Source: Pedobacter cryophilus (GTDB lineage: Bacteria > Bacteroidota > Bacteroidia > Sphingobacteriales > Sphingobacteriaceae). Taken from it: a stretch of 64,000 bases of DNA. The stretch spans positions 1 through 64,000 of the forward strand of contig NZ_SWBP01000005.1 of the NCBI RefSeq assembly GCF_005116455.1, written 5' to 3'. The notes under the pieces were generated by a model. It worked only from the letters and a program-made list of their open reading frames with translations, was not told the origin of the DNA and did not search any database. Below are positions 1 through 64,000 of the stretch, one piece after another. Position numbers and translations under genes: made by a program. Position 1 is the stretch's first letter. Each line of letters opens with the position of its first letter.

Positions 1-378
1 GTAAAAGGAGTATAATATTCTTTTTGTAAACTAGATAAAGCCTTTTTAATGTCATCCATTACAAACTTTTGTTCTCCACCATTTCCTGTTGCACTAAAAG
101 AAAGTTGAGCTGATGATATTTCATCTGTTTTAGTTACAAAAGAGCTAATCTTTACAAAGCGACGGTAGTTATTAATAAATGTGTTTTTCATGATGGTATA
201 TAACCATCCTTTCAAATTTGTTCCTTCTTTAAACTTGTTGTAATAAGTTATTGCTTTTAATAAGGTATCCTGAACAAGATCATTGGCATCATCCGCATCA
301 TGAGTAAAATGTAAAGCATACATTTTTAGTGATGGAGCCTGACGCATTACGAGAGTATTGAATTCTATCTTTGTCATT
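1..378 (-). CDS. ECF sigma-70 family RNA polymerase sigma factor (truncated by window edge)
   Basis: The reading frame starts at the ATG at 378 and runs open off the left edge, so only the N-terminal 126 codons are present. The start reads MTKIEFNTLVMRQAPSL. It is followed by the region 2 signature HDADDANDLVQDT and the core-binding / -10 recognition stretch KGWLYTIMKNTFINNYRR, which is typical of ECF sigma factors. The missing part should hold region 4. A dense array of TTTGTTTAAC-type motifs lies directly against the start codon, which suggests tight control. The C-terminal half and any anti-sigma partner are outside the window. The family is certain; the regulon is unknown. Confidence 0.9.
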
Positions 379-486
379 TTGTTTAACCTTTTAATAAATA
401 AGTTAAACAAAAGTAAGTAATGAATTTTACTTACGCAAGTTTTTGTTTAGCTTTTTATCAATTAACATAAACAAAATGTTTAAACA
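379..486. promoter_or_regulatory. Array of TGTTTAAC-like motifs upstream of the ECF sigma gene
   Basis: TTTGTTTAAC at 379-388 and its exact reverse complement GTTAAACAAA at 403-412 form a perfect 10-bp inverted repeat abutting the sigma-factor start codon. Further copies are TTTGTTTAGC (442-451), TAAACAAA (468-475) and the palindrome TGTTTAAACA (477-486). Five copies within 108 bp is more than AT-richness easily explains. I infer operator sites for a repressor/activator or sigma autoregulation. Which protein binds is not known from the sequence. Confidence 0.45.
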
Positions 487-583
487 CGTATTGTTATCAT
501 TGAAAAAGATACATGATTAAATGCTAGAGCGCTTTTATGAAAAAATTGGTAACAGAGTTAACGAAAATTTAATTTATAAATTT

Positions 584-1597
584 TTATATGATGTTAACTT
601 CTCTTTGTAAAGTAACATTAAATTTCTCTTTTACAGAGGTGATAATTTCTTCAGAAAGTTTAAAAACCTCTAATCCTGAAGCATTTCCGTGGTTTACCAA
701 TACCAAAGCCTGATTTTTCCAAGTTCCGGTATTTCCTACTACTTTTCCTTTCCACCCACATTGCTCTATTAACCAACCAGCGGCTAATTTTACTTTATCA
801 TCTACTAAAAAGTGGACAATATTTGGATATAAATGATGAATTGGATCAAACTCAATTTTAGAAATCACAGGGTTTTTGAAAAAAGAACCCGCATTACCGA
901 TAGTGGAAGGATCAGGAAGTTTAGAAACTCTAATGGCAGAAACTACTTGAGAAACATCTTTGATATTAGGTTGGTGGATTCCTCTTTTTAATAATTCATC
1001 AGCAATAGCACCGTAAGATATATTGATTTGACCTTGAGTGTGCAATTTAAATTTCACACGGGTAATGATGTATTGATTTTTGAATTCTTGTTTAAATATG
1101 CTTTCGCGATAAGCAAAATGGCAATCTGCTTTGGTAAAATGTTTAGTCTCACTACTGGCAATTTCAAAAGCTTCACAGCTTTCAAAAATATCTTTAAGTT
1201 CTACACCATAAGCGCCTATATTTTGAATAGGAGAAGCGCCTACAGAACCCGGAATTAAGCTCAAGTTTTCTATCCCTGCAAAACCCCAATCTACACAGTA
1301 ATTAACCAAATTATTCCATACCTCGCCAGCTCCAGCTTCTACGGTTACTTCGTTATGGTTAATCCGATGTTCAATGCCTCTAATATTTATTCTAATAACT
1401 AAACCATCAAAATTTTTAGTAAAAAGCATATTGCTGCCTCCACCTATCACTAATCGTTGGGTTTGTAGCCACTGCGGATCTTGAAAAAGCTCAACCAAAT
1501 CTTCTTTATGATTAATTTCCACAAAATACCTTGCGAAAGCATCAATACTAAAACTATTGAAGTTTTTTAAAGAAACATTTTCGTGGATTTGAAGCAT
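584..1597 (-). CDS. murB: UDP-N-acetylmuramate dehydrogenase (UDP-N-acetylenolpyruvoylglucosamine reductase) MurB
   Basis: MurB makes UDP-MurNAc by the FAD- and NADPH-dependent reduction of enolpyruvyl-UDP-GlcNAc, a cytoplasmic step of peptidoglycan synthesis. The protein is about 337 aa, close to the E. coli type I enzyme. Visible motifs are the FAD-binding GGGSNMLF near residue 53, then SLIPGSVGASPIQNIGAYG, the YRES loop of type I enzymes, SFFKNP with the proton-donating Ser, and AAGWLIEQCGWKG near the C-terminus. I chose the ATG at 1597 (MLQIHENVSL). The frame stays open to an ATG at 1678, but those 27 extra codons are read from a 28-bp tandem direct repeat and look non-genic. No close partner is visible; crtZ lies about 105 bp upstream on the same strand. 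Confidence 0.95.
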   Translation of the reverse strand: MLQIHENVSLKNFNSFSIDAFARYFVEINHKEDLVELFQDPQWLQTQRLVIGGGSNMLFTKNFDGLVIRINIRGIEHRINHNEVTVEAGAGEVWNNLVNYCVDWGFAGIENLSLIPGSVGASPIQNIGAYGVELKDIFESCEAFEIASSETKHFTKADCHFAYRESIFKQEFKNQYIITRVKFKLHTQGQINISYGAIADELLKRGIHQPNIKDVSQVVSAIRVSKLPDPSTIGNAGSFFKNPVISKIEFDPIHHLYPNIVHFLVDDKVKLAAGWLIEQCGWKGKVVGNTGTWKNQALVLVNHGNASGLEVFKLSEEIITSVKEKFNVTLQREVNII

Positions 1598-1599
1598 AC

Positions 1600-1669
1600 T
1601 GATTTGAAAATTAGTTAATTTGAAGATAGGTATTGATTTGATGATTTGAAAATTAATGAATTTGAAGAT
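1600..1669. repeat. 28-bp direct repeat upstream of murB
   Basis: Two copies of a unit beginning TGATTTGAAAATTA lie at 1600-1627 and 1642-1669, separated by 14 bp and differing at only a few positions. Read in the murB frame they give a spurious duplicated peptide (IFKFINFQII / IFKLTNFQIS). This is the reason to reject the upstream start codon of murB. Confidence 0.75.
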
Positions 1670-1702
1670 TCCTAACAAACTAATAACTAACCATCCAACA
1701 AA

Positions 1703-2140
1703 CTATTTAAAATATTTCTTTGAAGCAATTAGCAACCCAAACTCTTCCGCATCATCTTTCTCCATAGATTTATGATGAATTTTATGTGCTCGTCTAATTC
1801 CTTTTAAATATTTGTTTTCAGATTTAAAGGCTTTTAATCGGTTATGAATAAACCAATCGTGAAAAACAAAATAGATAATTCCGTAAATGGATATCCCTGC
1901 TCCAATCCAAAATTTATAATCTAAAGTTTCATGTCCTAACCATATTAAGCCAACAGCAATAGTTCCAAATAATAAACTGAAAATATCATTGAGTTCAAAA
2001 AAACCATGCCTTTGTTGATGATGCGTTTTATGAATAAACCAAAGCGGCCCATGAAATAAATATTTATGCATAGCCCATGAAATGATTTCCATCACAACTA
2101 AGGTTAATAAAATTATTACTATTGCAAAAAGCCAGTTCAT
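1703..2140 (-). CDS. crtZ: CrtZ-type beta-carotene hydroxylase
   Basis: A 145-aa membrane di-iron hydroxylase of the fatty acid hydroxylase / carotene hydroxylase superfamily. The four histidine clusters of CrtZ are all present in order: HKYLFH (about residue 25), HKTHH (about 38), HDWFIH (about 93) and HKIHH (about 119). Hydrophobic segments surround them. CrtZ adds 3-hydroxyl groups to beta-ionone rings to give zeaxanthin-type pigments, fitting the yellow colour common in Sphingobacteriaceae. No other crt gene is in the window. The nearby ECF sigma gene may or may not be related. It diverges from the first tetR gene across a 72-bp gap. Confidence 0.88.
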   Translation of the reverse strand: MNWLFAIVIILLTLVVMEIISWAMHKYLFHGPLWFIHKTHHQQRHGFFELNDIFSLLFGTIAVGLIWLGHETLDYKFWIGAGISIYGIIYFVFHDWFIHNRLKAFKSENKYLKGIRRAHKIHHKSMEKDDAEEFGLLIASKKYFK

Positions 2141-2170
2141 ATTATTTTAAAAAACAAAGATGCATTTAAT

Positions 2171-2204
2171 TTTGTATCGTTAATTTAGCTTAATTATAAT
2201 TTTG
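2171..2204 (+). promoter_or_regulatory. Possible Bacteroidota-type promoter for the first tetR gene
   Basis: TTTG at 2171-2174 and TAATTTTG at 2197-2204 match the Bacteroidota -33 (TTTG) and -7 (TAnnTTTG) elements, 9 bp ahead of the ATG at 2213. The spacer is 22 bp, slightly longer than usual, so the -33 assignment is weak. The -7 element matches fully. Confidence 0.35.
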
Positions 2205-2212
2205 CGTAATAA

Positions 2213-2821
2213 ATGGATCAACAAGATCAAAAAAGGGAACAGATTATTGAAGGTGCTTTAAAGCGGTTTGCACATTTTGGTTTAAATAAAACCACTATGA
2301 ATGAAATTGCAAATGATTTAAGCTTGTCTAAATCACTCTTATACTATTATTTTCCTGATAAAATTAATTTATACGCCGCAGTTTTGTCTAAAGTATTTAC
2401 AGAAATCACAAGTCAAGTAGATGCTAAATTGGCTAACGAAACTTCGCCAGAGGCTGCGCTTAAAATTTATATAGAAACCAGACAAAATTTTATAGAAAAG
2501 TACTTTCCCATCCTGGATTTTAACAAGTTTGCTAATATTGAGAAGTATCAAGATTTAAAAGTGATACTTGATCAATCAAACGCATCTGAGATTAACCACC
2601 TAAAAGAAATTATAGAAATAGGAATCAAAAGCAATACCTATTTGGTTGAAGATGCTACTTATACCGCAAATTTACTTTTTGATGCTTTGCAAGGCTTGCG
2701 TAAATTTTATATGAGCAGTTCAAATATTCAATTTGGTGTGGATAGAGCCTATTTAGATATGATTTCTAGACGACAAAAAGAAATTGTGTACATTTTTCTT
2801 AAAGGTCTGTCTAAGCCCTAA
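2213..2821 (+). CDS. TetR/AcrR family transcriptional regulator (first of three)
   Basis: A 202-aa regulator with an N-terminal TetR helix-turn-helix at residues about 8-55 (QIIEGALKRFAHFG, then TTMNEIANDLSLSKSLLYYYF). The C-terminal ligand-binding half is all-helical. It is a close paralogue of the next gene: the DNA-binding domains agree at most positions (ALKRF.HFG, KTTMNEIA.DLS, LLYYYFPDK), while the ligand domains have diverged. The pair probably arose by tandem duplication. It is the first of three regulators upstream of an RND pump, so a repressor of efflux is likely. It is followed by a weak hairpin, which suggests its own transcript. Ligand unknown. Confidence 0.9.
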   Translation: MDQQDQKREQIIEGALKRFAHFGLNKTTMNEIANDLSLSKSLLYYYFPDKINLYAAVLSKVFTEITSQVDAKLANETSPEAALKIYIETRQNFIEKYFPILDFNKFANIEKYQDLKVILDQSNASEINHLKEIIEIGIKSNTYLVEDATYTANLLFDALQGLRKFYMSSSNIQFGVDRAYLDMISRRQKEIVYIFLKGLSKP

Positions 2822-2847
2822 TTATCATTTAATCGTCATTTGAAGAA

Positions 2848-2878
2848 ATTTTCAGGTAAATATTCTTTGCCTGAAAAT
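2848..2878 (+). terminator. Weak hairpin after the first tetR gene
   Basis: ATTTTCAGG (2848-2856) pairs perfectly with CCTGAAAAT (2870-2878) around a 13-nt loop and is followed by GTTTTG. The stem is AT-rich and the T tract is short, so this may be a weak terminator or attenuator separating the first regulator from the second. Confidence 0.4.
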
Positions 2879-2893
2879 GTTTTGCTGTATTTT

Positions 2894-2922
2894 TGACTAA
2901 AATACTTATAAAGTCAGTAAGT
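2894..2922. promoter_or_regulatory. Candidate TetR operator upstream of the second tetR gene
   Basis: Two interleaved inverted repeats lie 20-50 bp before the ATG at 2942: TGACT (2894-2898) with AGTCA (2912-2916), and ACTTA (2904-2908) with TAAGT (2918-2922). TetR proteins usually bind such dyads in their own promoter. The arms are short, so this is a suggestion only. Confidence 0.3.
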
Positions 2923-2941
2923 AAATTATTCAAATCAATAA

Positions 2942-3556
2942 ATGATTGAACAGGTAGATATAAAACAAGAGCAAATTATTGAAGTCGCCCTAAAAAGGTT
3001 TTCTCATTTTGGAGTTTCTAAAACTACCATGAATGAAATTGCCGATGATTTATCTTTTTCAAAGGCCCTATTATACTATTACTTTCCTGATAAAACCACG
3101 CTTGTACTTAAAGTTATAGAACACATTTTTTATGATTTCATTAATAAACAGAATTCGATTTTAGCTGGTCAAACATCATTGAAATTAGCTTTAAGCTCCC
3201 TAATTGATCTCAAGATTGAGTTCGGAAAGAAATACTTCATGTTGCATATGAATGATGGGCAAACTGATCATTATTTAACTGATGCCAGATTTAGAAGTTT
3301 ATTAGATAAAACAAAAGAAGAAGAGTTAAACATACTTTTTAAACTTTTCAGCAGATTTAAATCACTTGGGCTAATTAAGGATATTGATTGCAAAGATACT
3401 GCGCAAATATTTATTGATGTACTAACAGGGCTTTGGGTTTTTGAAGTACATATCAACCTTAAAACATTGATCCCAACAGAAGAACAGTTTCTGAGCATCA
3501 AAACTAAGTATGAAAAACTAATCACCATTTTTTATGATGGCATTATTGCAAGATAA
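2942..3556 (+). CDS. TetR/AcrR family transcriptional regulator (second of three)
   Basis: A 204-aa regulator whose TetR DNA-binding domain spans residues about 8-55 (QIIEVALKRFSHFG, TTMNEIADDLSFSKALLYYYF). It strongly resembles the preceding regulator in this domain but not in the ligand-binding half. Its 3' end overlaps the third regulator by 23 bp, so the two are translationally coupled and head the efflux operon. A dyad-containing stretch at 2894-2922 precedes it and could be its operator. Function is inferred from position: control of the RND pump, possibly sensing a different ligand from its neighbours. Confidence 0.9.
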   Translation: MIEQVDIKQEQIIEVALKRFSHFGVSKTTMNEIADDLSFSKALLYYYFPDKTTLVLKVIEHIFYDFINKQNSILAGQTSLKLALSSLIDLKIEFGKKYFMLHMNDGQTDHYLTDARFRSLLDKTKEEELNILFKLFSRFKSLGLIKDIDCKDTAQIFIDVLTGLWVFEVHINLKTLIPTEEQFLSIKTKYEKLITIFYDGIIAR

Positions 3557-4148
3557 AACAGAAGATAGGACTAGGATATTAGAAAAAGCAAGAGAGCTAT
3601 TTTTCTTTTTTGGCATAAGAAGCATCACCATGGATGATATATCTAAGCATTTAGGAATGTCTAAAAAAACGTTATACAACCATTTTAAGGATAAGGCAGA
3701 AATTGTAAACATCATCATTGATGATTTAATAGTTAGCCATGGTAATAAGCTCAATGAAACTAGAATGATAAGTCAAAATGCAATCGACGAATTGTATTTA
3801 CAAGTGGATGTGCTACTCTATTTTTTCAAAGAAATTAGCCCAAATATATTTTTTGAGATGGATAAATATTTTCCCGAGTTATCAGGGCATTTTACACATC
3901 ATCGGCATCATTGCATTTTGTTGGGTATTAAAGAAAATTTGGAGAGAGGTATAGAAGAGGGTTTGTACAGACCAGATTTAGAAGTTGAATTTATATCTAA
4001 TGCTAGGTTAAATCAGTTTGTTGCTGCATTTGATGAAAACGCTTTTCCTGAGATAGATTTTGATGTTACTAAAACTTTAAACAAGCTTAATGATTTTTAC
4101 CTCCATGCCGTTTGTAGCGATAAAGGCAAACTATATATTAAATCATAA
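3534..4148 (+). CDS. TetR/AcrR family transcriptional regulator (third of three)
   Basis: A 204-aa protein with a TetR DNA-binding domain at residues about 12-58 (ILEKARELFFFFGIRSITM, then DDISKHLGMSKKTLYNHF). It belongs to a different branch from the two upstream copies: it carries TLYNHFKDK instead of LLYYYFPDK and has an unrelated ligand domain rich in aromatic residues. It overlaps the preceding gene by 23 bp and ends 23 bp before the TolC-type gene, so it is in the efflux operon. This local-repressor arrangement (TetR, outer membrane channel, adaptor, RND permease) is common in Bacteroidota. Two adjacent ATGs occur at 3534 and 3537; either could be used. Confidence 0.9.
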   Translation: MMALLQDKTEDRTRILEKARELFFFFGIRSITMDDISKHLGMSKKTLYNHFKDKAEIVNIIIDDLIVSHGNKLNETRMISQNAIDELYLQVDVLLYFFKEISPNIFFEMDKYFPELSGHFTHHRHHCILLGIKENLERGIEEGLYRPDLEVEFISNARLNQFVAAFDENAFPEIDFDVTKTLNKLNDFYLHAVCSDKGKLYIKS

Positions 4149-4171
4149 ATAATAAAAATTAACATATAAAA

Positions 4172-5524
4172 ATGAAATCAATAAAAATAATGCTGCTTTT
4201 AATCATCGGATTATTTATAGCAGATATAACTTTTGCTCAACAAAGCCTGTCTTTAAAAGAGGCATTAAACTATGCTATAAAAAATAGTGAGAATATTAAA
4301 AAGGCTAAACTTGATATAGAAGGTGGAAAATACGCCACAGCAGAAATAAAAGCACAGGCTTTACCACAGATAAATGGAACAGGAACACTTACTAATAATT
4401 TAATTCTTCAACAAAATCCTTTGCCAGGAGAATTGGTTGGAAGGCCAGGAGAAACGGTTTTGGTTGCTTTTGGTACAAAATGGAATTCGGCAGCTCAAGT
4501 ACAATTAAGTCAGCAAATTTTTAATCAATCTGTTTTTACTGGACTAAAAGCAGCAAAATCTGGTGAGGATTTTTACAACTTAAGTGCTGAATTAACTGAG
4601 GAGAGTGTAATTCAACAGGTAGCTTCTGCATATTATCAAGTGTTAGTTTACAAAGAAAACATTGCCGTACTTGATTCCAATATCAATTCTTTAAAAAGCA
4701 CCCAAAAAATAGTAAGTGCTCAGTATCAAAATGGATTAGCAAAGAAGATTGATTTAGATAGGGTGAAAGTGAGTTTAACAAATTTATTAAACCAAAGAGC
4801 TCAAGTAATTGATGGGGTAACTCAGCAAGAGAATTTATTAAAGTTTTATATGGGGATGCCAATTTCTACAGCCATTGATATTCCAACAATAAATTTTAAG
4901 GAGTTAAATATTGATGCGAATAAAATTGCTGATAGTTTGACTTTGGCAGATTTAACAGAGTATAAGGTTTTAATGAAGCAAAAAGAGCTGTTACAGTTTC
5001 AGAAAAAAGCTAATCAGGCAGAGTATTTACCAAAATTATCTTTCAATAGCAACTTCGCATATACGGGGGTGAGTCAGAAATTTGATTTGTACCGAAGAAA
5101 CAACGGTACAGCTACATGGTTTGATGCTTCTTCATTGGGGTTAACGCTAAATATCCCAATTTTTGATGGATTTGCCAGAAGATCAAGAGTAAATAAAGCT
5201 GATGTAGAAATTAGAAAGATTAATGAAGAGTTAACGCTTACCAAACAATCTTTAAATCTTGCTTATGAGAATGCTAAAATTCAAATTAGAAATAGTGTAA
5301 ATACCATTAATTCACAAGAAGAAAATAAGCAGTTGGCCCAAGAAATTTACAACAGTACCCAAAATAACTATAAAAATGGATTAGCAAGTTTAACAGACTT
5401 GTTAGATGCAGAAAGTTCATTAACAGAGGCACAAAACAGCTATAATCAAGCTTTATTGAATTATAAACTGGCCGAAATACAACTAATCAAATCAAAAGGT
5501 AATATCCAAAATTTATTAAACTAA
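4172..5524 (+). CDS. TolC family outer membrane efflux protein
   Basis: A 450-aa outer membrane channel of a tripartite pump. An N-terminal signal peptide (MKSIKIMLLLIIGLFIADI, cut near FAQQ) is followed by the TolC opening LSLKEALNYAIKNSENIK and two repeats of long coiled-coil helices (about residues 120-220 and 340-445). The second repeat includes the conserved YKNGLASLTDLLDAE. The adaptor gene starts 4 bp downstream, so the genes are one operon. It should exchange drugs, dyes or other hydrophobic compounds across the outer membrane together with the next two proteins. The family is clear; the substrate cannot be read from the sequence. Confidence 0.93.
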   Translation: MKSIKIMLLLIIGLFIADITFAQQSLSLKEALNYAIKNSENIKKAKLDIEGGKYATAEIKAQALPQINGTGTLTNNLILQQNPLPGELVGRPGETVLVAFGTKWNSAAQVQLSQQIFNQSVFTGLKAAKSGEDFYNLSAELTEESVIQQVASAYYQVLVYKENIAVLDSNINSLKSTQKIVSAQYQNGLAKKIDLDRVKVSLTNLLNQRAQVIDGVTQQENLLKFYMGMPISTAIDIPTINFKELNIDANKIADSLTLADLTEYKVLMKQKELLQFQKKANQAEYLPKLSFNSNFAYTGVSQKFDLYRRNNGTATWFDASSLGLTLNIPIFDGFARRSRVNKADVEIRKINEELTLTKQSLNLAYENAKIQIRNSVNTINSQEENKQLAQEIYNSTQNNYKNGLASLTDLLDAESSLTEAQNSYNQALLNYKLAEIQLIKSKGNIQNLLN

Positions 5525-5528
5525 AAAC

Positions 5529-6587
5529 ATGAAAAAAATAATTATCCCGGTAATCAGCGTAATTACTTCAATTGTAGTTATTGGCTGGGTTCTTACAAAT
5601 AATAAAAAAGAGAATGAGGCCAAAACAGCTATAGCAGCAGAAAGTGGAGGTGCTGTTATGGTAAGAACAAAATTGGCTACAAAAAATGATATTAATTTAA
5701 ATTTTACTGCCAACGGAACTTTTGCAGCACTGCAAGACTTAACTTTCCTTTCTGAAAATTCTGGAAGAGTCACCCGCATCACAGTTGATGAAGGAAGCAA
5801 AGTTTCTAAAGGACAAGTATTGGCTTATTTAGATGCTGAAATTTTAGGTGTTAATGTACGTAATGCAAATGCTACCTATCAAAATGCCTTAAGGGATTTG
5901 GAAAGATACCAAAGTTCTTATCAAACTGGTGGTGTTACTCAGCAACAGTTTGATCAAGCAAAGTTAGGCGTAGAAAATTCAAAAGCCATGTTGCAAGAAG
6001 CAAAAAGAAAGTTAAGTGATGCTAATATTAAATCTCCAATAAACGGCATTGTGAATAAGCGATTTATAGAACAAGGCGCTTATGTATCAGCAGGAAAAGA
6101 ACTGTTTGAATTGGTAGATGTTTCTAAACTTAAGTTGGCTTTAACAGTAAATGAATCTCAAGTGGCTAACCTTAAAGTAGGAGACCAAGTAAAAATAAAA
6201 TCAAATGTTGTTGCTAATAAAGACTTTGTAGGGAAAATAACTTTTATAGCACCAAAGGCTGATAATTCATTGAATTTTCCGGTTGAAATTGAGTTGGTTA
6301 ATAATGCCGAAAAGCAAATTAAAGCAGGTATGTATGGCACTGCAATTTTCGAGTTCCCTAAACAAGCTCCAACTTTAACTATTCCAAGAACTTCTTTTGT
6401 AGGTAGCGTGAGTAGTAATAAAATTTATGTAATGCAAAATAGATTAGCCAAAGAGCGTAAAGTAATTGCCGGTAGAATTTTAGCAGAACAGGTAGAAATT
6501 TTAGATGGGCTTAAAGAAGGCGAAACTGTAATTATAAGTGGCCAAATCAATTTAATTGACGGCGTAAAAGTGGCTCCTATTAAATAA
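5529..6587 (+). CDS. Efflux RND transporter periplasmic adaptor (HlyD/membrane fusion family)
   Basis: A 352-aa adaptor that joins the inner-membrane RND pump to the TolC channel. An N-terminal membrane anchor (about residues 4-23) precedes the lipoyl half-motif at residues 75-95 (SGRVTRITVDEGSKVSKGQ), a short alpha-hairpin (about 105-160), the second lipoyl half (IKSPINGIVNKRFIEQGAYV), and beta-barrel and membrane-proximal domains to the end. No lipobox cysteine is seen, so it is anchored by its N-terminal helix. It lies between the channel and permease genes with 4- and 8-bp gaps. Confidence 0.93.
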   Translation: MKKIIIPVISVITSIVVIGWVLTNNKKENEAKTAIAAESGGAVMVRTKLATKNDINLNFTANGTFAALQDLTFLSENSGRVTRITVDEGSKVSKGQVLAYLDAEILGVNVRNANATYQNALRDLERYQSSYQTGGVTQQQFDQAKLGVENSKAMLQEAKRKLSDANIKSPINGIVNKRFIEQGAYVSAGKELFELVDVSKLKLALTVNESQVANLKVGDQVKIKSNVVANKDFVGKITFIAPKADNSLNFPVEIELVNNAEKQIKAGMYGTAIFEFPKQAPTLTIPRTSFVGSVSSNKIYVMQNRLAKERKVIAGRILAEQVEILDGLKEGETVIISGQINLIDGVKVAPIK

Positions 6588-6595
6588 TTAAAACA

Positions 6596-9500
6596 ATGAA
6601 AATTACAGAAATATCAATTAAGCGTCCATCGCTTGTAATTGTGGTTTTTACAGTACTTACTTTGCTGGGTTTATTAAGTTATTTCTCATTAAACTATGAG
6701 TTATTGCCTAAATTTTCTCCTTCGGTAGTTTCTGTAAGTACTATTTATCCAGGAGCATCACCAAGTGAGGTAGAGAATACCGTTACTAAAAAAATAGAAG
6801 ATGCAGTTTCTTCTATGGAAAACATCAAAAAAATTGAAGCAAAATCTTTCGAAAGTTTATCATTGGTGACCATCACTTTAAATAGTGGAACTGATGTAGA
6901 TTTAGCTTTAAATGATGCGCAAAGAAAAGTAAATGCCATTTTAGCTGATTTACCTGATGATATTGAGGCGCCAGGATTAAACAAATTCTCTTTAGATGAT
7001 TTACCTATTATTACCATGTCGGCCTCAGCAAATATGACAGATGCCGAGTTTTTTGATTTAATTGATAAAAGAATTGCGCCAATTATATCTAGAGTACCCG
7101 GTGTAGCTCAAGTTAATTTAGTAGGTGGTGAGGAGCGTGAAATTCAAATTAGCATAGATGCTAGTAAATTAGAAGGTTATGGTTTATCCCTTTTACAGGT
7201 TGAAAAAGTTATACTAAGTTCTAATTTAGATTTTCCTACAGGTAGTGCCAGAACAGAAGATCAAGATATATTAATCAGATTAGCAGGGAAATATAAATCA
7301 ACCAAAGACATCAGAGACCTAGTGATTAGTACAGGTAAAGAGGGTGCGCAAATTCGTTTAGGTGATATTGCTGATGTGCAAGACACCCAAAAAGATGTAG
7401 AGAAAATTGCTAGAGTAGATAGAAAAAACGCTATCGCTTTACAAGTCATAAAGCAGTCAGATGCTAATGCTGTGGAAGTGAGTGAAGGAGTGAAAGGACT
7501 CATTAAAAAAGTAGAAACTGATTATAAATCTACAGGATTAAAGATCAGCATCGCTAATGATAGCTCCGTTTTTACACTAGAATCAGCAGATGCGGTAATA
7601 CATGATTTAATTTTAGCAATTATTTTAGTTGCATTTGTAATGCTTTTCTTCTTACATAGTATTAGAAACGCCTTAATTGTAATGGTTTCTATTCCTGCAT
7701 CTTTAGTGGCAACTTTTATAGGAATGAGTTTATTAGGATACTCCCTCAACTTAATGTCGTTATTGGGATTATCACTGGTAGTGGGTATTCTTGTAGATGA
7801 CGCTATTGTAGTTTTAGAAAATATCTATCGCCACATGGAGATGGGTAAAAATAAAGTAAGAGCTGCCATAGATGCTACAAAAGAAATAGGTTTCACAGTA
7901 GTTTCCATCACCTTGGTTATTGTGGTTGTATTTTTTCCTATTGCTTTAAGTTCGGGTTTGGTGTCAGATATTCTCACCCAATTTTGTGTGGTGGTTATTA
8001 TGTCTACTTTATTATCGTTATTTACATCATTTACTATTATTCCTTTACTTTCTTCTCGTTTTGGAAAATTAGAACGCATTACCAATAGAACGTTTTTTGG
8101 CCGTATTATTTTAGGTTTCGAAAAGCAATTGCATCGTTTTACTAATTGGGTAACCGATATTTTAAAATGGTGTTTAGCACATAAGAAAACAGCTTTAGGA
8201 GTAACTTTTGGATTGTTAATTGCGTCTTTTGTATTATTAGGAAAAGGATATATTGGAGCAGAGTTTTTTCCTCAGAGTGATAAAGGAGAGTTTTTGGTGC
8301 AAATAGAAATGCCTAAAGATGCATCGATAGAGCAAACCAACCAAATGACAAGAAAAGCAGAAGAATTTCTATCCGCAAAAAAGGAAATTGTTTCTTTAAT
8401 AACTACCGTTGGGCAATCAAGTGATGGTGGTACAGGCGCCTCACAATCAACAGCTTATAAATCAGAAATTAATGTAAAGTTGGTTGAAAAGAAAGATAGA
8501 GAAGATGATGCAACCATTTATGCAGCAAAGATAAGTAGAGAAATGGCCAAGCAATTGGTAGGTGTTAAGATTAAAACAGTTCCAATAAGTTTAATAGGTA
8601 CTGCACAACAAGCACCTATTAATTTGGTAGTTATGGGTTCTGAATTGGATAGTGTACTGAAATTTGCTGAACAAGCTAAAACAGTTTTAGGTAAAATACC
8701 AGGAGCGGCTGAAGTAAAATTATCTGTTGAAGCGGGTAACCCAGAGATTAGGGTAGAAGTAAATAGAGATAAAATGGCCGTACTTAGTTTAGACTTACAA
8801 ACAGTTGGCGGAACCATGCAAACGGCTTTTAGCGGTAACACTGATGGGAAATTTAGACAAGGAGAATACGAGTACGATATCAACATTCGCTATCAAGCTT
8901 TTAATAGAAAGAATATTAATGATGTAAGCAATTTATTGTTTGTAAACACCAAGGGAGAGCAAATTAAACTTTCTCAATTTGCATCCATTTCTCAAAGTTC
9001 AGGTCCAAGCCAATTAGAGCGCCGAGATAAAAGCACCTCGGTTTCTGTGCAATCACAAGCTATTGGTAGGCCAAGTGGAACTATTGTAGCAGATTTTCAA
9101 ACAAAATTAGATGCCATGCCTAAGCCAACTGGTGTAAGCTTAACTTGGAGTGGCGACCAAGAAAACCAAAGCGAAGGTTTTGGGACTTTAGGTATTGCAT
9201 TATTGGCTTCAATATTTTTGGTTTATTTTATTATGGTTGCCCTATATGATAGCTTTGTATATCCTTTTGTGGTGATGTTTTCTATCCCACTGTCAATTAT
9301 TGGAGCCTTATTAGCTTTAGGCTTAACTAATAATTCTTTAAACCTGTTTACCATTTTGGGTTTAATTATGCTAATAGGTTTGGTAGCAAAAAATGCTATT
9401 ATTTTGGTGGATTTTACCAATCAGATGAAGAAAGAAGGTAAAAGCACTTATGAGGCTCTCATTTTAGCCAATCATGCTCGTTTACGTCCCATTTTAATGA

Positions 9501-9775
9501 CAACTATTGCCATGGTGATAGGGATGATCCCAATTGCTATTGCTAGTGGTGCAGGTGCCGAGTGGAAAAACGGATTGGCTTGGGTTATTATTGGTGGGTT
9601 AATGAGTTCTTTATTTCTTACTTTAATTATTGTTCCAGTAATGTATCAGATTTTTGATAGATTAATTGAAAAGTTTGGAGCTAAAAAGGGAGAAAAAACT
9701 ATTGAAGAATTAATGGTAGAGGATTATAATCACAAAGATGTGAAAGAATATGAGCACTCTCCAGAAATGATTTAA
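6596..9775 (+). CDS. Efflux RND transporter permease subunit (AcrB/HAE1-like)
   Basis: A 1059-aa proton-driven pump with the RND layout: TM1 at residues about 12-32, a large periplasmic loop, TM2-6 at about 335-480, TM7 at about 530, a second periplasmic loop, and TM8-12 at about 865-1030. The proton-relay aspartates are in TM4 (GILVDDAIVVLEN) and the matching TM10 lysine is in GLVAKNAIILVDF. No heavy-metal signature of CzcA is apparent, so multidrug or lipid/biosurfactant export is more likely than metals. The last gene of the operon, it is followed by strong terminators. The C-terminal tail (about 30 residues) is acidic and cytoplasmic. Confidence 0.95.
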   Translation: MKITEISIKRPSLVIVVFTVLTLLGLLSYFSLNYELLPKFSPSVVSVSTIYPGASPSEVENTVTKKIEDAVSSMENIKKIEAKSFESLSLVTITLNSGTDVDLALNDAQRKVNAILADLPDDIEAPGLNKFSLDDLPIITMSASANMTDAEFFDLIDKRIAPIISRVPGVAQVNLVGGEEREIQISIDASKLEGYGLSLLQVEKVILSSNLDFPTGSARTEDQDILIRLAGKYKSTKDIRDLVISTGKEGAQIRLGDIADVQDTQKDVEKIARVDRKNAIALQVIKQSDANAVEVSEGVKGLIKKVETDYKSTGLKISIANDSSVFTLESADAVIHDLILAIILVAFVMLFFLHSIRNALIVMVSIPASLVATFIGMSLLGYSLNLMSLLGLSLVVGILVDDAIVVLENIYRHMEMGKNKVRAAIDATKEIGFTVVSITLVIVVVFFPIALSSGLVSDILTQFCVVVIMSTLLSLFTSFTIIPLLSSRFGKLERITNRTFFGRIILGFEKQLHRFTNWVTDILKWCLAHKKTALGVTFGLLIASFVLLGKGYIGAEFFPQSDKGEFLVQIEMPKDASIEQTNQMTRKAEEFLSAKKEIVSLITTVGQSSDGGTGASQSTAYKSEINVKLVEKKDREDDATIYAAKISREMAKQLVGVKIKTVPISLIGTAQQAPINLVVMGSELDSVLKFAEQAKTVLGKIPGAAEVKLSVEAGNPEIRVEVNRDKMAVLSLDLQTVGGTMQTAFSGNTDGKFRQGEYEYDINIRYQAFNRKNINDVSNLLFVNTKGEQIKLSQFASISQSSGPSQLERRDKSTSVSVQSQAIGRPSGTIVADFQTKLDAMPKPTGVSLTWSGDQENQSEGFGTLGIALLASIFLVYFIMVALYDSFVYPFVVMFSIPLSIIGALLALGLTNNSLNLFTILGLIMLIGLVAKNAIILVDFTNQMKKEGKSTYEALILANHARLRPILMTTIAMVIGMIPIAIASGAGAEWKNGLAWVIIGGLMSSLFLTLIIVPVMYQIFDRLIEKFGAKKGEKTIEELMVEDYNHKDVKEYEHSPEMI

Positions 9776-9806
9776 AAATAGTTTAATTGTTAGTTTGAGT
9801 GAAAGG

Positions 9807-9830
9807 AGCCGCAGCTATGCGGCTTTTTTT
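9807..9830 (+). terminator. Rho-independent terminator of the efflux operon
   Basis: AGCCGCA (9807-9813) pairs with TGCGGCT (9818-9824) around a 4-nt loop and runs into seven T residues. It lies 32 bp after the permease stop codon. A second, longer hairpin follows at once. Confidence 0.85.
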
Positions 9831-9868
9831 AAGGCTTTGGATAAGAATCATCCAAAGCCTTAAAAAAA
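9824..9868. terminator. Bidirectional terminator between the efflux operon and lpdA
   Basis: AAGGCTTTGGAT (9831-9842) is the perfect complement of ATCCAAAGCCTT (9850-9861) around a 7-nt loop, flanked by T7 on the left and A7 on the right. The hairpin can end transcription from both sides, serving the permease gene on the plus strand and lpdA on the minus strand. The T7 tract is shared with the preceding hairpin. Confidence 0.88.
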
Positions 9869-9881
9869 TGATGTCTCAATA

Positions 9882-11285
9882 TTAAATATGTATCGCCCTG
9901 TTTGCAGTTGCAGCTAAAGCAGCTTCTTTAAAAGATTCTGTAAATGTTGGGTGAGCATGGCTTATTCTACCAATATCCTCAGCACTTGCTCTAAACTCCA
10001 TGGCTACCACAGCTTCTGCAATCATATCAGCACAACGTGGGCCAATCATGTGAACACCTAAAATTTCATCAGTATCGGCATCAGCTAAAACTTTTACCAA
10101 ACCATCTGTATCCATACTTGCTCTTGCTCTTCCGCTAGCTTTAAATGGGAAAGAACCAACTTTGTATTTTTTGCCGGTCTCTTTTAACTGCTCTTCAGTA
10201 TAACCAACAGCAGCAACTTCTGGCCAAGTGTAAACCACACCCGGAATTAAATTATAATTGATATGAGGTTTTTGTCCGGCTATTACCTCCGCAACAAAAG
10301 TTCCTTCTTCCTCAGCTTTGTGAGCCAACATAGCGCCTTTAATTACATCGCCAATAGCATAAATGCCTTTTACACTTGTTTCTAAATGCCCATCAACAGT
10401 AATTTTTCTGCCTCGTTCTTCAACTGTAATTCCAATGTTTTCAAGTCCTAAACCATCGGTGTAAGCTACTCTGCCCACAGCAACTAAGCAATAATCACCT
10501 TCTAAAACCACTTTTTCTCCTTTTGGCGAATCAGCAGTTACGGTTACTTTTTTACCTTTTACTTCAGCACCTGTTACTTTATGGCTCAACAAAAATTTCA
10601 CACCAATTTTAGTCAGTGATTTTTGAAGTTCTTTACTTAGCGTACGGTCCATTGTAGGGATAATAGCATCAGCGTATTCAACTACTGTAACCTCTGCGCC
10701 TAAACGAGCATAAACAGAACCCAACTCTAAACCAATTACCCCACCGCCTATTAAAATAAGGTGTTTGGGTACTTCAGTCATGTTTAAAGCTTCGGTAGAA
10801 GTAATAATTCTTTTACCGTCAGTTTTTAAGAAAGGTAATGCTGTAGGTTTAGAACCTGTTGCAATAATTACGTTTTTACCAGTAATTTCCTGCTCGCCAC
10901 CTTTTGTTAATGCAATTTTTACTGTGTTTTTATCTTTAAAAGAACCTAAGCCCTGGTAAGTATCAACTTTATTTTTTTTCATTAAAAAAGTAATGCCGGC
11001 AGTAGTTTGTTCTACCACTTCATTCTTTCTTTTAATCATTTGCGCTAAATTCACTTTCACTTCTTTCACATCAATTCCATGCTCAGCAAAAGTATGGGTA
11101 GCATTGTAGTAATGTTCTGAAGAATCTAATAAAGCTTTAGATGGGATACATCCTACGTTTAAACAAGTTCCACCAAAAGTTGAATATTTCTCAATTAAAG
11201 CAGTTTTTAAACCTAACTGAGCACAACGGATTGCGGCTACATAACCACCAGGACCCGAACCTATAACGATAACGTCGTATTGCAT
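9882..11285 (-). CDS. lpdA: Dihydrolipoyl dehydrogenase (E3)
   Basis: A 467-aa FAD flavoenzyme that reoxidises dihydrolipoamide with NAD+ in the pyruvate and 2-oxoglutarate dehydrogenase complexes and the glycine cleavage system. It shows the N-terminal FAD dinucleotide fold (VIGSGPGGYVAAIRCAQLG), the redox disulfide in GGTCLNVGCIPSKALL (about residues 38-53), the NAD-binding fold near 175-205 (GGGVIGLELGSVYARLG), the second FAD motif AIGDV, and the catalytic His-Glu dyad in HAHPTFTE near 440. Length is normal. It stands alone, with no E1/E2 genes beside it, which is usual in Bacteroidota. It shares a bidirectional terminator with the efflux operon. Confidence 0.96.
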   Translation of the reverse strand: MQYDVIVIGSGPGGYVAAIRCAQLGLKTALIEKYSTFGGTCLNVGCIPSKALLDSSEHYYNATHTFAEHGIDVKEVKVNLAQMIKRKNEVVEQTTAGITFLMKKNKVDTYQGLGSFKDKNTVKIALTKGGEQEITGKNVIIATGSKPTALPFLKTDGKRIITSTEALNMTEVPKHLILIGGGVIGLELGSVYARLGAEVTVVEYADAIIPTMDRTLSKELQKSLTKIGVKFLLSHKVTGAEVKGKKVTVTADSPKGEKVVLEGDYCLVAVGRVAYTDGLGLENIGITVEERGRKITVDGHLETSVKGIYAIGDVIKGAMLAHKAEEEGTFVAEVIAGQKPHINYNLIPGVVYTWPEVAAVGYTEEQLKETGKKYKVGSFPFKASGRARASMDTDGLVKVLADADTDEILGVHMIGPRCADMIAEAVVAMEFRASAEDIGRISHAHPTFTESFKEAALAATANRAIHI

Positions 11286-11401
11286 TTGTTTAATTTTTGT
11301 TTGCGCTAAATTAGTTAATCTATTTTTGGGATAGAAAGGTTGTTTTCATTTAATTGCCATAATTTTTTGAAGCGCAAGGTTAGGTTTTTCATAACTTAGG
11401 T

Positions 11402-11486
11402 TAGTCCCGCTTTTCCCTGCAATCTTTTTGCCCATTTGCTATGTTTATTAAAAAGGCAAAAAGGATTTTCGGTACAATCGGGGCTA
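11402..11486. repeat. Interspersed hairpin element (TAGTCCCGC ... GGGGCTA)
   Basis: An 85-bp imperfect palindrome upstream of the MNT gene. The ends TAGTCCCGC and CGGGGCTA are near-complements, and inner arms AATCTTTTTGCC and GGCAAAAAGGATT pair well. The central loop is about 20 nt. It lies in the 241-bp gap between lpdA and the MNT gene; the rest of that gap holds nothing else I can name. It looks like a non-coding interspersed repeat of the kind scattered through Flavobacteriia and Sphingobacteriia genomes. Confidence 0.6.
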
Positions 11487-11526
11487 GAGAATTTGGGTTA
11501 GTGCTGAAAAATTAAAATCAGTATAT

Positions 11527-11868
11527 TTGAGTATGGATTTAGCCACACTTATAAAAGCAAGCTATTCAGAATTTATAGAATTATGCAGAATGCATCGGGT
11601 AGATAAAATCTATGCATTTGGATCTTCTATTACCAATCATTTTAATCCGATAACAAGCGATATTGATATTGTAGTTAAGTTAGATATTGATAATCCTGCA
11701 GACCGAGGAGAAGCATTATTGTCTTTATGGGATAAATTAGAAATCCTTTTTGGGCGGAAGGTTGATTTGTTGACTGAAGATGCTATCCGTAATCCTTACC
11801 TTAAAGAAAATATCAACAGAACAAAGAAATTGATTTATGACAGAGAAAGAGAAAAAGTTTTTAGCTGA
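11527..11868 (+). CDS. MNT-domain nucleotidyltransferase antitoxin (MntA-like)
   Basis: A 113-aa minimal nucleotidyltransferase. The polymerase-beta type motif is visible as FGSS followed after eleven residues by DIDIVV (about residues 31-50). A third acidic position lies in KVDLLTED near residue 78. It overlaps the following HEPN gene by 32 bp, the standard MNT-HEPN arrangement. In characterised systems MntA inactivates the HEPN RNase by adding AMP to a tyrosine in its Rx4HxY motif. That motif is present here in the downstream gene. This gene appears intact, so the antitoxin may persist without a functional toxin. Confidence 0.85.
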   Translation: MSMDLATLIKASYSEFIELCRMHRVDKIYAFGSSITNHFNPITSDIDIVVKLDIDNPADRGEALLSLWDKLEILFGRKVDLLTEDAIRNPYLKENINRTKKLIYDREREKVFS

Positions 11869-12168
11869 CATAGAACACTCCATTGAATTGATAGAAAGTT
11901 TTATTATAGAGATAAAATCTTTTGAGCAATACTCAAAAGACGAAAAAACAAAAAGTGCGGTAGAAAGACATTTAGGGATAATAGGGGAAGCGGTTAATAA
12001 GTTTTTAAAGAGTCTGATGATAATCTCCTTGAAAATGCGATTCAAATCATCAGTTTAAGAAATAGATTGATCCATTCTTATGATAATATAGACGATTCTA
12101 TTATTTGGTCAATTTTAACTCGTCATCTTAAAAATCTCAAGATTGAAGTATTAAGTAAATTAGATTAA
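11837..12168 (+). pseudogene. HEPN-domain toxin (HepT-like), frameshifted
   Basis: The first part (11837 to about 12006) encodes an N-terminal HEPN/DUF86 segment, MTEKEKKFLADIEHSIELI through IGEAVNKF. The frame then leaves the family and stops at 12058. In the -1 frame the family resumes at once with ESDDNLLENAIQ and carries the catalytic RNRLIHSY motif (Rx4HxY), ending at the TAA at 12166-12168. Adding one T to the run of five T at 12002-12006 would restore a continuous protein of about 110 aa. The gene is therefore either disabled by one base loss or affected by a homopolymer error. It overlaps the MNT gene by 32 bp. Confidence 0.85.
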
Positions 12169-12175
12169 TCCTTTA

Positions 12176-12532
12176 ATGAATAAAAATTTTTGGGCTATAT
12201 TTATAGGAATCATGTTTCTTCTAGCCGGAATCAATCATTTTGTGATGCCTGGTTTCTACCTGCAAATTATGCCGCCATACTTGCCTTTTCCTATGGCTTT
12301 AATTTATTTAAGTGGCTTGGCCGAAATTATTTGCGGCGCTTTATTTATTCCAAAGCAAAGCAGAAGAATGGGAGCTTGGTTAATTATTTTATTATTGATA
12401 GCCGTTTTTCCGGCTAATATTCAAATGAGTATTGATGAATATCAAAATGGTGGATGGCTTTTTTATGGTTCTGTTTTAAGATTGCCATTGCAATTTTTAT
12501 TCATTTGGTGGAGTTATAAATTTACTAAATAG
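12176..12532 (+). CDS. DoxX-like integral membrane protein
   Basis: A 118-aa protein with four predicted membrane helices (about residues 7-25, 43-58, 67-83, 95-112). The opening GIMFLLAGINHFVMPGFY and the central LSGLAEIICGALF resemble the DoxX family. Members are often linked to quinone-related or sulfur redox processes, but the role of this short type is not established. It follows the HEPN gene by 7 bp; this is probably proximity rather than function. No other partner is visible. Confidence 0.7.
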   Translation: MNKNFWAIFIGIMFLLAGINHFVMPGFYLQIMPPYLPFPMALIYLSGLAEIICGALFIPKQSRRMGAWLIILLLIAVFPANIQMSIDEYQNGGWLFYGSVLRLPLQFLFIWWSYKFTK

Positions 12533-12593
12533 CCTAAAAAGAATAATTAGCACTCTTTTTATTTTTTTATGTACGTTTATAAGAAAAAAACCG

Positions 12594-13019
12594 ATGATAA
12601 AATTCAAGCTAGTTGGCTTAATTCTAATTTTATTCACTACCATTTCATCTTGTAAAGAAGATAATGCAGCATCTGTAAGTATTAATCATAAAGTATGGGC
12701 TCCAGCTTTAATAGATAAAAATTCTTCTTCAAACCCAAGCGGTCAAATTTTGTATTATGCTGTTTTAGATTGCGAAAAAGATGATTCTTACCGTTTTGGT
12801 ACGGATGGAAAATTAACCATTAACAGAGGCACAAACAAATGTAATAATGCCGAACTTTCTACAGAAGTTGTTAATTATACTTACAACTTAAGCAACAAAG
12901 AATTAATTATTAAAGGCGTAAAATATACCGTTGCTGATGAATCTGCGGTTCAGTTAAAGTATTATACAGCCATACCAAATGCTACAGGTTTTCAATCTCT
13001 GATTTTTTTATTTGAATAG
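12594..13019 (+). CDS. Small lipoprotein of unknown function
   Basis: A 141-aa protein with a lipoprotein signal peptide (MIKFKLVGLILILFTTISSC; acylated Cys at residue 20). The mature part resembles the small lipocalin-like or DUF4923-type lipoproteins of Bacteroidota, with alternating strands and a YRFGTDGKLTINRGTNKC segment. Cysteines near 60 and 83 could form a disulfide. I do not recognise a defined family. It has no clear operon partner: the upstream DoxX-like gene ends 61 bp earlier and the next gene is convergent. Confidence 0.6.
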   Translation: MIKFKLVGLILILFTTISSCKEDNAASVSINHKVWAPALIDKNSSSNPSGQILYYAVLDCEKDDSYRFGTDGKLTINRGTNKCNNAELSTEVVNYTYNLSNKELIIKGVKYTVADESAVQLKYYTAIPNATGFQSLIFLFE

Positions 13020-13040
13020 GTTATTTATTTGATTTTAATT

Positions 13041-13604
13041 TTAGGGATTCTTTTTTAAATGCTCTCTTACTTTTTTATCTAAAGCTTCAATATTATCCAT
13101 TTGAGCTTGTTGAATTTCAAAAAGATCTTTCATTTGCTCGGCAATTAAGAGGTCTATTTTTTCATGTAAATGCCTAATTTCTATCTCTGATTTTAAGTTC
13201 ACCATATAATCATCCTGAGCTCTTTCTCTATCTCGGCTTTCTTTGCGATTTTGACTCATCATAATTACCGGAGCTTGTAAGGCTGCGATACTTGATAAAA
13301 TTAAATTCAATAAAATAAAAGGATAAGGATCAAAACCTTTATTGCTGAGTGCAATTACATTAATGATCATCCAAATAACCAAAAAAACAGTGAAAATGAT
13401 GATGAATTTCCAGCTACCACCAAAAGTGGCTACTTTATCTGCTAATTTTTCTCCAGCCGTTGGTTTAATATCTTGTTGTTTATCAAGTATTTTTTGAGAT
13501 ATTAATTGCTCTTCTTCTAAGGCTTTCACCACAATATCATGAAGCTTAGAAAGGTTTTTGTTATTGGTTTTCAGCAGTTCTCTGTAGTTTTTTTTCTTAG
13601 CCAT
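13041..13604 (-). CDS. DUF1003 domain membrane protein
   Basis: A 187-aa protein with two central membrane helices (about residues 68-88 and 97-117) containing the DUF1003 signature GSWKFIIIF...FDPYPFILLNLILS...QAPVIMMSQNR. Charged N-terminal and C-terminal parts flank them. The C-terminal 60 residues are predicted coiled coil (LHEKIDLLIAEQMKDLF). The biochemical role of DUF1003 is unknown. It is convergent with the small lipoprotein gene and separated from it by 21 bp. Confidence 0.82.
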   Translation of the reverse strand: MAKKKNYRELLKTNNKNLSKLHDIVVKALEEEQLISQKILDKQQDIKPTAGEKLADKVATFGGSWKFIIIFTVFLVIWMIINVIALSNKGFDPYPFILLNLILSSIAALQAPVIMMSQNRKESRDRERAQDDYMVNLKSEIEIRHLHEKIDLLIAEQMKDLFEIQQAQMDNIEALDKKVREHLKKNP

Positions 13605-13858
13605 GGATGTTTAATTCTTTTCTGAATTTAAGGATATTTTTTAGCTTTTAATTGGATAGTTTTTTTTGCCACGAATGCACAAATTTTAACCAATGAAATA
13701 GGGGTTTTGTATTTCTTGGGTGGTTAATATGGCTTAGGGATTGGAAAGGTTTTGCTGCAAGCAAAAGTGCAAAGTGCAACGAAGCACCGTAACAAAGTGA
13801 AGCCTTGTAAAGCCCGACCCACCCGATTTTTCTTCGGGTGGGGAAGCTGCAAATTATG
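13605..13858. other. Intergenic stretch with a hairpin
   Basis: No gene is seen here. CCCACCCGA (13818-13826) pairs with TCGGGTGGG (13834-13842) in a GC-rich stem that stands out from the AT-rich surroundings. The preceding part contains GCAAGCAAAAGTGCAAAGTGCAACGAAGCA-like low-complexity sequence. The hairpin is about 80 bp beyond the stop of the lipoprotein gene at 13920-14390 and may act as its terminator, although no T tract follows on the minus strand apart from the loop. Confidence 0.5.
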
Positions 13859-13921
13859 CTATTTTTGATAGTTAACCTTTATGTTTTGAAACATAAAAGA
13901 CCATTTATCTGCTTGTTCTTC
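13859..13921 (-). repeat. 63-bp copy of the 3' end of the prolyl oligopeptidase gene
   Basis: This segment matches 15368-15430, the last 20 codons and stop of the peptidase gene, with only two mismatches and in the same orientation. Read on the minus strand it gives EQADKWSFMFQNIKVNYQK and a stop; the intact gene has NMKINYQK. The two copies are direct repeats 1,509 bp apart and bracket two small genes plus a decayed sigma factor. The stop codon of the lipoprotein gene at 13920-13922 overlaps its edge. Confidence 0.9.
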
Positions 13922-14390
13922 AATTACTTTTTAATTTAATAATGGTTTCGACATCATTGCTAATTTTAACATTTAAAACTAAATCAAGTTTGTTTACTAT
14001 TCCGTCTGCATTAATATCCGCATATTTTGTATCGCCAACTTTTGGATTTGGAATTTGGATAGGGTTAGCATCAATTTCCAGTTGACTTTTAAAAGTTCCT
14101 GTATTTCCAATATATAAATCTTTATACTCATAAGCTGGGACTAAATAAACTTGATAATTTTTATTATTTGCAACTATAAATTTTAGTTCTCCGTTTAATG
14201 AAGTTTTATTTTTTTGAAATCCAGGAGTTAGACTTAATAGATTATCAAAAACATCAACAAATATTCCAGAGGCTAATTGGTTGTTAATATCTAAAACTTT
14301 TATAGTTAATGTAGCAGTTTCATTTTCTTTTTTACAAGATATTAGGCAAAACACCATCAAAATTAAGGACATTAATTTATTGGTTTTCAT
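13920..14390 (-). CDS. Lipoprotein with a dockerin-like calcium loop, unknown function
   Basis: A 156-aa protein with a lipoprotein signal peptide (MKTNKLMSLILMVFCLISC; Cys at residue 19). The mature part begins with a beta-sandwich-like segment (TATLTIKVLDINNQLASGIF) similar to carboxypeptidase-regulatory-like folds. Near residues 125-136 lies DINADGIVNKLD, which matches a DxNxDGxxxxxD calcium loop of dockerin type. Only one such loop is present, so it is not a full dockerin. It lies inside the segment bounded by 63-bp direct repeats and follows the next gene by 28 bp on the minus strand, probably as one transcript. Confidence 0.6.
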   Translation of the reverse strand: MKTNKLMSLILMVFCLISCKKENETATLTIKVLDINNQLASGIFVDVFDNLLSLTPGFQKNKTSLNGELKFIVANNKNYQVYLVPAYEYKDLYIGNTGTFKSQLEIDANPIQIPNPKVGDTKYADINADGIVNKLDLVLNVKISNDVETIIKLKSN

Positions 14391-14418
14391 AATGATAGTT
14401 TAAGAATTGAAAATTAAT

Positions 14419-14928
14419 TTATTCTTTTTTAGCAGGTACAGATTCTTTATCAGGATTTTTTGTGTTATAAGCTTGAACTATCTTTTTCACACCTTTAATT
14501 GTTACTTTTTCTAAAGCTACTATCTGCGATTGATATTCCTCACCAAAAACAGCCAATAAATTAGCTCTTGAAATTTCCTGCATATATATTTTACCACCTT
14601 TAAAAGGATAAAATTGATAATAGGTATTCCCTGTTTTTCCTTTTCTTAAATAATAATAATCATTTATTTGGTAGCTATTAGCTAGCGGATTTGGACTGGC
14701 TTTAATTTCTAGCCAATTAATGCTTATTAGGTTTATATTACCCTTTATCAAATATTTTTTATTGAGGCTACCAGAAGGAGATTCAGTAAAACCTTCCTGA
14801 ATTCTATCAATATTAAAAGGAAGTTTCTTTTCATTTAAAACCTCTAATTTGGCTTTTTTAATTGATTTTTTTTGAGCAAAAGAGGAATGAATGGAAAGCA
14901 ATAACACTAAAAGTAAAATGTATCTCAT
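14419..14928 (-). CDS. Secreted protein of unknown function
   Basis: A 169-aa protein with a clear signal peptide (MRYILLLVLLLSIHSSFA, cut before QKKS). The mature protein is basic and strand-rich, with no motif I can assign; it ends in a charged tail (ESVPAKKE). It lies 28 bp upstream of the lipoprotein gene and is probably cotranscribed with it. The two may form a small accessory unit because they sit within a repeat-bounded segment. No orthologue is recognised. Confidence 0.5.
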   Translation of the reverse strand: MRYILLLVLLLSIHSSFAQKKSIKKAKLEVLNEKKLPFNIDRIQEGFTESPSGSLNKKYLIKGNINLISINWLEIKASPNPLANSYQINDYYYLRKGKTGNTYYQFYPFKGGKIYMQEISRANLLAVFGEEYQSQIVALEKVTIKGVKKIVQAYNTKNPDKESVPAKKE

Positions 14929-15019
14929 AACCCAAAATTATAGAAAAAGATAGAGATTTAATTTTTTAGAAAAATATTATTCCTAATTTTTCACTCGTTA
15001 AACAACTCCCAAGATTATT

Positions 15020-15209
15020 TTATTGAAATCTCATTTCGATATTAAAACTTTCAAAGATTTTGAAAAACCTTTGATAACATATCTTCAGCATCCTCAGTCC
15101 TTTTCATACATCGTAAACATACTTTGAATAGGTAGCCGCTGTAATTTTCAAAAAGTTTACGCAATGCTTGAGGCTTCCCTCTTCTATAAGCTGTATGTTT
15201 ATCAATTTT
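15020..15209 (-). pseudogene. Decayed ECF sigma factor, region 2 remnant
   Basis: On the minus strand 15209-15054 encodes 52 open codons that match region 2 of a Bacteroidota ECF sigma factor: ALRKLFENYSGYLFKVCLR followed by TEDAEDMLSKVFQNL. There is no start codon; a TAG precedes it at 15210-15212 and a TGA follows at 15051-15053. Shifting frame by one base continues the expected region with ESFNIEMRFQ and then stops at 15020. Region 4 is missing. It is a fossil rather than a gene. The surrounding gap (14929-15367) holds no intact gene. Confidence 0.7.
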
Positions 15210-15285
15210 CTAATGCCTTTTATAGGTGTAATGCATAAAAACAACAGTAATGTTGCTTGGTTAGTAAATTTAATTCTTAAACAAC

Positions 15286-15347
15286 AAAGCCACTAACTCA
15301 CAAATCCAAACCTTTTTAGTGGCGTGTCTTCATGAGTTTGTGGCTTT
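15286..15347. repeat. Inverted repeat between the sigma remnant and the peptidase gene
   Basis: AAAGCCAC..ACTCA (15286-15300) faces TGAGTTTGTGGCTTT (15333-15347) with a small mismatch, around a 32-nt loop. It lies 21 bp beyond the peptidase stop codon and may act as a terminator, but no T tract follows on the minus strand. Confidence 0.45.
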
Positions 15348-15367
15348 AGAAAGCTTTTAAATCAATT

Positions 15368-17524
15368 CTATTTTTGATAGTTAATCTTCATGTTTTGAAA
15401 CATAAAAGACCATTTATCTGCTTGTTCTTCTATAATTTTTGAAGTTGGTTTTCCAGCTCCATGTCCGGCTTTACTTTCTATTCTAATTAAAACAGGGCTA
15501 TTTCCTTTATGGTATTCTTGCAAACGAGCTGCAAATTTAAAAGAGTGTGCAGGTACCACTCGGTCATCATGGTCTGCTGTGGTCACCATGGTGGCTGGGT
15601 AATTTGTACCTGCTTTTAATGCGCTATAAGGCGAATATTTATACAAGTATTCAAACATTTCTTTAGAATCTTCGGCGGTACCATAATCATAAGCCCAACC
15701 TGCGCCTGCGGTAAATTTATTGTAGCGCAACATATCCATCACGCCAACAGCTGGGAAAGCCACTTTAAATAATTCTGGACGCTGAGTCATGGCTGCTCCA
15801 ACTAAAAGGCCACCGTTTGATCCTCCAGAAATGGCTAAATAAGGTGTGGATGTATATTTCTGATCTATCAAATATTGTGCTGCGGCAATAAAATCATCAA
15901 AAACATTTTGCTTTTGCATTTTAGTACCGGCTAAATGCCATTTCTCGCCATATTCGCCACCACCACGTAAATTAGGAACGGCATAAATACCGCCCTGCTC
16001 TAATAAAATAATGTTTGAAGTACTAAAAGCTGGGGTTAAATTCACACTAAATCCGCCGTAACCGTAAAGTAATGTTGGGTTTTTACCGTTTAATTCAATC
16101 CCTTTTTTATGGGTAATAATCATTGGAATTTTGGTGCCATCTTTAGAATTGTAGAACACCTGTTTTGATTCGTATTTCTCAGGGTCAAACTGTACACCAG
16201 ATTTTTTATAAATTTCTGACTGACCTGTTCCTATATTATATTTAAAAATAGTAGACGGATAAACGTAAGAAGTGAAGGTAAAATACAATTCGCTTTCGCC
16301 TTTTTTAGCGCTAAAACCATCGGCAGTTCCTATGCCTGGTAAAGCAATTTCACGTTCTTTAGTTCCGCTCATGTCGTACTGCATCACCAATGATGTGGCG
16401 TCTTTAAGGTAATTGGCAAAAATTTTGTCGCCACCTGTAGCCGCACTCATTACGTTTGTGGTTTCGGCAATCATATCTTTCCAGTTTGAAATGGCTGGGT
16501 TGGCGGCATCAACGGTAACCAACCTATAATTAGGCGCTTTGTAATTGGTGTAAATGTATAAAACACTTGCTTTGTTGGTTAATACACTTTGTTCGCTATC
16601 AAAATTGCCTACTACTTTTACAATACCGCTATTGGGTTTGCTTAAATCTTTAAAATAAAGTTCGTTACCGGTGGTAGAATTTGCGGCGGTAATCACCAAA
16701 AATCTTTCGTCTTCAGTTAAGTAAGCGCCAATGTATCTGCGTGGAGTTTGTCCGCCACCAAAAATCAATTTATCAGCACTTTGTGGCGTTCCTAATTGGT
16801 GAAAAAACAATTTATGGTATTGGGTTAAACCCGATAATTGACTTCCTTCTGCGGGTTTATCATAACTACTGTAGTAAAATCCTTCGGTCCCTTGCCAAGC
16901 TAAACCCGAGAATTTTACATCAGTTAAAGTATCTCCAACGGTAGTTTTATCTGATGTTTTAATGACGATGACTTTGCGCCAATCTGACCCTCCTTCTGAG
17001 ATTTGATAAGCAGCTAAACTGCCATTTTTAGAAAAATCTATGCCGGCTAAAGAAGTGGTGCCATCACCAGAAAATTTATTAGGATCTAAAAATACTTCGG
17101 GCTCACTGCCTTCGGTTTGGCGGTATAAAACCGATTGATTTTGCAAACCATCATTTTTGTAGAAGTAGGTATAGTTTCCTTCTTTAAAAGGAGCAGAGAA
17201 TTTTTCGTAATTCCACAGTACTTCTAATTTTTTTTTAATGGCTTCGCGATAGGGGATTTGTTCTAAATAATTTTGGGTGACTTTATTTTCCTCTTCCACC
17301 CAAGCTTTAGTTTCTGCAGAGGTATCATTCTCTAACCAACGGTAAGGATCAGGAACGATGGTACCAAAATAATCATCGGTAACATTTCCTTTTGCAGTTT
17401 TTGGATAGGGTAAAGTTTTAATGGTATCAGCCGGAGCGATCATATCTTCTGAAGTGTTTGTTTTGTTATTGCTACAGCCCGCAAAAATAGCAGCCGAAAG
17501 CGTGAGTAATAATAATTTCTTCAT
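15368..17524 (-). CDS. Prolyl oligopeptidase family serine peptidase (S9A), lipoprotein
   Basis: A 718-aa S9A peptidase that cuts small peptides after proline. It has a lipoprotein signal peptide (MKKLLLLTLSAAIFAGC; Cys at residue 17), so it acts in the periplasm or at the cell surface. The N-terminal part is the beta-propeller that gates the site (about 75-440); it begins with PDPYRWLENDTSAETKAWV. The C-terminal alpha/beta hydrolase holds the triad: Ser 569 in GGSNGG, Asp in DHDDRVVP near 653, and His 688 in GHGAG. The length is normal for the family. Its last 20 codons are duplicated at 13859-13921. Confidence 0.95.
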   Translation of the reverse strand: MKKLLLLTLSAAIFAGCSNNKTNTSEDMIAPADTIKTLPYPKTAKGNVTDDYFGTIVPDPYRWLENDTSAETKAWVEEENKVTQNYLEQIPYREAIKKKLEVLWNYEKFSAPFKEGNYTYFYKNDGLQNQSVLYRQTEGSEPEVFLDPNKFSGDGTTSLAGIDFSKNGSLAAYQISEGGSDWRKVIVIKTSDKTTVGDTLTDVKFSGLAWQGTEGFYYSSYDKPAEGSQLSGLTQYHKLFFHQLGTPQSADKLIFGGGQTPRRYIGAYLTEDERFLVITAANSTTGNELYFKDLSKPNSGIVKVVGNFDSEQSVLTNKASVLYIYTNYKAPNYRLVTVDAANPAISNWKDMIAETTNVMSAATGGDKIFANYLKDATSLVMQYDMSGTKEREIALPGIGTADGFSAKKGESELYFTFTSYVYPSTIFKYNIGTGQSEIYKKSGVQFDPEKYESKQVFYNSKDGTKIPMIITHKKGIELNGKNPTLLYGYGGFSVNLTPAFSTSNIILLEQGGIYAVPNLRGGGEYGEKWHLAGTKMQKQNVFDDFIAAAQYLIDQKYTSTPYLAISGGSNGGLLVGAAMTQRPELFKVAFPAVGVMDMLRYNKFTAGAGWAYDYGTAEDSKEMFEYLYKYSPYSALKAGTNYPATMVTTADHDDRVVPAHSFKFAARLQEYHKGNSPVLIRIESKAGHGAGKPTSKIIEEQADKWSFMFQNMKINYQK

Positions 17525-17614
17525 ATAAATGGGGTTGTTTAGCTTAATAATTAAAACTACTAAACAAGAGTTGATTAACCTAATTAGGAGTGTAAAAATT
17601 TGATGAAGAATAAC

Positions 17615-20600
17615 TTACTGAATGGTAAATCTTAAGTTAATGCCAAAGTTGCTAAATGCGGTAACAAAAGTTTGAGAAGTGTAAGGCCTGGTCACGTTAG
17701 AATCGTAAAATAACCTTAAATTAAATTTTTGGTTAATCACGTAATCTATGCTTGGTCTAAAGGTGATGTTTTTAGAACCTGCAGAAACTTCTGGCTCTAA
17801 TACATCTGCTCTGTAAATCACTGTTTTGTTATCTCTAATGGCTACATCCATTTTAAAGTTTAAATCATTTTTTAAATTAACGCCTTTAAATAAACCAAAA
17901 GGGAATCTAAAATCGGCAGTACGGTAACCAAAACCTAATACAATGGCTTCGTCTTTTTGTGAGGCTAATTGGCTGTTAGCTAAACTTAAGCTTAACGCTC
18001 TTGATTTACGGTATTCTACATTAGCCGTCATATTGTTTTTCAACCTCACATCTATTCCTAAAAGTGGAACAAATTGTTCAAATAAGGTGATTTGCGAGAA
18101 TTGGTAAAAAGGTAAAAAGTTATTTTCGGCATCTCTTACGTTTACTCCTCCATTACTTTCAGAGTATCTAATTAAAGAGTTAAAACCATTTACGTTATAG
18201 GTAGAATTATAAGTATGCGTTAAATCTATCGAAGAAAATATTTCGCTAATGGCATCTATCTTGGCTAAGCCATTGTAGGTAATTCTCCAGTTTGGAACCG
18301 GAATTCTTGGGAATTTGTTTAAATCTGCAGAGCCGGCATCTTTATTTTGATAAGCCGCTAAAAAAGCAGGAACTACCACATCTTGTGCGCTTTTTCCGTA
18401 ACCATCAGCAAAGGTGCCAATAGTGCCGCTACTATTTGGGTTTTGCCTGCCTAAACGTTGTGATACAATGGTTCTGTTGGCTAAAAATTGGTCAAATACA
18501 GATGAATTTTTTGCTCCATTTTTATCTTTAAACGCACTACCTAATGAGATCACAGAAATGCTATAATCGCCGGCTGTTATAGGACTTAAGCTGCTAAATC
18601 TATTGGTAGCGTTATTGTATCGGTAATTGGTAGAAAAGTTTCGGCTGTTATTTTTAAAAGCACTTAGCTCTATTCTCAAATCTCTTAAGGGTTCTAAAGT
18701 TCCTCTTAAATTTAGTTTTTCATTTAAAGTGGTTATGTATAGCTGATTTTGTAGAGTGTCTTGCGTAAGCCAACCGTTGCTTAATGCTTTAAACCTGAGG
18801 TCTTCCTGAGATCCTAAAATAAAACCTACACCAGGTGCATTGGTGCTAAAGTCCATTCCAAATGCATTGGTTTTAGGCAAATATCCTGGTAAGAAAGTCC
18901 CGTCGTTTTTGATGTAAGAACCACTCACATTCTTTAAACTAAATAAAAGATTAACGAAGAATTTACTCAATCCTTTTTCATTATTAGGGTCATTTAAACG
19001 CCTAAAAAAGCCAAACTTGTTATACAAGGTGGTCATGTTTAAGGTTGGGTTTATTTGTATAGTTCTAGAGTTTTGAATGGTGTTTCCAAAATCAATTTCA
19101 GGATCGTTTAAGCTCAATAATGGTTCGGCCATCCAGTTAAACTGCGTTTGATACCTAGTTACCACATTTATAAAATCTAAACCCGGTATTTTATTGATAG
19201 GTAAGGTATAACTTAAACTTACCGTGTGATTGTAGTTTGTTGTACGGCCCAATTTTTTAAGATTTTGCCAAACGGTATCTCGTTTTAGTCCAGTAATTCT
19301 TCCTTCGGGCTCATCAACTACAGAAAGGTTAGTGGCATTAAAATCTAATTTTAATGATTTTGAAAGATCCCAACTTACACCATACAACCTGTTAATTTGA
19401 AAATTCTTATTAAAATTTGTTCTAATTGGAATAAAGTTATTTGGATCGTTATCTCTTAAAGTATTTTCAGAATATAACCTGTTTAATTCTACCCTAAAGT
19501 TAAGTACCGATGGAAGTAAGTTAAAGTTTATGTCTTTAAACAGCGATAATGATTTTGATTTTATGGCTTTATTAAATGGAGTAATAAACTTAGCTGGGTT
19601 ATTATAATTGTATCCTAAAGCCCCTCTGTATGTTTTTTGTTGGGTGTTTAAATTGATAAAATCTCGGTGCCCGTACTCTGTAAATGCATAGGTTAAGCTC
19701 CAGTTTTCTACATCCCACAAATGATTTTTTGCTGTAGGATTGGTTTTAATTTTACGCACATTGGTAAAGTTGATACTTTTTCTTTGCGTATAATCCTGAG
19801 CGTAATTATTAATAGAATCTCTGGTTTTTTTAGAAACCTGATCTAAAATATTCTTTAATTCTATATCAGGGTTACGAGGATCATATTGAGGGTTGCTTAA
19901 CTGACTAGAATAGTTAATGTACATTGGAATTTTGATTCCGGTTTTTTCTGAGAAAAATTTACCCAATTCAAAACTAGATGATACATCAAAAAAGCGATCA
20001 TCAGCTCTGCTTAATTCGCTCACTCTTTTTTCTAAAGATCCAAAACCAATGGTGCTTTTATTGGCAGAAATGGTAACATCACCAAAATCAGCTAGTTTGG
20101 CATTCATTCTTGCGGTAGCCGCCCAGCCACCACGTTCGTCAAAATCAGTTAAACGTAATTCATTAAACCATAATTCTACCGTTTTATCTAGCCCATCATC
20201 CCCTACAGAAGCATTCGTTTTTAAAGGATTTCTAGCGCCCAACATTAATACCCTAAGCTTACTTAAATCTGGCTGCCCTTTAATGGTAATTCGGTTAGTA
20301 CCATCAATAAAAGTGTAAGGAATATTTACTGGCCAAGGTTGCCCGTTTAATAAAGCGGTATTTCTAGAAGTTTTTGCTAGTTGAAATAACCTAAATTCTA
20401 TATCAATTTTATTTTCCTCAGGCCAAATCAAATTAGGGTCTTTTGTGCCAGCAAGAGTAATTTTTGTAGGAATCTCGTATTCGTAATAATTGTCTTGATA
20501 ATCTGTTCCTATTCTTATAAACGCATTAATGTCGCCATCTTTTAACTGATCACCTTCGGCATGAATAAACATTTCCATACGCTTATAAGAACGTATATCA

Positions 20601-23600
20601 TTCACCGTAGTCTTATAGGCTGCTCTTGCGTAACCATCTCTTAAATTTTTGACAATTACAGCCAAAGCTTGCTCATTTTGGCGGGTATCTCCTCTAAAAT
20701 TCGAAAAATCTTTTTCTCTTTGAATACCCGGAGGCACTACATAAGGAATTGGCGTTCTTGTCCCGTTTTCTTCAATGTTTACTGTGGTAACATCTAGCGT
20801 AGAATTATCTAAACCAGGGTTATTTAGGCTTGGGTCTGTTAAGGCTTTCGCCGGATTGTTTTCGGCATTAAATCTTCTCCATTCACCACGCACCAACTGT
20901 AAACGAGCCAGTCTTAAAACGGCCGTATCGGTAAAATTGGTCATAAACATCCGCATAAAGCGAATAGATTTAAAATCCTGAATGTTGCCCACTCTACTTT
21001 CATATTGAGCAATAGGAATTTTAAATTGATACCAGCTTACAGCTTGTTTAGTGCCATTTGCCAAGGTTACATTAGAAGTAACTTTATCTGTAATATAATT
21101 TTGCCCAACCAATAAATCTTGCGGACGCATACTTACCTTATATTGGAAATACTCGTCGGATTTGGTTTGGTTATTATCTCTGTTAATATCCTCGCCATCT
21201 GGCAAAGCAGTAGAAGCGGCATTCTCTATGCCAACAGCGTCTAAAGATTGTTGCGAGGTTTTAGAATTACCTTCTGTACCGTTAAAATTCTCATATCTTT
21301 TTAAAATACCGGCACTTTGTTGGTCTAATTGGTTTCCTCTGTAATAAGTAAAATCATCAGATGAAGGGTCGCTTCTAAATTGGTTTGCAGCTTGCGTATT
21401 AAGTTGTGCTGTTACTTGGTTAACAATGGTTTGGTATTTTTGCAATTCACCGGCATTGCCTAAACCATCTAAACCAACATCCTGTATTTTTCTCGCATTA
21501 GGGTCGTTATCAAAAGCTTGAATTACCGGTTGCAGTTTAGGCACTCTGCCCCAAACTGTCTCGTCTGTGGTGGTGCTGTTGCCGTCAATGGGTAGTCCGT
21601 TTTCTAAACTTTTTCTGCCATCTTTTAAAATGTCTTCTGATATGTTTCCTATGTTAAAATAAACATCTCCACCTTGTGCATTAGGTTTGTAAATGAAAGG
21701 ATCTAACACCCAAAATTCAATAAATTCTATGTTTAAAGCTTCAAAATCATTGGTTTCTATGCGTCTAAACATCCCGCCCCAGCGGCTTCTTGGATTGCTT
21801 AACGTTCCATCATTGTTTATCCCTGTTGAGGTGAAATTATACGGACCTCTTAGCGTTGGATAATAAGCTAAATTTAGCGTAGGCAAGGTGAGTAAAGTTC
21901 CGGTTTGAGATTGCTTAAATGGGAATACTTCGGTTTCTAAAATCTCCCTTACGTAATGATTAGAAAGTTCGGCTCTGTTATTTTGAATATTAGGAGGCGT
22001 AAAATTATTGCTTCGACTATAAAAAATAGGGTCGATATTAAAGAACGAAAGTTTTGCCCTGTTAAAGCCGTATGATAAATCGTTGGTAGATTGAGATTCG
22101 GCAAATAACTGTGGGGTTCCTGATAATTGCCAAGTCACAGCACTTTTTAAATCAATAATAGAACGGCTGCCTTCAAAATCGTCTAAATAACTTGTTCCGG
22201 TAGAGCTACCTGCAAAGTTTAAAGCTTTTGGATGCCCGGGATTAAAACTAGCATACTCGCCATTAAAATTTATGGAAGAGGTTTCTTTGGTTGATATTAA
22301 AGGAATTTTATCAATTAACCGAGTTAGTAAACGGCTATTGGTATTGTAATTTACATCAAAGCCATAAATGGTGTTTGAGATAGATTCTTCCCCAAAATTT
22401 ACTTTTTGAGTAAGCGGAGTTTCTTTCAAATTCATAAGTGTAGCTCCTAAATTGAAGTTTTCACTAATCCGGTAATCTAATCGGGTACCAAATAATGATT
22501 TTTGCTGAATCCCAAAAAGCTCGTTACTTTCTAATTTTATTTTAATGGGTTGCCCCGAGTTTAGTAAAGCTTCGTTTAATATTTTAACTCTTCCAATATT
22601 GTAGTCAACGGTATAATCTGCGCCTTCGGTTAATTTTAAAGTTCCGGCGGTAACCACTACCGAACCTTCGGGTACGTTAATGGCATTCAACTGAAATTCA
22701 GAACTTACCTGAGATTGATAAGTCCCTTTAATCACATATCGGTTTAAACCAGGGAAAAATTGTTGTGCAATAGTTTTGGTAGAATCATACAAAGGTTGAT
22801 ACACATATTTTTTGATCAATGCTTGTTCTGCAACCGGATCAAACTGAGCGGCTAAATCTTTACCAAAAGGTTCTACTTCCGGAAAAATTAATCGGCCATT
22901 TTGGGCATCAATAGTTAAACCTTGTAAAAAGTCAAAGAAGCCATCAGGTTGTTTAGCATTTTGTTGATTTAAACGATCTAAGCTTGTTACCTGAATCCAT
23001 AATTTTCCGTTTGTACCTGTGCCTTCGGTAATCAAAGGTTTTTCTACTCCCGATTGATCATCTAGCCTAAAAATATTTAACCTAAAATCAGTCTGACTAA
23101 TTTGATAAGCTCCTAAAGAATAAATATTTTTCATCATTAAATCCCAAAGTGGCAGGTTGGTTTTAATGGTTTCGTTTTTTAATAATTTTGTAAATAAAAC
23201 CGTAGGATTATCAGGCACAACCTGCAAATCTGATGAAAATTCGCCCACCTGATATTCTACACCGTTTACCGTATAACGATAAGCTACTGATAAAACCTCA
23301 TCGGCATTTAACGCATTATTTAAAGATATATAACCTAATTGAGGGTTTAAAGTATATTCTTTTTCGTTTAATTTTCTGGCGTAAGTAAGCTTATTGTAAT
23401 TATCGGTTCTGCCGCTAGACTGGAAATAATTATCAATATCATTAGAATTTGTTTGCCTAGAATTAGCAGGAATATTTTGAAGTAAATTGTTAGATTGTTG
23501 TGGAAAACCAGGGCCAGTAAAAGCAGCCGGAAGCCCTGAGAAACCTGCGCCACCTTGAAAAAGAGTTTGGTTATAAGGCGTGTTTTCTCCTAAATCTAAA

Positions 23601-24655
23601 AAGGCTAAAACATCTCTAGAATCTGTTGTACTGTTGTTTCTGTTGGTTACCCAAACTTCAATTTTAGTAATGTTGGTGTTAGAGGTAATGATAGGCAAAT
23701 TGGCCATTGCCCTGTTGTAGTTGTTTCTAAAATACTGCGCCAAAAAATAGTGTTTGTTGGCTTCATAATTATCTGTAGTTAACCTAAACTCGTTTTGTTG
23801 GGCGCCATTGGTAATATTAATCTCTTTAGATTGCGATTTTTGCTGAGAATATATACTGGTAATGCCTAAACGACCAAATTGTAATTGCGTTTTTAAACCG
23901 AATAAGGCTTGGCTACCGCTAATTAAACTGGTGTTTAATGGGAAATTAACCATACCAGCTTCAATTTTTTTAATGATTTCGTCTTTTCTACCGGTGTATT
24001 CTAATTTAACCTGGTTTTCAAAATCAAATTGAGCTTCGGTATTGTAATTGGTGGTAATTTTTAGCTTATCGCCGATATTACCAATCACATTCATTTGAAT
24101 ACGCTGGTTAAAATCAAAGTTTCCTTGTTTACGCTGACGCTCATTAAACAAAGGATTTTCGTTTCTATTAATTCTGCCAGAAAAAGTTAAATCAGCGCTT
24201 CCTCTGGGTTGAATATTAATGGTGTTGCTGCCGAAAATTTTCTCAAAAGATTTACTGTTTACTTTAACAGAAGGGATAAATCCTTCGGCTGCAGCCGGCG
24301 CATCTGTAGCTACAAGCGTTTTCCAGTAAGAATTAATTATATTTTTTTCTTCTAAGGCTTGGTATTCTTTAAAGGTAAGGTATAAAGGAGCTTTGTATAA
24401 TTTATCCCCAATCATTTCTTTAACTACATACTTTTTGGTAACAGGGTCATAAGTAACTGTTCTTTTGATGTTTTGAGGGTTATCTAAAAACAAACTGTTT
24501 TTACCAAAAGCAGGGGTGGTGTAACTGTCTTTAACAGGATATTTTAATTTTAAAGAGTCGGCGGGTTTGGTTTGAGAACAAGCATCACTGCTATAGAATA
24601 GCAACGAAAAAATCATACTTAGTCCAAGAAATAGACGGGTAAAATTTGATCTCAA
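17615..24655 (-). CDS. sprA: SprA, type IX secretion system translocon / gliding motility protein
   Basis: A 2346-aa outer membrane protein. SprA is the giant beta-barrel translocon through which the type IX secretion system passes folded cargo, and it is needed for gliding where motility occurs. Recognisable features are the length, the signal peptide (to about residue 28), the N-terminal FGKNSLFLDNPQNIKR segment, many aromatic-rich beta strands, and the C-terminal strand INLRFTIQ. The start is a TTG at 24655 (MRSNFTRLFLGLSMIF). An in-frame TAA lies three codons upstream, and the only nearby ATG (24616) would cut into the signal peptide. It lies 23 bp after ruvA in an apparent maeB-ruvA-sprA operon. 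Other T9SS genes are not in the window. Confidence 0.95.
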   Translation of the reverse strand: MRSNFTRLFLGLSMIFSLLFYSSDACSQTKPADSLKLKYPVKDSYTTPAFGKNSLFLDNPQNIKRTVTYDPVTKKYVVKEMIGDKLYKAPLYLTFKEYQALEEKNIINSYWKTLVATDAPAAAEGFIPSVKVNSKSFEKIFGSNTINIQPRGSADLTFSGRINRNENPLFNERQRKQGNFDFNQRIQMNVIGNIGDKLKITTNYNTEAQFDFENQVKLEYTGRKDEIIKKIEAGMVNFPLNTSLISGSQALFGLKTQLQFGRLGITSIYSQQKSQSKEINITNGAQQNEFRLTTDNYEANKHYFLAQYFRNNYNRAMANLPIITSNTNITKIEVWVTNRNNSTTDSRDVLAFLDLGENTPYNQTLFQGGAGFSGLPAAFTGPGFPQQSNNLLQNIPANSRQTNSNDIDNYFQSSGRTDNYNKLTYARKLNEKEYTLNPQLGYISLNNALNADEVLSVAYRYTVNGVEYQVGEFSSDLQVVPDNPTVLFTKLLKNETIKTNLPLWDLMMKNIYSLGAYQISQTDFRLNIFRLDDQSGVEKPLITEGTGTNGKLWIQVTSLDRLNQQNAKQPDGFFDFLQGLTIDAQNGRLIFPEVEPFGKDLAAQFDPVAEQALIKKYVYQPLYDSTKTIAQQFFPGLNRYVIKGTYQSQVSSEFQLNAINVPEGSVVVTAGTLKLTEGADYTVDYNIGRVKILNEALLNSGQPIKIKLESNELFGIQQKSLFGTRLDYRISENFNLGATLMNLKETPLTQKVNFGEESISNTIYGFDVNYNTNSRLLTRLIDKIPLISTKETSSINFNGEYASFNPGHPKALNFAGSSTGTSYLDDFEGSRSIIDLKSAVTWQLSGTPQLFAESQSTNDLSYGFNRAKLSFFNIDPIFYSRSNNFTPPNIQNNRAELSNHYVREILETEVFPFKQSQTGTLLTLPTLNLAYYPTLRGPYNFTSTGINNDGTLSNPRSRWGGMFRRIETNDFEALNIEFIEFWVLDPFIYKPNAQGGDVYFNIGNISEDILKDGRKSLENGLPIDGNSTTTDETVWGRVPKLQPVIQAFDNDPNARKIQDVGLDGLGNAGELQKYQTIVNQVTAQLNTQAANQFRSDPSSDDFTYYRGNQLDQQSAGILKRYENFNGTEGNSKTSQQSLDAVGIENAASTALPDGEDINRDNNQTKSDEYFQYKVSMRPQDLLVGQNYITDKVTSNVTLANGTKQAVSWYQFKIPIAQYESRVGNIQDFKSIRFMRMFMTNFTDTAVLRLARLQLVRGEWRRFNAENNPAKALTDPSLNNPGLDNSTLDVTTVNIEENGTRTPIPYVVPPGIQREKDFSNFRGDTRQNEQALAVIVKNLRDGYARAAYKTTVNDIRSYKRMEMFIHAEGDQLKDGDINAFIRIGTDYQDNYYEYEIPTKITLAGTKDPNLIWPEENKIDIEFRLFQLAKTSRNTALLNGQPWPVNIPYTFIDGTNRITIKGQPDLSKLRVLMLGARNPLKTNASVGDDGLDKTVELWFNELRLTDFDERGGWAATARMNAKLADFGDVTISANKSTIGFGSLEKRVSELSRADDRFFDVSSSFELGKFFSEKTGIKIPMYINYSSQLSNPQYDPRNPDIELKNILDQVSKKTRDSINNYAQDYTQRKSINFTNVRKIKTNPTAKNHLWDVENWSLTYAFTEYGHRDFINLNTQQKTYRGALGYNYNNPAKFITPFNKAIKSKSLSLFKDINFNLLPSVLNFRVELNRLYSENTLRDNDPNNFIPIRTNFNKNFQINRLYGVSWDLSKSLKLDFNATNLSVVDEPEGRITGLKRDTVWQNLKKLGRTTNYNHTVSLSYTLPINKIPGLDFINVVTRYQTQFNWMAEPLLSLNDPEIDFGNTIQNSRTIQINPTLNMTTLYNKFGFFRRLNDPNNEKGLSKFFVNLLFSLKNVSGSYIKNDGTFLPGYLPKTNAFGMDFSTNAPGVGFILGSQEDLRFKALSNGWLTQDTLQNQLYITTLNEKLNLRGTLEPLRDLRIELSAFKNNSRNFSTNYRYNNATNRFSSLSPITAGDYSISVISLGSAFKDKNGAKNSSVFDQFLANRTIVSQRLGRQNPNSSGTIGTFADGYGKSAQDVVVPAFLAAYQNKDAGSADLNKFPRIPVPNWRITYNGLAKIDAISEIFSSIDLTHTYNSTYNVNGFNSLIRYSESNGGVNVRDAENNFLPFYQFSQITLFEQFVPLLGIDVRLKNNMTANVEYRKSRALSLSLANSQLASQKDEAIVLGFGYRTADFRFPFGLFKGVNLKNDLNFKMDVAIRDNKTVIYRADVLEPEVSAGSKNITFRPSIDYVINQKFNLRLFYDSNVTRPYTSQTFVTAFSNFGINLRFTIQ

Positions 24656-24678
24656 GCGTTTTTAGTTAAGTTTTGTAA

Positions 24679-25263
24679 TTATAAGCTTTTAAGCGCAATT
24701 TTTATGATTTCTTCTACAGTTAAAGGATTTACAGAAGATCTTATGGCAGAATCAACCACTTTCTCAGCTGCATTTTTAACAAAACCCAACATTACTAAAG
24801 CACTTAACGCTTCATCTTTAGAAGTATTATTTTTTGGAGCAGAAATTAATGTATCAGGGCCATCTTTTCTTAATTTATCCTGTAATTCTATAATTAAGCG
24901 TTGCGCAGATTTTGGCCCAATCCCTTTTATTCGTTTAATTTGGTCAATATCACCTTTAATAATAGCTTCTTGAATTTCTGTTGGAGTAATAGAAGAAAGC
25001 ATCATTCGGCCGGTATTTGGGCCAATTCCATTTACCGAAATGAGGTGTAAGAAAAGTCTTCTTTCGCCTTCATCAGCAAAGCCGTATAAAGTGTGGGAAT
25101 CTTCTTTAACAGATAGCCAGATATATAACTTACAGCGCTCTTGGTCTTTAAGAGCGCTGTAAGTATTTAATGAAATGTGAATGTGGTAGCCAATTCCGCC
25201 AGTTTCTATTATTACATAAGCCGGGCACTTAAAAGTTAACCGGCCATCTATATATGCATACAT
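24679..25263 (-). CDS. ruvA: Holliday junction branch migration protein RuvA
   Basis: A 194-aa DNA-junction binding protein that forms tetramers and loads the RuvB motor. It has the N-terminal OB-fold (MYAYIDGRLTFKCPAYVIIE), the two helix-hairpin-helix motifs at about 70-130 (LISVNGIGPNTG and IKRIKGIGPKSAQRLIIEL), and the flexible linker leading to the C-terminal RuvB-binding helices (ALVMLGFVKNAAEKVV). The length is normal. It starts 2 bp after the maeB stop, so they are cotranscribed, and it is followed by sprA. ruvB is elsewhere. Confidence 0.97.
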   Translation of the reverse strand: MYAYIDGRLTFKCPAYVIIETGGIGYHIHISLNTYSALKDQERCKLYIWLSVKEDSHTLYGFADEGERRLFLHLISVNGIGPNTGRMMLSSITPTEIQEAIIKGDIDQIKRIKGIGPKSAQRLIIELQDKLRKDGPDTLISAPKNNTSKDEALSALVMLGFVKNAAEKVVDSAIRSSVNPLTVEEIIKIALKSL

Positions 25264-25265
25264 GA

Positions 25266-27587
25266 TTAATCTTTTGTTTTTCTTATTTTAGATAGTATTC
25301 CTGATTTTTTTTCTAAGGTAGCATTTTGTTTGGTTTGTGCATCAACTACTGCAATAGTTACCATGTTTACAATCTCTCTAACCGAGCTTCCTAATTGTAA
25401 TACATGTACAGGTTTGTTCATTCCTAATAAAATTGGTCCTACGGCTTCCGCACCACCTATTTCTTGTAATAGTTTATAAGCAATGTTTCCAGAATCTAAA
25501 CTAGGGAAAACTAAAGTATTTGCTGGTCCGTCTTTTAGTTTAGAAAACGGGAAATTATCATTTAATAAATCCTTGTTTAGAGCGAAATTAGCCTGCATTT
25601 CTCCGTCAACAACAATATCAGGGTGTTGTTGATGTAATATTTTTACCGCTTCACGAGTTTTATTTGGAATTTCGCCTTCATTTGATCCGTAATTTGAGTA
25701 AGAAAGAATGGCAATTCTTGGATTAATATTAAACTGCTTTACAGATTTATTTACCAAAACAGTAATGTCAACCAGTTCCTCAGTATTTGGATTAATATTA
25801 ATAGTGGTATCGGCAAAAAATACAGGACCTTCTTTGGTAAGCATCATGTACATTCCGGCAACGCGGTTTACACCAGGCTCTGTTCCTATAATTTGCAAAG
25901 CAGGCTTAACGGTAGTAGCGTAATTTTTGGTTAAACCAGAAATCAGCGCATCAGCATCACCAAATTCTACCATAGAAGCACCAAAATAATTACGATCTCT
26001 CATAAATTTATGCGCTTCGTATGAGGTAATGCCTCTTCTTTGGCGTTTTTCAAAAAAGTTTTGAGCAAACTTATCGCTCATTTCCACTTCTTCTAATGGG
26101 TCTATCACCAAAACATCATCTAACTCTAATTCATTTTCTTTAATCAGTTTTTTGATGATAGATTTTTTACCCAGCAAAATTGGAATGGCAATGCCTTCGT
26201 CTTTTACAATTTGCGCAGCTTTTAAAATTTTATAATTATCAGCCTCAGCAAAAACAACTCTTTTTGGGTCAGCTTTAGCTTTATTGGTAATGGTACGCAT
26301 AATGGCATCATCCATTCCTAATCTTTTCTTCAGTTCATCGTTATATTTTTCCCAATCAGTGATAGGATAACGAGCCACACCAGAATCCATAGCTGCTTTA
26401 GCCACAGCTGGCGCTACCGTAGTAATTAATCTAAAATCAATGGGTTTTGGGATGATATAATCTTTACCGAATTTTAAGTTTTTGGTGTTATAAGCTAAAT
26501 TTACGGCTTCTGGAACATGTTCTTTAGCTAAAGCGGCAATTGCTTTAACCGCAGCAATTTTCATTTCCTCATTAATTGCGGTAGAACGCACATCTAAAGC
26601 ACCTCTAAAAATATAAGGGAAACCTAAAACATTATTTACTTGGTTAGGATAATCAGAACGACCGGTAGCCATAATAATATCCTTACGGGTTTTTACGGCT
26701 AAATCGTACGCTATTTCTGGGTTGGGGTTAGCCATTGCAAAAACAATAGGGTTTTTAGCCATTGTTTTTAACATATCAGCAGTAACCACATCAGCAGATG
26801 AAAGCCCAATAAAAACATCGGCATCTTTCATGGCATCAGCCAAGGTATGAATATCTCTTTTGGTTGCAAATTCTGCTTTTGTTCCGTCTAAATGCTCGCG
26901 ATCTGCTCTAATTACACCTGTACGGTCAATCATTACTACGTTGTCTCTTAAAGCACCTAACGAAACGTATAATCTGGTACAAGAAATAGCTGCTGCGCCG
27001 GCGCCATTTATCACAATTTTAACTTTATCTAGCTTCTTTTTTTGCAATTCGCAAGCATTAATTAAAGCTGCTGCTGATATAATTGCTGTACCATGTTGGT
27101 CATCATGCATCACCGGAATTTTCATTTCGGCTTTTAACCTGCGTTCAATCTCAAAACATTCTGGTGCCTTAATATCTTCTAAGTTAACACCTCCAAAAGT
27201 GGGCTCTAAAGCCTTCACAATCTTTACAAAATCGTCAACGTTTTTGGTGTCTAATTCTAAGTCAAAAACATCAATATCAGCAAAAATCTTAAACAAAATA
27301 CCTTTACCTTCCATCACAGGTTTTCCTGCTTCGGGGCCAATATCACCTAAACCTAAAACAGCAGTTCCGTTACTAATTACAGCAACTAAATTGCCCTTAG
27401 CGGTATATTTATAAACATCTTCTACGTTTTCTGCAATTTTTAAGCAGGGTTCGGCTACGCCTGGCGAATAAGCCAAAGCTAAATCTCTTTGTGAATTTGT
27501 AGGCTTGGTAGATACTACTTGAATTTTACCCGGTCTGCCCTGAGAATGATAATCCAGTGCATCTTGTTTTTTATTGGTCTTGCTCAT
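25266..27587 (-). CDS. maeB: NADP-dependent malic enzyme with phosphate acetyltransferase-like domain
   Basis: A 773-aa fusion enzyme. The N-terminal half (to about 415) is the malic enzyme that turns malate into pyruvate, CO2 and NADPH; it has LAYSPGVAEPC, the metal-binding HDDQHGTA, and the nucleotide fold VINGAGAAAISC. The C-terminal half (about 425-750) resembles phosphotransacetylase, ending with GMNKPVHVLQLGSSVREI. In this fused family the second domain acts as a regulatory module. I take the start at the ATG at 27587 (MSKTNKKQD); an ATG eleven codons upstream (27620) would add MYFCPLRSSET, which does not fit the family. It is the first gene of the maeB-ruvA-sprA group. Confidence 0.95.
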   Translation of the reverse strand: MSKTNKKQDALDYHSQGRPGKIQVVSTKPTNSQRDLALAYSPGVAEPCLKIAENVEDVYKYTAKGNLVAVISNGTAVLGLGDIGPEAGKPVMEGKGILFKIFADIDVFDLELDTKNVDDFVKIVKALEPTFGGVNLEDIKAPECFEIERRLKAEMKIPVMHDDQHGTAIISAAALINACELQKKKLDKVKIVINGAGAAAISCTRLYVSLGALRDNVVMIDRTGVIRADREHLDGTKAEFATKRDIHTLADAMKDADVFIGLSSADVVTADMLKTMAKNPIVFAMANPNPEIAYDLAVKTRKDIIMATGRSDYPNQVNNVLGFPYIFRGALDVRSTAINEEMKIAAVKAIAALAKEHVPEAVNLAYNTKNLKFGKDYIIPKPIDFRLITTVAPAVAKAAMDSGVARYPITDWEKYNDELKKRLGMDDAIMRTITNKAKADPKRVVFAEADNYKILKAAQIVKDEGIAIPILLGKKSIIKKLIKENELELDDVLVIDPLEEVEMSDKFAQNFFEKRQRRGITSYEAHKFMRDRNYFGASMVEFGDADALISGLTKNYATTVKPALQIIGTEPGVNRVAGMYMMLTKEGPVFFADTTININPNTEELVDITVLVNKSVKQFNINPRIAILSYSNYGSNEGEIPNKTREAVKILHQQHPDIVVDGEMQANFALNKDLLNDNFPFSKLKDGPANTLVFPSLDSGNIAYKLLQEIGGAEAVGPILLGMNKPVHVLQLGSSVREIVNMVTIAVVDAQTKQNATLEKKSGILSKIRKTKD

Positions 27588-27705
27588 AGTTTCGCTTGAT
27601 CTTAACGGACAAAAATACAATTCTTATGTGGAGGTGGAAATAAAATAGAAGTTTATAAATTTTTTTAGAAAAGCGACAGTAGTATTTATGGGTTTAGCGG
27701 CTAAA

Positions 27706-27803
27706 TGCGTTAACGATGGAAACGTCATCCTTTTTGGTTTTTTTTGACCAAAAAGATACCTTGCCTGCGGCAGGCAGGTAGTGGACAGTGTGTTTAAACG
27801 CCC
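27706..27803. repeat. Interspersed hairpin element, copy A
   Basis: The ends are GCGTTAACGAT and TTTAAACGCCC, shared with copy B at 33906-34004. Between them is a hairpin (TTTTTGGT with GACCAAAAA, 27731-27754) and the palindrome TGCCTGCGGCAGGCA (about 27763-27777). Copy B has unrelated inner hairpins in the same place, so the borders are conserved and the centre is variable. It lies in the 357-bp gap between maeB and miaB, which has no other feature I can support. Confidence 0.65.
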
Positions 27804-27944
27804 AAATTATTGTTATTCATCTTCTTTTAACAACTGCTCTTCATTCAAATTCCATCATTTCAAAATCATCATCAAAAATTTATAGGCTGACAAACTGTCA
27901 TTTTAATAGAATCTTTACTAATTTTGTAATCCAAATAAAAAAGC

Positions 27945-29462
27945 ATGTTGACACTAGATTTAGCTTCTAAAGAACACGATGAGTCCAGACAAGGAGAAGC
28001 ATTAGTTTTAGATCAAAAAAAGAATAATATACATCAGCGAAAGCTATATATAGAAAGTTATGGCTGTGCTATGAATTTTGCTGATAGCGAAATTGTGGCC
28101 TCTATTTTAAGTGATGATGGTTTTATTACTACTCCAGACTATAATGAAGCCGATGTAATTTTTATCAACACCTGCTCTATCAGAGAAAATGCCGAAACCC
28201 GAGTGAGAAACAGATTGAAGCAATTTAAAGCCATTAAAAGAACCAATAAAGGTTTGGTGATTGGTGTTTTAGGGTGTATGGCCGAGCGTTTAAAGGCGAA
28301 ATTTTTAGAAGAAGAACAATTGGTGGATGTGGTAGTTGGGCCAGATGCTTACCGAGATCTTCCAAATTTAATTCAGCAGGTAAACGGAGGTCAAAAAGCC
28401 ATTAATGTTTTGCTTTCCAGAGAAGAAACTTATGCAGATGTGAGTCCGGTGAGGTTAAACTCTAACGGAATTAGTGCTTTTGTTTCTATTATGCGTGGTT
28501 GCGATAATATGTGCTCGTTTTGTGTGGTTCCTTTTACCAGAGGAAGAGAGCGTAGCCGAGATGCTGTTTCTATTGTTAAAGAAGTACAAGATCTATATAA
28601 CGAAGGCTATAAAGAAGTCACGCTTTTAGGGCAAAATGTTGATTCTTATAAGTGGGTAAGGCCTCATCCTCAATCCTTCTCCAAAGGAGAAGGAAGCGCA
28701 GGAGAAGCCCAAAACATAGCAGAGCCATCTGCAAAGAACTCCCTCTCCTTTGGAGAGGGGCGGGGTGAGGTTGTTAATTTCGCTCAATTATTAGAAATGG
28801 TGGCTTTGGTAAGTCCAGAAATTAGGGTGAGGTTTTCTACATCGCATCCAAAAGATATAACTGATGAGGTTTTGCATACCATTGCCAAATATGAGAATAT
28901 TTGCAACCATGTGCATTTGCCAGTACAATCTGGAAACTCTAGAGTTTTAGATTTAATGAACAGAACTTACGCCAGAGAATGGTATTTAAACCGGATTGAA
29001 GCAATTTGGAATATCATTCCTGAATGCAGCATTTCTACCGATATTATTTCTGGTTTTTGTACCGAAACAGAAGAAGATCACCAGGAAACTTTAAGCATGA
29101 TGGAGGTGGTGAAATATGCTTTTGCTTATATGTATTCTTATTCTGAAAGACCAGGAACGCCAGCAGCTAAAAAATTAGCTGATGATGTACCCGAAGAAGA
29201 AAAACAGCGCAGATTAGCAGAAATTATTGCTTTGCAACAGCACCATAGTTTTTTTCAGGCACAAAAAAGAGTAGGCAAAATAGAAAAAGTACTGATTGAA
29301 GGATTTTCTAAAAAGTCTAAAAGTGATTTCTGTGGAAGAAGTGATAGAAACCACATGGTAATATTCCCGGTTCAAGGAGAGCACAAACCCGGAGATTATG
29401 TAAACGTTTTGGTAGAAAAAACTACCACAGCAACATTGATAGGTAAAATAGTTTCTGTTTAG
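27945..29462 (+). CDS. miaB: tRNA-2-methylthio-N6-dimethylallyladenosine synthase MiaB
   Basis: A 505-aa radical SAM methylthiotransferase that modifies i6A37 of tRNAs reading codons starting with U. The N-terminal domain has the three cluster-binding cysteines: C41 in YGCAMN, C77 in [10 protein letters not shown] and C111 in LGCMAERLK. The radical SAM CxxxCxxC is C186-C190-C193 ([10 protein letters not shown]). A TRAM domain closes the protein (about 440-505). Between SYKW (residue 237) and VNFAQLLEM (277) lies a 35-40 residue insert encoded by a palindromic repeat that stays in frame; see the separate entry. The insert lies within the radical SAM domain, between [11 protein letters not shown] and the substrate-facing part. 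Otherwise the length and motifs are normal. Confidence 0.96.
28662..28770. repeat. Palindromic repeat element inserted in frame in miaB
   Basis: The 109-bp element starts CCTCATCCTCAATCC and ends GGGGTGAGG. It holds two perfect hairpins, CCTTCTCC-AAA-GGAGAAGG (28675-28693) and CCCTCTCC-TTT-GGAGAGGG (28741-28759), which together make it strongly GC-rich relative to its surroundings. The sequence type is commonly intergenic in Bacteroidota. Here it is translated without stops as residues about 239-276 of MiaB (SFSKGEGS ... [10 protein letters not shown]). Confidence 0.85.
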
Positions 29463-29630
29463 TAGCAAGATATTAGTATCAAGTATCAAGACTTGCCTAT
29501 AAGGTTATAGATTAATTTTTAAGAGCAATAGTATAAAGAAAAAGATTTAAGAAATCATCAGTAGAGTTTTTTGAAGCGTGTAGTTCTTGCTACTTGCTAC
29601 TCAAGACTTGCTACTTAATTCTCAAAATAA
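29463..29630. other. Intergenic region with AAG/CTTG-type low-complexity repeats
   Basis: The gap between miaB and the sigma-54 activator has ATCAAGTATCAAGACTTG near its start and CTTGCTACTTGCTACTCAAG near its end. A similar pattern recurs in the groES-groEL gap (34441-34558: AATCAAGATACAAGT and TCTTGCTACTGGTACTC). The arms are loosely complementary, so a long weak hairpin is possible. I see no promoter I would trust and no gene. Confidence 0.4.
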
Positions 29631-30869
29631 ATGGATGTACAAGATATAAAACAACGCTTTGGAATTATTGGCGGTTCGCCTTTGTTAAACAGAGCCATAG
29701 ATATAGCTAGGCAGGTTGCGCCAACAGATATTACTGTTTTAATTACAGGAGAAAGCGGATCTGGAAAGGAAGTTTTTTCGCATATCATTCATCAAATGAG
29801 TGCCCGTAAACATGGTCCTTTTATAGCAGTAAATTGTGGCGCTATCCCAGAAGGAACCATAGATTCTGAATTGTTTGGTCACGAGAAAGGCTCTTTTACC
29901 GGAGCTCATGAAGCCAGAAAAGGTTATTTTGAAGTGGTAAACGGTGGAACAATTTTCTTAGACGAAGTAGGCGAATTGCCATTGGGTACGCAAGCCAGAT
30001 TACTGCGAGTGTTAGAATCAGGAGAATACATTAGAGTAGGCTCTTCGAAAGTTCAAAAGACAGATGCAAGAGTGGTAGCCGCCACTAACGTAGATATGTT
30101 TGGTGCGGTACAAGCGGGTAAGTTTAGAGAAGATTTGTACTATCGTTTAAATACGGTTCCGCTAAAAATCCCACCATTAAGAGATCGTAAAGAAGATATT
30201 CATTTACTTTTTAGAAAATTTGTGGCCGATTTTTCTGATAAATACCGCTCTCCAAATGTAACTTTAGCAGACGATGCCGTACAGGTTTTAACCAATTATG
30301 GATGGCCAGGAAATGTGAGGCAATTAAAGAATATTGCCGAGCAAATTGCGGTTTTAGAAAGAGACCGACATATTACAGCACATACACTATTATCTTACAT
30401 TCCGCTAGATCAAACCAGTACTTTGCCTATGCGCTTAAACCAGCAGGGTAAAAAAGATGATTTTTCTGAAAGAGATATCCTTTATAAAGTATTGTTTGAT
30501 ATGAAAAAGGATATGGTAGAACTTAAAAAATTAGTGGTTGATATTATTCAGAACGGAGATAACGTCTCTAATTACGCAGCAAGCAACCCGCAAGTGATTA
30601 ATTCTTTATATCGTGATATTGAAATGCCAACCAGTGAATCTACGCTCACTATACAGCAACCGGTAAATATCAACCGACAAGAAGATTATCACATTACACA
30701 TCATGATGCTGAAGAAGTGGAAGAATCACTTTCTTTGATAGATAAAGAGGCAGATATGATTAAAAGGGCACTTAAAAAGCATAAAGGAAAAAGAAAAGCC
30801 GCATCAGAAGAATTAGGAATTTCTGAACGAACTTTATATAGAAAAATTAAGGAATTAAACCTGAATTAA
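29631..30869 (+). CDS. Sigma-54-dependent transcriptional activator (AAA+ and Fis HTH, no N-terminal receiver)
   Basis: A 412-aa bacterial enhancer-binding protein. The AAA+ domain begins almost at the N-terminus: Walker A GESGSGKE (about 45), the sigma-54 contact loop GSFTGAHE (about 90; the usual GAFTGA has Ala replaced by Ser), Walker B GGTIFLDEVGELP (about 107), sensor I RVVAATNVD and GWPGNVRQLKN. A linker of about 100 residues leads to a C-terminal Fis-type helix-turn-helix (KRKAASEELGISERTLYRKI). There is no receiver, PAS or GAF domain, so control must be by amount or by another protein. It lies 4 bp from lptE and is probably cotranscribed with it. Confidence 0.92.
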   Translation: MDVQDIKQRFGIIGGSPLLNRAIDIARQVAPTDITVLITGESGSGKEVFSHIIHQMSARKHGPFIAVNCGAIPEGTIDSELFGHEKGSFTGAHEARKGYFEVVNGGTIFLDEVGELPLGTQARLLRVLESGEYIRVGSSKVQKTDARVVAATNVDMFGAVQAGKFREDLYYRLNTVPLKIPPLRDRKEDIHLLFRKFVADFSDKYRSPNVTLADDAVQVLTNYGWPGNVRQLKNIAEQIAVLERDRHITAHTLLSYIPLDQTSTLPMRLNQQGKKDDFSERDILYKVLFDMKKDMVELKKLVVDIIQNGDNVSNYAASNPQVINSLYRDIEMPTSESTLTIQQPVNINRQEDYHITHHDAEEVEESLSLIDKEADMIKRALKKHKGKRKAASEELGISERTLYRKIKELNLN

Positions 30870-30873
30870 GGCA

Positions 30874-31389
30874 ATGAGCAAGAGATTAGCATTCTTATTT
30901 ATATTACCGTTTTTGTTTTTGCAAGCCGGATGTGGAGTTTATTCATTTACCGGAGGCTCAATATCTGCGGGAATGAAAACAGTTTCTGTGCCTTTGTTTG
31001 AAAACACAGCGCAATTGGTGGTTCCTAATTTAAGTCAATCTTTTACTGAAGCTTTAAAAGACAGGATTAGAACCCAAACCGGATTAAGTTTTTTAAGAGT
31101 AGATGGAGATGCAAATTTTGAAGGTCGAATTACAGATTATAACATTCAACCGGTTGCAATACAAGGTAACCAGCAAGTTACGGCTGGTTTAACACGTTTA
31201 AGTATTACTGTACAAGTAAAATACACCAATAAAATAGAAGCAGATAAGGGTTTTGACCAGGCTTTTACGCGTTTTATAGATTTTTCAACGCAGGCTGGTT
31301 CTTTCTCCGCACAAGAGCAAGCGTTAATAAAAAATATCAATCAGCAATTAACAGAGGATATTTATAACAGAGCTTTTGCCAATTGGTAG
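30874..31389 (+). CDS. lptE: LPS assembly lipoprotein LptE
   Basis: A 171-aa lipoprotein (signal peptide MSKRLAFLFILPFLFLQAGC; Cys at 20), beginning CGVYSFTGGSI, as in the Bacteroidota LptE (LptE/RlpB) family. It plugs the LptD barrel and helps place LPS in the outer leaflet. Core features are the YSFTGGS opening, VPLFENTAQLVVPNLSQSFTEALKDRI and the C-terminal IYNRAFANW. The start codon lies 4 bp after the sigma-54 activator. The downstream gene encodes a Glu-rich protein. Confidence 0.9.
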   Translation: MSKRLAFLFILPFLFLQAGCGVYSFTGGSISAGMKTVSVPLFENTAQLVVPNLSQSFTEALKDRIRTQTGLSFLRVDGDANFEGRITDYNIQPVAIQGNQQVTAGLTRLSITVQVKYTNKIEADKGFDQAFTRFIDFSTQAGSFSAQEQALIKNINQQLTEDIYNRAFANW

Positions 31390-31433
31390 GCTTTTGTTAA
31401 CTTCACAGGGTTTTAAAATAATAATAAGCAGCA

Positions 31434-33461
31434 TTGAATTCAAATCAAACCGAGGCTAGTAAATTTCGTACTTATCATTCAAATCCGAATGCGTTGAGCA
31501 GTAGTGATTTGTATTTAATTAAGGAATGGATTGAAAAATATCCTTATTGCCAAAGCTTGCATTATTTGGCCTCTCGCACTGCAATAAATACTCAGGAATA
31601 TGAAAATTTTCTTACTCAGGCAGCAGCTATTGCGCCATCAAGGGCAGTTTTACATGCTGTTGTTTATGAGCCTGAACAATTTTTCACCGAGTTAAGTCTT
31701 ATTATTGAAGAGGAAGAAACTCATCATGAAACGGTTCAAACCGATCAGGATAATGCTGATAATCCTTTTGGAATAGATCTGAATCAAATTTACGGATCCG
31801 AATTTAAAGTCGAAACTACCGAGCCAGACGCTGAAGCATTAGATAAAGAAGCTGAAGAAATTCTTTTGGTAGAAGATGATGTAGAAGTTGAAATATGGAA
31901 TCCAGAGGAAGAGCAAGCAATTGCCGGGGATTTGAATTTAGACAGTGAGATTGTTTCTGAGGATTTAGGAAAGCAAACTCAGCTAGAAATAGTTGAAGAA
32001 GAAGAAGAGTTTGAAATAGCCCTTAAAGGCGAAGAACAAATAGCTTTGCTACAGGAAACCGAAATAGTTGAAAACATAGAAGCTGAGATTACCGAAGAAG
32101 TAGAGCTGGTTGAAGAAGAAGAAATAGTAGAAGACAAAGAAGTTGAGCCAGTTGAAAACATCGAGGACGAAGTTTCGATTACCGAAGAAATAGTAGAAGA
32201 AAAGGAAATAGAATCAGTTGAAAACATTGAGGACGAAGTTTCGATTACCGAAGAAACAGAATTGGTTGTTGAAGATGAAGAAATAGTAGAAGAAAAGGAA
32301 ATAGAATCAGTTGAAAACATTGAGGACGAAGTTTCGATTACCGAAGAAATAGTAGAAGAAAAGGAAATAGAATCAGTTGAAAACATTGAGGATGAGGTTT
32401 CGATTACCGAAGAAACAGAATTAGTTGTTGAAGAGGAAGAAATAGTAGAAGACACGGAAGTTGAGTCAGTTGAAAACATCCAAGACGAAGTTTCGATTAC
32501 TGAAGAAACTGAGCCAGTTGTTGAAGAGGAAGAAGTAGTAGAAGACACGGAAGTTGAGTCAGTTGAAAACATCGAGGACGAAGTTGCGATTACCGAAGAA
32601 ACTGAATTAGCTGTTGAAGAGGAAGAAATAGTAGAAGACACGGAAGTTGAGTCAGTTGAAAACATCCAGGACGAAGTTTCGATTACTGAAGAAACTGAGC
32701 CAGTTGTTGAAGAGGAAGAAGTAGTAGAAGAAAAGGAAGTTGAGCCAGTTGAAAACATCGAGGACGAAGTTGCGATTACCGAAGAAACTGAATTAGCTGT
32801 TGAAGAGGAAGAATTAACAGTTTCCGTCTCCGCAACTGAACCGATTAAAAAAGATGAATTACAATTTGATCATCCCATTCAAGCTGATTTTTTTGCTTTA
32901 AATCGTAAAGAATTAGCTAAAATAGAAGTTAAACAAGAGGAGCAAAGTGTAAGTCAGTATAACGACGAAAGGATGCCATATACATTTCTTTGGTGGTTAA
33001 ATAAAACAAGAAAAGAGCATTCTTCCAATCATCAGCCTTACAGTTCTTTTAAATTAGATACCAGCAAGCAGATAAAAAAAGCTGATCCCGACAGGTTAAA
33101 TCAGCAAATAGCAGAAAATATTTTTCATTTAAGAGGAGCAGAAGAAATATCTTCTTCATCAGCAAATTATACAGTTCCGTTTGATTTTAGAAAGAAGGAG
33201 TTTCAGATTATCGAAAAATTCATCAAAGAAGAGCCTCAAATTAAGCCTCCAACTGCAAATAAAATAGATTCAGAAAATAAAGCAAAGCGGAGTTCAGAAG
33301 ATGCAAACCAAGTAGTTTCAGAAACATTAGCTAAAATTTATGTAGAGCAAATGCTTTATCACAAAGCTTTAGATGTGTACAAAAAATTAAGTTTGAAATT
33401 TCCAGAAAAAAGCACTTACTTTGCCAGCCAAATAAAATATTTGGAATTAAAGGTTAATTAA
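31434..33461 (+). CDS. Protein with long Glu-rich tandem repeats, unknown function
   Basis: A 675-aa cytoplasmic-looking protein without signal peptide or membrane helix. The start is a TTG at 31434; no in-frame ATG occurs before the conserved-looking N-terminus (SKFRTYHSNPNALSSSDLYL, WIEKYPYCQSLHYLASR). Residues about 220-460 are eight tandem copies of a VENIEDEVSITEE-type unit. The C-terminal part, about 500-675, has a basic segment and ends with a TPR-like YVEQMLYHKALDVYKKLSLK. In Bacteroidota a gene of this type often lies between lptE and secG. The repeats are extremely acidic and probably disordered. Function is unknown. Confidence 0.8.
   Translation: MNSNQTEASKFRTYHSNPNALSSSDLYLIKEWIEKYPYCQSLHYLASRTAINTQEYENFLTQAAAIAPSRAVLHAVVYEPEQFFTELSLIIEEEETHHETVQTDQDNADNPFGIDLNQIYGSEFKVETTEPDAEALDKEAEEILLVEDDVEVEIWNPEEEQAIAGDLNLDSEIVSEDLGKQTQLEIVEEEEEFEIALKGEEQIALLQETEIVENIEAEITEEVELVEEEEIVEDKEVEPVENIEDEVSITEEIVEEKEIESVENIEDEVSITEETELVVEDEEIVEEKEIESVENIEDEVSITEEIVEEKEIESVENIEDEVSITEETELVVEEEEIVEDTEVESVENIQDEVSITEETEPVVEEEEVVEDTEVESVENIEDEVAITEETELAVEEEEIVEDTEVESVENIQDEVSITEETEPVVEEEEVVEEKEVEPVENIEDEVAITEETELAVEEEELTVSVSATEPIKKDELQFDHPIQADFFALNRKELAKIEVKQEEQSVSQYNDERMPYTFLWWLNKTRKEHSSNHQPYSSFKLDTSKQIKKADPDRLNQQIAENIFHLRGAEEISSSSANYTVPFDFRKKEFQIIEKFIKEEPQIKPPTANKIDSENKAKRSSEDANQVVSETLAKIYVEQMLYHKALDVYKKLSLKFPEKSTYFASQIKYLELKVN
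32151..32815 (+). repeat. Coding minisatellite of 66- and 93-bp units
   Basis: Eight copies of a unit starting GTTGAAAACAT encode VENI(E/Q)DEV(S/A)ITEE. Units come in two sizes, about 22 and 31 residues (66 and 93 bp), differing by an ETELVVEEE-type segment. A degenerate ninth copy precedes them near 32070. The copies differ slightly, showing expansion and homogenisation by slippage or recombination. Both unit sizes are multiples of three, so length changes keep the frame. Confidence 0.9.
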
Positions 33462-33471
33462 TAAAAGAATT

Positions 33472-33810
33472 ATGATAACGTTTTTAGTGATATTGGGAAT
33501 TTTAATTTGTGTGCTTTTGGTATTAATCATTTTAATCCAAAATCCTAAAGGCGGAGGTTTATCTTCTGGGTTTTCATCTTCAAACAACATTATGGGCGTA
33601 CAGCGCACCGGAGATTTTCTTGAAAAAGGAACTTGGAGCTTAGCAATCATATTAATGGTTGTAGCCATTTTTATTAATATCTCAAGTCCTAAAACAGGAG
33701 GAGCTGTAAAAACAGATTCTAAAATTCAGGAGCAAATTGATAAAACAGCAGCACCATCTTCTATTCCATCAATGCCTCAACCAAGTTCACAAGATACTTC
33801 TAAGAAGTAA
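33472..33810 (+). CDS. secG: Preprotein translocase subunit SecG
   Basis: A 112-aa inner membrane protein with two helices (about 3-23 and 56-74) and the SecG signature ILIQNPKGGGLSSGFSSSNNIMGVQRTGDFLEKGTW. It supports SecYE protein export. The C-terminal tail of about 35 residues is polar and longer than in E. coli, as is usual in Bacteroidota. It starts 10 bp after the Glu-rich protein gene and ends before a clear terminator. Confidence 0.94.
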   Translation: MITFLVILGILICVLLVLIILIQNPKGGGLSSGFSSSNNIMGVQRTGDFLEKGTWSLAIILMVVAIFINISSPKTGGAVKTDSKIQEQIDKTAAPSSIPSMPQPSSQDTSKK

Positions 33811-33828
33811 TTAAAATAAAATATATTG

Positions 33829-33861
33829 AAAAGACTGTTCTCTAAAAGGACGGTCTTTTTT
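33829..33861 (+). terminator. Rho-independent terminator after secG
   Basis: AAAAGACTGT (33829-33838) pairs with ACGGTCTTTT (33850-33859; a single wobble pair) and continues into a T tract. It lies about 20 bp after the secG stop and closes the lptE-secG group. Confidence 0.8.
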
Positions 33862-33905
33862 GTTTTAGAATTGTTTTACTAAACGGCGTTTAATTTTAGT
33901 AAAGC

Positions 33906-34004
33906 TGCGTTAACGATTGTAGCGGCATCCCCGCCTGAACCGGTCGGGCAGGCTTTATCCCTTTTTTGGGATAAAGATATAGCGGAAAGCGTGTTAAAAC
34001 GCCC
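33906..34004. repeat. Interspersed hairpin element, copy B
   Basis: Shares ends GCGTTAACGAT and TTAAAACGCCC with copy A at 27706-27803. The interior has a CTTTATCCC-TTTTTT-GGGATAAAG hairpin and a GCCTG...CAGGC palindrome that includes ACCGGT. It occupies most of the 354-bp gap between secG and groES. The remaining 160 bp upstream of groES must hold the groESL promoter, which I could not place with confidence. Confidence 0.65.
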
Positions 34005-34164
34005 TAATAAATTAGTTAGACCAATAACTGACAAGCTGACATTTGATATTTAGCATACCATTAACAAACCCGCCTTTTAAAGTGAAAATTTGGCAAAAGT
34101 GGGTTTTGGCATGTTCTGTGTCACAGAGGGCGTAGAAATTAAACATTATAAATAAAGATAAATT

Positions 34165-34440
34165 ATGGCATTGAACATTAAACCTATCGCAGATAGAGTA
34201 GTGATAGAAGCTGCTCCTGCAGAAGAAAAAACTGCTTCAGGTATTTACATCCCTGATACCGCAAAAGAAAAACCTCAAAGTGGTGTTGTTGTAGCTGTTG
34301 GAAATGGCAAAGTAGACGAGCCAATGACCGTTAAAGTTGGTGATCAGGTTTTATACGGAAAATACTCAGGTACAGAAATTACTTATGAAGGTAAAGAATA
34401 CTTGATTATGAAAGAAAGCGATATATACGCTGTAATTTAA
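34165..34440 (+). CDS. groES: Co-chaperonin GroES
   Basis: A 91-aa protein forming the heptameric lid of the GroEL chamber. It begins [20 protein letters not shown], has the mobile loop [16 protein letters not shown] (about residues 23-38) and the beta-barrel core with [15 protein letters not shown]. Length is normal. groEL follows after 118 bp of AAG/CTTG-repeat sequence, so the pair is probably one transcript. Confidence 0.97.
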
Positions 34441-34501
34441 ATTAGAATCAAGATACAAGTAGAAAGAATCAAGACACTTGTTAAATTAATTAAACATATA
34501 G

Positions 34502-36196
<1,695 letters not shown>

Positions 36197-36240
36197 TTTT
36201 TTCCAAGCATAAAGCTGAAGGCCAAAAGCCAAAAGCAATT

Positions 36241-36278
36241 AAAAATCCCTGTTCATTCAATTGAGCAGGGATTTTTTT
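36241..36278 (+). terminator. Rho-independent terminator after groEL
   Basis: AAAAATCCCTG (36241-36251) pairs with CAGGGATTTTT (36266-36276) around a 14-nt loop that has inner pairing, and runs into T residues. It lies 45 bp after the groEL stop. The A-rich 5' side also lets it work in the opposite direction. Confidence 0.87.
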
Positions 36279-36403
36279 ATTTGGAAAAGCAAAGTCAATC
36301 CTTCTTTGGTTGAAGTGAAAGGGTAATATTTTTAATCGTGTTAATTGAAATCTATTAATTAACAATGGTTTGATTATTGCCTCTAAGTTTTTAAATAAAC
36401 TTT

Positions 36404-37006
36404 ATGATGATGAATATTTTAAAGAGCTTGATTTACACGATTTTTATTTTGATTGTTGCCTGTAATAATAGCGAAAAAACAGTCGAACAAGCTTCGGATA
36501 AGGAAATAAATATGGATACATTAGCTGAGGGATCAGCAAAAGATAGTTCTTCAACTTTATCTAACTTGTTAATTGAGCCAAATCAATTTTACGGAATTAA
36601 GCTAAGGGATGCGTTTTTAGAACTTCAAAAAAAGTATCCCGCTAGGTTAGAAAAAAGTATTAAAAAAACGGGAGAAGGAAGTTTCCAAATTTATAAGATT
36701 AATGGGGAAGACGGAGCGCATTTAGCTAATATTTATCCAGACCAAAAAGATGAAAAATTGGTAGGTCAAATTGAAATTATTAGCGCTAATGTAAAAACTA
36801 TAAAGGGTATAAAAATTGGGAATACCTTTCAAGATTTAACAATGAAAGAAGGTGATGTAGAAGTGCATGGATCAGAAATTGAAGGTAGAACTTATGCTTC
36901 TAAAGACGGAATTTACTACCGGTTAGAGATGAATCATTTTTCTTATGATTTAGATAAAAGCAGTATTAAATCGGATGTTAAAATTATAGAAATAGTAATT
37001 AGGTAA
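36404..37006 (+). CDS. DUF1131-like lipoprotein
   Basis: A 200-aa lipoprotein: signal peptide to Cys at about residue 20 (LIVACNNSEK). The mature part has the layout of DUF1131 (YfeY-type) proteins: an N-terminal GIKLRDAFLELQKKYP and a central IKGIKIGNTFQDLTMKEGD, with a YELS-like YRLEMNHFSYD strand before the C-terminal IIEIVIR. The family is envelope stress-linked in enterobacteria; the molecular role is unknown. Three successive ATGs (36404, 36407, 36410) leave the exact start open. It stands alone before a bidirectional terminator. Confidence 0.62.
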   Translation: MMMNILKSLIYTIFILIVACNNSEKTVEQASDKEINMDTLAEGSAKDSSSTLSNLLIEPNQFYGIKLRDAFLELQKKYPARLEKSIKKTGEGSFQIYKINGEDGAHLANIYPDQKDEKLVGQIEIISANVKTIKGIKIGNTFQDLTMKEGDVEVHGSEIEGRTYASKDGIYYRLEMNHFSYDLDKSSIKSDVKIIEIVIR

Positions 37007-37023
37007 TTGCTTAAGCCCTATTC

Positions 37024-37064
37024 AAAAAAGAGCAGCCATTCTATTTTGATGGCTGCTCTTTTTT
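37024..37064. terminator. Bidirectional terminator
   Basis: AAAAAAGAGCAGCCAT (37024-37039) is the perfect complement of ATGGCTGCTCTTTTTT (37049-37064) around a 9-nt loop. It lies between the convergent lipoprotein gene and the alcohol dehydrogenase gene and can serve both. Confidence 0.9.
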
Positions 37065-37072
37065 ATATGTGA

Positions 37073-38110
37073 TTAACTTGTTAAAATCACCTTTAAGGCT
37101 TTTTCTTTAGCGGCATTTCCAAAAGCTTCATAAGCGTCTATAATTTCATCTAATTTAAAATGATGCGTAATCAGTTGTTTTGGATCTAATTTACCAGCTT
37201 GAACTGTTTTAAAAAGCATAGGAGTGGTTGAAGTATCTACCAGCCTAGTGGTAATGGTAATATTTTTAGACCATAATGTTTCTAAATGTAAAGTCACGCT
37301 TTTACCATGTACACCAATATTAGCAATATGCCCACCAGCGGTAACAATAGATTGGCACATTTCAAATGTTGCGGGAATACCAACTGCTTCTATAGCTACA
37401 TCAACTCCTTTTCCTTTAGTTAAAGTCATTACCATTTCAGCAGCATTTTCTGTTAAACTGTTGATGGTATGTGTTGCTCCAAACGTTTTTGCAACATTCA
37501 ATCGGTTTTCATCTACATCAATTACAATAATTTCTGAAGGAGTATAAAACTGAGCGGTAAGTAAAGTAGCCATGCCAATGGGTCCGGCGCCTACAATAGC
37601 AACGGTATCGCCTGGTTTTACTTGTCCATTTAATACGCCACATTCAAAGCCTGTGGGTAAAATATCACTCAACATTACCAAAGCTTCTTCATCAGCCCCT
37701 TCTGGAATTGGGTACAGGCTGGTGTCTGCATAGGGTATTCTTACATATTCGGCCTGTGTGCCATCAATTAAATTTCCTAATATCCAGCCACCATTTTCAC
37801 AATGCGAATACATGGCTTTTTTGCAATAATCACATTTACCGCAAGAAGTAATACAAGAAATAATTACATGGTCACCTTTTTTAAAAGCGCTTACTGCACT
37901 TCCTGCTTCTTCAATTATTCCCACACCTTCATGCCCAATTATTCTGCCATCCGTTACGGTGGGCACATCGCCTTTCATAATGTGTAAATCTGTACCACAA
38001 ATGGTAGTTTTAAGGATTTTCACAATGGCGTCTGTAGGATTAATAATGATTGGTTTAGGTTTTTCTTCCCAGGCTTTTTTTCCGGGGCCATGATAAACAA
38101 GTGCTTTCAT
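37073..38110 (-). CDS. Zinc-dependent alcohol dehydrogenase (medium-chain family)
   Basis: A 345-aa medium-chain dehydrogenase. Catalytic zinc ligands appear as C38 in CGTDLH and the GHEGVG motif with H60 and E61. The structural zinc is held by C90, C93, C96 and C104. The nucleotide-binding fold is at about 172-196 (VAIVGAGPIGMATL), followed by an Asp typical of NAD specificity. The family oxidises alcohols or reduces aldehydes; the exact substrate cannot be told. It faces the DUF1131-like gene and shares its terminator. The divergent-lying BON protein and Hsp20 genes suggest a stress role, but this is inference. Confidence 0.9.
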   Translation of the reverse strand: MKALVYHGPGKKAWEEKPKPIIINPTDAIVKILKTTICGTDLHIMKGDVPTVTDGRIIGHEGVGIIEEAGSAVSAFKKGDHVIISCITSCGKCDYCKKAMYSHCENGGWILGNLIDGTQAEYVRIPYADTSLYPIPEGADEEALVMLSDILPTGFECGVLNGQVKPGDTVAIVGAGPIGMATLLTAQFYTPSEIIVIDVDENRLNVAKTFGATHTINSLTENAAEMVMTLTKGKGVDVAIEAVGIPATFEMCQSIVTAGGHIANIGVHGKSVTLHLETLWSKNITITTRLVDTSTTPMLFKTVQAGKLDPKQLITHHFKLDEIIDAYEAFGNAAKEKALKVILTS

Positions 38111-38217
38111 CTTTTTATGGTTTATTAAATGAGATTAAATGTGAGCTTAAAAAGCTAGCTAATAAATGACCACAAACACCTTTATAAGTGATAGATTGTT
38201 GTAACCAACCCTATTTA

Positions 38218-39075
38218 TTATTTAGCCAAAGGTGGGCGTTCTAATAACTTAAAAAACTGATCTAATTGCGGAAGAATTACAATTCTTGTCCGCCTGTTTG
38301 AAGCTCTTCCAGCTACGGTTGAATTAGAGGCTATCGGGATATATTCTCCCCGGCCAGCGGCCACCATTCTGGTAGCAGGTACATTATATTTTTGCTGCAA
38401 AATTCTAATTACCGAGGTAGAGCGTTTTACACTTAAATCCCAATTATCTAAAAGTACCCCATCACGGTAAGGAACGGTATCTGTGTGCCCTTCTACCATA
38501 AATTCAATTTCGGGATGATTGATTAGTACCTTGGCTATCTTTCCTAATACTTCACTCGCTTTTTCAGTTACTTCATACTTCCCGGTACGGAATAATAGTT
38601 TATCAGAAATGTTAATGTAGATCACTCCTTTCTCAATTTTAATATCAATATCCTCATCATTAATATTGCCAATAGCGCCTTTTAAATTCATCACCAAAAT
38701 CATATTGAGAGAGTCTTTTCTATCCATTGAAGTTTGTAAATTTCTGATATAAGCATCTTTACCTCCAATATTATCTAATGATTTTTTGATGCTTTCGGCC
38801 TGTGAATTGGTAATTACAGATAGCTCTTTTAGTTGATCAACCAATACATCATTAGTAGATTTTTGCATCTCAATTTGAGATTGATAACTTTTTGATAAGT
38901 CTTTGTAAATACGGGTAGAATCTTGGTATTGATCGCAAAGGATTTGAACTTCATTATAAGAACTCTCCAACTTATTAAAATCAGACCAAACGGTGTCATA
39001 TTTTTTTTTGGATACGCATGAACTCAGCATCAAACCACCCATTAAAAAAATAAAAAAGCTTTTTAAGTTCATCAC
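38218..39075 (-). CDS. OmpA family lipoprotein
   Basis: A 285-aa lipoprotein with signal peptide ending LMLSSC (Cys about 20). A coiled-coil region covers about 30-110. The C-terminal OmpA-like peptidoglycan-binding domain (about 155-270) has LLFRTGKYEVTEKASEVLG, VEGHTDTVPY with the binding Asp, LSVKRSTSVIRIL and ASNRRTRIVI. It should tether the outer membrane to the cell wall. It lies 107 bp upstream of the alcohol dehydrogenase on the same strand; a shared transcript is possible. Confidence 0.92.
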   Translation of the reverse strand: MMNLKSFFIFLMGGLMLSSCVSKKKYDTVWSDFNKLESSYNEVQILCDQYQDSTRIYKDLSKSYQSQIEMQKSTNDVLVDQLKELSVITNSQAESIKKSLDNIGGKDAYIRNLQTSMDRKDSLNMILVMNLKGAIGNINDEDIDIKIEKGVIYINISDKLLFRTGKYEVTEKASEVLGKIAKVLINHPEIEFMVEGHTDTVPYRDGVLLDNWDLSVKRSTSVIRILQQKYNVPATRMVAAGRGEYIPIASNSTVAGRASNRRTRIVILPQLDQFFKLLERPPLAK

Positions 39076-39256
39076 CTGTAGATTTTAGAATCTCAAATTT
39101 CAGTACTCGTTTTGGCAAACCTGATGATAGGTATCAGCTTCATTATTGATTTTTATTGAATGTTCTGTTTTTGATTAGAGTCAATGAGCTTATTGATAGT
39201 CATCATTTGAGTGCAATGCGGTTTAGCGTTCCTTTGAATCAATAAATATTAATATT

Positions 39257-39934
39257 ATGAAGACTGATAATCAAATTCAAAAAGATGTAATGGAAGAATT
39301 GAGCTGGGAGCCTTTTTTAAATGAATCGGAAATTGGAGTAGCTGTAAAAAACGGAATTGTAACACTCTCCGGTATTGTAGATTCCTACTCCAAAAAACTA
39401 TCTGCCGAAAAAGCAGCAAAGAAAGTTACAGGCGTAAAAGCCGTAGCAGAGGATATTCAGGTAGGGATTTCGCCAAGCTATCGAAAATCTGATACTGAAA
39501 TTGCAGAAGCGGTATTAAATGCTTTAAAATGGCATACCGCAGTGCAAGATGAAAAAGTTAAAATTAAGGTAGAGGATGGTATTGTGAAGCTAGAAGGTGA
39601 AGTAGAGTGGGAATATCAACGCACCAATGCAAGAACAGCGGTAGAAAATTTAACAGGCGTAAGGTCTATTATTAACCTAATTACAGTAAAACCCAGAATT
39701 GCAGCTGTAGATATTCAGAAAAAAATTAGTGCCGCTCTTCATCGCAGTGCAACATTTGATGCCGAAAGAATTCAGGTAGATGTAGTAGGAAGCAAGGCTA
39801 TTATTAAAGGGAAAGTACGCTCATTTGCCGAAAAAGATGATGCTGAAAATGCAGCATGGTCGGCTCCAGGGATTGTAAGTGTAGAGAATAAGATAGAAAT
39901 AGAAGTTCCTTCTTATGCTTTTACCGAAGCGTAA
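39257..39934 (+). CDS. Protein with three BON domains
   Basis: A 225-aa protein made of three BON domains (about 4-70, 78-145, 150-220), each with a V.NGIVTLSG-like core (VKNGIVTLSGIVDSY, VEDGIVKLEGEVEWEY, VGSKAIIKGKVRSF). BON domains bind phospholipid or peptidoglycan and are linked to osmotic and envelope stress. No signal peptide or lipobox is seen, so it looks cytoplasmic. This is unusual compared with the secreted OsmY type but is common for triple-BON proteins in Bacteroidota. It is the first gene of the plus-strand stress group. Confidence 0.88.
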   Translation: MKTDNQIQKDVMEELSWEPFLNESEIGVAVKNGIVTLSGIVDSYSKKLSAEKAAKKVTGVKAVAEDIQVGISPSYRKSDTEIAEAVLNALKWHTAVQDEKVKIKVEDGIVKLEGEVEWEYQRTNARTAVENLTGVRSIINLITVKPRIAAVDIQKKISAALHRSATFDAERIQVDVVGSKAIIKGKVRSFAEKDDAENAAWSAPGIVSVENKIEIEVPSYAFTEA

Positions 39935-39975
39935 AGCGCTTAAATTTTTATTAAGAAAAAACGAAAAAGTATAAA

Positions 39976-40020
39976 TGCAGGAAGCGGTTTTGTGCTTCAT
40001 CACCAAAATAACTTCCTGCA
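39976..40020. terminator. Hairpin after the BON gene, possible terminator
   Basis: TGCAGGAAG (39976-39984) pairs perfectly with CTTCCTGCA (40012-40020) around a 27-nt loop, 41 bp after the BON stop. The T tract is poor (TTATTATT), so efficiency is uncertain. Confidence 0.5.
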
Positions 40021-40071
40021 TTATTATTGATTACTTATTTAAATGATTTGCTAAATAAACCTAAACGATCA

Positions 40072-40221
40072 TCAAAAGTTAAAGTCAATCTGATTCTTTT
40101 TCATGAGGATAAAATCATCCTGCTGATTTTTTAAACGTTTCATCACCATAAGACTTAAAAGTCTAAATAGCTGTTTGTTATTTGGTTTTTTAAGCAAATA
40201 CCTGAGTTCGATTTTAATCAT
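40072..40221 (-). CDS. Possible 49-aa small protein
   Basis: In the 419-bp gap between the BON and response regulator genes, the minus strand carries a 49-codon frame from the ATG at 40221 to the TGA at 40072-40074. It is basic with aliphatic runs (MIKIELRYLLKKPNNKQLF, LLSLMVMKRLKN). An A-rich stretch (ATAAAAGG) lies upstream as a possible ribosome binding site. No homologue is recognised. The length is not beyond chance in AT-rich DNA, so this is a weak call. I see nothing else in this gap. Confidence 0.25.
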   Translation of the reverse strand: MIKIELRYLLKKPNNKQLFRLLSLMVMKRLKNQQDDFILMKKNQIDFNF

Positions 40222-40353
40222 ACCTATAGCCTTTTATGAGGCAGAAATTGAAGCTAAAGATTAAAAATGGAACAGAGGTTAAATGTGAAGTATATTCTTA
40301 GACTTTACAGGTGAAAGTTGTTTTTGAAATTTCAATAAACATCAATTATTAAA

Positions 40354-40731
40354 ATGAAAATTATGCTCAAGCGAATTCTGATAGTTGACGATAATACAGA
40401 ACATTTAGATGTATTAAAAGATGCTTTAAGTTACTTTAACTTCTTGATAGAAACGAGGTGTGATGGTAAAGAACTGCTTTCTGTTGTAGAAAATTTTAAA
40501 CCCGATTTACTGCTTTTAGATTATATACTGCCCGGAGATAATGGCGTAGATTTATGTCAGAAAATTAAAAATAATGCTCAAACCAATGATATACCTGTTA
40601 TTTTAATGTCGGGGTATTTGGGCGTTTTAGAGCAATTTACTTGTTGTAATGGCTTTTTATATAAACCTCTTGATTTGAATGTGCTATTAGAAAAAATTGA
40701 TGATTTAATTGGCGATAAAGTAACGGTGTAA
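40354..40731 (+). CDS. Single-domain response regulator
   Basis: A 125-aa CheY-like receiver without an output domain. The acidic pair D12-D13, the phosphorylation site D56 in LLLLDYILPGDNG, S86 in ILMSGYLG and the lysine K104 in LYKPLD are all present. Its histidine kinase is not in the window. Such stand-alone receivers relay phosphate or bind targets directly. An in-frame ATG at codon 4 could be the real start. It lies 175 bp before the Hsp20 gene. Confidence 0.9.
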   Translation: MKIMLKRILIVDDNTEHLDVLKDALSYFNFLIETRCDGKELLSVVENFKPDLLLLDYILPGDNGVDLCQKIKNNAQTNDIPVILMSGYLGVLEQFTCCNGFLYKPLDLNVLLEKIDDLIGDKVTV

Positions 40732-40905
40732 GATTAAAAAAACGTTTTTTGATGAAGTCTAAAGTTGATTTTTTAGCTCCTATTCCTAAATAAGTTCTTT
40801 CTGTTTTAAGTAATTGATGATAATCAATTTTTGGGTTGAGTAAAATCAATATCCAACTCAATTGGTCAAACTACCTTTATAAACCAATAAAAGAAAGAAC
40901 CTGTT

Positions 40906-41307
40906 ATGACTTTAAGAGCCCAATTTTCATTAAATTTTTTTGATAGCGATAGATATCTTGATGCGTTTTCAAAAGAGACCATCAACCACCAACCAGCAGT
41001 AAATATTAATGAAACCGAAAAGGAGTTGGTAATAGAATTAGTTGCCCCAGGTTTAAAAAAAGAGGATTTTAAAATTTTTGTAGAAAACGGAATAATTACC
41101 ATTAGCGTAGAAAAAGAAGAAGATAAAATGGAGCATTTTATTAAACATGAATTTAATTATTGTTCTTTTTCTCGATCTTTTACCTTGCCAGAAAAGGTAA
41201 TTATAGAAGGTATAAAAGCTAAATACGAAAATGGTATTTTACAAATACACCTTGCAAAAAGAGGAGAAAATCCTTCAAAACCAAAATTAGAAATTAAAGT
41301 AACCTAA
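40906..41307 (+). CDS. Small heat shock protein, Hsp20/alpha-crystallin family
   Basis: A 133-aa holdase. The alpha-crystallin domain covers about 28-130, with the opening INHQPAVNINETEKELVIELVAPG-type strand pair, GLKKEDFKIFVENGIITISVEKEE, and the closing YENGILQIHLAKR. The N-terminal arm is short and the C-terminal I-x-I-type anchor is LEIKVT. It binds unfolding proteins under heat or desiccation. Located between the response regulator and glycosyltransferase genes. Confidence 0.93.
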   Translation: MTLRAQFSLNFFDSDRYLDAFSKETINHQPAVNINETEKELVIELVAPGLKKEDFKIFVENGIITISVEKEEDKMEHFIKHEFNYCSFSRSFTLPEKVIIEGIKAKYENGILQIHLAKRGENPSKPKLEIKVT

Positions 41308-41401
41308 ATTTCTATCTCAAAAAAAGCAAGTCGGTAAAAAGATAATTCCTTTCCTCTGTAATTGGTGTTCAGAAAAAATCAGCAACCCCTAATAAAAATT
41401 T

Positions 41402-42625
41402 ATGAAGACAAATAATGCGCTCAATCAGATACTTATATTAAGTTCTTATCCCCCTCGTCAGTGCGGAATTGCCACTTACAGTAAAGATTTGGTAGACGCA
41501 TTATCTACAAAGAAAAACAGTTCTTTTTCAGTAGCTATTTGTGCTTTAGAAAAAGGTAAATATGAAAGAGATTATCCTGCAGAAGTAAAGTATGTTTTAG
41601 ATACTTCAAAAACAGAAGAGTACATTCAATTAGCAAATAAAATAAACAATGATGTAACCATTAAAATGGTTTTTATTCAGCATGAATTTGGCTTGTTTAT
41701 GGGCGAGTATGGCGAGACATTATTGTATTTTTTATATGCTTTAAAAAAGCCAACCGTTATTACTTTTCATACGGTGCTGCCCAACCCTGGCGAAAGATTA
41801 AAAGCAATTTTAAAAGGAATTACTGATGCTGCTGATACTGTAATAGTGATGACAAAAAGCTCTAAAGAGATTTTGGAAAAAGAGTATCAAATAGCTCCTT
41901 CAAAAATAAATATCATCCCTCATGGCACTCACCCGGTTAAGCATAAAAATAAGTTAAAATTAAAAGAAAAATATAATTGCGAAGGCCGAACGGTACTTTC
42001 TACTTTTGGCTTGATCAATGCAAATAAAAACATTGAGACAGCTATTGAAGCCTTGCCAAAGGTGGTGCAAAAATTCCCTGATGTTTTGTACCTGATTATT
42101 GGGAAAACACATCCCGAAGTATTAAAAAATGAAGGAGAAGTTTACCGAGAAGAATTAGAAAAAAAAGTTCAAAAACTTGGTTTAAGCAAGCATGTAAGGT
42201 TTATCAACCAATATGTAGAAATTTCTGAACTATTAGATTTACTGCAAATGACTGATGTTTATTTATTTACCTCAAAAGATGAAAATCAGGCGGTAAGTGG
42301 CACATTTGCTTATGCCATGAGTTGCGGATGCCCAATTATTTCTACAAAAATACCACATGCTAAAGAAATGCTTTCGTCTGATACCGGCATATTGGTAGAT
42401 TTTCAGCAACCCGATCAGTTGGTAAATGGCTTGCTAAAATTGTTAAGCGATAATCAATTAAGAAATAGCATGAGTAAAAAAGCAATAGAAAAATCTAAAG
42501 TAAGCGAGTGGAAAAATGTAGCCATTCAACATGCTGTTTTACTGCACAAATATTTATCCTATAACTCATTTGTGTTAAATTTCACCAAAATTTCTGTAAA
42601 GTATTTGTATCGTTTAGCCAACTAA
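41402..42625 (+). CDS. GT4-type glycosyltransferase
   Basis: A 407-aa GT-B fold glycosyltransferase. The N-terminal half opens ILILSSYPPRQCGIATYSKDL, with a glycine-rich loop; the middle has FIQHEFGLFMGEYGETL. The C-terminal nucleotide-sugar-binding half contains STFGLINANKNIETAIEAL and the SCGCPIISTKIPHAKEML stretch with the conserved Glu. It has no membrane helix and probably acts in the cytoplasm on lipid or polymer synthesis. Acceptor and donor cannot be inferred. In Bacteroidota, relatives of this family lie near other stress and mannan-type genes; here it closes the stress group. Confidence 0.85.
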   Translation: MKTNNALNQILILSSYPPRQCGIATYSKDLVDALSTKKNSSFSVAICALEKGKYERDYPAEVKYVLDTSKTEEYIQLANKINNDVTIKMVFIQHEFGLFMGEYGETLLYFLYALKKPTVITFHTVLPNPGERLKAILKGITDAADTVIVMTKSSKEILEKEYQIAPSKINIIPHGTHPVKHKNKLKLKEKYNCEGRTVLSTFGLINANKNIETAIEALPKVVQKFPDVLYLIIGKTHPEVLKNEGEVYREELEKKVQKLGLSKHVRFINQYVEISELLDLLQMTDVYLFTSKDENQAVSGTFAYAMSCGCPIISTKIPHAKEMLSSDTGILVDFQQPDQLVNGLLKLLSDNQLRNSMSKKAIEKSKVSEWKNVAIQHAVLLHKYLSYNSFVLNFTKISVKYLYRLAN

Positions 42626-42892
42626 AAGCATCTTCAAAAAGATTTATCTTTATTATGCGGTGTTCTCTGCTGCTCTATGGTTAAAAATTTAACCACAATT
42701 AGGCTATCAGGATAAAGCAGGATGAATGTTTCGCCCAAAGACATCATCTTAGCAATAACCAATTTTTAGAAAGTTTATTCTAAGCCTAAAAAATTTATGA
42801 TGTATCGTTTGCAAATAATTGTAAAAGTTGCTTTTGCTTTCGGCGAGAAAATAATTATTTCTAAAAATCAACCTTTTGTAAGCAAATAAAAA

Positions 42893-44179
42893 ATGATAAA
42901 ATTCAAAAGCCTGCTTTTTTTATTGCTTTTATGCTCCACACTTGTACTTGCACAAGAAGTTTCTAACGTGGGTTTGGCTTGGGCGGGGAATAGCGTAAAT
43001 ACGGTAGTTTTCAGAAAAAATTCGGTAGTTACTTTTAAAAATATGCAATACACTTCTTATTATGATTCGGTAGGGAATGTAATATTAGCAAAACGTAAAC
43101 TCGGGACAGATTCTTGGCAAATTAAACAAACTCCTTATAAAGGCAATTACAAAGACGCTCATAATTCTATCAGCATTATTATTGATGGAGACGGTTTTTT
43201 GCATATTTCTTGGGATCAACATGCTAGTAAATTGCGATATGCAAAAAGTACAGCTCCAAATTCTTTAGAACTAGGTCCAGAAATTGCCATGATAGGGAAA
43301 AACGAAATCAAGGCAACTTATCCCGAATTTTACAAACTAAAAAATGGTGATTTGTTTTTTCTTTACCGAGAAGGCGCATCAGGGCAAGGGAATTTGGTTT
43401 TAAACCGATACCATACTCAAACCAAAAAATGGGAACGCATTCATGATAATTTAATTGATGGACAAAACCAAAGAAACGCTTATTGGCAAGCTTGTATAGA
43501 TAGCAAAGGTGTTTTTCATTTGAGTTGGGTTTGGCGAGAAAAAAGTGATGTAGCTACCAACCATGATATGAGTTACGCTAAATCTTTAGATGGCGGTAAA
43601 ACTTGGTCATCATCTAGTAATGAGGCTTATGCTATGCCAATGAATAGCTCAAATACCAAACCTATTGTAACCATTCCTCAAAAAAGCGAATTAATTAATT
43701 CTACTTCTATGACTACCAATCATAAAGGAAATCCATACATCGCAACTTATTGGAGAGCCCAAAATTCAACCATTCCTCAATATCAACTCATTTATTTTGA
43801 TGGGAAAAATTGGCTTGTAAAACAGGTCTCAGACAGAAAAACACCTTTTTCTTTAAGCGGAGTTGGCACAAAAAAAATTCCAATTTCTCGTCCGCAAATT
43901 GTGGTAAATAAAAAAGCAGTTTCTGTTGTTTTTAGAGACGAAGAAAGAGGAAATAAAGTATCAGTGGCAACTATTAAAGATGTTAAAAACGGAGCATGGA
44001 AGATAAAAGATTTAGGTAATGATGAGGTGGGGCAATGGGAGCCATCTCTTGATACCGAGTTGTGGCTGAATAGAAAAAAACTTCATTTGTTTGTACAACA
44101 AACAGCGCAAGGCGATGGCGAAAAAACAGTAAATAGACCCGCTCAAATGGTGAAAATCATCAATGTTAATCTAAAATGA
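42893..44179 (+). CDS. Secreted BNR_4 beta-propeller protein, putative polysaccharide lyase or hydrolase
   Basis: A 428-aa secreted protein (signal peptide MIKFKSLLFLLLLCSTLVLA). It is a probable seven-bladed propeller of BNR_4 type. Conserved features are DAHNSISIIIDGDGFLHI, WDQHASKLRY, KNGDLFFLYREGASGQGN and QNQRNAYWQACIDSKGVFHL. This fold is used by ulvan lyases (PL24/PL25), by the L-rhamnose-alpha-1,4-glucuronate lyase of arabinogalactan (PL27), and by GH145 rhamnosidases. Which of them this is cannot be settled here. It is the first gene of the glycan locus, 33 bp before the DUF4450 gene. Removal of rhamnose caps from glucuronate is the best guess. Confidence 0.75.
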   Translation: MIKFKSLLFLLLLCSTLVLAQEVSNVGLAWAGNSVNTVVFRKNSVVTFKNMQYTSYYDSVGNVILAKRKLGTDSWQIKQTPYKGNYKDAHNSISIIIDGDGFLHISWDQHASKLRYAKSTAPNSLELGPEIAMIGKNEIKATYPEFYKLKNGDLFFLYREGASGQGNLVLNRYHTQTKKWERIHDNLIDGQNQRNAYWQACIDSKGVFHLSWVWREKSDVATNHDMSYAKSLDGGKTWSSSSNEAYAMPMNSSNTKPIVTIPQKSELINSTSMTTNHKGNPYIATYWRAQNSTIPQYQLIYFDGKNWLVKQVSDRKTPFSLSGVGTKKIPISRPQIVVNKKAVSVVFRDEERGNKVSVATIKDVKNGAWKIKDLGNDEVGQWEPSLDTELWLNRKKLHLFVQQTAQGDGEKTVNRPAQMVKIINVNLK

Positions 44180-44212
44180 TACCACTCTTTAACCAAATAA
44201 ATAAAAGAAAAA

Positions 44213-47200
44213 ATGTTGACCAGCAATAAGTACTTTAAATTAAAAGTTGTTTTAACCTTCATACTTTTTACCCAAATTTTAACTTCTAAAGGGCAGGGTG
44301 TAATTAATATAACTGAAAACAAGTTATGGCATAACCAAGAGCGAGAATTACGTTACCGTCCGGATGGGGAAGATTTTGTAATTACCAACGGAAACCGACT
44401 GTTTACCAGAGCATTGTACGGGACAAATACCGCTTTTAGAGTAGAAACTGGCGATAAACCTGAGTTTGCCTTGTATATGCCCGGCATGGGCGGCAATTTT
44501 AAGTTAGGGGTTGAAAGTAATGGCTCAAACATTTGGTTAAACGATGCTAAAAATGTAGAAGCCAGATACAGGGCCGGAGCAAGAATTTATCAAATTGAAG
44601 ACCCAATTTTAGGCAACGGAACACTTACTTTACATATTTTGGCTTTAGCCGATGCCGAAGGGTTTATTCTTAAATTATCAGCCAAAAACCTGAGTAAGCC
44701 TTTAAACTTTATCACAGCATTTGGTGGTGCAACCGGTAAAAAATTCTCTAGAGATGGAGATATGGGCCCCGATCCGGCCTCAAATTTCTTCTTAAAGCCA
44801 GCTAATTGTACAGATAATATTTACCAACTTGATAAAGCAACCTTTACCTTAAAGTATGGCGTAGGTTTACAAGTAGGGCAAGATGGACGGTATTTTACCG
44901 AAGATTTAAAACAGCAATCTCAACTGAGTAAAGAGCAAATTTTAAAAGGAGTTTTTCCCTCATCAACCGAGTTAAAAATTGTTGATGCTGCTAAATTAAG
45001 TCAGCCGCTTAATTATTTTCAATCCGTAGTTTCCAAAACTCCAGCTTTGGCTGGGAAGTTAAAAATCGAGCAAAACAAAGACTATTATTTCATCATCTAT
45101 AAGCCCGATTCTAAATCAAACTTTAAAAATCAGGCTTCCGCCGAAGTTTTTCAAAAAGCAGAAGAAGCCCGAAAACTCATAGCCGATAGAATTAAAATTA
45201 ACACGCCCGATTCATTTATCAATACCATTGGCGGCACTTTAGCCATTGCAGCTGATGCCAATTGGGAAGCGCCATCTTATATGCATGGCGCAATTGGTTG
45301 GCGAATGCGTTTAAACGGATGGCGTGGCGCTTACATGGCAGATGCTTTGGGTTGGCATGATAGAGCAAAATTAAATTTGCAAAGTTATGCCTTGTCGCAA
45401 GTGAAAACTCCAGAAAGTGGTGTGATTACGCCTGATTCTGCCACACATTTTTCTAGAAGTTTAGAGAAGTTGGGTGTAGGCATGTTTACCAAAGGTTATA
45501 TCAGCAGAGACCCGTTGGGGAAAACCCTAAAAGCCCACCATTATGATATGAATTTGGTGTATATCGATATTTTATTGAGGCATTACCAGTGGAATGGAGA
45601 TTTAACTTTTCTAAAAGAGACTTGGCCGGTTTTAAAGGATCATTTAGAATGGGAAACCAGAAACTTTGATGTAGATAGAGACGGTTTGTATGATGCTTAT
45701 GCCGCAATTTGGGCGAGTGATGCGCTACAGTATAGCGGCGGCGGCGTGGCACATAGTTCGGCATACAATTATTTTGCTTTCAAAAAAGCGGCAGAAATTG
45801 CTATTATTTTAGGTGAAGATGCAACACCTTATAGGAAAGAAGCCAATAAGATTTTAAACGCCATGAATTCTATTTTATGGATGAAAAATAAAGGTGCTTA
45901 CGCTGAGTTTAAAGATGCTATTGGAAACCAATTAATTCATCCATCGGCTGCTTTATGGACTATTTACCACAGCATGGATTCTGAGACCATGAACCCTTTT
46001 CAGGCTTACCAAAGCATGAAATATATTGATAACGAGATTCCACATATTCCAATTAAAGCGAAGGGTTTAGAGGATAATAATTATTATACTTTATCAACCA
46101 CCAATTGGATGCCTTACACTTGGTCGCTCAATAATGTGGCTTTAGCCGAGTCTATGCACACCATTTTAGCAAATTGGCAAGCTGGTAGAAATGAAAATGC
46201 TTTTCATCTTTTCAAAAGCGAAGTGCTGGCTTCTATGTATTTAGGGGGTAGCCCTGGTGCGCTAGTTCAAATCTCACATTATGATGCCATTAGGGCAGAA
46301 GCTTATCGTGATTTTGCCGACCCAGTTGGAATGTTTTCTAGAGCTTTAGTAGAAGGCCTATTTGGTATTAAGCCTGATGCCTTACAAAAAGTAGTCGCCA
46401 TTACTCCGGGTTTACCTGCCAGCTGGAATTATGCTTCCTTCTCTACGCCAGATATTTCTTTTGATTTTAAAAGAAACGGCAAAACAGATAATTATCAAAT
46501 CATTCCCAAATTCCCAATTCAATTAAACCTAAAATTTCAGGTGATTGCTCAAGGAAAAGTAAAGTTGATTACCCTTAACGGGAAAGAAATAAAATGGACA
46601 TACGTTGCCACCTCGGTTGGAAACCCAATTATTGAAATTAATACCGCTGCTGCAGAGAATTATACCATCAAAATAGTTTGGGAAGGAGAAAAACCTTCAT
46701 CGGCTTTGCCAGAGAAAACGTATGTAGCAGGAGGTTCAATTTCCGAAAATATAAATGGAGCTAAGGCCATTAAACTTTACGATCCACAAGAAGCTTTTAA
46801 AACATTTAAAATCACATATAATGGTTTTACTGGAGAGTTAAACGCAAAAACGGGGAATCATACCGCATTTATTCAGGTTGTACAAGGTGATTTAACTTGG
46901 TGGATGCCTTACAGTTTTAAAGTTGAAAATGCGGTTGAGTTGGTAAAATCAAACGATACTGAATTAAATCAGCAGGGTTTTAAAATCAAAAACAACACGA
47001 ATCAAAATCAAATTGTAAATGTTTCTGTAAACGGATTTGAAACCAAATTAACAATTGAATCAGAGAAAACATCTAATGAAATTCAAATTCCAGAGGCAGA
47101 TTTAATCACAGGTACAAACCTCCTTAAAATGCAATTAGCCAATGGAGAAGTAATTTCAGAAAAATTGGTGAATTGGAATGTTAAAACAGCTAAAAAGCAA

Positions 47201-47911
47201 GAGCAAATAGACCTATCAAATTATTTTAATGATAAAGTCACTCAAATTTTCAAGAATCAATATTTAACGCCTCGTCCGCAGGTTACTACTTTACAATTAC
47301 CTTGGCAAGGCACAGGAGATTGGCCTCATCCACTAGAAACTCATGAAATTGATGATACTGGTTTACGAAAATTGGCTGGCGAAACCAATCGTTTTTCTAT
47401 TCCCCAAGGCATCAGCTTTGTTACTCCAAATAGCATCGACAAAAAGAACATTCTTTTTACTTCGCAATGGGATAATTACCCAAAAGAAGCTAGTATTCCT
47501 TTAACAGGAAAAGCTTCTCATGCTTATTTATTAATGGCGGGTTCTACCAACCCAATGCAAAGTCAGCTAGAAAATGGAGCCGTTTTAGTGGAATATACTG
47601 ATGGAACTACAGCTAAACTTTCGCTCAAAAATCCAGAAACCTGGTGGCCAATTGAAGAAGATTATTATACCGATGGTTTTGCTTTTTCTTTAAAACAACC
47701 TCGTCCACCAAGAATACATTTAAAAACAGGTTTAATAGTTTCAGGAGAAGAATCAAAAGCAAAATATAACGGAGTGGAGATTAAAGGTGGCGCTGCAACT
47801 ATCTTAGATATCCCACTTGATAAATCAAAAATATTAAAAAAAATTACGCTACAAACCATTGCAAATGATGTAGTAATAGGTTTAATGGCTGTAACTTTAA
47901 TTAGAGAATAA
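44213..47911 (+). CDS. Very large secreted DUF4450-type enzyme, putative new glycosidase
   Basis: A 1232-aa secreted protein (signal peptide to about residue 27). The N-terminal part has the DUF4450 layout: LWHNQERELRYRPDGEDFVI, RALYGTNTAFRVE, ALYMPGMGGN. The centre resembles an (alpha/alpha)6 glycoside hydrolase barrel: WRMRLNGWRGAYMADALGWHD, DRDGLYDAYAAIWASDALQY, and WMPYTWSLNN. The C-terminal third has beta-sandwich segments, including WWPIEEDYYTDGF. Acidic residues in the barrel are candidates for catalysis, but the mechanism has not been assigned to a family that I can name. It lies between the BNR_4 protein and GH2, so a substrate within the same pectic or arabinogalactan target is likely. 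Confidence 0.7.
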   Translation: MLTSNKYFKLKVVLTFILFTQILTSKGQGVINITENKLWHNQERELRYRPDGEDFVITNGNRLFTRALYGTNTAFRVETGDKPEFALYMPGMGGNFKLGVESNGSNIWLNDAKNVEARYRAGARIYQIEDPILGNGTLTLHILALADAEGFILKLSAKNLSKPLNFITAFGGATGKKFSRDGDMGPDPASNFFLKPANCTDNIYQLDKATFTLKYGVGLQVGQDGRYFTEDLKQQSQLSKEQILKGVFPSSTELKIVDAAKLSQPLNYFQSVVSKTPALAGKLKIEQNKDYYFIIYKPDSKSNFKNQASAEVFQKAEEARKLIADRIKINTPDSFINTIGGTLAIAADANWEAPSYMHGAIGWRMRLNGWRGAYMADALGWHDRAKLNLQSYALSQVKTPESGVITPDSATHFSRSLEKLGVGMFTKGYISRDPLGKTLKAHHYDMNLVYIDILLRHYQWNGDLTFLKETWPVLKDHLEWETRNFDVDRDGLYDAYAAIWASDALQYSGGGVAHSSAYNYFAFKKAAEIAIILGEDATPYRKEANKILNAMNSILWMKNKGAYAEFKDAIGNQLIHPSAALWTIYHSMDSETMNPFQAYQSMKYIDNEIPHIPIKAKGLEDNNYYTLSTTNWMPYTWSLNNVALAESMHTILANWQAGRNENAFHLFKSEVLASMYLGGSPGALVQISHYDAIRAEAYRDFADPVGMFSRALVEGLFGIKPDALQKVVAITPGLPASWNYASFSTPDISFDFKRNGKTDNYQIIPKFPIQLNLKFQVIAQGKVKLITLNGKEIKWTYVATSVGNPIIEINTAAAENYTIKIVWEGEKPSSALPEKTYVAGGSISENINGAKAIKLYDPQEAFKTFKITYNGFTGELNAKTGNHTAFIQVVQGDLTWWMPYSFKVENAVELVKSNDTELNQQGFKIKNNTNQNQIVNVSVNGFETKLTIESEKTSNEIQIPEADLITGTNLLKMQLANGEVISEKLVNWNVKTAKKQEQIDLSNYFNDKVTQIFKNQYLTPRPQVTTLQLPWQGTGDWPHPLETHEIDDTGLRKLAGETNRFSIPQGISFVTPNSIDKKNILFTSQWDNYPKEASIPLTGKASHAYLLMAGSTNPMQSQLENGAVLVEYTDGTTAKLSLKNPETWWPIEEDYYTDGFAFSLKQPRPPRIHLKTGLIVSGEESKAKYNGVEIKGGAATILDIPLDKSKILKKITLQTIANDVVIGLMAVTLIRE

Positions 47912-47963
47912 ATGTTCACCTTACAAAAAGACCACTAAGACTAATAAAAAACACTATAGTTAT

Positions 47964-50330
47964 ATGTTTAAATCCATTTTTGTCTATTTCATTTCTTTGC
48001 TATTTATTCATTCATCTTATTCGCAAACCCAACTTTTTAATCAAGATTGGGAATTTGTGAAGGATATAGATACCGCAATTAATCCAACTTTATTTGAAAG
48101 AAATAGTAAGGTAGTATGGCAAAAAATCAGCATTCCGCATACTGCTAATATAGAACCTATTGAAAAAGTAAAGCAACAATGGCAAGGCATTGCTTTTTAC
48201 AGAAAGTTTTTTACTGTTTCAGCTACTGAAAAGGGAAAGCATTTGGCTTTTAAATTTGATGGTGCTATGCAAGAAGCAGATGTTTACCTCAACGGTAAAA
48301 AAGTGCTGAATCATAAAGGAGGTTATTTGCCTTTTTATGTTAATGTAACCGATGGAATAAATTACGGCTCAGAGAATGTGATTTTAGTAAAATTAAATAA
48401 TCAGGATAATCCTATCATCCCACCCGGAAAACCTATTGCCGATTTAGATTTTAACTATTACAGCGGCATTTATAGAAATGTTTGGTTCATCAAAAAAAAT
48501 CAATTGCACATTTCTGATGCGGTTGCAGCCAACAGAAAAGCTGGTGGTGGCTTATTGGTTCATTATGAAAATGTAACATCATCGTCGGCTACACTAACTC
48601 TTCAAACAGAAGTAGAAAACGGTGGAGATTTGGAGCGTACAGCATCAATAAGGACTAAGTTATTTGATCCAAATGGTAAATTAGTAGCCTCAAATAATGT
48701 CCCTATTGCAATAGATATTAGAGAAAATGATTTTGAGCTTTTTACACAAGTTATTGAAATTCAAAATCCTCAATTATGGTCGCCAAATTTGCCTTATCTC
48801 TACACGCTAAAAGTTGAAGTTTTAGAGAATGGAAAAGTTATAGATACAGAACAAATTAAAACCGGAATTAGAAGTTTAAAAATTGAAGCCAGTGCTTTGA
48901 CTTTGAATGGAGAAAAAATAGTGATTAGAGGCACTAATCGCCATCAGGAGTATCCTTATGTTGGCAATGCGCTTTCGGATCAAGCGCAATACCGAGACGC
49001 TTATAAAATTAAGCAAGCAGGGTTTAATTTTGTGAGAAGTTCACATTATCCTCATGCTAATTCTTTTTTAGATGCTTGTGATGAGTTGGGTATTTTAGTA
49101 ATGGATGCCATACCGGGTTGGCAGTTTGTGGGAAAAGAAGCCTTTACAGAAAACAGCTATCAAGATACCCGAGATATGATAAGAAGAGATCGTAACCATC
49201 CTTCTATTATTATGTGGGAAGCTTCGCTAAATGAATCGGGCATGAGTAAAGCCTACATGAAAAAAACGCATCAGATTGTGCATGAAGAATTACCATTTAA
49301 CGATACCTATTCTGCTGGTTGGATAGACGATGCTTACGATGTTTTTTTACCTGCCCGTCAGCATGGTAAATACCCGGTTTATTGGAAAAACTATCAAAAA
49401 AATAAACCTTTGCTTATTGCCGAATATGGCGATTGGGAGTATTATGCAGGGAATGCTGGTTTCAATCAAAAAGAATATCAAAACCTAAATAAAGAAGAAA
49501 AATCATCACGACAGTTAAGGGCTTTTGGTCAAAAACGTTTATTGCAACAAGCGTTAAATTATCAAGAATCTCATAACGATAATTTAAATGGAAAAGCCAT
49601 TGGAGATGCCAATTGGTTGATTTTTGATTACAAAAGAGGTTATGCTGATGATATTGAATCATCGGGAATTATGGATATAGTAAGGCTGCCAAAGTTTGCT
49701 TTTTACTTTTATCAAAGTCAGTTGAATCCAAATTTGAAGGGCGAAAATGAATTCAATAAACCCATGTTGTCTATCGCTAATTATTGGTCAAATATTGGAG
49801 ATTCTACGGTGAAAATTTACAGTAATTGTGAAGAAGTAGAACTGTTTTTAAACGGAAAATCTTTAGGGAAACAAAAGCCAGATCAGGATAAAAATTCCAA
49901 CAATTTAAAGCATCCTCCATTTACTTTCTCCATCAATGAGTTTACAGCAGGAACATTAACTGCGCTCGGTTTCATCAACAATCAAGAAGTGATTAAACAA
50001 GTGGTGAAAACGCCAGAAAAACCTGTAAAAATCAATTTAAGGGTTGATTTTAGTGGGAAGAATTTAAAAGCCGGAACCAATGATGTGGTGTTTGTTTATG
50101 CGGAAGTTTTAGATGCTAATGGCACAATCATTCCTGCTGCAAACCATAGCATTGAGTTTGAATTACAAGGTGACGCAGAAAATATTGCTCCAAAATTGGT
50201 GAAAGCCGAAGCAGGTATTGCTACTATTTTGTTAAAAGCTGGAAATAAGCCAGGCAAAATTAAAGTAACAGCAAAATCAGAAGGATTAAATCAAGCGCAA
50301 TTAAAAATCAAATCAGTAAAATCAAATTGA
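47964..50330 (+). CDS. Glycoside hydrolase family 2 (beta-galactosidase-like)
   Basis: A 788-aa periplasmic enzyme (signal peptide to about residue 20). Domain order: sugar-binding jelly roll (about 25-185), immunoglobulin-like domain (190-300), TIM barrel (305-570) and C-terminal DUF4982-like and Ig-like domains. The acid/base is E424 in MWEASLNES and the nucleophile E487 in LLIAEYGDWEY. GH2 covers galactosidases, glucuronidases and mannosidases; the specificity cannot be decided by motif. Given GH35 and GH51 nearby, beta-galactosidase or beta-glucuronidase on arabinogalactan side chains is plausible. Its stop codon (50328-50330) lies 26 bp before the next start. Confidence 0.9.
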   Translation: MFKSIFVYFISLLFIHSSYSQTQLFNQDWEFVKDIDTAINPTLFERNSKVVWQKISIPHTANIEPIEKVKQQWQGIAFYRKFFTVSATEKGKHLAFKFDGAMQEADVYLNGKKVLNHKGGYLPFYVNVTDGINYGSENVILVKLNNQDNPIIPPGKPIADLDFNYYSGIYRNVWFIKKNQLHISDAVAANRKAGGGLLVHYENVTSSSATLTLQTEVENGGDLERTASIRTKLFDPNGKLVASNNVPIAIDIRENDFELFTQVIEIQNPQLWSPNLPYLYTLKVEVLENGKVIDTEQIKTGIRSLKIEASALTLNGEKIVIRGTNRHQEYPYVGNALSDQAQYRDAYKIKQAGFNFVRSSHYPHANSFLDACDELGILVMDAIPGWQFVGKEAFTENSYQDTRDMIRRDRNHPSIIMWEASLNESGMSKAYMKKTHQIVHEELPFNDTYSAGWIDDAYDVFLPARQHGKYPVYWKNYQKNKPLLIAEYGDWEYYAGNAGFNQKEYQNLNKEEKSSRQLRAFGQKRLLQQALNYQESHNDNLNGKAIGDANWLIFDYKRGYADDIESSGIMDIVRLPKFAFYFYQSQLNPNLKGENEFNKPMLSIANYWSNIGDSTVKIYSNCEEVELFLNGKSLGKQKPDQDKNSNNLKHPPFTFSINEFTAGTLTALGFINNQEVIKQVVKTPEKPVKINLRVDFSGKNLKAGTNDVVFVYAEVLDANGTIIPAANHSIEFELQGDAENIAPKLVKAEAGIATILLKAGNKPGKIKVTAKSEGLNQAQLKIKSVKSN

Positions 50331-50356
50331 ATATCACCGATATAAACCAAACAAAA

Positions 50357-51727
50357 ATGAAACTGAAGGCAGTAAAAATCGTCCTCACTAGTGTACTTGT
50401 GTTATTATTAAATATAGCATTTGCACAAATAGGCACAAGGTTTCCATCTGAAAAAAAGATTGTAAAAGATCCAGTTACAGGTGTAGAGCTTGTTTTTTTA
50501 ACCAGTAAAGCCAAAGGCGATGGTAAAATTTACCAAACGCATAATCAATGGACAGCGGATAGTAAATGGTTAATTTTTAAATCGGATAGAGTACGCGGAG
50601 AAGCCATGGCCGTAAATGAACAAACTGGGGATATTGTACAGGTAACCGAGGGCGGATATATGGGGATGCTTAATATAGCCAGAAACTCCATGAAACTTTA
50701 TTTTATGCGTAGAATAGGCAACAGAGCGAATCCCAATAATGCGGTTCAAATTGTTGAAGTTGATTTAGAAAAATTATTTAAAGACAGTGAGGCCGGAACT
50801 TTAAAAACTGCTGATACTTATCAAAAAGTTTGTGGCACTACTCCGCCAGAAATTGGTGCAGGTGGTGATATGGCTTTGGATGGAGACGAAAAAAGAGTTT
50901 ATTTTAGAGTGGGCGAAGCCGATGCTGCAAAGCATTTAGCCCCAAACACCAAATTAGAAGAAAATTTTGGTCCGCGTAAAATGGGAGCTGGTCCCGCAGG
51001 TATAGCCTGTATGGATTTAACCACAGGCAAAGTAAATCATGTAATTTCTGTCCCTTTTCAGGTTGGGCATATCCAAACTAACCCTTGGATGCCGGGCGAA
51101 ATTGTTTTTTGTTGGGAAACCGGAGGCAAATCTCCACAACGTATTTGGACTGTAAACGCTGATGGAGCAGGCTTACGTCCACTTTACCCCGAAGCGGATT
51201 ATGAATGGGTAACTCATGAAGCAGTCATTACCAAAGACGAAGTAGCTTTTGCTATTATGGGGCATCGCAAAATACCCGGTACCAATACCAATGTAGCCGC
51301 AGGAACTGAGGTTGGCGGTGCCAATCCGGGTCAAGATGCAGCTTGGGGACCGTCCGGCACTCGTGAGAAACCAACCGGTTTAGCTATTGTAAATTTTAGA
51401 ACAAGAGAAACTTATATTGTTGGTCAAACACCAAGCGGAAGCGGATTGTGGCATGTAAGTGGTTCATCTGATGGTAGATTTGCCGTTGGCGATGATTTTT
51501 CTAGAAGCCTTTATTTAATAGACAGGCAAACAAAAGAAATGATGTTGTTAACCACAGGGCATAAAGCAACAGCTGCAGATCATCCGCATCCAACTTTTAG
51601 TCCTGATGGCACAAGAATACAAATTCAATCAGCTATGCTTTCTGAAGATAACAGATCAATGAATATTTGTATTGTTCCCGTTCCCCAGGCTTGGTTAAAA
51701 CGAGTTGCTCCAACAAAGAAACCATAA
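50357..51727 (+). CDS. PL22-like (oligogalacturonate lyase family) beta-propeller protein
   Basis: A 456-aa secreted protein with signal peptide MKLKAVKIVLTSVLVLLLN. The body is a propeller with WD40/PD40-like strands: THNQWTADSKWLIFKSDR, VGHIQTNPWMPGEIVF, ADYEWVTHEAVI and DHPHPTFSPDGTRI. It resembles oligogalacturonide lyases of PL22. The start at 50357 is preferred to an upstream TTG at 50327, which would overlap the end of GH2 and give no signal peptide. The catalytic residues of PL22 could not be placed with certainty, and the family includes many untested members. The GH35 gene starts 12 bp downstream. Confidence 0.72.
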   Translation: MKLKAVKIVLTSVLVLLLNIAFAQIGTRFPSEKKIVKDPVTGVELVFLTSKAKGDGKIYQTHNQWTADSKWLIFKSDRVRGEAMAVNEQTGDIVQVTEGGYMGMLNIARNSMKLYFMRRIGNRANPNNAVQIVEVDLEKLFKDSEAGTLKTADTYQKVCGTTPPEIGAGGDMALDGDEKRVYFRVGEADAAKHLAPNTKLEENFGPRKMGAGPAGIACMDLTTGKVNHVISVPFQVGHIQTNPWMPGEIVFCWETGGKSPQRIWTVNADGAGLRPLYPEADYEWVTHEAVITKDEVAFAIMGHRKIPGTNTNVAAGTEVGGANPGQDAAWGPSGTREKPTGLAIVNFRTRETYIVGQTPSGSGLWHVSGSSDGRFAVGDDFSRSLYLIDRQTKEMMLLTTGHKATAADHPHPTFSPDGTRIQIQSAMLSEDNRSMNICIVPVPQAWLKRVAPTKKP

Positions 51728-51739
51728 AAGCCCTTAAAA

Positions 51740-54091
51740 ATGATGATGAAGAAGACGTTTGTCCTTATCTATATATTACTCAACTTGGCTTTTGCTGCAA
51801 ACAGTCAAGGTTTAAAAACTAATCCACAAACGTTTATTGCGGGCAATAAAGAATTTTTATTAAACGGAAAACCTTATGTAGTAAGGGCTGGAGAATTGCA
51901 TTTTCCAAGAATTCCTCGCGAATATTGGGATCAAAGAATAAAGCTTACCAAAGCCATGGGAATGAATACCATTTGTATTTATCTTTTTTGGAATTTTCAT
52001 GAGCAAGAACAAGATGTTTTTGATTTTACAGGGCAAAAAGATGTAGCTGCTTTTGTAAAATTGGTACAAGAAAACGGAATGTATTGTATTGTAAGACCTG
52101 GGCCTTATGCTTGCGCCGAGTGGGATATGGGCGGTTTACCCTGGTGGTTATTAAAGAAACAAGATATTGAGGTGCGTACCGCTAAAGATGCTTTTTTTAT
52201 GCAACGTACTGCCAAATATTTGCAAAAAGTTGGGGAGCAATTGGCGCCACTTCAAATTCAAAATGGTGGTAATATCATTATGGTGCAGGTAGAAAATGAG
52301 TTTGCTTCTTTTGGAAACGAGCAACCTTATATGGAAGCCGTTAAAAACGAAGTGATAAAAGCAGGGTTTGATAAAGTACAATTATTTAGATGCGATTGGT
52401 CTTCTAATTTTAATAAATACGAATTGGATGGCGTGGCTACTACTTTAAATTTTGGGGCAGGTTCTGATATTGATAAGCAGTTTAAAATCTTTCAAGAAAA
52501 ATACCCCACATCGCCATTAATGTGTAGCGAGTATTGGTCGGGTTGGTTTGATCATTGGGGTCGTCCGCATGAAACAAGGTCTATTTCATCCTTCATTGGG
52601 AGTTTAAAAGATATGCTGGATAGGAAAATTTCTTTCAGTTTATACATGGCGCATGGCGGCACATCTTTTGGCCAGTGGGGCGGAGCAAATGCGCCCCCAT
52701 ACTCTGCAATGGCAACATCTTATGATTATAATGCGCCCATTGGCGAACAAGGAAATACTACTGATAAGTTTTTTGCAGTAAGAGATTTATTGAAGAATTA
52801 CCTACAAGAAGGAGAGAGTTTGGGCGAAATTCCATCCGCTATGCCTGTAATAGAAATACCCACTTTTTATTTAAACCAAACGGCTAATCTTTTTGATAAT
52901 CTGCCTAAAGGCATCAAATCAGAAAATATACAACCTATGGAAATGTTTAACCAAGGTTGGGGTCGCATCCTGTATAGAACCACTTTAAAACCATCAGCTA
53001 TAAAACAAAAACTAGTGATTACGGAGGTGCATGATTGGGCAAATGTGTTTATTAATGGAAAATCAATAGGTAGGTTAGACCGAAGAAGGGGCGATAATAG
53101 TATAGAAATTCCAGCATCGGCGAAAGCCTTGCAATTAGATATTTTAGTGGAAGCAACAGGCCGAGTGAACTACGGAAAAGCCATTATTGATAGAAAAGGA
53201 ATTACCCAAAAAGTGGAGTTAATTAATGGGAAAGAGAAAGTAGCATTAAAGAATTGGACGGTGTATAATTTCCCGGTTGATTATGGTTTTCAAACCAAGG
53301 CTAAGTTTAAAAAACGAGAAAATAATGGTCCCGCTTGGTTTAAAGGAGAATTTAATTTAGAAAAAACTGGCGATACTTTTTTAGATGTAAGCACTTGGGG
53401 AAAAGGGATGGTTTGGGTTAACGGCTATAATATGGGTAGGTTTTGGAAAATTGGACCTCAGCAAACATTATTTATGCCAGGTGTTTGGCTTAAAAAAGGT
53501 AAGAATGAAATCATTGTTTTAGATGTGGATAATCCAAAAGAAACCAAAATTACAGGGTTGAAAGAAGCTATTTTAAATGAATTAAACCAAGATGAATCTT
53601 TACTACACCGCACTAAAAATCAAAATTTAGATCTTTCTGCCGAAAAGCCAATTGAAACAGGTGCTTTCGCAGCCGGAAATGGATGGAAAGAAGTAAAATT
53701 TGAGGGTGTACAACAAGGGCGCTATTTATGTTTTGAAGCCTTAAATTCACAACAAGAAAAAGATGTTTTAAGCGCTATTGCCGAGTTAGAATTGATTGGA
53801 AAAGACGGAAATTCAATTTCGACCTTAAAGTGGAAGGTGGTTTATGCAGATTCTGAAGAAATTACTGCTGCCAATAACGCGGCTGATAAAGTTTACGACC
53901 AGCAAGAATCTACTTTTTGGCAAAGCCAAGCCGTTGGAGGCAAGCCCAAACATCCGCATCAAATTGTGATAGATTTGGGTGAAGTTACAGCGGTTAGTGG
54001 TCTAAAATATCTTCCTCGATCTGATAAAAGCCAAAACGGAATGGTTAAAGATTATAGAATTTTTATTAAAACAGAACCGTTTAAAATGTGA
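51740..54091 (+). CDS. Glycoside hydrolase family 35 beta-galactosidase with C-terminal F5/8 C-like domain
   Basis: A 783-aa secreted beta-galactosidase (signal peptide to about residue 23). The GH35 barrel covers about 30-360, with RPGPYACAEWDMGGLPWWL, acid/base E187 in VENEFASFG and nucleophile E264 in SEYWSGWFDHWG. Jelly-roll domains follow, with WKGEFNLEK-like and WGKGMVWVNGYNMGRFW segments (about 530-570). The last 130 residues resemble a discoidin (F5/8 type C) sugar-binding domain, ending DYRIFIKTEP. It should remove terminal beta-galactose. It lies 12 bp after the PL22-like gene. The ATG is uncertain among three near the start. Confidence 0.93.
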   Translation: MMMKKTFVLIYILLNLAFAANSQGLKTNPQTFIAGNKEFLLNGKPYVVRAGELHFPRIPREYWDQRIKLTKAMGMNTICIYLFWNFHEQEQDVFDFTGQKDVAAFVKLVQENGMYCIVRPGPYACAEWDMGGLPWWLLKKQDIEVRTAKDAFFMQRTAKYLQKVGEQLAPLQIQNGGNIIMVQVENEFASFGNEQPYMEAVKNEVIKAGFDKVQLFRCDWSSNFNKYELDGVATTLNFGAGSDIDKQFKIFQEKYPTSPLMCSEYWSGWFDHWGRPHETRSISSFIGSLKDMLDRKISFSLYMAHGGTSFGQWGGANAPPYSAMATSYDYNAPIGEQGNTTDKFFAVRDLLKNYLQEGESLGEIPSAMPVIEIPTFYLNQTANLFDNLPKGIKSENIQPMEMFNQGWGRILYRTTLKPSAIKQKLVITEVHDWANVFINGKSIGRLDRRRGDNSIEIPASAKALQLDILVEATGRVNYGKAIIDRKGITQKVELINGKEKVALKNWTVYNFPVDYGFQTKAKFKKRENNGPAWFKGEFNLEKTGDTFLDVSTWGKGMVWVNGYNMGRFWKIGPQQTLFMPGVWLKKGKNEIIVLDVDNPKETKITGLKEAILNELNQDESLLHRTKNQNLDLSAEKPIETGAFAAGNGWKEVKFEGVQQGRYLCFEALNSQQEKDVLSAIAELELIGKDGNSISTLKWKVVYADSEEITAANNAADKVYDQQESTFWQSQAVGGKPKHPHQIVIDLGEVTAVSGLKYLPRSDKSQNGMVKDYRIFIKTEPFKM

Positions 54092-54230
54092 TTATTATTT
54101 AATGCAGGATAACACAGGATACCCAAATAAGTTATTGCACATAAATTAGTTGTCAGATTAATTTTAACCAATTATTATCTTCAATTTTAAATTTTCTTGG
54201 TTTACAGCCAAATTAGCTTATTTATATAAT

Positions 54231-55790
54231 ATGAATCAGTTTATTAAAAAATGTTTTCTAATAATTTTTACCGGTTATTCTTGTGCTTACGCCGATGTAA
54301 AGTTGGCGAGTCCTTTTTCAGATCACATGGTTTTACAGCGTGAAATTGTAGTCCCTGTTTGGGGTACTGCAGATGCAGGGGAAAAAGTAACCGTAAAATT
54401 GGGCGCTCAAACCAAAACAACAATTACTAAAGCTAATGGAAAATGGATGGTAAAGCTTAATAAATTGAAAGCAGGCGGGCCTTTTGTGATGACTGTAACT
54501 GGTAAAAATAAGTTGAGTATTGATGATGTTTACGCTGGCGAAGTTTGGGTTTGTTCGGGCCAGTCTAATATGGATTTTACCGTTGCACAAGAAGATAGGT
54601 ATTGGTGCGGAGTGTACAATGAAAAAGAAGAGGTAGCACAAGCAAATTATCCTTTAATTAGAGTTTTTGATACCGATTTTGCTCCAAATAATCAAGCTCA
54701 AGATTTTGTAAAAGGTAATTGGGAAGTGGTTTCTCCACAAAGTATTGGCCATTTATCTGCGGTAGCTTATTTTTTTGCCAGAGAAATTCAAAAGAAAATT
54801 AAAGTGCCTATTGGCTTAATTACCACCGCTTATGGTGCAAGTACTGCCGAAGCTTGGATAAGAAAAGAATCATTAGAAAAGAACGCGATTTTTAAAGGAT
54901 TGCTTAATAGTTTTGATGATAAGTTGATCAAATTTAAAGCAGATACCGGTGCAAAAACAACCTACAATACAGCTTTAGAAAAATGGAAAATTGCTGCTGC
55001 AAAGGCAAAAGCAGATGGTAAAGATGCCCCTCGTGGTCCAAAAAATCCCGATCCGGTGATGGATCAACACAATCCGTATGTTTTATGGAATGGAATGGTA
55101 AAACCTTTGGTGCCTTACGCCATCAGAGGAGCGCTTTGGTATCAAGGCGAATCTAATTCGCCAACTGCTTCCATCTATAAAAATTTGATGGAAACTCTAA
55201 TTAAAGATTGGAGAACGCAATGGGGCCAGGGAGATTTCCCTTTCTATTATGTGCAATTAGCTAATATTGGGAAAGAAATAGAATTTGTGCCTGCCAAAGG
55301 AGGTACAGAAGCCATTAAAAGAGAAGCCCAATTACAAAACTTATTACTGCCCCATACCGCTATGGCAGTAGCTATTGATAATGCAAACCCAGAAAACATG
55401 GGCGATGTGCATCCTAAGAACAAGCAAGATATTGGCTACCGATTAGCTTTACCTGCTTTAAATAATATCTACAAAGTAAAAACACCTTATTCGGGCCCTA
55501 TTTACCAAAAAATGCAAGTTTTTGGGAATACCATTAAAATTTATTTTAAACATGTTGAAGGTGGTTTAATCATTAAAGGTGATGAATTAAAAGGTTTTGC
55601 AATTGCCGGCGAAGACAAAAAATTTGTTTGGGCCAAGGCTACTATTGTAGGGAATGAAATACTCATTACATCGCCAGAGGTGCTCAACCCCAAAGCTATA
55701 AGATATGGATGGGGTGCTAATCCAATAATCAGCCTTTATAATTCGGCTAATTTACCTGCATCACCTTTTAGAACAGATAACTGGAAATAA
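54231..55790 (+). CDS. Sialate O-acetylesterase family carbohydrate esterase
   Basis: A 519-aa secreted SGNH-type esterase (signal peptide to about residue 21). The order is an N-terminal beta-sandwich (about 25-100; FSDHMVLQREIVVPVWG), then the catalytic domain with the nucleophile in VCSGQSNMDFTV, block ALWYQGESNS, and the His of GDVHPKNKQDIGYRLA near 405. Bacteroidota members (CE20 and relatives) deacetylate plant glycans and not only sialic acid. Its position with CE12 suggests that it strips acetyl groups before hydrolysis. A 139-bp gap separates it from GH35. Confidence 0.87.
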   Translation: MNQFIKKCFLIIFTGYSCAYADVKLASPFSDHMVLQREIVVPVWGTADAGEKVTVKLGAQTKTTITKANGKWMVKLNKLKAGGPFVMTVTGKNKLSIDDVYAGEVWVCSGQSNMDFTVAQEDRYWCGVYNEKEEVAQANYPLIRVFDTDFAPNNQAQDFVKGNWEVVSPQSIGHLSAVAYFFAREIQKKIKVPIGLITTAYGASTAEAWIRKESLEKNAIFKGLLNSFDDKLIKFKADTGAKTTYNTALEKWKIAAAKAKADGKDAPRGPKNPDPVMDQHNPYVLWNGMVKPLVPYAIRGALWYQGESNSPTASIYKNLMETLIKDWRTQWGQGDFPFYYVQLANIGKEIEFVPAKGGTEAIKREAQLQNLLLPHTAMAVAIDNANPENMGDVHPKNKQDIGYRLALPALNNIYKVKTPYSGPIYQKMQVFGNTIKIYFKHVEGGLIIKGDELKGFAIAGEDKKFVWAKATIVGNEILITSPEVLNPKAIRYGWGANPIISLYNSANLPASPFRTDNWK

Positions 55791-55869
55791 GCCTCATCAA
55801 TTAAAATAAATTTCATTTGGTAAATAAGATCAATCTAAGTCTATTCACAATATGCTCAATAACAATTAC

Positions 55870-57411
55870 ATGAAAAAAACGATATTATTTTTAAGCTGCT
55901 TGGTGCTTACGCTGAGTTTAAATGCGCAAACTAGCGTTTCGGGCTATGTAAGTACCGTAAACCAAAATCAACAAATTAGTAAACATATTTATGGTCATTT
56001 TTCTGAACATTTAGGGAGGTGTATTTATGATGGTTTTTGGGTAGATAAAAGCTTAAATGTGAAAAAAGAAGGTCGTATTCGTATGGATATTGTGGATGCT
56101 TTAAAAGCGATAAATATTCCAAACTTACGTTGGCCGGGAGGTTGTTTTGCCGATGAATACCATTGGAGAGATGGAATTGGAGCGCCAAACAGTCGCCCAA
56201 AAATGGTAAATACCAATTGGGGTGGCGTTACAGAAGACAATAGTTTTGGTACGCATGAGTTTTTGGAACTTTGTAAATTATTAGGGACCGAGCCTTACAT
56301 TAGTGGGAATGTAGGCAGCGGAACGGTAGAAGAAATGAGCAAATGGGTAGAGTATTTAAACTTTGATGGAGAAAGCCCAATGTCTAAACTGAGAAAAGAA
56401 AACGGACGTACAGAACCATGGAAAGTGAGTTTTTGGGGTGTTGGAAACGAGAGTTGGGGTTGTGGCGGAAATATGACTGCCGAGTATTATGCAGATCAGT
56501 TTAACCGTTACGCTACTTATTCCAGAGACTACCCGGGTACAAAACTAAAGAAAGTTGCAGGTGGCGCCAATAGCGATGATTATAATTGGACAGATGTATT
56601 GATGCGTAAAAGCAGAAACCAAATGTGGGGTTTATCATTGCATTATTACGCTATTCCAACGGGTAGTTGGGGTAATAAAGGATCTGCAACAGATTTTGAA
56701 GAGCAAGAATACTTTAGCAGCATGAAAAATGCTTTAAGAATGGACGAATTAGTAACCAAACATTCTGCCGTAATGGATAAATACGATCCGGCTAAAAAAG
56801 TAGCTTTAGTGGTAGATGAGTGGGGAATTTGGACAAATGTAGAGCCAGGCACAAATCCGGGCTTTTTATACCAACAAAATAGCTTACGCGATGCTTTAGT
56901 TGCTGGTTCTACCCTAAATATTTTTAATAACCATAGTGATAGGGTGAAAATGGCCAACTTGGCTCAAACCGTAAATGTGTTGCAAGCTTTAATCTTAACC
57001 GAAAAAGATAAAATGTTGTTAACGCCAACTTACTGGGTGTTTGATATGTACAAAACCCATCAAGAGGCTACTTTGCTGCCGGTAAAATTTACTTCACCTA
57101 ATTATGTGGTAAATAATAAAAGCCTTCCATCCGTAAATATTTCTGCCTCAAAAGATAAAAATGGCGTAGTGCATTTAACCATGGTAAATCTTGATGCTAA
57201 AAACAATATCCCTGTAAAGTTAAATTTTGAGGATTTAAATTGGAGTAAAGCTGTTGGAACCATCTTAACCTCAGCAAAATTTACCGATTACAATTCTTTT
57301 GATCAGCCTAATAAAATTAAACCTGCGGCATTTAATGGGGCAAGCAAAAACGGAGATCAGCTGCAATTAAGTTTACCTCCATTAAGTGTGGTAGCTATTA
57401 CATTAAATTAA
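55870..57411 (+). CDS. Glycoside hydrolase family 51 alpha-L-arabinofuranosidase
   Basis: A 513-aa exo-enzyme that releases L-arabinofuranose from arabinans or arabinogalactan. A signal peptide is present ([19 protein letters not shown]), so it acts in the periplasm, unlike many intracellular GH51 enzymes. The TIM barrel has [34 protein letters not shown], acid/base E194 in [11 protein letters not shown] and nucleophile E317 in VVDEWGIW; the C-terminal beta domain is complete. An ATG six codons upstream (55852, MLNNNY) is possible but not needed. It is followed by a UUCG-loop terminator, which splits it from GH95. Confidence 0.95.
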
Positions 57412-57432
57412 TTTTAAAATTGATATTATGGT

Positions 57433-57460
57433 AAGGATGAGCTTCGGCTTATCCTTTTTT
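57433..57460 (+). terminator. Rho-independent terminator after GH51
   Basis: AAGGATGAGC (57433-57442) pairs with GCTTATCCTT (57447-57456), with one G-T wobble, around a very stable TTCG loop, and ends in six T residues (57455-57460). It lies 22 bp after the GH51 stop. Confidence 0.92.
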
Positions 57461-57561
57461 ATAAATGTATTTTTTCCTTCATATTATCTAAACTAGATGA
57501 ATCATGATGGTAGTTGTGTGATTATTTTTTAGATTTATCCCAACCAATAACCTTGTTATCA

Positions 57562-60000
57562 ATGTCTTTTCTTAAAAAGTGTTTTCCATTTGGGATATTC
57601 TGTTTGCTTGGCTTAAATAATATTTGTGCACAAAGCCAAAAAGCTGAATCTTTAGAATTATGGTATAACAAACCTGCAAAAGACTGGAATGAGGCTTTAC
57701 CAATAGGAAATGGACGATTAGGAGCCATGATTTTTGGTCATCCAAGTTTAGAGTTAATTCAATTAAACGAAGCTACGCTTTGGACAGGCGGCCCTGTTAA
57801 TCTCAACCCAAACCCAACAGCTTATAAATATTTGCCACAAGTAAGATCCGCACTTTTTGCGGATAGCATACCCAAAGCGGTTTCTTTACTCAAGAAAATT
57901 CAAGGTCCAAACACAAATATGTACCAACCTTTGGGTGATATTTTGATTAAACAAGATTTTAAAGGAGAGGTTAAAAATTACAAAAGATCTTTAAACATTG
58001 AAAAAGCAATTTCCACTACTTCTTTTGAGGTTGATGGAGTGCAATATACCCGAGAAATGTTTTCTTCTTTTCCAGATCAGGTGATGATTTTACGCATCAC
58101 CGCCAGCAAAGCCAATAGCCTTAATTTTAGTGTATCTAACACTCATTTATTAGCACATAGCAGTTTTGTAAATGCTCAAAATGAATTAGTACTGCAAGGC
58201 AAAGCCCGCATTGAGAGCGATGAAAGAAGAGTTCCAAAGCCTATTGTTTTTAAAGATGATGAATCTTGCAAAGGAATGCGTTTTGAATGGAGAATGAAGG
58301 TGATAAAAAACGATGGTAAATTAACAGGTAAAGACAGCACATTAACCATTACTAATGCTACTTCTGTAGTGTTTGCTATTGCCGCCCAAACTTCTTTTAA
58401 CGGAATTGATAAATGCCCTGATGCTGACGGGAAAGATGAAAAACTTGCCGTCACTCAAGATCTAAATAAAATTGCGACTAAAAAATATGACGACCTTTTA
58501 AAAGCCCATCAAACAGATTACACTTCGTTTTTTAACAGATTATCTTTGCAAATAAAAGGAGAATCTCATCCAGAATTACCCACCAACGAAAGATTATCCC
58601 AATATAAAACTGGTAAGCCGGATGTAGGCTTAGAAAAATTGTATTATCAGTTTGGCCGGTACTTATTAATATCTAGCTCCAGAGCGGGCAGCCCGGCTGC
58701 AAATTTACAAGGAATTTGGAATCATTTATTAAGACCATCTTGGCGAAGTAATTACACTACCAATATCAACTTGCAAATGAATTATTGGCCAGCAGAAATG
58801 ACTAATCTATCAGAATTAACAGAGCCATTAATTACGCAAATAGGTTATATGGCAAAAAACGGAACTGCAACTGCTAGTAATTATTACCAAATGAAAGGTT
58901 GGGCGGTTCATCATAATTCTGATTTATGGGGACAAACCAATCCGGTTGGCGAAGGAGGCGGAGATCCAAAATGGGCAAATTGGGCTTTAGGAAGTGCTTG
59001 GTTATCTCAGCATTTATATGAACACTATCGTTTTACCAAGGACAAAGAATATTTAAAAAATGTAGCTTATCCGCTAATGAAATCTGCTGCTGATTTTTGC
59101 GAAGATTGGTTGGTAGAATATAAAGGCGAATGGGTTACTGCACCATCCACTTCTCCAGAGAATATTTACCTGCATCCGGCTGGCTATAAAGGTGCTGTAA
59201 CCATTGCTTCGGCTATGGATATGGAAATTATTTGGGATTTGTTTACCAATGTAATAGAAGCCGCCAAGTTTTTAAATACCGATAAAGATTTAATTGCTAA
59301 GCTTGAAATGAAGCGAGCCAGGTTACATCCCCTACAAATTGGTAAAAAAGGCAATTTAATGGAGTGGTATGGAGATTGGGAAGATGAAGATCCAAAACAC
59401 AGGCATGTTTCGCAATTATTTGGCTTGCATCCGGGTCGAGAAATTTCACCATTATTAGATCAGAAACTGGCTAACGCAGCAAAACAAACCTTAATAGGTA
59501 GGGGAGATGGCGGAACAGGTTGGAGCAAAGCCTGGAAAATTAATTTTTGGGCCAGGTTATTAGATGGAAATCATGCTTATCTGATGTATCAGGAATTATT
59601 AAAAACAACTACTTTAAATAATTTATTTGATACGCATCCACCGTTTCAAATTGATGGAAATTTTGGCGCTACTGCTGGCGTTACCGAAATGCTTTTGCAA
59701 AGCCAGTTAGATTACATACAATTATTACCTGCCTTACCAAATGCTTGGGCTACCGGATCTGTTAAAGGCTTAGTTGCTCGTGGAAATTTTGTGGTAGATA
59801 TGAGTTGGAATAACAAGGAATTACAAAAAGCCGAAATTCTATCAAGAAGTGGCGAAGATTGTAAGCTGTTAACTTTGTTGCCTGTTAAACTAGCAGGAGT
59901 AAATGTGCTGTCAAAACCAGTAGTTATCAATAACCAAACTTATCATAGTCTTAACTTTAAAACTAAAAAAGACAAAAAATATTTGATTCTAAAAATATGA
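57562..60000 (+). CDS. Glycoside hydrolase family 95 (alpha-L-fucosidase or alpha-L-galactosidase)
   Basis: An 812-aa inverting enzyme of GH95, secreted (signal peptide to about residue 24). The N-terminal beta domain opens with [18 protein letters not shown], then the (alpha/alpha)6 barrel has the catalytic elements [14 protein letters not shown] (two Asn), [11 protein letters not shown] (general acid Glu) and [12 protein letters not shown] (Asp). The ATG at 57562 fits the signal peptide; the frame opens at a TTG at 57514 but the added residues look non-genic. GH95 acts on alpha-1,2-fucose or L-galactose of plant glycans such as xyloglucan and rhamnogalacturonan. The stop overlaps the next start by 4 bp. 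Confidence 0.93.
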
Positions 60001-61325
60001 AAATCTCTTTAAAATACTTATTTCTGCTTATCACTTTATCTTCTGGTCAATTATTGGCACAATCTACAGCAAGGCCATCTTTTAAATTTGATTTTGGATC
60101 ATCTGATGTGCAAAGTGGCTACACCGCCGTCACCCCAAAAAGTACTTACACAGATGCCAGCGGTTTTGGATTTGATTATGAAACTTTGCCCGCTTTCGCT
60201 GATAGTGGAAAAGGAAATGCGTTAAAAAGAGATTTTGTGACCGCCAGTCAGCCGTTTTATTTCTCGGTAAAACTGCCCGAAGGCAATTATAAAGTAAGAG
60301 TGCTACTAGGTAATAGTGATGGAGCTTCAAAAACCACTGTAAAAGCCGAATCAAGAAGGCTAATGTTACAAAATATATCTCCTGCAAAAGGTAAATTCAG
60401 ATATGAAACTTTTATAGTAAACATAAAGGATAGAAATATTAGCGAAAACAAAAAAGTGGCTTTAAAACCCAGAGAGTACACTAAATTAGATTGGGATAAC
60501 AAGCTTACCCTAGAATTTGCTGTTCAGCCATGTGTGGCGGCTATAGAGATTACTCCCGTAGATGATCAAATTACTGTTTTTTTAGCAGGTAATTCTACCG
60601 TGGTGAATCAAGATGATGAGCCTTGGGCATCTTGGGGGCAAATGATTCCTTATTTTTTTAAACCAGGGATAGCCATTGCAAATCATGCGGAGTCTGGTCT
60701 TACTTTAGGGAGTTTTATGGGTTCTAAACGTTTAGAGAAGATTTTAAGCGTGATGAAAAAAGGAGATTACCTATTTATAGAATTTGGTCATAATGATCAA
60801 AAGGATAAAGGAGCTAATGATGGCGCTTATAAATCATATACAGAAAACTTAAAATTCTTTGTTTCTAGTTTTAGAGCAAAAGGCGGAATACCGGTAATTG
60901 TGACTTCTACCGCAAGAAGATCTTTTAGCAACCAAGGAGATGTGGTAGAGACTTTAGGCGATTTCCCTGATGCCGCCCGCAAAGTAGCTGCCGAGTTAAA
61001 TGTGCCATTAATAGATTTGAACAAAGAGACCAAAATTTTATACAAAGCATTAGGAGTAGAGCCTTCTAAAAAGGCTTTAGTACACTATCCTGCCAATAGT
61101 TATCCGGGTCAAACTCAGGCTTTGGCAGATAACACTCATTTCAATCCTTATGGGGCTTATCAAATTTCAAAAATTATTACCCAAGGAATTATTGATCAGA
61201 AAATAAAACTCAAAAAATACATTAGAAATTTTGATCATTATGATGCTGAAAAACCCGATCCTTTTACCAGTTGGACCTGGCCAGAAAGTTTAAGAAGTGA
61301 TGCGGTAAAGCCCGATGGAAACTAG
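59997..61325 (+). CDS. Rhamnogalacturonan acetylesterase (CE12)
   Basis: A 442-aa secreted GDSL/SGNH esterase (signal peptide [21 protein letters not shown]). The N-terminal 170 residues form a jelly-roll domain that may bind sugar ([30 protein letters not shown]). The CE12 catalytic domain follows: Ser in [10 protein letters not shown], oxyanion residues near [17 protein letters not shown], and Asp/His in [13 protein letters not shown]. It removes acetyl groups from galacturonate of rhamnogalacturonan I. It overlaps GH95 by 4 bp (ATGA), so the two are coupled. No terminator with a good T tract was seen after it. Confidence 0.92.
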
Positions 61326-61510
61326 ATTAAATGGTAGTTTTTTTTATCTAATTTTTTAAATAAATGTACAAATGACATTTTTTTAGTGAAAATAGTAAAA
61401 AAACAGGATGCGACAGGATGCAAAGCTTCCCGGAAACTTGTACTTTAGTATATTAACCAATTAGAGAGTCCCCGACTTTCGAGATTTATTAACCTAAATT
61501 AACCTTAAGT

Positions 61511-61630
61511 ATGATGAAACTTTACTTCAACGCATTGCCTCCTTTTCTAAGTTTGATAATCTTATTAGTGCTTCTAAAAAGCAATAACAAGCATCAGGTC
61601 AATTCTTTTGATTTATCATACGCTCAATAA
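61511..61630 (+). CDS. Possible 39-aa membrane peptide upstream of the fasciclin gene
   Basis: In the 342-bp gap after CE12, a frame from the ATG at 61511 to the TAA at 61628 gives a short basic N-terminus, a single hydrophobic helix (LPPFLSLIILLVLL) and a polar tail ending YAQ. Two adjacent ATGs start it. It looks like a single-pass membrane peptide and ends 37 bp before the fasciclin gene. No homologue is recognised. The rest of the gap contains no feature that I can name. Confidence 0.4.
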   Translation: MMKLYFNALPPFLSLIILLVLLKSNNKHQVNSFDLSYAQ

Positions 61631-61667
61631 AGACCTTTATTAATTTTCTAAGATATAATTACTAATT

Positions 61668-63905
61668 ATGTTCACATCAATTAAACGTGTTATTCTTTTG
61701 GTTTTAGTGGGTAGTTTTATACTATCAGGCTGTCAGAAGGATAAATTTGACGAGTATTATGGTAGGCCAGATTCTCTTGCCGATCCCATATATCAACAAC
61801 TGGTTGCAAAGGGAAATTTCACTACCTTACTTAAACTAATAGACAAAGCTGCATACGCAGATATTTTGTCTAAAGCTGGTTATTGGACTTTGTTTGCTCC
61901 AAATGATGCCGCTTTTCAAGTGTTTTTTCAGGAAAACGGAATTACAAATGCAGAAGCTGTAACTAAAGAAATGGCTGAAAAAATTGTAAAATACGCCTTG
62001 GTATACAATGCATTTAGGACCGATAGAATTTCAGACTATCAATCTAATATAGGTTGGATTCCAAATCAAGCTTATAAAAGAAGAACCGCTTATTATGATG
62101 GTTTCTACAAAGAAATGGTTAATGGGGTAGAAACAGTTGTTTTTTCTTCAAACAGAAACAACTCTGCGGTAGGCGGAACTCCTTATTATGTTGATGGAGA
62201 TAACAACAATAAATACGTTCCTTACTTTCATCAGAATTTTGTAACCGCCGCAGGTTTAAGCGCAATAGATTACAATTATTTTTTTCCTAACGAACCTTAC
62301 ACAGGGTTTAATTTTATTGGAGGAAATGTTAAAACAGCCGATATTATTGCCGAAAACGGAATTATACATGAGGTCACAAAAGTAACTCTTCCTTTACCAA
62401 ATTTAGACCAATACTTAGCAGGAAAGCCTCAATACAGTTTATTCAAAAGTATTTTAGATAAATATTTGGTTACCTACCAAGTGAATGAATTAGCTACCAG
62501 AAGATATCAAATTTTAACTGGTAAAACAGATAAGGTTTACATTAAAGTTTATAACGCTGGCTTAGCTTTTTCTCCTAATAATGAGAATTTTGTAAAAACA
62601 ACTGATAATGATGGTCAATCTGATGGTTACAGCATGTTTGTTCCTACAAACACGGTACTTCAGAATTTCATCAATACTAAAATTTTAGAGCATTATACTT
62701 CTTTAGACGCTTTGCCACAATATATTTTAGTGGATTTAATAAATTCACATTTATGGGCAAACACAGTATGGCCTACAAAATTTGCATCGGCCCTTAATTT
62801 ATTAGAAGAAGAAGTTAGGTTTAACAGAACTAATGATATTGTTGACGGTCAAATATTAAGTAATGGTTTGTTTTATGGTACTAATAAAGTACAAGAATCA
62901 AATACTTTCTTTTCTGTGTACAGCAGACCCTATTTGAATCCCAATTATACTTTAATGACAAGGGCTTTAAATGAAGAGTACAAACGTATCATCAATAATA
63001 TTGATATAAAATTTACGCTTTTCATGATGTCTGATCAATTGTTAAGAGCTAAAGGTTTTGACTACGATCCTATTAGAGTAGAATGGGTTTACACTTCTCC
63101 TGCTACCGGGGTAAGAGTAGCGGGTGCTTTAGCAAGAGCAAGAATTCAAAGAATTCTTTACACACATATAGTTGCTACGCCAAATAATGAGTTAAACAAC
63201 ATTGCGACCACAACAGGTTTTATAAGAACTGGCGATAGAGATATCCCTGGTGAATATATTAAATGGAATAATAATAAAGTGGTTGCAGCTGGTAATGAAG
63301 ATGTAGGAACAGTAGTAAACATTACAGGTTTTGATAATACCAGTAACGGAAGAGTTTATTATACTGATAACCTGTTAGAATATAGTGAAAGAGGCATTGG
63401 TTTAAAGCTGGCAGCTTTAGCGAATACAATCCCACCAGGGCAAACTATTTCTCCATTTAAAAGATTTTTTGATTACCTGAATAACTCACCATTGTATACA
63501 AGAGCAACTGGAGTGATAAACGGTGTGTTATTGGGAACTTCTCATACCTTATTAGTTCCAGATAATAATGCAATTGCAGCAGCTATCACTGCTGGTTTGT
63601 TGCCTGCAAGTACAACACCTACAACAGGTATAGATGTTGAGAAAGTTTCTGCATTTATCAGGTATCATATTTTGGTAAGAAGAACTGTAGCTGCAGATGG
63701 AAACCAAGATATTACCTCTTCTGAAACGCTTCATAAAAACATTAATGATGAAGTGGTAACGGTTAGGATAAATAACCAAATAAACAATTTGTCTTTTTCA
63801 GGACAAAATAACAACAGAACTGCTACCGTAATTAATGCTTCAAGCAATAACCTGGCAGATAGAACTTTAATTCATTTAGTTAATAATTATCTTGATTACA
63901 GATAG
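61668..63905 (+). CDS. Lipoprotein with four fasciclin domains
   Basis: A 745-aa lipoprotein (signal peptide ending FILSGC; Cys about 22). It is built from four fasciclin (FAS1) domains. The first begins near residue 45 with LVAKGNFTTLLKLIDKA and has the H1-type TLFAPNDAAF; others begin near QYSLFKSILDKYL, and the last has LLVPDNNAIAAAI before VEKVSAFIRYHILVRR. FAS1 domains mediate adhesion and, in Bacteroidota, occur beside SusC/SusD-type pairs. Its stop is 2 bp before the SusC start, so it is cotranscribed. It may act as an outer-membrane accessory for uptake of the same glycan. Confidence 0.85.
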   Translation: MFTSIKRVILLVLVGSFILSGCQKDKFDEYYGRPDSLADPIYQQLVAKGNFTTLLKLIDKAAYADILSKAGYWTLFAPNDAAFQVFFQENGITNAEAVTKEMAEKIVKYALVYNAFRTDRISDYQSNIGWIPNQAYKRRTAYYDGFYKEMVNGVETVVFSSNRNNSAVGGTPYYVDGDNNNKYVPYFHQNFVTAAGLSAIDYNYFFPNEPYTGFNFIGGNVKTADIIAENGIIHEVTKVTLPLPNLDQYLAGKPQYSLFKSILDKYLVTYQVNELATRRYQILTGKTDKVYIKVYNAGLAFSPNNENFVKTTDNDGQSDGYSMFVPTNTVLQNFINTKILEHYTSLDALPQYILVDLINSHLWANTVWPTKFASALNLLEEEVRFNRTNDIVDGQILSNGLFYGTNKVQESNTFFSVYSRPYLNPNYTLMTRALNEEYKRIINNIDIKFTLFMMSDQLLRAKGFDYDPIRVEWVYTSPATGVRVAGALARARIQRILYTHIVATPNNELNNIATTTGFIRTGDRDIPGEYIKWNNNKVVAAGNEDVGTVVNITGFDNTSNGRVYYTDNLLEYSERGIGLKLAALANTIPPGQTISPFKRFFDYLNNSPLYTRATGVINGVLLGTSHTLLVPDNNAIAAAITAGLLPASTTPTTGIDVEKVSAFIRYHILVRRTVAADGNQDITSSETLHKNINDEVVTVRINNQINNLSFSGQNNNRTATVINASSNNLADRTLIHLVNNYLDYR

Positions 63906-63907
63906 AT

Positions 63908-64000
63908 ATGAGAAATAGATATTTTTTAAGCTTTATGGTTGTTTTGATGGGTGTTTTTGCACTTCCATCATCAATTTTAGCACAGCAACCCGCAGCAACT
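63908..64000 (+). CDS. SusC/RagA-type TonB-dependent receptor, start only
   Basis: Only the first 31 codons are in the window: MRNRYFLSFMVVLMGVFA followed by LPSSILAQQPAAT, a signal peptide of the type seen on SusC receptors. The identification rests on position (2 bp after the fasciclin lipoprotein, within a polysaccharide locus) and on this start. The TonB plug and SusC signatures would lie downstream. Confidence 0.55.
   Translation, partial: MRNRYFLSFMVVLMGVFALPSSILAQQPAAT

Follow-up and report, generated by a model that had tools for sequence, protein, structure and literature searches.

The locus raises the question of how a palindromic repeat came to lie in frame inside miaB, what kind of element it is and how the enzyme accommodates it. 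The window (the whole 64,000-nt stretch of a Pedobacter cryophilus contig that was analysed) holds the following features.

27945..29462, + strand: miaB, tRNA methylthiotransferase of 505 aa (open reading frame, Pfam, NCBIfam TIGR01574).
28661..28706, + strand: left end, matching that of the DUF559-bearing element in this genome's LeuRS at 93.5% across 46 nt.
28662..28770, + strand: palindromic element (CCTCATCC ... GGGTGAGG), in frame, part of a 39-residue loop, replacing an 8-codon loop.
28675..28693, no strand assigned: left hairpin, CCTTCTCC-AAA-GGAGAAGG, perfect 8-bp stem.
28695-28705: inner AGCGCAGGAGA, 11 nt inside the palindrome and within the shared left end (MiaB compared with the LeuRS element).
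28739..28770, + strand: right end, matching that of the LeuRS element at 94% across 33 aligned positions.
28741..28759, no strand assigned: right hairpin, CCCTCTCC-TTT-GGAGAGGG, perfect 8-bp stem.

The open reading frame was assigned with TIGR01574 (442.9 bits; cut-off 355.3) and is the only MiaB-level match in the genome, the next-best matches being just 31-33% identical to it. The frame remains open across the insert, with no stop codon, and both 8-bp stems are perfect at 28662-28770, as the earlier note had described. The element is 109 bp long, and each of its ends is an inverted repeat of the other. The predicted RNA fold of positions 28650-28780 had an energy of -57.8 kcal/mol compared with -39.4 for shuffled sequences (z -4.7; 0/200 as low). 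The spacing from SYKW to VNFA is 39 residues. Of the 11 empty congeners, 6 have a spacing of 8 and 5 a spacing of 10 or 13; relative to the nearest empty relatives, with 8, the net gain is therefore about 31 residues. A Pfam scan of MiaB gave no domain beyond its own. In the AlphaFold model (mean pLDDT 78.7) residues 246-271 fell below a pLDDT of 50, as did residues 1-16, 155-173 and 191-200, so that low confidence is not peculiar to the insert. The nearest solved structure, 7mjv, was aligned on both flanks of the insert site and has a short loop there. Three of the six reading frames were open across the element where 1.5 were expected (P 0.17); this excess is not significant, and the suggestion that the element is open in all frames by design was dropped. 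Elsewhere in the window, at 32025-32807, a 675-aa open reading frame contains 93-nt tandem repeats, which specify an acidic repeat (VENIEDEVSITEE...).

The palindrome is a member of a dispersed family. The 3.99-Mb genome (G000) was searched using the pattern CCYTCTCCNNNGGAGARGG with one mismatch tolerated, and 22 places were found; the reversed pattern, used as a control, gave none, which excludes a chance origin. Merging of the matches gave 17 sites, of which 5 are intragenic, 5 at the ends of open reading frames and 7 intergenic (one of these possibly at an N-terminus). The description of the element as usually intergenic is thus borne out for 7 of the 17 sites and fails for the 5 inside genes and the 5 that extend the ends of reading frames. 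The intragenic sites, all in frame, are in MiaB, LeuRS, ValRS, AspRS and MetH, and the comparison with Rickettsia palindromic elements (RPEs) is a fitting one: a dispersed palindrome is read in frame inside unrelated housekeeping genes. At the ends of reading frames it was found with an ABC ATPase, at one site flanked by OTC-type and ArgB-type genes, with a Cys/Met PLP enzyme, with MurD and with a putative 240-aa frame; gene extension in this class is mostly putative. The congener G003 has 49 palindromes at 43 sites: 8 inside open reading frames and in frame (MiaB, two in LeuRS, ValRS, ArgC, MetH, AspRS and a 337-aa frame without an NCBIfam match), 15 touching the ends of frames, some of them short and putative, and 20 intergenic. 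In both genomes, therefore, the interior of genes holds a minority of the sites.

The frame in which the palindrome is read varies with the host, MiaB, LeuRS and AspRS being different. It is read as IPNPSPKEKG and APSPLERAG in LeuRS, and in AspRS as PLLWRGGGEA in G000 and SLTPVLSEGEG at the same loop in G003. The intergenic copies at C9:9685, C9:95985 and C1:279247 of G000 start at the TAG stop of the upstream frame (TAG then CCTCA), as does that at C1:725157 when judged by eye, as if the end of the element had contributed part of the stop.

Distribution of the MiaB insert in the genus is patchy, with 7 of 18 genomes filled (G000, G001, G003, G009, G010, G013 and G017) and 11 without it. On a MiaB tree made with the loop removed, presence required 5 state changes, at least 4 of them forced by well-supported branches, and the LeuRS tree (16 of the 18 genomes, G005 and G006 being left out) likewise required 5, at least 4 forced. 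Presence was not clustered (shuffles as low in 76/500 and 233/500 on the two gene trees), and a single clean gain is supported by neither tree. All seven inserts have one orientation and the same junction within a few bases, and inner sequence is common, by eye, to the pairs G010/G013, G001/G003 and G009/G017; one origin followed by loss or recombinational exchange is therefore as possible as several gains. Alignment of empty and filled alleles indicated that the filled alleles replace a 24-nt loop rather than add to it, and no target-site duplication was visible in it.

An old functional loop of MiaB that merely resembles a repeat would account for the presence of the insert at the same place and in the same orientation in six other congeners. 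It would not account for the empty genomes, among which G008 and G012 are 88-97% identical to the filled G010 and G013 in 150-nt windows around the site. Insert lengths range from 35 to 59 residues, and the frame is kept in 6 of 7 and lost in G017, where the insert has lost 1 nt at its right end (L098, G017:C22), so that MiaB is divided into two frames (284 and 240 aa); this split gene may be a pseudogene or a sequencing error. The insert also diverges faster than the enzyme, G010 and G013 being 72% identical at the protein level in the insert and 99% in the left part. The earlier note had asked whether all close orthologues are filled, with conserved residues; 11 of 18 are empty and the residues are unconserved. 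Given the empty orthologues and the fast drift, an old conserved loop is scarcely credible and was rejected. Assembly error, the other objection raised there, was also rejected and is unlikely as the insert occurs in seven separately assembled genomes, one of which (G013) is a single contig.

The role in the mRNA that had been proposed for the hairpins is unsupported: both are intact in only 2 of the 7 MiaB inserts, 4 carry a single mismatch in one of the two, and 1 has lost a hairpin. The strong predicted mRNA hairpin speaks in favour of another reading, in which the element is skipped by ribosomes or removed from the mRNA and the protein is made without it. Six of the seven inserts, however, are multiples of three and stop-free, which skipping would not demand, and 5 of the 7 have one or both hairpins imperfect or missing; this explanation is very improbable. 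We infer that the peptide specified by the MiaB insert is really made.

In a wider survey, 121 MiaB loci were collected (the window's own, 40 of 99 other genomes and the best 80 of 581), some genomes being entered twice (e.g. L102/L197); L263 had no readable site, leaving 120. The motif CTCC-N3-GGAG was present in the loop at 12 of the 120 loci: the seven genus genomes, the Mucilaginibacter records L196, L197 and L211 (with L102, which is the record of L197 again) and L209, in which the palindrome looks different. DUF559 was found in none of the 120 loops. Other sequences that appeared repeat-like by eye occupy the loop in G065, G052, G026 and L254. At L121 (G065, another family) a GTTCAAAGTTCAAAG-type repeat lies in frame at the same loop.

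Longer relatives of the element, which went beyond the earlier note as did the other, apparently unrelated repeats in the same MiaB and LeuRS loops, were found in LeuRS and further enzymes. In LeuRS of the same genome (C12:222195-222665), which is the genome's only LeuRS match, two palindromes flank an in-frame DUF559 domain (Pfam, 112-117 bits), and this element shares its ends with that in MiaB. DUF559 is presumably a nuclease of the PD-(D/E)XK/Vsr type; the LeuRS element gave a further Pfam match, below threshold, to a restriction-endonuclease-like family. Of the 18 genus genomes, 15 gave DUF559 matches, those in G001 and G011 being only weak; in the family, with weak matches counted, 185 of 301 genomes did. 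Eighty-eight loci were read, 48 being the best-scoring and 40 picked mostly for long frames, so this is not a random sample and the host counts are not frequencies. Eighty-four of these loci yielded 87 domains, and the weak-match loci L160, L161, L166 and L167 gave none. Hosts were classed by motif, one or two representatives per host being confirmed by Pfam, and two of the representatives, plus LeuRS, by NCBIfam. The domains were assigned to LeuRS (32), an IcmF-type mutase (18), a ligase-associated DEXH helicase (6), a position before HisF (9) and other or stand-alone contexts (22); the last group includes two in MetH, one in a type ISP restriction protein and one that precedes a HisF-like sequence. 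Within LeuRS, the IcmF-type mutase, the DEXH helicase and MetH the domain is in frame. A single 1240-aa LeuRS frame at L321 (G214:C58) has two DUF559 domains at different sites, and at L175 (G304:C23) three stand-alone DUF559 genes stand in tandem about 560 nt apart.

Hairpins with a stem of at least 8 and a GC content of at least half were found within 150 nt of DUF559 on the left in 44/87 and on the right in 41/87, compared with 20/987 control windows taken from these loci (odds ratio 46, p 8e-60). The motif CTCC-N3..6-GGAG alone was near DUF559 on the left in 48/87 and on the right in 37/87 (controls 21/987). Such hairpins were found beside none of the 9 DUF559-HisF fusions, and in LeuRS of G004, G006 and G015 a different palindrome stands beside DUF559. 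Short and long forms were encountered at one intergenic place, next to a gene which we take to be malate/lactate-dehydrogenase-like. Palindromes surround a stand-alone DUF559 there in G005 (an assembly 7% contaminated, with a second copy of the place on C35) and in G007, as far as the contig end shows, while G014 has only a short palindrome pair; no palindrome was found at this place in nine other genomes read, of which G000, G002, G010 and G012 keep the same signal-peptidase-like neighbour. This is the most direct sign that the short pairs and the DUF559 elements are two forms of one thing.

Across the genus the LeuRS loop is occupied by DUF559 in some genomes and by other repeat-like sequences in others, and empty alleles occur alongside them. 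In G012 and G008 (L278 and L279) a GTCCGAGGTCGG / GGACTTCGGACTT-type sequence is in frame in the LeuRS loop that holds DUF559 in relatives. Variety of this kind would be explained by passive capture, in which a permissive loop such as that of MiaB takes up any common intergenic repeat during double-strand-break repair or template switching, with no dedicated mobility enzyme. It is a serious rival, because the same loops seem to be occupied by other repeats too, for which no nuclease is needed: sequences that appear repeat-like by eye occur in the MiaB loop of other genera (G065, G052, G026, L209 and L254) and in the LeuRS loop of G008/G012, G011, G009 and G017. The association of hairpins with DUF559 far above the control, the conservation of the nuclease, and the shared orientation and nearly single junction of the seven MiaB inserts argue against it, and we regard it as rather unlikely.

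Conservation of the nuclease was assessed on 83 domains, 4 of the 87 being too short for the tree and the residue counts. The D, E, D and Q of DUF559, presumably its active-site (catalytic) residues, were retained in 83/83, and dN/dS was 0.04-0.15 in 9 of 13 pairs, the other 4 being saturated. Judged from sequence, the embedded DUF559 nucleases are under purifying selection with their presumed catalytic residues kept. The lineages group by host site, with 9 changes against 45 when shuffled (on a quick tree with few columns), which indicates that jumps to new sites are rare. Some hosts are broken. A TAA stop lies inside the DUF559 part of the HisF fusion of this genome (L162, G000:C11:379873-380187), and the DUF559-bearing LeuRS of G006 (L148 and L283, G006:C160) is split in two reading frames. 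The DUF559-HisF fusion of G017 is open, unlike that of G000.

RAYTs act on hairpin-forming dispersed repeats, and the genome has six Y1_Tnp matches; mobilization of a REP-like element in trans by a Y1 (RAYT/IS200-like) transposase of this genome was therefore considered. CTCC-N3..6-GGAG was found beside 0/6 of the Y1_Tnp genes within about 1.5 kb on each side, and the link was set aside; action in trans from a distance is still compatible with this result, and the explanation as a whole is improbable.

The MiaB insert is probably a short, nuclease-less member of a family of palindrome-ended mobile elements of the Sphingobacteriaceae, the longer members of which carry DUF559, and is tolerated as a loop. 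In these longer members a gene for DUF559, a restriction-like nuclease, lies between comparable ends. Short and long forms alike occupy in-frame loops of housekeeping enzymes and, according to the mechanism proposed, remain in the mature protein. The nuclease may cut at or near the palindrome or the empty allele, with repair from the filled copy as in homing. The MiaB insert would have entered a tolerant loop and then been translated, the host surviving because the loop tolerates the element and no stop or frameshift is present. In this mechanism DUF559 would drive the mobility of the element, and the short members would either move in trans or be deletion products. Homing driven by DUF559 would account for the conservation of the nuclease, for the patchy distribution and for the attachment of lineages to their sites. 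Against this reading stand the finding of DUF559 in none of the 120 MiaB loops, the lack of a target-site duplication, the hairpin-free HisF fusions, the different palindrome beside DUF559 in LeuRS of three genomes, the broken hosts (the HisF fusion and LeuRS of G006), the other repeat-like sequences in the MiaB and LeuRS loops, the rarity of jumps to new sites and the low AlphaFold confidence outside the insert as well as within it.

A bolder proposal, held tentatively and with less than even confidence, is that these are a new class of non-splicing homing element within proteins. Palindrome-bounded DUF559 would persist as active extra domains of essential enzymes (the only LeuRS, the IcmF-type mutase, MetH and the repair helicase), would spread through cleavage of palindromes or empty alleles, and would shed miniatures such as the MiaB insert. 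The findings suggest a DNA parasite of a kind that resides within proteins and is not spliced out of them. If this is true, a conserved DNA nuclease would ride as a passenger domain in essential enzymes, the sole LeuRS among them. No title or abstract opening among the matches listed in the open-access PMC literature described DUF559 or palindromes inside these hosts.

The short element resembles MITEs and REP/BIME sequences in being short and inverted, with paired hairpins, many intergenic copies and no gene of its own. Terminal inverted repeats without a gene, as in MITEs, are present in the MiaB element; a target-site duplication is not, the loop being replaced in the empty/filled alignment, and no RAYT gene flanked by the repeat, as expected of REPs, was seen at the six Y1_Tnp loci. 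The partner enzymes of MITEs and REPs are DDE or RAYT transposases, whereas the candidate partner here is DUF559, which is not known as a transposase.

Inteins cluster by allele, and the long members resemble the homing endonucleases of inteins and introns in having a conserved nuclease in conserved genes, site-bound lineages and patchy presence. They differ in that the mature enzyme would retain the nuclease, and homing is in this case something we infer; no splicing domain was detected by Pfam in MiaB, LeuRS or five further DUF559 hosts. Intact presumed catalytic residues are confined to the long members, the MiaB insert having no nuclease. The homing families described so far include PD-(D/E)xK and EDxHD nucleases (PMC3943268).

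Palindromic elements inside proteins are best known from Rickettsia, where, in the part of PMC10969869 consulted, RPEs are dispersed palindromes of about 150 bp in frame inside unrelated metabolic genes, and no mover is named. The element described here is likened to them by description rather than by sequence, as a 109-bp dispersed palindrome (range about 100-150 bp) in frame in unrelated genes. It belongs to another phylum, is read in several frames and stands in the place of the host loop; the same ends flank DUF559, while that part of the RPE account (PMC10969869) mentions no nuclease-bearing form. The same in-protein habit is thus found in core enzymes of a group with cultured members, and a candidate enzyme is supplied, so that the invasion of proteins by such elements becomes testable.
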